From positions 1-34,016 of the forward strand of contig JABLXH010000013.1 of the NCBI GenBank assembly GCA_013178155.1: a stretch of DNA of 34,016 bases, written 5' to 3'. Under the pieces are notes generated by a model. The model was not told where the DNA came from and did not search any database. It was given only the letters and a program-made list of their open reading frames with translations. Position numbers and translations under genes: made by a program. Position 1 is the stretch's first letter, and each line of letters begins with the position of its first letter. Origin of the DNA: Armatimonadota bacterium (lineage in GTDB: Bacteria; Armatimonadota; Zipacnadia; Zipacnadales; UBA11051). Below, in pieces: positions 1 through 34,016 of the stretch.

Positions 1-813
1 GTCTTATTGTGCCTGGCTGTAACCAGTGTCTGGGCCTCTGATTTTGGCCTGCGCACTGCCAGGTCCCTGGGAATGGGCGACGCTGTCGTCGGCGTGGCTG
101 ACGATGGAGCGGCCTGGTACCAGAACCCCGCCGGCCTCGGTTCATTGGCAGTCACCCCTCGCGAAGGCAACACCTGGGGCGCGGACGCCATCGGGACCTT
201 CGGCCGGACCGATTGGGGTCCCGATGACTCCGACATGTGGCAGCTCACCGTGTCCGGGCGCCAGCCCGAGAAGCAATGGGGCCTGGGGGCCGGTATCGGC
301 GACCTGCAGGACGTCGGCAAGGCTGCCGGTGTGGGCTATGGCTCCAGTTTCCGCGACTCGGCCTTCAGCTGGGGCGCCAACGCCATCTGGAATGAGCCGG
401 ATTCCGGCGATGACTATACCACGCTCAATCTTGGTTTCATGTACTTGCTCGAACAGCCCGAAAAGGCTCCGCTTCGGATTGGTGCTCGCGTGCGTGACCT
501 GACCGACGAGAGCGAGGTCGGGCCCCTCTTCGACGTTGGCGTCTATTGGCCGGCGACCCCTGTGGTGGGCGTAGCCGTAGACGTGGTTGACATCACTGAC
601 GAGAGCGAAGCGGGACCGTTCTTCAACGTGGGCGCCGAGTGTCGTCTGGGGCAGCAGCGTGAATGGACGATCCGCGGTGGCGCCGTGGATTCCGGCGACG
701 GTCACGACCTGACGCTGGGCGCCGGCTACCGCAGCAATAACTGGCGTCTCGATTTCGGCTGGGCCGACACGGCGGACGGCACCTGGCTGCTTGACGCTGG
801 TATCGCGTTTTAG
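1..813 (+). CDS. Outer-membrane beta-barrel-type protein (PorV/FadL/TraF-like), 5' partial
   Basis: The frame is open from base 1. The visible N-terminus is only the hydrophobic end of a signal peptide (LCLAVTSVWA, then mature SDFGLRTARSLGMGDA), so the true start lies upstream; TTG at 7 is merely the first in-frame start codon. The motif ARSLGMGxAVxGVADDxxAWYQNPAGL after the signal is typical of PorV/PorQ/FadL-like outer-membrane barrels, often auto-annotated as 'conjugal transfer TraF-like'. The rest alternates short polar and aromatic strands, ends in a Phe (DAGIAF) as outer-membrane barrels commonly do, and has two copies of a D-[LI]-TDESExGPxF block near bases 496-630. The next gene is a clear paralog. 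An outer-membrane location is inferred from the family; the cargo or ligand is unknown. Confidence 0.75.
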   Translation, partial: VLLCLAVTSVWASDFGLRTARSLGMGDAVVGVADDGAAWYQNPAGLGSLAVTPREGNTWGADAIGTFGRTDWGPDDSDMWQLTVSGRQPEKQWGLGAGIGDLQDVGKAAGVGYGSSFRDSAFSWGANAIWNEPDSGDDYTTLNLGFMYLLEQPEKAPLRIGARVRDLTDESEVGPLFDVGVYWPATPVVGVAVDVVDITDESEAGPFFNVGAECRLGQQREWTIRGGAVDSGDGHDLTLGAGYRSNNWRLDFGWADTADGTWLLDAGIAF

Positions 814-967
814 CTCTGCTTCTGGCTAGCCAGCCTGAGAGAGGTCTGGTCTGGTCGCGTAGGGCTACAGGGGCAACGAGGACACCCTGGCAACTCGGCG
901 GCCAATCCCCTCCCCTCACGTGCTGGAACAGGTTGTGACAGCCAGCCTGAGCCAGGCAGGGCGCCAA

Positions 968-993
968 TGGCAGCACGACAAGGCAGCACGAAA
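968..993 (+). repeat. Imperfect 13-bp tandem repeat in the leader of the second barrel gene
   Basis: Two adjacent near-identical copies of ggcagcacgacaa/ggcagcacgaaag lie just before the ribosome binding site of the gene at 1014. In the same intergenic region the 12-mer agccagcctgag occurs at 828-839 and 940-951. This may be a local duplication scar or a binding site; nothing shows a function. Confidence 0.35.
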
Positions 994-1013
994 GTGAGAT
1001 AGGAGGACAGGAC

Positions 1014-1880
1014 ATGAGGAATTTGTGGTTAGCCGCTCTGGCTGTGTGCTTGATCGCGTCCGGGGCCTGGGCTCAGGGATCTGGTGTCAGCACGGCGCGC
1101 TCCCTGGGCATGGGCGGTGCCGTCATCGGTGTGGCCGATGATGCCGCCGCCTGGTACCAGAACCCGGCCGGTCTGGCGGCGCTGAACGTCCCTGTGCAGG
1201 AAGGCAAGCTGTGGGGCGCTGACGTGGCGGGCATCTACGCCAGCCAGGACACCTCTGGCGGCTCAATCGACTCCTGGGGCCTGTTGGGTTCCGGCTGGCA
1301 GCCCGCCAAGCGCATGGGCTTCGGCCTCGGCTTCGGAGATGTCGAGGACTATGTGACGATCATCGGTGGCGGCTTTGGCATGGGCATTGGCGACACGGAA
1401 CTCAGCGCCGGCATCAGCATCGTCAATCAGGACTATGATGACGTCCTGATCCCCGCGCAGACCGGATACTCCGGCGGGAGTGACACACTGTTGAACCTGG
1501 GCTTCCTCTATCGGGTGGCTCGCGAGGAGGGCAGCCCGGTCCGGCTCGGTCTGCTGGTCGAGGACCTGACCGACGAGACTGACATGGGCCCGTGGTTCTC
1601 GGCTGGTGTTGCCTGGCCGGCCACCCCCGAGTGGCTGGTGGCGCTTGACCTGCGCGACATTACCGACGAGTCCGACAACGGCCCGTACCTGAGCGGCGGC
1701 GTCGAGTACAAGCCGGCCAAGCTCGCCAACTGGGCTTTCCGCGCGGGGCTTGCCGACGATGGTGAAGACCACAACCTGACCGTGGGGGCGGGCTACGCCT
1801 GGGAGCGATGGCGGCTGGATGCAGCCTATGGTGATGTGGCCGACGGTGTCTGGTCCATCACCGGCAGCCTCGGCTTCTAG
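1014..1880 (+). CDS. Outer-membrane beta-barrel-type protein, paralog of the gene at 1-813
   Basis: This 288-aa protein is complete. The ATG has a strong AGGAGG about 8 nt upstream, followed by a Sec signal peptide (MRNLWLAALAVCLIASGAWA, residues 1-20). The mature protein opens with TARSLGMGGAVIGVADDAAAWYQNPAGL, the same signature as its upstream neighbour. Two internal blocks near bases 1558-1710 repeat D-[LI]-TDE-[ST]-D-x-GP, and the chain ends in SLGF, a C-terminal Phe as expected for Bam-inserted barrels. It is probably an outer-membrane barrel of the PorV/FadL/TraF-like group. It could be a transport channel or an assembly partner for exported proteins. A 200-bp gap separates it from the first copy, so it may have its own promoter. 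The next gene is convergent and shares its terminator. Confidence 0.8.
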   Translation: MRNLWLAALAVCLIASGAWAQGSGVSTARSLGMGGAVIGVADDAAAWYQNPAGLAALNVPVQEGKLWGADVAGIYASQDTSGGSIDSWGLLGSGWQPAKRMGFGLGFGDVEDYVTIIGGGFGMGIGDTELSAGISIVNQDYDDVLIPAQTGYSGGSDTLLNLGFLYRVAREEGSPVRLGLLVEDLTDETDMGPWFSAGVAWPATPEWLVALDLRDITDESDNGPYLSGGVEYKPAKLANWAFRAGLADDGEDHNLTVGAGYAWERWRLDAAYGDVADGVWSITGSLGF

Positions 1881-1903
1881 AACGCCGGCTGGTCTGAATC
1901 CCT

Positions 1904-1934
1904 AACGGGGCCGCCTGCTGTCAGCGGCCCCGTT
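1904..1934. terminator. Bidirectional intrinsic-type terminator hairpin between convergent genes
   Basis: Arms aacggggccgc (1904-1914) and gcggccccgtt (1924-1934) form a perfect 11-bp GC-rich stem with a 9-nt loop. It sits 23 nt after the barrel gene on the plus strand and directly abuts the stop codon (1935-1937) of the minus-strand gene. The T tract is short (gtttcacttt) on the plus strand and poor on the minus strand, so efficiency is uncertain. Confidence 0.7.
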
Positions 1935-4900
1935 TCACTTTCCTCTGCCGCCCCGCTCCGCCCTCAGGTTGTCCACCCAGAAGGTCCCGGCTTCGGCGTT
2001 GGCTGGCGCGATCATCGCCAGGCCGATGTGGTTTATCGCGGCCCAGTTGATCCCGGCTCCCGACTGGCGTGGCACAAAGTCCTTGAAAGGCACCTCAAAG
2101 CGTTTCCATCGGTCGCTGAGGCCCTTGACCACGTAGTCGGCAATGCCCTGGGGCGCATCGGGGTCGGTGGCCGAGGTGTCCTTGACCACAAGCGTGAAAG
2201 AGGGCACGTCCCCGCGGGCGTAGATGACGAAACGGTCGTAGGCCGTCAGGTCAGCGCCAATACTACCCGAAGTCAGCCACAGCGAGAAGCTCCGCGGTTC
2301 GCCCTTGATGGTGTACTCGATCTTCATCGCCCCACCAGGACCGCCCTCTGCGTCCTCGCCGGCCATGAAGGTGGCCGTGCCCTGACAGTCGTTCTTCTGC
2401 GGCCACAGACCGAAGCTGCCGCCGAACTCAGGCTTGGCCTGGTCCGCCGCGAAGGTGAACAGCGGCCGTGGAGCCACGGCCAGTGCGCCGCCCTGCGTCC
2501 CGGCGACGGCGATGGCCGTGGGCGGGGTCTCGCGCGGTTTCTGGCTCCCGAAAATGCTCACTCGCGGCACCAGGATACCGTTGTTGAAGGTGCCGACGGT
2601 CACCGAGCCACTGGTCAGTGGCTCGGGGTCCTCCCATTCCAGCACCAGAGTGTCCCAGACCCACAACGCGATCCTGGCGCCCCGCTTGCGGATCGTCAGC
2701 CGTGTCCAGTCATTGTGGATGCCCGTTTGTGGGATTTTGTAGGTGCAGGTCGCCACCTCCTGGCCGTTGCGAAGCAAGCCTGTCCAGGTATTGCCCTGAC
2801 CGCCCAGCACGAAGTGGTAGCCACCCGCCGGGTCAGAGGCAGGTGCGCAGCAGCCGAAGTGAACGTCGGTCAGCGTCTCAGTATAACTCCCGCCCGCAGG
2901 AAGCATCTTGGCAGCTACGTAAGTCACGACGTCCATGTCACCGACGTAGTCCTGGCGAGTCGAGATAAGGGCTGGACCGCTTTGGTTCACCCCTGCAAAC
3001 CACGACCATCCGGGATTGCAGGACCAGCGGCTCGAGACCTTCCAGGCGCCACTCCTGACCGTCCAGTCACTGGGGGCAGTCTCGAAGGTGTAGTCGTGCA
3101 CCCAGGGCGAAGACACCGCCACATCGTCGGGGTAGATGAGCTGTCCACCGTTGTCCAGCCCCAGGCTGTCCAGCCAGGGTCGGTACTGGCTGTCACGGTA
3201 CAGCAGGCTCGGTCGGTGGTTCACCAGGGCCAGAAGGTCACGGCCGCTGCGCTGCAGGCTCAGCGCATAGGCTTGGCTCGGCGCTGCCCTGGCGGTGGCC
3301 TTAGCGACCGGGCGACCGGCCAGACTCAACTGCAGCTCCACCGCATCACTGCTCCACTGTCGCCGGGCGCGGAGCGTGTACCCGGAGTCGGGCTCCATTC
3401 GGCGCCCCAGATGGAGCTGGGTCACCGTCTCATCGGCTCCAGTGGGGTGAACGCCAACATCGGCTCGCACCTCCCCCGGGAAGAAACCCAGGTGCCAGAA
3501 ACAGTCCAGTTGGGCGGGGTCGGGACTCCAGGCGCCGCTGCGGCCAGCCCAGGTGTGCCGATCAATGACGCCAGCGAAGCTGGGAGTAGGCTCGTCCACA
3601 AGACGCTCCGGCGACGGCTCCTGCCAGGCCCGCATGAGCCGGAACAGGGCCGGTGAGGAGCCCCGGACATACAGCCCCACGACCCCGGCACAGGGGCCGT
3701 CATCCAGCAGGTCGGCGACCACCTTGCCGTCCACACTGGCCTCTACATGCGGGCCGTAGCACCTCACGCCGACGATATGCCCGTCCGTGGGTCGTCCGGC
3801 GACCGGCTGGTTGGCGAGCGTGGCACGCCCGGCGCCCTCGCGAAACAAGCTCAGTCTCAGCCTCCCGCCATCCCGGGTCAGGGCCGCGACCAGATGGGTC
3901 TGGCCCGTGCTGCGGACGACCAGTCCGGCGGCCTCAGCCTGGTTCAGTACCACCTTCACGCTGGCCTGGCAATCGGTGACGGCAGGCCAGGGCAGCGCCA
4001 GGCGGGCGCCGCTCTTCGCCGAACCCACGAGCCATTCGCCACCGTCCTTGAGAGCCCAGGAGCCACCGGTGGGTATCATCTCCTCCACACGCGGGGCGGG
4101 GTCCGGCGGTGAGGCCAGCCACGACGAGACCTCGAGATCGTCAAAGCTGGCACTGCCCTGCTGGCAGAACAGCCCTATGCGTCCCACATCCCCGCGCTCC
4201 GCGGCTGCCTCGACCACCAGGTCGCCGTTCAGGAGACCTTGCAGTCGTCCGCGCGAGGTGCGGAACTCCAGGTCGTGCCAGTCTGCCTTCGCCGCGCTGA
4301 CAATGCTTTCAACGAGCACCCTGTCATTGCCGTCGCGATGCTGGACGATCTGCAGGCGCGAGGCCCCGGGGTCATCAGCCAGGACGAGCTTCAGCATGTC
4401 ATAGTGGTTGGCATCAACGTAGTTGGCGATCACCCCGACGGCGGGCGCGGCGGCCTGCACGGAGGCCTTGCAGGCGTAGTCGGTCCAGAAGCCACTGCCA
4501 GCTAGCGATAAGGCGCCGCCTCCACCGGCATTCACCTGGTAGTTGAAGGGGTTGGCCCCCATCTCAGGCCTCCCCTCGGAGGCAACCACGCTCCAGTTGC
4601 CGCTCTGGGCCTCCCACTCTCCGGCCACGTTGTTCTCGCGCATGAAGTCGTCGGAGAAGCTGACGGGGGCGAGGGGCTGGTAAGCCGGGTCACCGAGGCC
4701 CTGCACAGCCAGACTGCCCTGGGTCAGTGGGGTTAGCAGGCGACTGCAGATGACTTGCCGACCCTGGGTGACTGTCAGCAGGCCCTGCCGACGCATGATC
4801 GCCACCTCGCCGGTCGCCGCTGCCAGGTCCATAGACTTCTGTCCCAGAACCTTGCCGTTTCTCGAGCGTTTCAGGACCAGCTTCCCGGAGCCGAACGTTA

Positions 4901-5846
4901 GCTCGTCCACATCGCCGGGCGACCAGTGTCCTATGAGGACACGAGCCTCTCCGTTCTCGGGCAGGTTGCCGGTAAACCGGAAGTCCTGCAAGCTGGCCGC
5001 CTCCTCCAGGACCTCAAAGCCCTCAGGCGGGGACCCTGGCGTGGTCTTGGGGATGGGATAGGGTGGCGGCTCGGCCGGGGGCGGGGCTGCGCTCACCAGC
5101 TCTGCCGGGTCCATGCTGCCGCTGAACATGCGGTCACGAAGCTGACCGTCGCTCAATGCATCAAGCAGGTTGCAGACGAACGGCTCGAACTCCCGGCCGC
5201 GCAGCGCGAGGTGCTGCGAGACCGCCGGGCCGCAGTAGATGATTTGCCCCTTGCCATGCGGGATCTGCAGGATGGCGGGTGCTCCCTGACCATCCACGAT
5301 GAAGTGGTTGCGAACCTTGTCCGGGGCGTCCTCATCGGTGAAGCGGGCCAGGATGACCGCGTTGGATGAGGGGTCCGGAACCACGGCTGCGGCGCCGTTG
5401 CCAGCGATTCTCAGCAGTCCGAGCTCCGGCAGTCCCTTGCTGACGGGGCTATCAGACGCAACGAAGCGCAGGTTGGTTGAGGCGGCAGCCCCGATCCGCT
5501 GTCCGGGAAGCACGTCGGTGCCCGGTGGGGGCACATGCTCGACCACCACGATGCCACCGTCGGCAGCGTACTGCTCCAGCAATCGTGCGACCTCTTCCGT
5601 GGCCCACGGACCGCGCTGGCACGTGATTACAATGTCGAACTGGCGTAGACGCTCGGGGTTGGCGATCTCGCTGTCATCCAGGCGAACCCGCGGGAGACCA
5701 TGCAGGGCCAGTAGACCCAGATAGCCCGTCGGGTAGCCGCCGATGACGGCGATACGCCAGGGGCGTGTCTGGGCGACGGGCGCAGCACTCAGGGAAGCGG
5801 CACAGCAGACGGCCAGTGCCAGCACCAGCGTCACGGGGGAACGCAT
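1935..5846 (-). CDS. Large secreted multidomain protein: GAT-like domain, LamG/DUF1080-like repeats, CBM11-like domain
   Basis: This 1303-aa protein starts at the ATG at 5846, preceded by AGGAGA on the minus strand (5854-5859) and followed by a signal peptide (MRSPVTLVLALAVCCAASLSA). The frame is open for 50 more codons upstream, but these look non-coding. Residues 30-235 resemble a ThuA/DUF4350-type glutamine-amidotransferase-like fold (RIAVIGGYPTGYLG, FDIVITCQRGPW, GKGQIIYCGPA). A Pro-rich linker follows at about 252-275. Residues about 396-577, 590-745, 760-910 and 915-1100 look like concanavalin-like LamG/DUF1080 sandwiches (FSDDF, FDDLEVSSW, GRIGLFCQQG). The C-terminus (about 1128-1296) resembles CBM11/CIA30 carbohydrate-binding domains, including WKRFEVPFKDF and FWVDNLRAE. 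No catalytic residues are evident; it probably binds or senses glycans outside the cytoplasm. It is divergent from the next gene. Confidence 0.78.
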   Translation of the reverse strand: MRSPVTLVLALAVCCAASLSAAPVAQTRPWRIAVIGGYPTGYLGLLALHGLPRVRLDDSEIANPERLRQFDIVITCQRGPWATEEVARLLEQYAADGGIVVVEHVPPPGTDVLPGQRIGAAASTNLRFVASDSPVSKGLPELGLLRIAGNGAAAVVPDPSSNAVILARFTDEDAPDKVRNHFIVDGQGAPAILQIPHGKGQIIYCGPAVSQHLALRGREFEPFVCNLLDALSDGQLRDRMFSGSMDPAELVSAAPPPAEPPPYPIPKTTPGSPPEGFEVLEEAASLQDFRFTGNLPENGEARVLIGHWSPGDVDELTFGSGKLVLKRSRNGKVLGQKSMDLAAATGEVAIMRRQGLLTVTQGRQVICSRLLTPLTQGSLAVQGLGDPAYQPLAPVSFSDDFMRENNVAGEWEAQSGNWSVVASEGRPEMGANPFNYQVNAGGGGALSLAGSGFWTDYACKASVQAAAPAVGVIANYVDANHYDMLKLVLADDPGASRLQIVQHRDGNDRVLVESIVSAAKADWHDLEFRTSRGRLQGLLNGDLVVEAAAERGDVGRIGLFCQQGSASFDDLEVSSWLASPPDPAPRVEEMIPTGGSWALKDGGEWLVGSAKSGARLALPWPAVTDCQASVKVVLNQAEAAGLVVRSTGQTHLVAALTRDGGRLRLSLFREGAGRATLANQPVAGRPTDGHIVGVRCYGPHVEASVDGKVVADLLDDGPCAGVVGLYVRGSSPALFRLMRAWQEPSPERLVDEPTPSFAGVIDRHTWAGRSGAWSPDPAQLDCFWHLGFFPGEVRADVGVHPTGADETVTQLHLGRRMEPDSGYTLRARRQWSSDAVELQLSLAGRPVAKATARAAPSQAYALSLQRSGRDLLALVNHRPSLLYRDSQYRPWLDSLGLDNGGQLIYPDDVAVSSPWVHDYTFETAPSDWTVRSGAWKVSSRWSCNPGWSWFAGVNQSGPALISTRQDYVGDMDVVTYVAAKMLPAGGSYTETLTDVHFGCCAPASDPAGGYHFVLGGQGNTWTGLLRNGQEVATCTYKIPQTGIHNDWTRLTIRKRGARIALWVWDTLVLEWEDPEPLTSGSVTVGTFNNGILVPRVSIFGSQKPRETPPTAIAVAGTQGGALAVAPRPLFTFAADQAKPEFGGSFGLWPQKNDCQGTATFMAGEDAEGGPGGAMKIEYTIKGEPRSFSLWLTSGSIGADLTAYDRFVIYARGDVPSFTLVVKDTSATDPDAPQGIADYVVKGLSDRWKRFEVPFKDFVPRQSGAGINWAAINHIGLAMIAPANAEAGTFWVDNLRAERGGRGK

Positions 5847-6031
5847 GGCTTTGTCTCCTGTCGGGGACTTCGCGCGGCCAGTGTGTGGTTCCTCAGTTGC
5901 CGCACGGGTGCCTTCTGTTCCGGGCTCAGCCAGCAGCCAACAGGCTGGAGAAGGCCACGCCGCGAGCCTCCGGGAATAGGATTGCGAGCCCGCCACGCAC
6001 AGAGCGCACCGACACTCCGGGAGGCACCGAG
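5847..6031. other. Divergent intergenic region between two giant secreted-protein genes
   Basis: These 185 bp separate the start codons of the minus-strand 1303-aa and plus-strand 1449-aa genes, so promoters for both must lie here or within the 5' ends. Both ribosome binding sites are visible: AGGAGA at 5854-5859 on minus and GGGAGG at 6019-6024 on plus. I could not identify a convincing -35/-10 pair or an operator palindrome. Confidence 0.5.
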
Positions 6032-9000
6032 ATGCGAGCCCTGTTCCTGGCCTCAGTCACCTTCACCACCCTGGCTGTCGCAGTTCAGCCCGTCGTCGCC
6101 TGGGACCTGACGGCGGGTGAGCTCACGCTGACCATGGACCGGGAGGCGCGGTTGACGGCAATGGCTGTGGGGGGCCGCGCAGTCCCAATGTCGCCCTCGC
6201 CCTTCGTGGCCCTCTGTGACGTTGAGAGCGGTCAGTACGTCGCTGCTCGGGTCACCGGCGGAACGCCGCAGGCTGGACTTCAGCTAGACTTCGGGTCCGC
6301 CGGGGCTCAGGCGACCCTCACGGCCGCCGCCAAGGGGGGCGCCCTGCACTTCACCTGCGACCTGCAAGGGGCCGACTTGCCCGCCCGGGGGATGCTGCTG
6401 CGGTTCGCGGTGCCGGTGACGGCGACCGGATGGCAATGGCATGATGACATGCAGACAGCCCGCAAGATCGAGGCCGGGGCGCTGTATGAGAACGTCGTCC
6501 CGCTGCGGGCCTTCGCGGACCTCCCCGAGTGGGCCGACCAGCCGGCGTTGCGCATGGGACTGGCCAGTCGCAACTTCTGTACCGTCATCACCGGTCCGGT
6601 GGGGCTCTGCCTGGCTGTCCCGCTCGACAGCCCCCGCATCTTCCGTACCGCCTATGACGCGGCCGCGGGACGCCTCGAGTTGGTCTACGACTTCGCCCTG
6701 ACCCCGGACTCCCGGCACCCAAACCGAGCCAGCTTCAGCTTCGACCTCTACGCCTGTGACCCCGCCTGGGGCTTGCGCGGGGCTCTGCAGCGTTACTATG
6801 CCCTGTACCCTGAGGCCTTCACCGTCCATGTCCGGGAACAGGGGCAGTGGATGGCCTTCAACCGGCTCTCGGAGATAGACAACGCAAACGAGTTCTGCTT
6901 CGCCCTGCAGGAGGGAGCCCCGGAGCCTGAGTATGACGACAAGATCGGCGTGCTCTCGGCAACCTACTTCACCCATGCGGGCATGGGCGCCAACATTCCT
7001 GATTACGACCCGGAGCAGGACCCCCTGCCCCCTTACGACGTGCAGGTGGCCGCCATGGAGGCGGCCTTCAAGCGAACCACGGGGCAGGATGGCATCTACG
7101 AGAGGGTCGGTCTCTGGAACGCGGAGGGCCGGCTGGACGTGCAGAAGTGGTCCGTCTACGCCCATCTCATCGCCCAGTTCACCCTGGATCCGGAGCTACC
7201 CTATGGCGAGTGGACCCTGCGGCGGGCGATGACGTCACTGGAGAGCATCAGACAGCGCGGCGGTGAGCTCGACGGCTTCTACTACGATGGCCTGTCCACC
7301 GGCGTGGACTACAATCCCGCCCACTTCCGGACGGCTGATGCCACGGTGCTGTGGGACCCGGCGAACCGCAAGCCGTATCTGAACAACTTCTTCTCCTCGT
7401 GCAAGTTCGCGAAGGCGGCCGCTGAGCTGCTGCGCCCCCTGGGCAAAATCACCATGATGAATGGCGCCATCGGCTCCAGCTACTACGTCGCGCCGTGGCT
7501 CGACGTCCTGGGAGCCGAGACGGGACTGCGTATCCCGCGTGAGGACTTCAATTACATCCGCACGATCATCCATCACAAGCCCTTCCTGACGCTGCTCAAG
7601 GGCAACTATGAGCAGTCCATTGGCCGGCCGGAGATGGAGCTGTTCATGAAGCGGTGTCTCGCCTATGGCGTCTACCCGGGCTTCTTTGACTGGCCTCCCA
7701 GCGGCCTCGGACCTGGTGGGCAGTACTGGAACCACGCGAAGTACTATGAGCGCGACCGGGACATTTTCCGCAAGTACCAGCCGCTGTGCCGGCAACTGGC
7801 CCTGGCTGGCTGGGAGCCCACGACGCGGGCCCGAAGCTCCAATCCGTCCGTATTCGTAGAGCGGTTTGGCCCGAAGCAGGGAGTCCTGTGGTTTACGCTG
7901 CTGAATGAGGAGCAACGGGCGCAGACCACGACGCTCAGCATTGACCTGCGGCCCTTCGGCCTGAAGCCCGCAGAAGTGAGCGTCGTGGACCTGGTCAGCG
8001 GGGCAACCGTGCCACTCCAAACCGAGGGCGACGGTGTCAAGGCCGAACTGGCGATCCCTGCCGACGGAGTCATGGCCCTGCAGCTCGCGCGCCCCCAGGA
8101 TGCGGCGCAGTGGCGTGTGGCGATGGCACTGGAGACGTTGGACCGCGGGGAACTGATGCGCCGGGTTGACGCGGAGAAGCCAGCGGTGCCAACCCACTGG
8201 CGCCCCGCGGGCCGCGTGCGGCGTGGTGCCGGGGGTGAGAGCGATGCGCTGGTTCTGGAGACGGACGACGCGACCGAGAGCCGTGTCTGGCAGTGGGTCA
8301 TGCTCTTTCAGTCAGACCCGGCTGAGCTAAAGCTGCGAGTGCGCGCTGCCGCAGAGAACCTGCCGGACGGAGCCGCCACCATCCGCTGCCAACCTGCCTG
8401 GGTAACGTCCAGCTATGCCCACTATGAGGACGTCCGATTCCCGTTGCCGGGTGGCACCTGGGACTGGCGCGACCTGGAGTTCACCATCAGTGATCCCCAT
8501 GCACTCCGCGCCGTGCAGGTGTTCGTCAACCTGGGCAAGGCCGCTGCAGGGGCACGCCTTAGTATCGCCAGCCTGTCCCTGACCGACGCCGAGGGGAAGG
8601 AGTACGTCACGGATGGGCGCTTCAGGCAATGGTACGAGCCAATCCCGCCGGACCTGCGTCCGGTGGTGACGCAGGAAATGGCCGGTCTCCGCGGGATTCT
8701 GACCGACTTGGCGAGTTCGCGTAGCCCCCTGGACAGCGATGCCACCCACCAGGCGCTGGCTTCAGCCTTCGGTCGCTGCGAGCAGTTGCGGGCTGCTATC
8801 CGGCAGGCCGGCGCCGAGAACGGCTGTCGTCGGGTCCTGCGTGACCTCGAGACCATCGAGGGGCACCTGAGTGCCGTGACCCTGTCCGCATACGGTCTCA
8901 CTCTTCCTGTCATCGGCGCGCCGCTCGCAATCTGTCCGGGGGATGATGTCGCTCTGTCGTTCGCGCCGCCGGCGGTGCCCGGCCTGACGACGCGCACGGA

Positions 9001-10381
9001 GGTGAGCAGTGAGCAAGCGACAGTCACTGAGGAGCAGGGCCGATGGCGGCTGCGCTGTCCCGCGGACCTGCAGCCAGGCCAGGAGATCAGACTGGAGGGA
9101 CGCATGCTGATCGGTCCGCCGGGCGCGGCTGCCGTGGTACGGACCAGCCGCACGGTGGCCGTGGTCGCGCCGCTGGAGGTGCGGCTGGCCAGCCAGGGCT
9201 TCGACCAGGAGACCGGCGCCGCACGCGTCCGGGTGAGCCTGCGCAACAACCGCCACCGTCCGGGAGAGATCCGGTTGGCGGTGCAGGCGCCGGAGGGTTG
9301 GCGCCCCGAACCCGGCGCTCCGCTGGAGGTCGCCGCGGGGGCGGTCGCCGTCGCGGATGTCGCCCTCACCCCGCAGGCGAAGGCCGAGGCTGGATCACTG
9401 GAGGTGTCGGTCCGCGCCACGATGGGCCAGGACGCGGCCCAGGACCGGATCGTGATGCTCTACCTGCCCCCTGAAGCCAACCTGCTGGCCAACCCGGGCT
9501 TTGAGAGCGGAACGGACGGCTGGTCGGTGCTCACCAAGGGCGAGATCGGCGCTGACCAGCAGATCCGGCGCAGCGGCCGTGCATCTCTGCTGATTAACAA
9601 CCCGGCACCCCTGCAGAGCCAGGTCTCGCAGAGCGTAACCCTGAACCAGGCCGCGCCCTGCGCCGTTCTGGTGCAGGCCGCCGCTCGCGGAGAGGATGTT
9701 ACCGGGGCGCCCGACAGCGGTTTCTCTCTCTATGTGGACATCTACTATACCGATGGCACGCCGCGCTATGGGATAACGCACGATTTCCAGACCGGTACCA
9801 CCGACTGGCAGCTCGGAGAGCTCTACATCGAACCCGAAAAGCCTATCCGCAACGTCAACGTGTACCTGCTGCTGCGGGGCAAGGCGGGCAAGGCCTGGTT
9901 TGATGATGTGTCAGTGGTCGAGGACCCGCGGCGCAAGGGCAATATCGCCGGGCTGGCCGATGTATCCGTGGACAGCAGCTACACGGGCTATGATGCCACG
10001 CCGATCACCGACGGCGTCATTGCGGGGGAGGGGCTGCACTGGACGAAGGAGGCCTGGGCGTCCGCCGACAAACCCGGGGAACACTTCGTGGTGTTTGCCT
10101 TCCCGGATGCGGTGACCATCGCCGCCGGAACGATCTACTGGTCACTCGACGCCGGTGTGCCGCACACATCACGCCGCCTCGAGTTCCAGGTCGGCGAGGG
10201 TGACCAGTGGCGGACCGTTGCCACCATCGAGGGCGCGGAGCCTGTGCCCCAGAGTGCCTTCAGGTTGGCCGAACCAGTCACCGGCCGGCTATTTCGGCTG
10301 CTGCAGCCCCGGGGCCAGGGACCGGCAGACCGTCCGGATTTGCTGTGGCTCCGTGAGGTGGAGCTCTACGCGCCCCGCTAG
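6032..10381 (+). CDS. Large secreted glycoside-hydrolase-like protein with NEW3, CBM4/9-like and discoidin domains
   Basis: This 1449-aa protein starts at the ATG at 6032, 7 nt after GGGAGG; it begins with a signal peptide (MRALFLASVTFTTLAVAV). The open frame further upstream overlaps the divergent gene and lacks these signals. A beta-sandwich (about 25-260) precedes a TIM-barrel-like region (about 265-590) with ELDGFYYDGLS near residue 410, TMMNGAIGS, and DVLGAETG near 490. This pattern recalls alpha-galactosidase-like/clan-D glycosidases, where a strand-end Asp is the nucleophile. A C-terminal sandwich follows (about 600-690), then a jelly-roll (about 740-870), a helical stretch, a NEW3-like Ig domain (about 1047-1146), a CBM4/9-like domain opening NLLANPGFESG (about 1150-1300) and an F5/8-type-C discoidin domain to the end. 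Polysaccharide degradation outside the cytoplasm is likely; the substrate is not predictable. I could not assign a CAZy family. Confidence 0.8.
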   Translation: MRALFLASVTFTTLAVAVQPVVAWDLTAGELTLTMDREARLTAMAVGGRAVPMSPSPFVALCDVESGQYVAARVTGGTPQAGLQLDFGSAGAQATLTAAAKGGALHFTCDLQGADLPARGMLLRFAVPVTATGWQWHDDMQTARKIEAGALYENVVPLRAFADLPEWADQPALRMGLASRNFCTVITGPVGLCLAVPLDSPRIFRTAYDAAAGRLELVYDFALTPDSRHPNRASFSFDLYACDPAWGLRGALQRYYALYPEAFTVHVREQGQWMAFNRLSEIDNANEFCFALQEGAPEPEYDDKIGVLSATYFTHAGMGANIPDYDPEQDPLPPYDVQVAAMEAAFKRTTGQDGIYERVGLWNAEGRLDVQKWSVYAHLIAQFTLDPELPYGEWTLRRAMTSLESIRQRGGELDGFYYDGLSTGVDYNPAHFRTADATVLWDPANRKPYLNNFFSSCKFAKAAAELLRPLGKITMMNGAIGSSYYVAPWLDVLGAETGLRIPREDFNYIRTIIHHKPFLTLLKGNYEQSIGRPEMELFMKRCLAYGVYPGFFDWPPSGLGPGGQYWNHAKYYERDRDIFRKYQPLCRQLALAGWEPTTRARSSNPSVFVERFGPKQGVLWFTLLNEEQRAQTTTLSIDLRPFGLKPAEVSVVDLVSGATVPLQTEGDGVKAELAIPADGVMALQLARPQDAAQWRVAMALETLDRGELMRRVDAEKPAVPTHWRPAGRVRRGAGGESDALVLETDDATESRVWQWVMLFQSDPAELKLRVRAAAENLPDGAATIRCQPAWVTSSYAHYEDVRFPLPGGTWDWRDLEFTISDPHALRAVQVFVNLGKAAAGARLSIASLSLTDAEGKEYVTDGRFRQWYEPIPPDLRPVVTQEMAGLRGILTDLASSRSPLDSDATHQALASAFGRCEQLRAAIRQAGAENGCRRVLRDLETIEGHLSAVTLSAYGLTLPVIGAPLAICPGDDVALSFAPPAVPGLTTRTEVSSEQATVTEEQGRWRLRCPADLQPGQEIRLEGRMLIGPPGAAAVVRTSRTVAVVAPLEVRLASQGFDQETGAARVRVSLRNNRHRPGEIRLAVQAPEGWRPEPGAPLEVAAGAVAVADVALTPQAKAEAGSLEVSVRATMGQDAAQDRIVMLYLPPEANLLANPGFESGTDGWSVLTKGEIGADQQIRRSGRASLLINNPAPLQSQVSQSVTLNQAAPCAVLVQAAARGEDVTGAPDSGFSLYVDIYYTDGTPRYGITHDFQTGTTDWQLGELYIEPEKPIRNVNVYLLLRGKAGKAWFDDVSVVEDPRRKGNIAGLADVSVDSSYTGYDATPITDGVIAGEGLHWTKEAWASADKPGEHFVVFAFPDAVTIAAGTIYWSLDAGVPHTSRRLEFQVGEGDQWRTVATIEGAEPVPQSAFRLAEPVTGRLFRLLQPRGQGPADRPDLLWLREVELYAPR

Positions 10382-10389
10382 CCCCATGC

Positions 10390-12477
10390 TCACGGCGCTT
10401 CGTGGGTCCGCAGGTAGTTCTCCACAAAGCCGATGGCCTCGACCTGTCGGGCAACCCGGGTCCTGGTCAGGGCCGTGGTGGCTGCCTGCTTGGCCGCCCT
10501 CAGGTGATCATGCAGGACCGACAGGAGCTGCGGCGGGAACTTGTCGCTTGTGGGCACGTTGTTGTAGCTGCCCCAGTGGACGGGTGTCTCGTAGGTGAAG
10601 TCTTCCAGCGCGCGGTAATAGGCCAGCATAGGTTCAGCGGCTTCCTGGTAATAGGCCTGGAAAAACTCTCTCTCCTGTGCCTCCCAGGACGAAGCGGGGG
10701 CCCACAGCGACCGCGCCATCACCCAGTAAGCCCAGGGACTGTAAAGCCATCCCTCGCCACTGCCCGAACCTTCGGTGCTGTATGCGGTGATGCCTTGCTC
10801 GACCAGCCAGCGCAACTCGCTGTTGATCGCCCGGCAGTAGGGTAGCGGCAGCTTCTGCACTCGCATCTGGTCGAAAACGTAGTCGTAGATGCCGACATGC
10901 GCGCACTTGCGCGTCCATTCCTCCAGGCGGCGCTTCATCTCCGCGTTCTCGGCGCACTCGTTGACCCCGTGACTGCTGCACCCGTACTGGCAGACATCCA
11001 CCAGCAAGTTATCGGGCAGGCGCTCCAGGCGACGTGGCGGCTGGTCGAAGTTGGAGTAGGCGATGGTCACCACCTTACGCCCCGGCAACTCGCGGGCCAC
11101 CCGGCGACAGACGGTGTCCATGAAGGTGAAAAAGCGGTCAGAGACATTGCGCGAGTGTCGTCCGTCGGAGTACATTTCCTGTTCGACCGGTTCGTCCAGC
11201 GCCTGGCAGTCTGGGCACTCGCACCATACGCCGCCGTCGTTGGGGCACAGGGGGAAGACGTCACCCGGCCGCGCCCGCAGCGTCTCCACCACCCGCTGGC
11301 TAACGTAATCAAGGGTCTCCGGCGAGGTGGTGCAGAACTGCAGCCCGCCGCCAGGCACCGCGTCGTAGGGCACTCGCTTCCCGTCCACCATGGGGAACAT
11401 CCCGGGGTGCTTAGTGAACAGGGACGCCGGCAGCACGCGGGAGAAGGAGTGCGGATAGTATCCGTACAGATAGCTCCCCCGCTCGGGGAGCCGCCCGAGA
11501 TAGCGGTCCAGCTTGCCGAACCACCAGTCGCTCTGGCCGACGAAGTTGAGGCGGTTGCGGACCGTCCAAAGCACCCAGCCCCGCGGCATGCCAGAGAACT
11601 GCCAGCCGTTGAGGTGCCGCCACGCGAAGGCGGGCTTCGCCGCCAGCGGCAGGTAGCTCAGGTCCAGCGCCGCACCGCGCGGAATGTACTCACCCTCGGG
11701 CGTCGGGTCCAGCCACTTCACGCCGAGCCGGTCGAGGACTTCATAGCAGCCATATAGCAGCCCCCTCGGCGAGGCACCAACCACCCTGACGAAGTGCCCC
11801 GCCCGGGTGATGACATACCCCTCCTCGCCAAGCGTCTCCAGTTGCTGGAGCTCCTCGGCCGTGGGCCGGGGGTTGAGGGCGATGATAAGCTCAGCGTCTA
11901 CCACGCCACCCGCTCTGACCGCCGGGAAGCGACCCGTCGCCTCACCGAGATAGTAACGCAGTTCCTCCGCAGCCCATACGGCTTGCGGGCTCGGTGGGTC
12001 AGGCAGGAGGATGACGGTCCCCTTGTCGAGGGACGCCGGGTCGGGGCTCCCATACAGCTCCACCTCAGCCAGAGCCCACGGATACCCCGCCGAGGCGGTC
12101 AACTGCAGGCGGCAAAGGCGGCCCACGATCGGGTTGAAGCGCAGGTCGAGGTCGGGTTCGTGCAGCGTCTCGGTGGCAGCAACGGGTCGCAGAGCCGTCA
12201 GGTCATCGCCTACCTGCACCTCGATCGCCCGTGCGAACCCCGACAGGTTGGCCCCGGCATGCAGGACGACGCGGTGCAGAAGCAGCGGCCTCCCGAAGTC
12301 AAGCGTCAGGCTCAGGTCAGGACTCTGTGGCTCGGCGCTCTGCCAGGCGGTGGAGCGGTCGCCGTCGAACACCGCGGCGGCTGCGGCCGGGTCTGCGGTC
12401 CAGCCCACGGGCTGCAACCGGTCCGCCCATCCCGCAGCGGCCAGCGTCAGAGCAAGCAGGACAGCCGGTCCTCTCAT
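10390..12477 (-). CDS. Secreted DUF4838 glycosidase-like protein with N-terminal discoidin domain
   Basis: This 695-aa protein has a signal peptide (MRGPAVLLALTLAAAGWA). Residues about 20-145 form an F5/8-type-C discoidin domain (FDGDRSTAWQS, ending LAEVELYGS). Residues about 150-260 resemble the GH67/GH20 N-terminal domain (AAEELRYYLGEATG, GLLYGCYEVLDRLGVKWLDPTPEGEYIP). The rest matches DUF4838, including its Cys-rich signature CPNDGGVWCECPDC around residues 405-420. DUF4838 proteins are thought to be TIM-barrel glycosidases related to alpha-glucuronidases and hexosaminidases; the activity is not established for most. Its ATG overlaps the stop of the upstream gene (ATGA at 12474-12477), implying translational coupling. 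It converges with the 1449-aa gene, only 8 bp separating their stops, and I see no terminator between them. Confidence 0.88.
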   Translation of the reverse strand: MRGPAVLLALTLAAAGWADRLQPVGWTADPAAAAAVFDGDRSTAWQSAEPQSPDLSLTLDFGRPLLLHRVVLHAGANLSGFARAIEVQVGDDLTALRPVAATETLHEPDLDLRFNPIVGRLCRLQLTASAGYPWALAEVELYGSPDPASLDKGTVILLPDPPSPQAVWAAEELRYYLGEATGRFPAVRAGGVVDAELIIALNPRPTAEELQQLETLGEEGYVITRAGHFVRVVGASPRGLLYGCYEVLDRLGVKWLDPTPEGEYIPRGAALDLSYLPLAAKPAFAWRHLNGWQFSGMPRGWVLWTVRNRLNFVGQSDWWFGKLDRYLGRLPERGSYLYGYYPHSFSRVLPASLFTKHPGMFPMVDGKRVPYDAVPGGGLQFCTTSPETLDYVSQRVVETLRARPGDVFPLCPNDGGVWCECPDCQALDEPVEQEMYSDGRHSRNVSDRFFTFMDTVCRRVARELPGRKVVTIAYSNFDQPPRRLERLPDNLLVDVCQYGCSSHGVNECAENAEMKRRLEEWTRKCAHVGIYDYVFDQMRVQKLPLPYCRAINSELRWLVEQGITAYSTEGSGSGEGWLYSPWAYWVMARSLWAPASSWEAQEREFFQAYYQEAAEPMLAYYRALEDFTYETPVHWGSYNNVPTSDKFPPQLLSVLHDHLRAAKQAATTALTRTRVARQVEAIGFVENYLRTHEAP

Positions 12478-13508
12478 TGGTCCCCACCTCCACTCTCGCC
12501 CAGGCTGTACAGCTCAAAGGCCCGCATCAGAACCCGCTGCTGGCCCAGGACCGAGTAGATGGTGAAGCGCACCCGTGTGGTGGTGACCGGCGCGAAGCGG
12601 TAGATCGGCTCCGGCTGCAGGTTGCGACGTTCCTCGTAGAGCAATCGCCAGCGCACGCCGTCCCAGTACTCCAGCCCGTACCACAGGCCCCGGTTCTCGC
12701 CCAGCCACAGGATACGGTTGGTGTCGAGGGTGACAGGCTGCTTCCAGGCCAAGATCAGGGCGTGCGGCGGTGGCGTGCCTCCCGCCCAGTATTCGTTGTC
12801 GGGGTCTCCGTCAAGAGCAATCTGGGCCGAATAGGCACGGCTACCGTCAATGCCCGTCGCAAACTCCTCACTGGCGGCATAGGTCATCGCCTCGCCCACC
12901 AGGGCGAGGTTCGGCGCAGTCTTCATGCGTTCGGCCAGACTGGCTGCCTCGCTCGGGGGCACAGCGGTCGAAGGCATGAGGACGCCCCGTCCTTCGGCGT
13001 CAGTCACTTCTACGTCTCCCGGTGCGGTGAGGCGCAAGGCATCCACATGCACATAGCCGTTGCCGGTGAGCGGGCGGATGGTCAGCGTCTGCACCTGCCC
13101 CGTGCCGTTGGTGCTGAAGGAGTGCGATGTGGGGCCATCAGGGCTACCCTGGGCGCTGAACCGCCCCAACTCCACGCCGTCCAGCAGTGCCGCCGCCTCC
13201 GGGCAGCCGAACTGCGATAGCCACACCCCCACCTCGATGGTCAGTGCCCCTTCGGCGCGGAAATGTACCGTGCAGGCGTCGTTGCTGCCATACCACTGTT
13301 TGCCGACGTCGTGGGCGCCCAGCAGCAGGTTGTCGGTATCGCCGAGGAGGCCCTCATCCAGGCCGCCGGGCGCGCCCTCGCGCAATGAGGGCTTGGTCGG
13401 GTTGTCGCAGGTCACGCTGAAGGGGTCGTTCATGGTGAGAACGACCTGATCGGCGTGCGCCAGTACCGGGGCAACAAGCACTGCCAGGAGGAGATGCCGC
13501 ATGGTCAC
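12474..13508 (-). CDS. Secreted discoidin (F5/8 type C)-containing protein, function unknown
   Basis: This 344-aa protein has a signal peptide (MTMRHLLLAVLVAPVLAHA). The GTG at 13508 is preferred because AAGGG lies 6 nt upstream; the ATG two codons later (13502) would have a 12-nt spacing. Both give a signal peptide. An N-terminal sandwich (about 20-165; TIEVGVWLSQFGCPEAAALLDG, VHVDALRL) resembles NPCBM-like or cellulose-binding sandwich domains. The C-terminal half (about 190-335; ALDGDPDNEYWAG, LILAWKQPVTLDTNRI, MRAFELYSLGE) is an F5/8C-type domain. No catalytic motif is visible, so it is likely an accessory glycan-binding protein for the coupled DUF4838 protein. The last four bases of the gene overlap the DUF4838 start codon. 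Confidence 0.72.
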   Translation of the reverse strand: MTMRHLLLAVLVAPVLAHADQVVLTMNDPFSVTCDNPTKPSLREGAPGGLDEGLLGDTDNLLLGAHDVGKQWYGSNDACTVHFRAEGALTIEVGVWLSQFGCPEAAALLDGVELGRFSAQGSPDGPTSHSFSTNGTGQVQTLTIRPLTGNGYVHVDALRLTAPGDVEVTDAEGRGVLMPSTAVPPSEAASLAERMKTAPNLALVGEAMTYAASEEFATGIDGSRAYSAQIALDGDPDNEYWAGGTPPPHALILAWKQPVTLDTNRILWLGENRGLWYGLEYWDGVRWRLLYEERRNLQPEPIYRFAPVTTTRVRFTIYSVLGQQRVLMRAFELYSLGESGGGDQ

Positions 13509-13531
13509 AGATTACCCTTGCAGGTCGCCGG

Positions 13532-14617
13532 TCACACCTGCCCCAGCCATCGCGACAGGAAGCGCAGGCCGGACTCGACCCGTATCTCGTGCCCGGCCTC
13601 GTGCAGGTCCAGCTCCATCCGCTCGGGCTCAAGCCCCAGGCGCACATAGTGCTGCTGGGCCAGATCGAACTCTTCCTGCACGAAGGGCCACCAGGCGATG
13701 CCGTCGGCCTTGCCGGTCTGCGACATGAAGGGCCGCGGGCAGATGAGCGACACCAGGTCGCTGTCAGAGAACTCCCGCAGCCAGCCGGGGATGAAGATGT
13801 GGTTCTCATTGACCGAGAGGAAGCAACTGTAACGGGGATCGTCGATCGCCATCTTCTTGACGCGGTGGTTGAACCAAGCCGTGCAGATGCCCACCCGGAT
13901 ACGCGCCTCCAGCGGCATGGTGAAGATCGTATAGGCCCCCCCAAGGCTAATGCCCCACATGGCGACGCGAGCCATGTCCAGCTCACCGCGGGTAGCGCAG
14001 TAGTCCAGCAGGCGGCTGATCTTGGCGATCTCCAGACCCCACAATGTCTTGCCCAGCAGGAGACACAACCGCGTCAGCCGCTCACGCGGCGCAGCCTCGG
14101 TCACATTGCACGGCGCGAGCACCGCGTAGCCCGCTTCGGCCAGCCGTTGGCCGTAGGAGTGGTAGAGGTCCTGGTCGTCACCAAAGCCAAAGACGCGCTC
14201 CGGGGAGCTGCCGATGCCATGCTGGGCGATGACCAGCGGATATGGCGGCGTCCCGGATTTGGGCAGGGCCAGCACCCCTCGCCCCCGCAGACTGCCATAG
14301 AGCTTCAGGGTAACCCACTCGGCGCGGAAATGCTCGTTCTCGGCGAAGGGCTCGGTCATCGGCGCCATGTCGGGTACGGGATCACCGAAGTCGCCGACGG
14401 CCTCCAGCCACCGCCGCCGGTTGCCCGCCACCGAGGCCTCATAGGCCTCAAGGGACGAGTAGTCACGCTGCCAGTAGTGCTCCGCACGCCGGGGGTACTG
14501 CTCGCAGAGCCACCGCAGGTAGTCCTCGGTCTCCTTACGCATGAGCCCCTGCCGATCCCCCTGTCCCCGGGCGACCAGGCCGGGCAGCGCGTCGAAGGCG
14601 TTCTCATAGAAGCTCAT
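13532..14617 (-). CDS. Alpha/beta hydrolase, acetyl-esterase-like
   Basis: This 361-aa protein starts at the ATG at 14617, 7 nt after GGGAGG; the 25 codons upstream (GTG-initiated frame) overlap a terminator hairpin and look non-coding. It has no signal peptide, so it is probably cytoplasmic. The nucleophile elbow G-I-S-L-G-G puts Ser224 as the catalytic serine, with AQHGIGSS (about 131-138) as the oxyanion-side loop. His343 (EAGHEI) and an Asp in the GKAD loop (305) are candidate triad partners. The fold matches DLH/acetyl-xylan-esterase-like hydrolases such as abhydrolase_7. It is 23 bp upstream of the discoidin gene and so probably heads a three-gene operon. Removing acyl groups from oligosaccharides is a reasonable inference; the substrate is unknown. 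Confidence 0.8.
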   Translation of the reverse strand: MSFYENAFDALPGLVARGQGDRQGLMRKETEDYLRWLCEQYPRRAEHYWQRDYSSLEAYEASVAGNRRRWLEAVGDFGDPVPDMAPMTEPFAENEHFRAEWVTLKLYGSLRGRGVLALPKSGTPPYPLVIAQHGIGSSPERVFGFGDDQDLYHSYGQRLAEAGYAVLAPCNVTEAAPRERLTRLCLLLGKTLWGLEIAKISRLLDYCATRGELDMARVAMWGISLGGAYTIFTMPLEARIRVGICTAWFNHRVKKMAIDDPRYSCFLSVNENHIFIPGWLREFSDSDLVSLICPRPFMSQTGKADGIAWWPFVQEEFDLAQQHYVRLGLEPERMELDLHEAGHEIRVESGLRFLSRWLGQV

Positions 14618-14692
14618 GGTGACCTCCCCGACGAACCTGTCTGCGCCATAGCTTCCGCACCCGTACCCCGCGCCCCTTCCCGGAACCGACAC

Positions 14693-14728
14693 AGCAACAG
14701 ACCGCCCGCACGCGGGCGGTCTGTTGCT
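14693..14728 (-). terminator. Strong 17-bp hairpin downstream of the PEP-CTERM-like gene
   Basis: Arms agcaacagaccgcccgc (14693-14709) and gcgggcggtctgttgct (14712-14728) are perfectly complementary, with only ac between them (an effective 4-6-nt loop). The hairpin lies 20 nt after the stop of the minus-strand gene ending at 14749 and upstream of the next minus-strand gene, so it most likely separates the two transcripts. A clear U tract is lacking. Confidence 0.65.
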
Positions 14729-14748
14729 TCACCGCTTGGCCTGGCTAT

Positions 14749-15372
14749 CTATACGCACCTCCTTCGCCGCATCACAAGCGCCGCAAGCCCACTGCAGATC
14801 AGCAGCGCCCACGTGGAGAGTTCGGGGGTGACCCCGATGCTGGCGTCGATTGAGATCGAGTACGGAAGCGTATCACTCCAGGAGTCCTGCCCCAGGTCCT
14901 CGGGCGAATACGCGAACTCAGCCGTGAACTCCCCCCGTTGCAGTTCGCCCGGGCCCACATCGAACCTGTGCTCGCTAGCGACCTGGGGGAGCTCGACCGC
15001 AAACAGCTCCCCCTCATAGCAGTGACCAGCGCCAATCTCGATCACGTCATCGCCGTACCAGGTGAGCCAGCCGTGCGGCCGTGAAGTGCTGGTGGAGGAC
15101 CACATGACGTGCCTGAGACGGGCCCAGACGGTGACGTCGAGACCGTTACAAATCTTCACGCTTCCGCCGGCCGCCGGGGAGGCGATCCACCCATTGTACG
15201 CGGGCTCGTACTTGTACGGCAGCACGATGTTGCCTTCCTCTGCCGTGCCACTAGCGAGGCCAGCGTAGCAGGTGACATCGAAGGTCAATGCAGATGGGTC
15301 CTGTGCAAGAGCAACGGTGCTCAGCAGCCCACCTGCGGCAAACATCACAATCCGGAGCGCTGTCTTGTCCAC
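14749..15372 (-). CDS. Exported PEP-CTERM-type sorted protein, function unknown
   Basis: This 207-aa protein starts at a GTG (15372) with GGAGG 6 nt upstream; an upstream ATG frame (15531) runs through a strong hairpin and is unlikely to be translated. A signal peptide (VDKTALRIVMFAAGGLLSTV, then ALAQ) precedes a beta-rich body with acidic patches. The last 26 residues (182-207) are a sorting tail: TPELSTWA, a hydrophobic helix (LLICSGLAALVM) and the basic end RRRRCV. This matches PEP-CTERM architecture, except that the signature reads PEL instead of PEP. Such proteins are processed by exosortase and often end up in the envelope or extracellular matrix. No exosortase gene is in the window. 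The ligand or role is unknown. Confidence 0.72.
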   Translation of the reverse strand: MDKTALRIVMFAAGGLLSTVALAQDPSALTFDVTCYAGLASGTAEEGNIVLPYKYEPAYNGWIASPAAGGSVKICNGLDVTVWARLRHVMWSSTSTSRPHGWLTWYGDDVIEIGAGHCYEGELFAVELPQVASEHRFDVGPGELQRGEFTAEFAYSPEDLGQDSWSDTLPYSISIDASIGVTPELSTWALLICSGLAALVMRRRRCV

Positions 15373-15670
15373 CTTAGTCCTCCACCGCCTGACCACGCCG
15401 CCGTCCGCCCCAGGCAAAGCGGCCGTGCCTTGCAGCTTCTTCACGCTGCAGCGGCACGGCCCAAGAGGGTGCTCTGATTGTGAATCCGGTGAAACAGAAA
15501 ACCCAAGACCAGCCCTCCTGGGCCTGCTCACAACCGGATGTCCGGCCTCTCATCCCTACGCATCAGGGACGACTGGCCCTGTCATCTTTCTTGATTTCGG
15601 ACTCCGATGGCCACCTCCTGCTGCCAATATCGAAACTTTTCTGGAACTGATCGTGTCTGTGCGTAGACCG
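15373..15670. other. 298-bp intergenic region upstream of the PEP-CTERM-like gene
   Basis: It lies between two minus-strand genes: downstream of the URO-D gene (stop at 15671) and upstream of the PEP-CTERM-like gene (start at 15372). It must contain the leader and probably the promoter of the latter. Its only clear structure is the hairpin at 15421-15461. I recognised no riboswitch consensus and no acceptable sigma-54 site (a GG/GC pair near 15421 has the wrong spacing). Confidence 0.5.
15421..15461 (-). promoter_or_regulatory. Interrupted inverted repeat in the PEP-CTERM gene leader (terminator or attenuator-like hairpin)
   Basis: Outer arms ggccgtgcc (15421-15429) and ggcacggcc (15453-15461) pair over 9 bp. 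Inner arms tgcagc (15431-15436) and gctgca (15445-15450) add 6 bp, with a small internal mismatch and an 8-nt loop (ttcttcac). On the minus strand it lies about 50-90 nt before the GTG start. It could terminate transcription arriving from the URO-D gene or act as a 5'-UTR element; position alone does not decide. Confidence 0.5.
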
Positions 15671-16714
15671 CTACCGCCATGTCAGCGGGTACTGTCCGTA
15701 CTCGTAGAAGGCCTCGTAGAGTGCCTCGATGTTCTCGAAGGGGACTTCCTGGCCGATCTCGCCGTGCAGCATGACGCCGCCAGCGTCGGTGCTGAAGGCC
15801 TCCATGGCCTCCTTGACCGCCTCGCGCACCTGGTCGGGCGTACCGAAGGGGATGACCCACTGGCGGTCGATGTCGGTGCGGATGCAGCAGCGGCCGCGCA
15901 CGATCTCCCCCACGCGCTTGGTGCCCATGCAGGGGTGCTGCGGGTTAAGCAGCGTGACTCCGATCTCGATGAGGTCCTCGATGATGTCCAGGATGTAGCC
16001 GTCAGAGTGGAACCACACCTCGATGCCGTTCTCGCGCGCGGGGGCCATCATCCTGGCGTAGCGGGGCTTGAAGAAGCGCCGCCACATCTCGGGGTTGATG
16101 AGCAGGCGCTCCTGTTCACCCCAGTCATCGCCGAAGCAGATGCAGTCCACGCCCGCCGCTACGTGGCGTTCGATGGTGTGCAGGTTGTACTCGACCATGC
16201 GGTCGGCCAGCTCATGGACACCCTCGTTGTCCTCAGCCAGGTCCAGGTAGAAGTTGGCGTTGCCCCGCAGGTGCTGCATGTGCTGGAAAAAGCCGCCTCC
16301 GCTGCCGCGCACGAACTCCCCGGCGGCCTTGCGCGCCGGCACCGAGGCGGCGAACTCCTCGTAGCTGCTCTCGGGCGGCAGCGGCGGAAACTCGTAGGTC
16401 CTCCAGGCATCCCAGTCGGGGATGGCGGGAATGTGCACCTCCCCCGACGTGTACCCCCTCATTCGCCGCCACGTGGTGCCCCAGGCATCCACCCATTCCA
16501 CAATGTCCTCCGCCGTCTCCGTTTCCCCCAGGGAATAGCCCGCGGCATTGGCCACGATGTTCTCGTTGCCGAAGTCATCGGGGTACTTCTCAACCAGGTC
16601 CAGGAGCTTCTGCCCATGGCGCCAGATGGCTCCTGGGAAGCAGTAATGGTGAATGGGTGCACGGTCCGGGCCTTCAAAGCGGATCGCGGCGAGAATGCGT
16701 TCGCGCGGGGTCAT
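15671..16714 (-). CDS. Uroporphyrinogen-decarboxylase-superfamily protein (methyltransferase-like)
   Basis: This 347-aa protein begins MTPRERILAAIRFEGPDRAPIH, the standard opening of URO-D-like methyltransferases (MtaA/MtbA relatives), and has AGGAG about 9 nt before the ATG. The TIM-barrel landmarks are CICFGDDWGEQ (DDxG motif) and EVWFHSDGYI. The latter sits where corrinoid methyltransferases carry the HxCG zinc site; here the Cys position is an Asp, so the metal site would be altered. The late segment CCIRTDID and VMLHGEIG completes the fold. HemE itself is unlikely because the sequence lacks HemE's usual motifs and there is no haem-gene context. The family is common in Armatimonadota, Planctomycetota and Lentisphaerota, often with MttB-type genes. 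The reaction is unproven; methyl transfer is inference. It is divergent from a second, distant URO-D-like gene. Confidence 0.8.
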   Translation of the reverse strand: MTPRERILAAIRFEGPDRAPIHHYCFPGAIWRHGQKLLDLVEKYPDDFGNENIVANAAGYSLGETETAEDIVEWVDAWGTTWRRMRGYTSGEVHIPAIPDWDAWRTYEFPPLPPESSYEEFAASVPARKAAGEFVRGSGGGFFQHMQHLRGNANFYLDLAEDNEGVHELADRMVEYNLHTIERHVAAGVDCICFGDDWGEQERLLINPEMWRRFFKPRYARMMAPARENGIEVWFHSDGYILDIIEDLIEIGVTLLNPQHPCMGTKRVGEIVRGRCCIRTDIDRQWVIPFGTPDQVREAVKEAMEAFSTDAGGVMLHGEIGQEVPFENIEALYEAFYEYGQYPLTWR

Positions 16715-16847
16715 GGAGTTCTCCTGTTAGCTCAGTGAGTGGGCCAGCAGATTCGCTGGGCACGTAGACGTCACCTGCCGCCGGTGCTGCGGAGGAAACG
16801 ACTGGTCGGTGGCGAAGGCGTTACCATTGCACCCACAGGAGGCCACC
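16715..16847. other. Divergent promoter region between the two URO-D-like genes
   Basis: These 133 bp separate the two start codons. AGGAG and AGGAGG ribosome binding sites mark the minus and plus genes respectively. I see no clear -35/-10 pair or operator, but the arrangement suggests shared regulation. Confidence 0.4.
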
Positions 16848-18086
16848 ATGACCGCCAAGGACCGCCAGACCATCCGCGATCTCGCCAAGCTGGTTGCCGA
16901 GGCCGCCGCTGATCCAGTTCAGGACGAGCGCCGCTGGCTCTGGTACGCCCAGAACTCGCTGCAGCCCATCCGGCCTCTGGTCTATGTGTCGCCGGAGGGC
17001 TCCTGGGTGGAGCTCCTGCCGGCCGATGCGCTGAACTGCGAGGACGACGACGCCCGGGGCATTGAACACGCCCTGCTGATGCGCCTGTATGCCTGGGAGC
17101 ATTTCATGGACGACCAGGTGTGCGACGCACGCTACCTGGTGGGCAAGGCGGTGACCAACACCGGTTGGGGCGTGGGGCCTGATTACCAGCGGCCGGAGGC
17201 GGAACGCGGAGCTTACGTCTGGGACGCGCCCATCCAGACGCGGGCCGACATTGACCGCATCCAGACCCCCAAGGCGATCCATGACCCGGAAGGCAGCCAA
17301 CGGGCCCTGGAATGGCACCAGGAGCTCTTTGGCGACATCCTTGATGTCCAACTATGCGGCCGTTTCTGGTGGGCTCTTGGGCTCATTGACGAGTGGACCT
17401 TCCTGCGCGGCATCACCCAGACGTTCTGGGACATGAGCGACGACCCCGAGTTCGTGCACGCGGGCATGCGGCGGCTCATGGAGGGCAAGCTGGAGTGGCT
17501 GCAGTCACTGGAAGATCAGGGCTTGATGACGCTCAACAATGACAATGACTACGTGGGCTCCGGCGGCTTCGGCTTCACTGACGAACTGCCGCAGGAGGGC
17601 TATCCGGGCTATGCGCGCCTGCGGGACCTGTGGGGCTTCTGCGAGGCCCAGACCATGTCCGAAGTGTCGCCGGCCATGCACGAGGAGTTCGTGCTGCAGT
17701 ACCAGTTGCCCATCCTGGAGCGTTTCGGACTGAACTGCTATGGCTGCTGCGAGCCTTTGCACCTGAAGCTGGACATGCTGAAGGCGCAGGTGCCACGGCT
17801 GCGGCGGGTGTCCATCAGCCCCTGGGCCGACAAGCGCATGAGTGCTGAGAAGCTCGGCGGCGACTGCATCTACTCCTGGAAGCCCAACCCGGCGACGCTG
17901 GCGGCGGTAGACTTCGACCCGGAGTGGGTGCGTCAAGACATCCGCGAGACGGTAGATATAGCGCGCGAGCACGGCTGCGTGCTGGAGATCATCCTCAAGG
18001 ATACCCACACCTGCAACTACCAGCCGTGGCGGTTTGACGAGTGGTCTCGCATCGCCATGGAGGAAGCGGTGCGAGCGGTGGAGTGA
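16848..18086 (+). CDS. Divergent URO-D-superfamily protein (putative methyltransferase)
   Basis: This 412-aa protein starts at the ATG at 16848, 5 nt after AGGAGG; the 13 in-frame codons before it include this Shine-Dalgarno sequence and are not coding. The N-terminal part (DERRWLWYAQNSLQPIRPLVYVSPEGSW) and the C-terminal YGCCEPLH, RRVSISPWAD and LEIILKDTHTC blocks are typical of an uncharacterised URO-D-like group about 400 aa long. CCEP and the C-terminal His/Cys (DTHTC) could provide a metal site like that of corrinoid methyltransferases. It differs strongly from its divergent neighbour, so the two are not a recent duplication. It is probably cytoplasmic; methyl transfer from a methylated substrate is inferred from the superfamily only. 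It converges with the next gene across 56 bp. Confidence 0.75.
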   Translation: MTAKDRQTIRDLAKLVAEAAADPVQDERRWLWYAQNSLQPIRPLVYVSPEGSWVELLPADALNCEDDDARGIEHALLMRLYAWEHFMDDQVCDARYLVGKAVTNTGWGVGPDYQRPEAERGAYVWDAPIQTRADIDRIQTPKAIHDPEGSQRALEWHQELFGDILDVQLCGRFWWALGLIDEWTFLRGITQTFWDMSDDPEFVHAGMRRLMEGKLEWLQSLEDQGLMTLNNDNDYVGSGGFGFTDELPQEGYPGYARLRDLWGFCEAQTMSEVSPAMHEEFVLQYQLPILERFGLNCYGCCEPLHLKLDMLKAQVPRLRRVSISPWADKRMSAEKLGGDCIYSWKPNPATLAAVDFDPEWVRQDIRETVDIAREHGCVLEIILKDTHTCNYQPWRFDEWSRIAMEEAVRAVE

Positions 18087-18142
18087 CGGGCCATGGGGTG
18101 GTCCGCGGGGTGGTTTGAGCCCACTGCCATGCGCCTCCACAC

Positions 18143-18802
18143 CTACCCACGGCGTCGGTAGACGAACGCGTTGACCCGTTTCCCCACCACCTCGATGACC
18201 CCCAGTTGGCGCAGCGCGTAGGCCATGCGTCCCGCTACTGCCTTGCGGCACCCGGTGGCGCGGTGCAGGTCGGCCACGGTGAACTCCTCGGGCAGATCGT
18301 CAGGCAGCAGGGCCAACAGGTCACGCGGCTCGGTGAAGCGGTGCGTGCTGGCCACCTCGACGAGTTCCCGCCCGACCAGCGACACCCCCTTGCGGCGCCA
18401 GCTTCCGCGACCGTCGTCGCAGCGCAGTTCCCGCTCCACTGTGAGCGCGACCTCCAGCGCCAGGTTCTTGCGGCGCAGCAGCCTTCGCAGATGCAGCAGG
18501 TTGTCGAAAACCTCGGTCATATCACGCCGCTTGGGGGACCGGCGCGAAGACAGCTCGGCGCCCGTTTCGGGGTCCACGCGGACGATGCGCTTCTCCTGCG
18601 GCACCGGATAGACGAGCACGACGGGGTACTTCCGCACCAGCTTTTCTAGCTTGGGGCGGATGCTGCTGAAAGAGCCGGTCTGAATCTCGTAGACCACACC
18701 GTCACGCAGCACATCGGCCCGATAGCCATCGAGATAGGCCTCGGTGAGGCCGTCGTCACCGGCGTAATAGCGCTGCAGCGCCACGTGCAAGTCAGTCGGC
18801 AC
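18143..18802 (-). CDS. Putative PD-(D/E)XK nuclease-fold protein with C-terminal winged helix
   Basis: This 219-aa protein uses GTG at 18802; the frame is open to 18877, but starting there would overlap the upstream gene by 86 bp. The N-terminal core has E21, then GYRAD (D30), then VVYEIQTGSF (E39-x-Q41) and a strand VVLVYPV. This E...D...ExQ order fits the PD-(D/E)XK nuclease fold with Gln in place of Lys. Residues 92-120 are rich in Arg/Lys. The last 60 residues (EEFTVADLHRATGCRKAVAGR, QLGVIEVVGKRVNAFVYRRR) look like a winged helix-turn-helix. It overlaps the 89-aa upstream gene by 11 bp, so the two are probably co-translated. It may be a DNA-processing enzyme or a regulator; I do not recognise a named family, and no methylase or other defence gene is adjacent. 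Confidence 0.6.
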   Translation of the reverse strand: MPTDLHVALQRYYAGDDGLTEAYLDGYRADVLRDGVVYEIQTGSFSSIRPKLEKLVRKYPVVLVYPVPQEKRIVRVDPETGAELSSRRSPKRRDMTEVFDNLLHLRRLLRRKNLALEVALTVERELRCDDGRGSWRRKGVSLVGRELVEVASTHRFTEPRDLLALLPDDLPEEFTVADLHRATGCRKAVAGRMAYALRQLGVIEVVGKRVNAFVYRRRG

Positions 18803-19061
18803 CGTCGTCCGACCTCGTTGCAGAGGGCAACAGCGTGATGACCTGGCGGAGATCATGGCAAGTGAGGCGGCAGGCACGCAGGTCGAGGCCGGAGACCCCT
18901 CCCACCGCTGGCTGGGCCTCGATGCGCAGGGACTCCAGCAGCCGCCGGGCCACCTGTCGGGCCTGTTCGCTGCTGACCGGCGCCACGAAGTCGAGGCTCA
19001 GCTCGAGCCGGAAGGCGTGGCTGGCGCTGGCGGGGATGAAGCGCTGGGTGCGTGCGCGCAT
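18792..19061 (-). CDS. Small conserved-looking protein of unknown function, coupled to the nuclease-like gene
   Basis: This 89-aa protein starts at an ATG with GGAGG 8 nt upstream. It has no signal peptide or membrane segment. The middle reads as two strands flanking an Arg-rich amphipathic helix (SSEQARQVARRLLESLRIE), followed by GLDLRACRLTCHDLRQVITLL, suggesting a small alpha/beta fold. I do not recognise the family. The 11-bp overlap with the downstream gene suggests joint expression and perhaps a complex. Confidence 0.55.
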   Translation of the reverse strand: MRARTQRFIPASASHAFRLELSLDFVAPVSSEQARQVARRLLESLRIEAQPAVGGVSGLDLRACRLTCHDLRQVITLLPSATRSDDGAD

Positions 19062-19114
19062 GGCCGATGCCTCCAGGTGAGTGGGCGCGTCGGTCCGCCA
19101 GTCCGCTGTCAGAC

Positions 19115-19924
19115 CTACGCGGACCGGTCCAACCCGAAGATGCGCGCGGCGGTGCCGCCCATGACCAGGGCCCGGAACTCGTCGCTCATCTGCAGGTGGT
19201 CCATCAGGCGGCGGTAGTCGTTCAGCACATCCTCCATCATCTCGACACCAACGTCAGTGCCGAAGAGCACCTTCTGGTAGGGGTGGTTGTCACCCATCCG
19301 CCCGTACTGCTCGTCGCGACCCCACCACAAGAGCTCCGCGAAGTACTGTGGCGGTTTCTTCTTCATGCTGGACCCGGTCAGATCGAAGAAGACATTCGGG
19401 TGCATGCGAGCCAGTTCTGCCGCCTCCTCGTACCAGGGGTTACCGAAGTGGGCGCCGATGATCTGCAGCTCCGGCAGGCGCCTGGCGATACGGTCCAGGA
19501 AGACCGGGCGCATCCGTGCCATAGAGACGTCCCGGAAGCGCTGGTTGGGCTCGCGGGCGACGATGCCCAGGTGAAACAGCGCCGGCAGCCCCAGGGCCGC
19601 AGCGTGGTCGTAGATGGGCAGAAACTCGTCATCGTCGTAGTCGCGCAGCGGCCAGATGAACTTCAGCCCCTTGAGGCCCAGTTCGTGGACCCGATCAACG
19701 TCCTTGACCGTCACGGCCCCCAGCTGCAGGTACCCAAGCCCGATGAGCAGGTCGGCGTTGGCAGCCTGCAGCTCCGCGATCTTCTCGTTGCTGGCCCAGT
19801 CCGGGGGCCCGGCGCTGCAGACCACCACCCGGTCTATCCCCAGGCGGATACACTCAGCGCGCAGCCGGGCGACGTAGCCCTCCGGGTCCTGGGCGGGAAT
19901 GTGGTGGTGGGCATCAATGACCAT
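19115..19924 (-). CDS. Amidohydrolase-2 family TIM-barrel hydrolase
   Basis: This 269-aa protein starts at the ATG at 19924, preceded by AGGAGG; upstream residues in the open frame belong to the neighbouring gene's reading region. The metal-binding HxH of amidohydrolases (H6, H8 in MVIDAHHHI) opens the chain. Further ligands are likely at H118 (LFHLG), H159 (IIGAHFGNP) and D224 (LFGTDVGVE), the order expected for the Amidohydrolase_2 (PF04909) family. Family members hydrolyse or decarboxylate small metabolites such as lactones or aromatic acids. Its start overlaps the stop of the Gfo/Idh/MocA gene by 11 bp, so a lactone or acid made by that dehydrogenase is a natural candidate substrate. This is inference. 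Confidence 0.85.
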   Translation of the reverse strand: MVIDAHHHIPAQDPEGYVARLRAECIRLGIDRVVVCSAGPPDWASNEKIAELQAANADLLIGLGYLQLGAVTVKDVDRVHELGLKGLKFIWPLRDYDDDEFLPIYDHAAALGLPALFHLGIVAREPNQRFRDVSMARMRPVFLDRIARRLPELQIIGAHFGNPWYEEAAELARMHPNVFFDLTGSSMKKKPPQYFAELLWWGRDEQYGRMGDNHPYQKVLFGTDVGVEMMEDVLNDYRRLMDHLQMSDEFRALVMGGTAARIFGLDRSA

Positions 19925-20990
19925 CGTTTTCGCCTCCTGGCGCGACCAGCGCGGCCACGCGACCGGCCACATCGGCAGTCTGGTTTGTCGCCGAGGCCTC
20001 GGTCGCGGCAAAGAGCATGGCGGCGCTGAGAATGTTGTCGTCCAGTACCGTTTCGGGTGTCGGTCCGCCGTGGATCCAGTTCAGGAACTGATCGAGCACC
20101 GCCTGGTGGCCAACATAGGGCGGCTGCTCCAGTGGGACGTCGGTGACGCGCAGGCGGTGCCCGCCGAGGTGCTCCTGAAGCCGCACCACCCCGTCGCTGT
20201 CCACCACCACCGCTCCGGCTTCGCACTCGGCGCGGTAGTACTCCTGGTGCCAGCCGTTCGGTCGCCCCGCCTCGCTGCAGTTGCCCTCGTAGTGGGCGAA
20301 GACCCCGTTGGCCATGCGCATGACATAGGTGGCGCTGGATTCACCGTCAAAGCTGCTCCAGGGCGGGTTCCACTCCCAGCCAGCGATGGTCTCGCAAGGC
20401 GCGCCCGCCAGGTTGCGCAGCATGTCGAAATGGTGCACCGCCCCCTCGACCAGCAGTGAGTGCGGAATCTCATGACGGAACTTACCCCATGAGTTGCGCT
20501 GCCGGTAATCCTCGGCAAAGCGGCCCATCAGGTAGTTCGCCCGACCCACGACGCCATCGCGCAGGAGCTTGCGGAAGGTCAGCATCGCGGGGTTGTAGCG
20601 GTAGTTCTGGACGACCTGCATCCGCACGCCGGCTGCCTGGACCGCTCGATAGATGGCCTGGCAGCCTTCCCAGGTGTCGGCGATGGGCTTCTCGCTGAGG
20701 ATGTTCATCCCCCGTGCGGCCGCCAGCAGAACGGCCTGCTTGTGGAAGGCCGGCGGGACCACGATGAGGCAGAAGTCGGCCTCGATGCGAGCGAAGGCCT
20801 CCTCCATGGTGGCGAACCGGGCGTTGGCCGGGACGCCGAGGAGGTCGCCGGAGCGCTGCAGGGGCTCAGGCGCCAGGTCCACCAGCCCGGTGATCTGCAG
20901 GCGGTCCAGGAAGGGGGGCAGGAAGTTCGCGGCATAGGCGCCAGCAAAGCCCCCGGCCCCGATCATCAGACAGCGCAGGCGTGGTGTCAT
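19914..20990 (-). CDS. Gfo/Idh/MocA family NAD(P)-dependent oxidoreductase
   Basis: This 358-aa protein has AAGGAT upstream of its ATG. The N-terminal Rossmann motif (MIGAGGFAGAYAANFL, residues 9-24), the signature EKPIA (K101) and the catalytic-region segment EGAVHHFDMLRNL (H186/H187/D189) are characteristic of this family. Members oxidise or epimerise sugars, inositols and amino-sugars. It is the first gene of a two-gene unit with the amidohydrolase and faces away from the esterase/glycyl-radical-enzyme unit across 240 bp. A sugar or polyol substrate is likely from family knowledge; which one is not visible. Confidence 0.9.
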   Translation of the reverse strand: MTPRLRCLMIGAGGFAGAYAANFLPPFLDRLQITGLVDLAPEPLQRSGDLLGVPANARFATMEEAFARIEADFCLIVVPPAFHKQAVLLAAARGMNILSEKPIADTWEGCQAIYRAVQAAGVRMQVVQNYRYNPAMLTFRKLLRDGVVGRANYLMGRFAEDYRQRNSWGKFRHEIPHSLLVEGAVHHFDMLRNLAGAPCETIAGWEWNPPWSSFDGESSATYVMRMANGVFAHYEGNCSEAGRPNGWHQEYYRAECEAGAVVVDSDGVVRLQEHLGGHRLRVTDVPLEQPPYVGHQAVLDQFLNWIHGGPTPETVLDDNILSAAMLFAATEASATNQTADVAGRVAALVAPGGENDGH

Positions 20991-21230
20991 CTCGTGAGAT
21001 CCTTCCAGGGCTTAGTGCCGATCACCCCTGTGGCATCGAACAGTTGCGTGTTCCTCGGCACGCTGGTCTTTCCTCCTGCCGTGTATGGCAAAGCTCTGAC
21101 AGGGCAGGGGGAGGCCGCACGGGGAAGGTCCGACGGCGCTCCTGGCGAATTGCCTGGGCGATCTGCCCCCACAAGGCTGCCACCTGATGCCTTGGCATGA
21201 CGGCTTCTCAGGCGGAGGAGGACTGCTGGC
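20991..21230. other. 240-bp divergent region between the oxidoreductase and esterase units
   Basis: This region must contain promoters for both units. AAGGAT on the minus strand and GGAGGAG at 21214-21220 on the plus strand are the ribosome binding sites. I see no strong promoter consensus, terminator or operator palindrome. Confidence 0.45.
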
Positions 21231-22265
21231 GTGCTGGCTGCACCGGACCTGCCCGAACTGCTGACCTATCGCGATCCCACCGGCCGCGCCAGGCGCATCC
21301 TGGTGAGCCGCGACTGGCCGCCCAAGCGCCGTGACATCATAGAGCGGTTGGAGGGGGTGCTGGGGCCATGCCAGACCGTTCGCCCCCCCTTGGCGCCTGA
21401 GATCCACTCCGAAGACGATGTGGGCGAGTACCTGCGACAGAGGATCAGCTATCAGGTGGAACCTGATGAACGCTGCAGCGCGTTGCTACTGGTGCCCAAG
21501 CCCGTGACCTACCGCCTGCCGTCTCTGCTATGCTGCCACCAGACAGTCCCCGAGGGCAAGGACGAGCCGGCTGGGCTGGCTGGACGACCCTCGATGCACT
21601 ACGCCGTCGAGTTGGTGCGACAGGGCTACGTCTGCCTCGTGCCGGACTCTATCACGGCCGGAGAACGCGTCTATCCGGGGTCTAACCCCTTCGACACGGC
21701 CCCGTTCTACCAACGGCACCCCCAGTGGAGTGCACTGGGAAAGATGCTTTGGGACCACCAGTGCGCTCTGGACCTGCTCTGCTCGCTGGACTACGTTGAT
21801 CCCGATCGCCTCGGTGTCATCGGCCATTCGCTGGGCGGTGAGAATGCGATGATGCTGGGCGCCTTCGACCACCGTATCAAGGTCACGGCGGTTAGCTGTG
21901 CCTATGTGCCCTTTGCCGTGGACCCCGAGCCAAACCGTTGGTGCCGCGACCACTGGTTTGTGTACATGCCGCAACTGCGCCCATACATCGACCAGGGGTT
22001 GCACCCGCCGTTTCTGTGGGTCGAAGTCCTGGGGCTCATCGCCCCGCGAGCGCTCTACTACTCCTACGCCGCGCAGGACAGCATCTTCCCCAACAGCAGG
22101 GCAGTGGCTGAGGACATGCGCCAGCTGGGGCGTCTCTATGACTTGCTGGGGTCGCGAGCCAGGTTGGCCTACTATGAAGACCCGGGCGACCATGACTTCA
22201 GCGATACGGCCCGTGAGGGAGCCTACCGGCTCATACGAAGTACGCTGAAAGCCAACAGGGCCTGA
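21231..22265 (+). CDS. Alpha/beta hydrolase (dienelactone-hydrolase/acetyl-xylan-esterase-like)
   Basis: This 344-aa protein starts at GTG (21231), 10 nt after GGAGGAG. There is no signal peptide, so it is probably cytoplasmic. The nucleophile elbow G-H-S-L-G-G gives Ser200; Asp283 (YAAQDSIFP) and His321 (DPGDHDFS) complete a well-spaced catalytic triad. LLCCHQTVPEGKDEPAGL is the oxyanion-loop region seen in esterases of this group. It is separated by 44 bp from the glycyl radical enzyme, so they likely form an operon. It is distinct from the hydrolase at 13532-14617. Esterase or lactonase activity is likely; the substrate is unknown. Confidence 0.84.
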   Translation: MLAAPDLPELLTYRDPTGRARRILVSRDWPPKRRDIIERLEGVLGPCQTVRPPLAPEIHSEDDVGEYLRQRISYQVEPDERCSALLLVPKPVTYRLPSLLCCHQTVPEGKDEPAGLAGRPSMHYAVELVRQGYVCLVPDSITAGERVYPGSNPFDTAPFYQRHPQWSALGKMLWDHQCALDLLCSLDYVDPDRLGVIGHSLGGENAMMLGAFDHRIKVTAVSCAYVPFAVDPEPNRWCRDHWFVYMPQLRPYIDQGLHPPFLWVEVLGLIAPRALYYSYAAQDSIFPNSRAVAEDMRQLGRLYDLLGSRARLAYYEDPGDHDFSDTAREGAYRLIRSTLKANRA

Positions 22266-22309
22266 ACCGCGCATGGACCAGAGGCCCACGAGGGGAGAAG
22301 CTGCGTCCT

Positions 22310-24463
22310 ATGGTCAGTGAGCGTGTCCGACGGTTGCGACAGGTCGCCCTGGATCGCCAGGTGCAAGTGCCCTGGACGCGCAGCATGCTCTGGGGAGAGA
22401 GCTGGCGCGAGACCATCGGCAACCTCTGGTGGATCGAGCGCAAGGGCATCGCCTGTCGGCACGTGCTGGAGCATCTGCCGCTGGAGTTGGGGCCTGACGA
22501 GCTGCTGGTGGGACGGGCCTCGCTAAGGCCGCCAACACCAGAAGAACAGGAGCGTCTGGCCGCAGCCAACGAGTTTATGGCCGCCCAACCGCGCGTGGCC
22601 GGCCAGACCTGCCACATGGCGGTGGACAACGAGAAGCTCCTGCGCCTGGGCGCGTTGGGGGTACGCGCAGAGGTCGAGGCGTGCCGCCGGGCGCTAGACT
22701 TCTCGGACCCCGAGAGCCTGGAGAAGGACGCCTTCTATCGCGCCTGTCTCGAGACCCTGGAGGGGCTCATTTCCTTGGGCCGCCGGTATGCGGACATGGC
22801 CCGGAAAGCTGCGGCCGAAGAGCCTGACCCCGCGCGCAAAGCCGAGCTGGAGCGCATCGCTGCCGTCTGCGAGCGCGTGCCGGCACATCCGGCAGAAACC
22901 TTCCATGAGGCGCTGCAGTCGGTCCACTTTCTCACCATCGCGCTGGTGTACGGCGAGGGGCAGCCACTCTTCAACCCTGGACGTATGGATCGCTGGCTGG
23001 GGCCCTACTATGACGCGGACCTCGCGGCGGGCCGTCTCACTCGCGAACAAGCCCAAGAGCTCATTGACTGCTACTACATCCTGATCAACGAATACGTGCC
23101 GCGCGGCCTCGCCATCGGCCTCATGGTCGGCGGTACCGACGCCGCGGGGCAGGACGTCACCAACGAGGTATCTCATCTTTGCATCGAGGCCGTGGCACAT
23201 GTGGGATTGGCCTACCCCAGTGTCGGTGTGTGCTGGCACGAGGGTACGCCCGAAACTCTGACCTCACAGGCCTGCCGGGTGATGGCCCTGGGCAAGGGCA
23301 ACCCCTGCTTCTTCAACGACGCCGTCATCCAGGAGGGCTTGCGCCGTGCGGGCTGCAGTGCCGAACAGGCCTGCATGTACATCAACTCCACCTGCGTGGA
23401 GATCTCACCCATTGCCAGCAGCAATGTCTGGGTCGCCAGCCCCTATTTCAACACCACAGGACTGCTTCTGGAACTTGTGGACGATGTTGTGGCAGGCAAG
23501 GTGCCCGAACTGCCCTACAGCGACAATGAGCCGCCTCGCTGGGGCCTGGAGGAGCTCCATGAGACCTATTTCCGCCGGCTGAGCGGCCAGATCGCGCAGG
23601 CGGTGCGCGACCAGAACACCTACCGCCATGCCCGGCGCCGTTTCGGGGGCTTTCCTCTCCAGTCCTGCTTCACCAACGACTGCCTGGCCCGTGGGCTGGA
23701 CGCTGACTGGGGAGGGGCCCGCCACAACTGGATCGAGTGCAGCTTCGTGGGCTTGGCGAATCTGGTGGACTCGCTCACCGTGATCCGGCGCCTGGTCCTG
23801 GAGGACCAGGTCGTCACGCTCCGCGAGCTGCGTGACCGCGTGGCGGCGGATTTTGCAGGCTGCGAGGACTTCCGACAACTCTGCCTGCGGCAGCCCAAGT
23901 ACGGTAACGACGTCCCGGAAGTGGACGAACTGGCGGCGCGTTTCACTGAGTTCGTGACCGCTGAATGTTTGAAGCACACGGTACTGCTGGGTGACCGCTA
24001 CTACCCGGGCTTCTTCTGCTGGATCATGCACCAGCAGCTCGGGGCGGTAACGGGGGCCAGCCCCGATGGGCGGCAGGCCGGTTTCCCCTTCGCCGACGGC
24101 GCCGGACCGGCTCAGGGCCGGGAGCGCAGCGGCCCCACGGCGGCGATAAAGTCAACGACCTCCTGGGACCACACGATGATGCTGGGGGGGCTGGTGCTGA
24201 ATCTGAAGTTCAGTCCGTCGGCCGTGGACTCGCCCGAGAGCCAGGGGAAGCTGGCGGACCTGCTGATGACCTACCTGCGCCTCGGCGGTCAGGAGGTGCA
24301 GGTCAACGTCGTGCGACGCGAAGACCTCCTGCGTGCCCGCGAGAACCCTTCCGAGTACAAGGACCTCGTGGTTCGCATCGCTGGATACTGCGACTACTTC
24401 ACCGGTCTGAGCGAGCAGATGCAGGAGGAGGTCATCGCGCGGACGGAGTTCGAGGCGGTCTGA
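22310..24463 (+). CDS. Glycyl radical enzyme (PFL/dehydratase superfamily), divergent type
   Basis: This 717-aa protein has an AG-rich GGGGAG site upstream of its ATG. The C-terminal RIAGYCDYF (Gly692) followed by EEVIARTEF is the glycyl-radical motif, with Cys after GY where Ser is common. The active-site loop is NSTCVE (Cys362, Glu364), keeping the Cys-x-Glu dyad but replacing the GC of the usual GCVE. TFHEALQSVHFL, SPDGRQAGFPFADG and SGPTAAIKS are family landmarks. The length is somewhat shorter than the usual 780-850 aa. Members cleave C-C, C-O, C-N or C-S bonds or remove water, anaerobically, after activation by a radical SAM activase. No activase is in this window. It forms a probable operon with an esterase-like hydrolase. 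It is not a standard PflB (no CC dyad); substrate unknown. Confidence 0.9.
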   Translation: MVSERVRRLRQVALDRQVQVPWTRSMLWGESWRETIGNLWWIERKGIACRHVLEHLPLELGPDELLVGRASLRPPTPEEQERLAAANEFMAAQPRVAGQTCHMAVDNEKLLRLGALGVRAEVEACRRALDFSDPESLEKDAFYRACLETLEGLISLGRRYADMARKAAAEEPDPARKAELERIAAVCERVPAHPAETFHEALQSVHFLTIALVYGEGQPLFNPGRMDRWLGPYYDADLAAGRLTREQAQELIDCYYILINEYVPRGLAIGLMVGGTDAAGQDVTNEVSHLCIEAVAHVGLAYPSVGVCWHEGTPETLTSQACRVMALGKGNPCFFNDAVIQEGLRRAGCSAEQACMYINSTCVEISPIASSNVWVASPYFNTTGLLLELVDDVVAGKVPELPYSDNEPPRWGLEELHETYFRRLSGQIAQAVRDQNTYRHARRRFGGFPLQSCFTNDCLARGLDADWGGARHNWIECSFVGLANLVDSLTVIRRLVLEDQVVTLRELRDRVAADFAGCEDFRQLCLRQPKYGNDVPEVDELAARFTEFVTAECLKHTVLLGDRYYPGFFCWIMHQQLGAVTGASPDGRQAGFPFADGAGPAQGRERSGPTAAIKSTTSWDHTMMLGGLVLNLKFSPSAVDSPESQGKLADLLMTYLRLGGQEVQVNVVRREDLLRARENPSEYKDLVVRIAGYCDYFTGLSEQMQEEVIARTEFEAV

Positions 24464-24482
24464 CGGCGCCGAGCGCGGGGAG

Positions 24483-25946
24483 TCACCAGTTCAGCCAGCA
24501 GACCCCGCCGACCGGCGCCAGGAGACTATCGGCTTCACGGGGGCCCCAGGTGCCAGCCGCATACGGGTACGGCCTGGGTCGCATCTCCAGAAGCGGCGTG
24601 AGAAGTCGCCAGGCCGCGAGTACCTCGTCAATGCGCACGAACAGTGTCTGATCACCGGTCAGTATGTCCAGCAGCAGTGCCTCATAAGCCTCGGGCAGAC
24701 GCCCGAAGACCTCGTCATAGCGGAACCGCAACCGCTGTGGCTGCAAGGTCAGCATGTCCCCCGGCGCCTTGACCACAAACTCCAGCTCGAATCCCTCGTC
24801 GGGTTCCAGGGTGATGACCAGTGAGTTGGCTGACACCGCCGCATCCGGGTAGCGGTCGAACACCGACAGCACCGGGCAGCGGAAGTTGACCACGATCTGG
24901 CGGGTGCTCTTGGCCAGACGCTTGCCGGTGCGCAGGTAGAAGGGCACGCCCTGCCAGCGCCAGTTGTTGATATTCAACTCCAGGGCCACGAACGTCTCCG
25001 TGCTGGAGGCCGGTTGCACGCCTGCGGCATCCAGATAGCCGGGCACCCCGATGCCGTCTATCTCCCCGACGACGTACTGGCCGAAGCACACCCCCTGCTG
25101 GCGTATCGGCGCCACCGCCTGCAGCACCTTGGCCTTCTCATTCCGGATGGCGTCGGCCTCGAAGGAGGCGGGGATCTCCATGGCAACCAGCGTGAGCAAC
25201 TGCATCATGTGGTTCTGGACCATATCCCGCAGCGCACCTACCCCGTCGTAGAAGGCAGCCCGGTCCTCGATCCCAGCGGTCTCCGCCACCGTGATCTGCA
25301 CACTGGCGATACGGTCGCGGCTCCAGAGTGACTCGAAGACGGGATTGGCAAACCGGAACACCAGCAGGTTCTGGACGGCTTCCTTGCCCAGGTAGTGGTC
25401 GATGCGGTAAGTCTGCTCTTCGCTGAAATACCTCTTCAGCAGGCGGTCCAGTTCGTTGGCCGACTCAAGGTCATGCCCAAAAGGTTTCTCGACGACGATG
25501 CGGGTCCACCCCGGCGCTCGGTGCAGCCCTGCCGCGCCCAGCCCTTCCACTGCCAGCGGCAGGCTTGCGGGCGGAATGGCCAGGTAAAACACGCGGTTGC
25601 CCGGCAGGTCGTGTTGGCGCTCGAGGGCCTCGATGCGAGACCGCAGCGCCTGGAAGTCCTCGGGACCTTCCTCTCCCAGGGCGTGGTAGTGCAGACACTC
25701 ATCACACCAGTGAGTGCACGTTTCATCGGCCGGGAGACCCGCGGCCGCGAGGGCTTCGCGCGCCCACTGGCGGTAGCTCTCATCATCGAGGTGGCGGCGC
25801 CGGGCGGTGGCCAGGATGATGCTCTTCGCCGTCAGGCTGCCCTGGGCCGCAAGCTGCCACACCGCCGGCAGCAGCTTCCGGCGGGCCAGCGCACCGCTGC
25901 CGCCCATGATCACGAACAGATGCGGCTCGACCTCACGCGGGGCCAT
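24483..25946 (-). CDS. zwf: Glucose-6-phosphate 1-dehydrogenase
   Basis: This 487-aa protein is of the length usual for Zwf. The coenzyme-binding motif FVIMGGSGALARRKLLPA (11-28) corresponds to the GxxGDLxxRKL motif, with Ala instead of Asp. EKPFG (153-157) and the catalytic signature RIDHYLGKE (181-189, H184 region) are present, as is the FRFANPVFESLW block. It oxidises glucose 6-phosphate to 6-phosphogluconolactone, making NAD(P)H. It is the last gene of a hydF-gnd-zwf unit, starting 2 bp after the stop of gnd with GGGAGG inside gnd. It converges with the glycyl radical enzyme gene across a 19-bp gap without a visible terminator. Confidence 0.96.
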   Translation of the reverse strand: MAPREVEPHLFVIMGGSGALARRKLLPAVWQLAAQGSLTAKSIILATARRRHLDDESYRQWAREALAAAGLPADETCTHWCDECLHYHALGEEGPEDFQALRSRIEALERQHDLPGNRVFYLAIPPASLPLAVEGLGAAGLHRAPGWTRIVVEKPFGHDLESANELDRLLKRYFSEEQTYRIDHYLGKEAVQNLLVFRFANPVFESLWSRDRIASVQITVAETAGIEDRAAFYDGVGALRDMVQNHMMQLLTLVAMEIPASFEADAIRNEKAKVLQAVAPIRQQGVCFGQYVVGEIDGIGVPGYLDAAGVQPASSTETFVALELNINNWRWQGVPFYLRTGKRLAKSTRQIVVNFRCPVLSVFDRYPDAAVSANSLVITLEPDEGFELEFVVKAPGDMLTLQPQRLRFRYDEVFGRLPEAYEALLLDILTGDQTLFVRIDEVLAAWRLLTPLLEMRPRPYPYAAGTWGPREADSLLAPVGGVCWLNW

Positions 25947-25948
25947 GG

Positions 25949-26860
25949 CTACTCACCCTCCCGCCTTACGGCGTGTCCACCGAACTGCTGCCGCATCAGC
26001 GCCAGTAGGCGGTCAGCGATGCTCTCCTCGTCCCGAGAGCGAAGCCTCTGCAGCAGGGAGAGCGTGATGACCGGAGCGGACACGTCGAGGTCAATGGCCT
26101 CCTGGACGGTCCATCGTCCCTCGCCGGAGTCCTCGACATAGGGGGCGATGGTGGTGAGGTCGGGAGTAGTCTCCAGCGCACCAGAGATCAGGTCTAGCAG
26201 CCAGGAGCGCACAACGCTGCCATCCCGCCAGATCTCGGCGACCTGGTGCAGATCCAGGCCCAGCTCCGTCTTGCGGCTCATGATGGCGAAACCCTCGGCA
26301 AAGGCCTGCATCATGCCATACTCGATGCCGTTGTGCACCATCTTGACGAAGTGTCCAGCGCCGTGCGGGCCCACATGGCCCCAGCCCCGGTCGGGGGCCG
26401 GCGCCAGGGCCTCCAACACAGGCCGCAAGTGTTCCACAACCTCGGCCTCGCCACCGACCATGAGACTGTACCCGTGCTCCAGACCCCAGATGCCCCCGCT
26501 GGTGCCGACATCCACCATTCGTAGCCCCCGGTCGGCCAACCGTGCCGCCCGGCGCATGGTGTCGCGGTAGTTGCTGTTGCCGCCGTCAATGACGATGTCG
26601 CCGGGAGATAGCAAGTCCGCCAGATGCGCCAGCATGTCATCGGTAGGCTGGCCCGCCGGCACCATGACCCACACCGCTCGCGGCGGTGTCAGCGCGGTGA
26701 CCAGCTCCTGGACCGAGAAGACCCCCTCCACACCGCGCTTCATGGCCTCCTCGACGGTACCTCGGGTCCGGCTGGTGCCGATGACCCGGTGACCCGCACG
26801 CAGCAACCGCTCGGCCATGTTGCCGCCCATGCGACCCAGTCCGATCATGCCCAGTTCCAT
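25949..26860 (-). CDS. gnd: 6-phosphogluconate dehydrogenase, decarboxylating (short YqeC/Gnd-type)
   Basis: This 303-aa protein starts at the ATG at 26860, preceded by GGGAG; the longer open frame (to 27094) lies within hydF. Landmarks are the Rossmann motif GMIGLGRMGGNM (4-15), DVGTSGGIWG (117-126) and GPHGAGHFVKMVHNGIEYG (about 164-182, catalytic Lys173 and Glu180). The length matches the shorter bacterial type (about 300 aa, often NAD-linked) rather than the 470-aa form. It converts 6-phosphogluconate to ribulose 5-phosphate and CO2. It lies 26 bp after hydF and 2 bp before zwf, so pentose phosphate genes follow a hydrogenase maturase. NADH or NADPH preference cannot be read from the sequence alone. 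Confidence 0.94.
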   Translation of the reverse strand: MELGMIGLGRMGGNMAERLLRAGHRVIGTSRTRGTVEEAMKRGVEGVFSVQELVTALTPPRAVWVMVPAGQPTDDMLAHLADLLSPGDIVIDGGNSNYRDTMRRAARLADRGLRMVDVGTSGGIWGLEHGYSLMVGGEAEVVEHLRPVLEALAPAPDRGWGHVGPHGAGHFVKMVHNGIEYGMMQAFAEGFAIMSRKTELGLDLHQVAEIWRDGSVVRSWLLDLISGALETTPDLTTIAPYVEDSGEGRWTVQEAIDLDVSAPVITLSLLQRLRSRDEESIADRLLALMRQQFGGHAVRREGE

Positions 26861-26886
26861 AGCAGTCTCCCTCGCTCGCGTGGCCT

Positions 26887-28152
26887 TCAGGTCCGGCTTC
26901 GCGCCCTCTCCCGCTCGGCCGCCCGGAAGCGTCGGTACTCTTCCAGTGCCGCCGGAAAGGGCCCCAGCGCGCGCTCGAAGATGCCCAGGCTGTAGGCAAT
27001 GGTGACCCCGTAGTTGGTTATCGGCACGCCCTGCTGGCGGCATCGCAGAATCCGGGACAGCATCTCGCGGCGGTTCCACATGCAGGAGCCGCAATGCACA
27101 ATGAGCCGGTAGGGTGTCACATCCTCGGGGAAGTCGTGCCCCTGGACATTGGTGAACTCCAGCTTGCCGCCAACATATTGGGTCAGCCAGCGCGGTATCT
27201 TAACCGTGCCAATGTCCTCGCCGATGGGGTGGTGGGAGCAGGCTTCGGCGATCAGGACCTTGTCACCGGGTTGGAGACGGTCAATGGTCAACGCTCCCCG
27301 CACGAACTCAAACAGGTCGCCCCGGTACCGGGCGAACAGGATCGAGAAGCTAGTCATGGGCACGCTGGGCGGCGTGTCGGCGGCCACCTTCAGGAAGCCC
27401 TGGGAGTCGGTGACCACGATGGCCGGCGGGCGGTTCAGACGGTCCAGGGCGTCCCGCAACTCTCGTTCCTTGACGATCATGCAGTAGGCATCCACATCCA
27501 GCACGTCCCGGATGGCATTGACCTGGGGCAGGATGAGTCGTCCCTTGGGCGCCTCCAGGTCTATGGGCACCACCAGCACCGCTAGTTCGCCGGCGGGCAC
27601 CAGATCTCCCATGATGGAAGGGGCGTTGATGAAATCCTCAGGTGCGTTGCGGATGAGCGCCTCGCGCAAGTCCAGCAGGCCGTCCCCGGAGGTGGCGACG
27701 GTCTGCACCACTGGCGTCTTGGCAGACCTGAACCCCGCCAGCAGCTCCTCCGACGGCGCCGCCACGTCCACTTTGTTGAAGACGACAATGGTGGGGATCT
27801 CGCGCTGCTTCAGTTCGCCCAGTATCTGCTGCTCGAACTCCCCCCACTCCCCCGCAGCGGCCACTACGACACCGAGGTCGCAGCGATCGAAAATCTGGCG
27901 CGTTCGCGCTACCCTCAGCTCACCCAGCGCCCCCACGTCGTCAATCCCGGCGGTGTCTATGAACAGCACCGGCCCCAGCGGGAGCAGTTCCATGGGCTTC
28001 TCCACCGGGTCGGTAGTGGTCCCGGCGATGTCCGAGACGATGGACACGTCCTGGCGGGTCAGGGCATTAAGCAGCGACGACTTCCCCACATTCCTCCGTC
28101 CGAAGAGGCCGATGTGGAGTCGGAAACCCTTGGGTGTGCCTGCGGTTGCCAT
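26887..28152 (-). CDS. hydF: [FeFe]-hydrogenase H-cluster maturation GTPase HydF
   Basis: This 421-aa protein starts at the ATG at 28152; a GTG six codons upstream (28170) is possible but less consistent with the usual HydF N-terminus. GTPase motifs: P-loop GRRNVGKSS (18-26), GTTTDPV (44-50), DTAG (66-69) and NKVD (126-129). The Fe-S motif is C305-x-H307...H353-C354-x2-C357 (EACSHHP and VHCGSC), diagnostic for HydF. HydF is the scaffold on which the 2Fe subcluster is assembled by HydE and HydG before delivery to hydrogenase. Neither partner nor hydrogenase is in the window. It heads a hydF-gnd-zwf unit, a combination I do not know as standard. It implies that the cell makes or uses H2. Confidence 0.96.
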   Translation of the reverse strand: MATAGTPKGFRLHIGLFGRRNVGKSSLLNALTRQDVSIVSDIAGTTTDPVEKPMELLPLGPVLFIDTAGIDDVGALGELRVARTRQIFDRCDLGVVVAAAGEWGEFEQQILGELKQREIPTIVVFNKVDVAAPSEELLAGFRSAKTPVVQTVATSGDGLLDLREALIRNAPEDFINAPSIMGDLVPAGELAVLVVPIDLEAPKGRLILPQVNAIRDVLDVDAYCMIVKERELRDALDRLNRPPAIVVTDSQGFLKVAADTPPSVPMTSFSILFARYRGDLFEFVRGALTIDRLQPGDKVLIAEACSHHPIGEDIGTVKIPRWLTQYVGGKLEFTNVQGHDFPEDVTPYRLIVHCGSCMWNRREMLSRILRCRQQGVPITNYGVTIAYSLGIFERALGPFPAALEEYRRFRAAERERARSRT

Positions 28153-28279
28153 TCGCTGTCCAAACAACACCTTTCACTGGTTCGATGACGGGGCCCACGT
28201 CTCTGGTGCCTCCCCGTCGCTGACCGCGTCGAGACTCACACCGCGACAGGAGCGGTGGGCGCCCGCCGAGGCTGCTCCC
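28153..28279. other. 127-bp gap before hydF
   Basis: This minus-strand gap separates the secreted glycosidase-like gene (stop 28280) from hydF. It is large enough to hold a promoter for hydF. I see no strong terminator; whether hydF is read with the upstream genes is open. Confidence 0.35.
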
Positions 28280-30523
28280 TCAGAGGGTCGCCTGCGTGCG
28301 GCCCTGGTCAAGCCGGATCAGCCGCACATCATAGGGACGCAAGCGGAGCGTCAAGGTTCCCTGGTGGACGGGAAGATCGTGCCTCCGCCAGCGAGCGCGG
28401 GTTACGCCTGGCGGCAAAGTGATAGCCGCTGTCCGGGACTTGCTGATGGGGTTGACCACCAGCACCCATCCCGGGTCGCCCTCGATGGTACGCAACACCA
28501 CGCCCGGGGTGTTGGTCCGACAGGGGCGCTGGGCCTCTGGCCCCGTCAGGATCGGTGCCTGGGCCTCGATCTCTCGCGAAAGGGCCACCAGGTCGCGCCA
28601 CCGTCGTTCAAAATGAGCATCGCGCTGAAACTCGTGAAACGCATAGAAGAGCAGGCCGCGGGCCCCCTTGGCGAGAGCCAGATAGGTCAGCGCCCGGAGA
28701 CGCTCGCTACCATCGGGGGCGTTGCTGAAGTGCCAGAGGCAGGCCCAGAAGGGCGCGGTGGGCGGCAGGTCCTGCAGCACCGTGTCGCACATCCCCGGCA
28801 TCTCCAGCATCATCTGGTCCCAGTCGCGCCAGGGGTATAGCTCGGGCCCGAAGATGTCGTAGCTGGGGGCCAGTTCGCGGATGCAGGTCAGGTCCACATG
28901 CACCTGGATGGTCGGGTGCAGCGGGTCCTCCTCGTGCAGCCATCGTCGCAGGTCGCGCATGGCCGCTAAGTACTCGGTGCACAGCTCATCGTTGATGTAG
29001 TACCCGGCCATGGCCGGGCAGTCGCGCAGTCGCCGCGCCACGTCGCGGAAGGCCTGCTCGCGGCTGCTGAAGCCCGGGAAGTAGTGTCCCAATGGCTTCG
29101 CCCATGGCGTCTCATACAGGTTCACCGCCGGGATGAACCGCACCCCGCGCCGGGAACACTCCTCGGCATAGGCCTCGAGCGCCTCCGGACCGCCGTCCAG
29201 TGCGGAGTAGTCCAGCAGGCCCAGGGGCGTCCCCGCCAGATGGTCCAGGACATAGGTGACGTACTCCGGGTCCCGCTGCTCCCTGGCCGCCATCGTCCGG
29301 GGGTCCAGCGCCGTGGCGGCATAGACGAACATGGGCAGCCAGGTCCGACCTCGATCGCGCAGCAGGTTGTCGGGGCCGATGAGCGTGCCTTGCGCCGCCT
29401 CGGCGGGCGACAGGATGGTCCAGTCCAGGGCGCTCGCGTAGTCCGGACACCTTTCCGTGGCGAGCTTCACCTGCACCCGATAGCGCCCCGGTGGGAGGCT
29501 GCGGACGGGAAGGGGCAAGTTACGGTCGGCTCCGGCTGGCACCCGTGTCGCGGGGCTCTCCCCCACCAGGCGGCCGCCGGCGTCGCGGACGGTTGCGGTC
29601 AGGGCGCCGTCGCGGTACGCGCGGACCTTCAGACGCGGCACTGGCTGGCCAAGGGTGGTCACTCCGCTGTGCGGCTCCAGCAGGCACTCCACGGGGGGAC
29701 GCTTCACGGCAGGCTGCAGGACTCCCGGAGCCATGAGGTCGCGGCCGGTGGTGCGGTCTCGCAACAGGGCGCGGAAGCGGTACACGCCCTCCTGCAGCTC
29801 ACCGGTAGGAAACTCGAAGTCATGCCCGCCCCCGGCCGGCGCGGCCTGACCGTGGCCCTTGAGTGGGCCGTTCCATGGGGGCGTGCACAGCTCCACCGCC
29901 ACATCCACGTCACCAGGGATGACGTCACCCCGCGCCAGGTCCACCTGCACCCGGAAGGGCGGGCTATCCGCTGCCCCCACCACCTCCGGTGTCAGCACCC
30001 GCCAGCGGAGCACCTCCCGAACCGGGACTTCGGTGACTGAGATGTCGTCAATCCATGCCGCGCCCACGCCGTTCCAGTCCAGGGTGGCGTAGACCTCAGC
30101 CCAGGTCGTGCCGGGGGCAACTACCTCGCTCAGGAACCGCACCTCGGTCCAGTCGGTGGTCCAGCCCACACCCAGGGGACTGGAGCCTCCCAGAAACTGG
30201 TCGCCCCGCCACCATTGCAGGCCAAAGGTCGCCCCCAGCGCTGCCCCGTGGACGTCTTCGCTCTTCAGCCACGCCGACATCAGATGGCGCCGGCCGGGCC
30301 GCAGCGGCAGCTTCTGCGTAGCGATTCTGCGCCGCGCGGCGTCGTCCCAGGCGAAGCGCAGGCTGGCCGCCCCGCTATGGGCCACGGCGGTGTCTACGGC
30401 AAAGCCCTCAGGCAGGTCCCAGCCCTCCGCCCCTGCCTCGAAGCCAGGGTTCTTCACCAGGTTCGCCGCAGCCAGGGACGGCAGAGCCAGGGCGAGCGCT
30501 GCCATGAGCACAAGTCTACCCAC
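28280..30523 (-). CDS. Secreted TIM-barrel glycoside-hydrolase-like protein with CBM-like N-terminus
   Basis: This 747-aa protein starts at GTG (30523), with GTGGAG 7 nt upstream; a nearby ATG (30505) would remove the basic n-region of the signal peptide. Residues 1-20 are that signal (MGRLVLMAALALALPSLAAA). Residues 21-168 resemble CBM4/9 domains (NLVKNPGFEAGAEGW, AWIDDISVTE). Two beta domains follow (about 170-370). A TIM barrel spans about 390-680: YYINDEL (E513) fits the strand-4 acid/base of clan GH-A, and FGPELYP (E561) and FYAFHEF (E631) are nucleophile candidates. The end (about 685-747) is a small beta domain. It probably acts on polysaccharide in the periplasm or outside; family not assigned. 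It overlaps the MttB-like gene by 8 bp. Confidence 0.78.
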   Translation of the reverse strand: MGRLVLMAALALALPSLAAANLVKNPGFEAGAEGWDLPEGFAVDTAVAHSGAASLRFAWDDAARRRIATQKLPLRPGRRHLMSAWLKSEDVHGAALGATFGLQWWRGDQFLGGSSPLGVGWTTDWTEVRFLSEVVAPGTTWAEVYATLDWNGVGAAWIDDISVTEVPVREVLRWRVLTPEVVGAADSPPFRVQVDLARGDVIPGDVDVAVELCTPPWNGPLKGHGQAAPAGGGHDFEFPTGELQEGVYRFRALLRDRTTGRDLMAPGVLQPAVKRPPVECLLEPHSGVTTLGQPVPRLKVRAYRDGALTATVRDAGGRLVGESPATRVPAGADRNLPLPVRSLPPGRYRVQVKLATERCPDYASALDWTILSPAEAAQGTLIGPDNLLRDRGRTWLPMFVYAATALDPRTMAAREQRDPEYVTYVLDHLAGTPLGLLDYSALDGGPEALEAYAEECSRRGVRFIPAVNLYETPWAKPLGHYFPGFSSREQAFRDVARRLRDCPAMAGYYINDELCTEYLAAMRDLRRWLHEEDPLHPTIQVHVDLTCIRELAPSYDIFGPELYPWRDWDQMMLEMPGMCDTVLQDLPPTAPFWACLWHFSNAPDGSERLRALTYLALAKGARGLLFYAFHEFQRDAHFERRWRDLVALSREIEAQAPILTGPEAQRPCRTNTPGVVLRTIEGDPGWVLVVNPISKSRTAAITLPPGVTRARWRRHDLPVHQGTLTLRLRPYDVRLIRLDQGRTQATL

Positions 30524-31904
30524 GGAGGTACTCCACGGCGGCGGCGTAGACTTGGTCCACCTCGCGCGCCTGATGGTCGGTCAAGGCAAAAGTGCAGGAG
30601 GCGATCTCGTCCCGGGCTCGGGCCCAGGCTTCATCGAGAATCCTGCGGCTGCCCTCGCCGCGCCACCGGCCCATGTTCCAGTGGCGGAACAGGTCGGGGA
30701 AAGCGTAGAAGTCACGGAAGCGCCTCACCGTGTCCTCCACGCCCACGAATGTCCCCTCTTCCACACCCTGGGCGACCAGAGCGACGGGGTCCACCGCCGT
30801 ATCTTCGGGCAGCCCTGTGATGACCCGTTGGACGTAAGCCAGGATCTCCTGGTCAATGACCGCCTGCTGGGGGCTGAAGATCTCGTCTACCGAAAGCTGG
30901 CCCACGGCGCCGAAGCTACGGATGCCCAGAAGCGCCTGCCACAGCACCGCCGCAGTGCGCTCGGTCGCGGCCTGGGCGTCCGGGGCTTTGGCGACGGATC
31001 GGAACATCCCGGAACGCAGGGGGCGGCCGGTGAGGAAGTGGTGCATCTGGATGACCAGAGCCCGGTACAGGCACCATTCCGGTGATCCGAAGACGATAAA
31101 CGAGTACTGGAAGTCGAAGGGCTCGACGCGCAGGCCCAGGCCGCCGCCTAGGCCCAGGGCGCGGCACAGCAGGTCATGGCCGATGGCCTCGGCCACCGAC
31201 TGCACCAGAGCCGCGCGCGGGTCCAGAGGACAGGTCGCCCCCGCCATCGGGATGGAGCCGGTGATGGTGACGTTGACGTCCGGCTGGCCGAGGAACTCAA
31301 AGACGGTCTGCAGGCCCAGGTGGTCGAAGCGTAGCGGACTGATCGGTACCTGCTCCACCAGGCTGTAGACACGCCCCGCCGCCAGGTTCATGGCGATCAG
31401 GTAGCGCACTTCCTCGGGGTCGGTCACCGTCATTGAGCCGCCCAGGCGCGAGGAGTGGAGCAGGGCGATCCGCTCTGTCGCCAGTGTCACCAGGCGGGGC
31501 GGCACATCTCCGGGCTGCAGCGGCGGTACTCCGCCGTAGCCTCGCGCTTCCCAAAGTCTCGCCATGGCGATGGCCTCGCTGGTGGTACCCGGGCGCACGA
31601 TCCCTGTCTGCGGGTCGCAATAGGCCAAAGCGGCCCAGGAGCCGCCCATGGAGAGGCGCCGGTCGTCGGGCTCCGGGGCACCGGCATAGCGCCGGCTCAG
31701 GACATGTTCCCGCGTGGGTTCCACCGCGAAGCGCAGTCGGCCGGCGCGGTAGGTGATCCCGCCGAGCGCCAGCATGCGCTCAACGGTGGGCTGGTGCTCG
31801 CAGGCGATGCCGATCTCCGAGAGGACGCGCAGCGCGTCCTCAAACACGCTCTCCAGGTCCGTCTCGGTCCACGCGGGGCCGAGCGTCGGGTTCCAGATGG
31901 GCAT
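30516..31904 (-). CDS. MttB/COG5598 family (trimethylamine methyltransferase-like) protein
   Basis: This 462-aa protein has no signal peptide and starts at ATG with a weak GAGG about 12 nt upstream. The C-terminal block RRFRDFYAFPDLF...RWRGEGSRRILDEAW is the MttB-family signature, preceded by VAQGVEEGTFVGVEDTVR. The glycine-rich stretch GLGGGLGL (about 250-257) and MHHFLTGRP are also present. No in-frame amber codon is used, so it is of the non-pyrrolysine group, whose characterised members (MtgB, MtpB) demethylate quaternary amines such as glycine betaine or proline betaine and pass the methyl to a corrinoid protein. No corrinoid protein is in the window. Its stop overlaps the next gene (secreted glycosidase) by 8 bp. 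The substrate is not predictable. Confidence 0.85.
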   Translation of the reverse strand: MPIWNPTLGPAWTETDLESVFEDALRVLSEIGIACEHQPTVERMLALGGITYRAGRLRFAVEPTREHVLSRRYAGAPEPDDRRLSMGGSWAALAYCDPQTGIVRPGTTSEAIAMARLWEARGYGGVPPLQPGDVPPRLVTLATERIALLHSSRLGGSMTVTDPEEVRYLIAMNLAAGRVYSLVEQVPISPLRFDHLGLQTVFEFLGQPDVNVTITGSIPMAGATCPLDPRAALVQSVAEAIGHDLLCRALGLGGGLGLRVEPFDFQYSFIVFGSPEWCLYRALVIQMHHFLTGRPLRSGMFRSVAKAPDAQAATERTAAVLWQALLGIRSFGAVGQLSVDEIFSPQQAVIDQEILAYVQRVITGLPEDTAVDPVALVAQGVEEGTFVGVEDTVRRFRDFYAFPDLFRHWNMGRWRGEGSRRILDEAWARARDEIASCTFALTDHQAREVDQVYAAAVEYLRG

Positions 31905-31998
31905 AGGGCGCCAACCTCAGAGGAAAGTCTGCCGGTGAGCGGGTCATGCCGGAGTTGGCTCGGACCCGCGCCACGCAAGCTCCTATTCGCCGCCTGGT

Positions 31999-32952
31999 TC
32001 AGACTTCCTTGAGAGTGATGGCATCGAGGTCGAACGTGCCGAGTCCTGCCTGTGAGGCCAGGACGATGTGAGGGATTTCGGCCGGATCGTAGCCGAGGAG
32101 GCGCGCGCCGTAGGCGTCTACGGCGCAGATGTTGGGGCTGGCGCAGACCAGGCCCAGGTCTTCCACGAGACCGGGCCCCTTGGGGCCGTTGGTCTTCAGG
32201 GCGCGGGTGCCGTCGAGGATGTTGAGCGTGGGTCGGAGAGCCGTAGCCAGGTCCACGATGTTGCGATGCAGGTTGTCCGCCTCGGTCCCGCGTTTCGCGG
32301 AGTGGTAGCGTTGCCGATCACGGATCAGCCCCATCTGGTTCTTCAGCGCCAGGGTGACGTGGCTGGTGGCATGGTGCTTCAGCGTGGGCAGATTGATATA
32401 TACGTCGCAGTTCAGGGCGTCCGCCACCACCTCGTCCTCCTGGATACCCCCGCCGCCGCTGATCCTGATGGGCCGGTAGTACGAGCGGGGGGAATAATCC
32501 ACAAGAGGAACGCCACACTGGCGACAGACCTCCCGGGCGCCAGTCAGGTCAAAGACCACCCTGGCTGAGTCACAGGTGTGGTCGCCTACCACGATGCTGG
32601 CGGCGCCCGCCTCCTGGCAGGCCTCGATCACCGCCCGCAGCACCTCCGGGCTGGTACAGGCGCCCTGTTCAGGTAGCCGGGCCCAGGCCAGGTTAGGCTT
32701 GATCAGTACCCGATCCCCCCGACGGACGAAACTGGCCATGCCGCCAAACGGCTGTAACGCCGCCCTGACTGCCTCAGCTGCCTCGGACCGTCGCGCCACC
32801 ACCAGGTCCACGCCGTTGACTGGTCCTGCCTGCCAGCGGTTGCGCCCCACCTTCGGGCCAGGACCGGCCGGGCCAGAACCGCGACAGCCGCTCAGGGCTA
32901 CGGCGCCCAATCCGGCCAGTGCGGCTTGCTTGAGGAACTCCCGGCGGTTCAT
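31999..32952 (-). CDS. Tat-exported DUF362 lipoprotein
   Basis: This 317-aa protein begins NRREFLK (residues 2-8), a twin-arginine motif, followed by a hydrophobic stretch and a lipobox LSGC with the lipidated Cys at 23. This predicts Tat export and membrane anchoring. The body matches DUF362 (RGDRVLIKPNLAW, VLRAVIEACQEAG, DVYINLPTLKHHATSHVTLALKNQMGL). The HHA and KNQMGLI segments are conserved family landmarks. DUF362 proteins are of unknown function; some members carry Fe-S clusters, but no ferredoxin-type Cys cluster is present here. Tat export suggests folding, perhaps with a cofactor, in the cytoplasm. It lies 15 bp downstream of the LamG-like gene in a minus-strand run. Confidence 0.85.
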   Translation of the reverse strand: MNRREFLKQAALAGLGAVALSGCRGSGPAGPGPKVGRNRWQAGPVNGVDLVVARRSEAAEAVRAALQPFGGMASFVRRGDRVLIKPNLAWARLPEQGACTSPEVLRAVIEACQEAGAASIVVGDHTCDSARVVFDLTGAREVCRQCGVPLVDYSPRSYYRPIRISGGGGIQEDEVVADALNCDVYINLPTLKHHATSHVTLALKNQMGLIRDRQRYHSAKRGTEADNLHRNIVDLATALRPTLNILDGTRALKTNGPKGPGLVEDLGLVCASPNICAVDAYGARLLGYDPAEIPHIVLASQAGLGTFDLDAITLKEV

Positions 32953-32967
32953 GGGGGCCGTCCGCCC

Positions 32968-34016
32968 TTACGGACCCACAGAAGCGTTGAGGCTGCTCAA
33001 GACCGTGGTCTTCACGACAAAGTCGTCGAAATCGGCGGCACAGCCAAAGGACCACAGGCCGGGCGCCCCGCTGGTCAGCGGCCCGTCCATGTCCAGGGCC
33101 GATACCATCCATCCCGGCGGCTCCGGCTCACCGTCAGCCCAGAGCTTCCCTTGCAGTTGTGCGGCTCCCTTGACTGACTCCGCCGCCAGAACCAGACGGT
33201 ACCAACGTCCCCGGCGGGCCGGAACGGGGGTCGAAGCCAGGTTCTGGACGCGCCCCCCGATCTGCTGCTTGGCGAGGTACAGCTTGTCATCCAGCAGGCG
33301 CAGCCGATAGTTTCCGCCGCGCACACCGAAGTAGGCCACGACGCCCAGACCCCACTTGCCCGGTCCGGGATGGGCCAAGGCCCGAGCACTCACCGTGTAC
33401 CCCGACCAGCGCAGGAACGCAAAAGCGTTCCCGTCGTAGTCCGGGCCAACCCGCTGCACCATCTGCCTCAGCACTGGCAGGCGGTCCACGGTGTCGCGGA
33501 CCCACACACCCCCCTCGGCTGCCCAGAAGGCTGGCAGGCGGCCTTGGTCCGTGTCGGCAAAGTCCGTCCCGTAGATGAGATCGCCCACAGTCTCCGCCTG
33601 CGCGTCGTAGCGCCGCACGGCGGCAAATGCGAAGCGCCCGGCACAACCGCCGGTCCACACTCCGATTGATCCCCCCGGCAACGGGTCAGAGCTGTCTGTA
33701 ACCTGCAGGGCCCATTCACGGGGCTCCTCGGCGTCGCTGGGCCATAGACGGCCGTGCAGGCGGGTTGCCTCGCGTCCGCTGCTCAGGGTCAGGCGCAGGG
33801 AATACCAGCGCCCGCGGCTCACGTTAGCTTTGGCGAAGCCCAGGGGGATGCCCCGACCATCGGTGAGCTTCTCCAGGCGCAGCCCCTGCTCCCCTGCATG
33901 GAGGCGGTAGCAGTCGCCCTGGTCGTTGACGTAAGCCAGAAGACCTATCCCCCACGCTCCCTTGCCCTCTTCGGCCTGGAACTTCACCAGCACGCTGTAG
34001 TCGGCCCAGACCGCCA
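32968..34016 (-). CDS. LamG/DUF1080-like multidomain protein, 5' partial
   Basis: The frame is open through the right edge (upstream codons read AVWADY in the same frame), so the true start is outside the window and the GTG at 33993 is not a start. At least two copies of a sandwich module are visible: one opens WADYSVLVKF...GIGLLAY and the other YTVSARA...GLGVVAYFG, each followed by RGRWYxLxL and a closing FxxFVVKT-like segment. This resembles the LamG/DUF1080-type modules of the 1303-aa protein at 1935-5846, where WTDYACKASVQ opens a repeat. It likely binds glycans or other surfaces outside the cytoplasm, though export cannot be checked here. It leads the minus-strand run with the DUF362, MttB-like and glycosidase-like genes. 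Confidence 0.75.
   Translation of the reverse strand, partial: AVWADYSVLVKFQAEEGKGAWGIGLLAYVNDQGDCYRLHAGEQGLRLEKLTDGRGIPLGFAKANVSRGRWYSLRLTLSSGREATRLHGRLWPSDAEEPREWALQVTDSSDPLPGGSIGVWTGGCAGRFAFAAVRRYDAQAETVGDLIYGTDFADTDQGRLPAFWAAEGGVWVRDTVDRLPVLRQMVQRVGPDYDGNAFAFLRWSGYTVSARALAHPGPGKWGLGVVAYFGVRGGNYRLRLLDDKLYLAKQQIGGRVQNLASTPVPARRGRWYRLVLAAESVKGAAQLQGKLWADGEPEPPGWMVSALDMDGPLTSGAPGLWSFGCAADFDDFVVKTTVLSSLNASVGP

Follow-up and report, generated by a model that had tools for sequence, protein, structure and literature searches.

An STCVE-loop subfamily of glycyl radical enzymes in Armatimonadota, predicted to be eliminases and putatively activated by a shared enzyme

The glycyl radical enzyme (GRE) encoded at 22310..24463 of the window, the window being the whole 34,016-bp stretch of DNA analysed here, is in our judgement likely to be a functional, oxygen-sensitive glycyl radical eliminase of a new subfamily, probably activated in trans by the activase found on contig C166 of the same genome. 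For the anaerobic Armatimonadota more generally, we lean slightly towards a picture in which a single stand-alone activase, linked to carB, serves every or almost every one of a genome's mutually dissimilar GREs, which can number as many as nine; these orphan GREs would include a new subfamily of STCVE eliminases acting on a substrate particular to it. The features referred to are as follows, with the evidence for each in brackets.

19914..20990, minus strand: Gfo/Idh/MocA-family sugar oxidoreductase, divergent from the hydrolase–GRE pair; context only (profile match)
21231..22265, plus strand: alpha/beta hydrolase of the Abhydrolase_7 / glucuronyl-esterase-like type, separated by 44 bp from the GRE that follows it (profile match)
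22310..24463, plus strand: GRE of the STCVE clade, predicted eliminase (PF02901, PF01228, AlphaFold2, Foldseek)
22613..22615, plus strand: codon of His102, which aligns with His164 of glycerol dehydratase and does not vary within the STCVE clade (alignment)
23381..23407, plus strand: Cys loop INSTCVEIS, spanning residues 358-366 and holding Thr361, the thiyl-site Cys362 and Glu364, the proposed base (alignment)
23423..23446, plus strand: pocket segment NVWVASPY, residues 372-379, with Val375/Ala376 at the positions of glycerol dehydratase His446/Asp447 (alignment)
24005..24034, plus strand: PGFFCWIMHQ, residues 566-575, with Phe569/Trp571 at the positions of glycerol dehydratase Tyr640/Ser642 (alignment)
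24374..24400, plus strand: Gly loop RIAGYCDYF, residues 689-697, with Gly692 (radical site) and Cys694, which is private to this protein within the clade (alignment)

The gene is intact, running from an ATG start to a TGA stop over 717 codons for amino acids, and a ribosome-binding-like stretch (GAGGGGAG) lies about 12 bp 5' of the ATG. Its matches to PF02901 (E = 2.2e-119) and PF01228 (E = 6.7e-27) show that this is no chance ORF. The AlphaFold2 model (pLDDT 92, pTM 0.92) found its best Foldseek matches in propanediol dehydratase (5i2g) and glycerol dehydratase (1r8w), with TM scores of 0.92-0.93 at about 30% identity. The superfamily radical motif RVxG[FWY] is present as RIAGY at residues 689-693, with Ile in place of Val, and the Cys-loop cysteine, Cys362, sits in the expected barrel fold (model against GRE structures, TM 0.9). 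Alignment placed Cys362-x-Glu364 within NSTCVE and Gly692 within RIAGYC exactly as the initial annotation had described them, and its account of the reference loops was also correct: pyruvate formate-lyase (PFL) has CCVS, and glycerol/propanediol dehydratase, CutC and HypD have GCVE.

By sequence, the closest solved relatives are CutC, propanediol dehydratase, glycerol dehydratase and HypD, yet the protein reached no NCBIfam GRE cut-off and fell far under every GRE equivalog, those for HypD, CutC, sulfopropanediol dehydratase, HPAD, IAD and PFL included; the scores were 379 bits of 1100 for HypD, 350 of 1050 for CutC and 433 of 678 for the PFL2-3 subfamily. In a 65-row tree it fell into a clade of 22 proteins, itself included, with SH-aLRT support of 99, drawn from Armatimonadota and Lentisphaerota; further STCVE members from Oscillospiraceae (L024, G070) and Chthonomonadales (G075) were left out of this tree. 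All seven references (glycerol and propanediol dehydratases, CutC, HypD, PflD, YbiW and PFL) lay outside the clade, so that the tight clustering with a characterised family that would have spoken against a separate group was not seen. Clade members are 42-62% identical to the window GRE, which shares with them, besides monophyly, the traits that we propose for the clade: the STCVE loop, a WV(A/T) pocket segment and an FCW or FAW strand. Judged by sequence, the enzyme is thus a member of a GRE subfamily in which no characterised member was found, much as had been surmised from the two unusual residues of its loops.

Those two residues differ in what they contribute to that assignment. Thr361, which replaces the Gly of the dehydratases, is invariant in the clade and accompanied by pocket changes; it is also found in a broader adjacent group whose loops read STCTE, and is therefore an old feature that has been kept. 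The Cys after the radical Gly-Tyr, on the other hand, was rejected as a mark of the subgroup: within the clade only the window protein has it, the other members having Ser or Thr at what is a variable position, and it recurs in scattered fashion in other GREs. That private Cys, and the lack of an adjacent activase, might be taken as signs of a pseudoenzyme, decayed or kept for regulation, on which no radical is ever installed, but we think this highly improbable, given that the radical and acid–base residues are all kept, that full length has been retained across phyla at the identities given above, and that a Cys at this place in the Gly loop is found in other GREs.

What the enzyme does can be approached through its active site, where the statements on the pocket and on individual residue roles are drawn from the alignment. 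Residues His281, Ser282, His446, Asp447, Tyr640 and Ser642 of glycerol dehydratase correspond to Pro219, Leu220, Val375, Ala376, Phe569 and Trp571, and the Phe333 loop is missing. The STCVE clade typically has Trp571, Leu220 and the Val-Ala/Thr pair, but it is variable at Pro219. The three residues of the Clostridium butyricum enzyme that we take to be substrate-contacting in its structure, His281, Ser282 and Asp447, are thus all replaced (by Pro219, Leu220 and Ala376). Together with Thr361, Trp571 and Phe569, the Val375/Ala376 pair suggests a different and less polar pocket, and therefore a substrate other than those of glycerol and propanediol dehydratase. It could still be argued that this is a known dehydratase of that type in which the loop change is harmless, as the closest solved folds are the propanediol and glycerol dehydratases and both the CxE motif and the His are retained; the identity of only about 30%, the replacement of the substrate-contacting residues, the scores below the PFL2-3 cut-off and every equivalog, and the position in a separate clade make this very unlikely.

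The reaction type is better indicated. The CxE motif is common to, and conserved among, GRE eliminases, and in HypD its Glu contacts the substrate hydroxyl, with His160 2.5 Å from it and beside Glu436 (PMC7077986). Both elements are found here, the motif as C362-V-E364 and the His partner of the Glu as His102, and both are invariant in the clade. This precedent, taken with the pocket changes, leads us to expect an elimination on a substrate unlike glycerol, and the sequence makes a dehydratase-type eliminase the most likely prediction. An active GRE of another kind, a C-C lyase, a decarboxylase or an addition enzyme, is a decidedly unlikely alternative; the loss of the polar contacts of glycerol dehydratase and the gain of Trp and Phe would suit it, but the Cys-Cys pair of PFL is absent, CxE with its His partner is the eliminase arrangement, and the protein scores far under the arylacetate decarboxylase equivalogs. 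For the predicted eliminase, we propose that a radical-SAM activase would take a hydrogen atom from Gly692, that the glycyl radical would pass to Cys362, and that the resulting thiyl radical would take a hydrogen from the hydroxyl-bearing carbon of the substrate; Glu364, tuned by His102, would accept the hydroxyl proton, the beta leaving group, most likely water, would leave, and the product radical would regain its hydrogen from Cys362. The activase would act in trans: it would be the single GRE activase of the genome, encoded on C166 beside carB, and the six other GREs would depend on it as well.

The net reaction would probably be the removal of water from a small sugar-like molecule. The hydrolase gene and the GRE gene are likely to be co-transcribed, and a distant hydrolase (25% identity, E 2e-23) lies at the equivalent place in G046/L102. 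Sugar-isomerase-like TIM barrels are found near STCVE GREs in G009, G046 and G070, and other neighbours of STCVE GREs include Gfo/Idh/MocA proteins, an alpha-L-rhamnosidase and GH4. Assignment of the substrate by gene-neighbourhood association was rejected, the neighbours being unconserved across some 20 orthologs; because of this, and because the TIM barrels are not close homologues of one another, the context does not fix the substrate, and it hints only weakly at one derived from carbohydrate, a polyol or an acid. Elsewhere in the window we noted, all on the minus strand, a URO-D family protein (15671-16714), an MttB-family (trimethylamine methyltransferase-like) protein that falls well under the TIGR02369 cut-off (30516-31904) and HydF, the [FeFe]-hydrogenase maturation GTPase (26887-28170; 558 bits, cut-off 325.6). 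HydF is present although the paper naming the class Zipacnadia reports its MAGs to be without FeFe hydrogenases (PMC10290634). That paper describes Ca. Zipacnadia, to a family of which the source genome probably belongs, as fermenters or acetogens that live anaerobically in marine sediment.

GREs are typically encoded near their own activase (PMC11528403). A whole-genome scan found no TIGR02494 activase on the window's contig, C35 (34,016 bp); as the window is that entire contig, the absence holds as far as the two contig ends and no further. The source genome, a 5.53-Mb draft in 211 contigs (95.6% complete), holds seven GREs, on which PF02901 and PF01228 agree, and one GRE activase, these counts and those below coming from family searches. 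The only activase above the TIGR02494 family cut-off, which scores 362 bits, stands alone beside carB on C166, a contig that carries none of the seven GREs. The remaining PF13353/TIGR02494 candidates were NrdG2, AmmeMemoRadiSam, QueE-like and SPASM-like proteins, with no second GRE activase among them. The seven GREs are mutually dissimilar, with the loops GCIE, CCYE, GCHE, GCGQ, GCME, GCTE and TCVE, and the six others are likewise under every GRE cut-off. Two of them have features of their own: a GRE on contig C18 (L088, 3030-5330, plus strand), whose start overlaps an FAD-dependent oxidoreductase gene, combines a PFL-like Cys-Cys with CxE in the loop SCCYEN, also seen in G016, and one on C168 (L090, 9259-11511, minus strand), flanked by a sulfatase and a zinc alcohol dehydrogenase, has Cys-Gly-Gln in place of CxE.

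The same imbalance is seen across the phylum. The 61 Armatimonadota genomes contain 189 PF01228 GRE matches and 65 TIGR02494 activase matches; 41 genomes have both, 18 neither, one a GRE only and one an activase only (Fisher p 3e-13 for co-presence, uncorrected for relatedness). At least three GREs per activase were counted in 16 of them, so that the lack of an activase near the window GRE, which the initial annotation had thought unusual for a GRE, holds for the contig but is not exceptional; the unpaired activase that it proposed to look for elsewhere in the genome exists on C166, but appears to be shared rather than the private partner of this GRE. The GRE-to-activase ratio also varies among comparison genomes from other phyla, with ratios like that of the source genome in Chthonomonadales G075 (7:1), Solincola G078 (5:1) and two Dehalococcoidia (4:1 and 3:1), and six of each in G072. 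The Oscillospiraceae genome G070 (of L042) has 18 GREs, and loops of the CxW type (GCHW or GCNW, for example) occur in several of them; its activase matches number 19, some being fragments of one gene. Four GREs whose loops read GCNQ stand in tandem next to a family 4 glycoside hydrolase (L169, 6775-15692, minus strand) in a genome labelled Oscillospiraceae that has nine GREs and two activases in all, and in a Lentisphaerota locus (L022, 7543-15355, plus strand) three different GREs, the middle one STCVE, stand in a row before a single activase.

In ten genomes, the source included, the activase is close to carB, which encodes the carbamoyl-phosphate synthase large chain, with at most one short gene between them; its place is therefore conserved independently of any GRE. 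These activases mostly group together, but support for a single clade was moderate and extended to nine of the ten, G007 having no clear position. In its simplest reading, the gene count points to one broad activase, still putative, for several GREs. The competing explanation is that every GRE has an activase of its own, most of which were lost in assembly or missed by the TIGR02494 model. For the source genome taken singly such loss is possible because it is an incomplete draft in many contigs, activases elsewhere do usually lie near their GRE (PMC11528403), and several genomes of the phylum have adjacent GRE–activase pairs, in which the further activases sit by their own GRE. We nevertheless consider it unlikely, since G016, 98% complete in 40 contigs, holds a single activase for nine GREs, the same counts recur in G055, G045 and G020 each have eight GREs with one activase, searches with the PflA model (in nine genomes) and with Fer4_12 yielded no additional activase, and random loss would not strike activases about three times as often as GREs.

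Sharing of an activase would run against the view that these enzymes are highly partner-specific, with cross-reaction atypical (PMC10239695). STCVE GREs adjoin a TIGR02494 activase in G059, in Lentisphaerota loci and in G070, and the clade would therefore be a normal substrate of such activases. We looked for tighter conservation of the glycyl domain where a genome has one activase and found none: the ratio of glycyl-domain to body conservation was 1.18-1.24 in such genomes, compared with 1.30 in G070 with its 18 GREs and 19 matches to activases, so that no trace of this kind of a shared activase was seen in the sequences. A search of the available literature returned no report of one activase for many GREs, nor of Armatimonadota GREs, and the word glycyl does not occur in the main text of the paper naming Zipacnadia (PMC10290634). 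Seven to nine GREs with one activase would challenge the rule of a partner-specific, GRE-adjacent activase, and such genomes would show that a GRE without an adjacent activase is not thereby dead. If the shared-activase reading is true, these lineages hold a general-purpose activase, which could be broadly usable for work in vitro, together with a collection of orphan GREs. The STCVE clade, well delimited and present in more than one phylum, is a target in which a new eliminase reaction of anaerobic carbon turnover might be found.

Among known systems, the 1,2-propanediol dehydratase of R. inulinivorans (5i2g) and the glycerol dehydratase of C. butyricum (1r8w) resemble the window GRE in fold, Gly loop, Cys-Val-Glu motif and catalytic His, but have Gly rather than Thr before the Cys; where glycerol dehydratase has His281, Ser282, Asp447, Tyr640 and Ser642, the window enzyme has Pro, Leu, Ala, Phe and Trp, and it lacks the Phe333 loop. 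The trans-4-hydroxy-L-proline dehydratase HypD (6vxc) shares the eliminase fold and the CVE motif and has a similar Gly domain, but joins other sequences with full support, and the window protein scores 379 bits against its cut-off of 1100. PflD and YbiW of E. coli are eliminase-like GREs, YbiW and a streptococcal PflD having been solved with anhydrohexitol phosphates, which are ligands derived from sugars; they differ in their GCVE or GCIE loops, lie on separate branches and, unlike the window GRE, are encoded beside their activases, PflC and YbiY. The Cys-Cys pair of pyruvate formate-lyase (CCVS) is replaced by TCVE. For the sharing of an activase, the nearest likeness is IbsAE: this activase of an X-succinate synthase is reported to act on BSS, a further GRE, as well, an atypical case among related synthases (PMC10239695). 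There one activase acts on more than one GRE, as proposed here, but its partners are related X-succinate synthases, whereas in Armatimonadota the genomes suggest that seven to nine dissimilar GREs may share a single activase.
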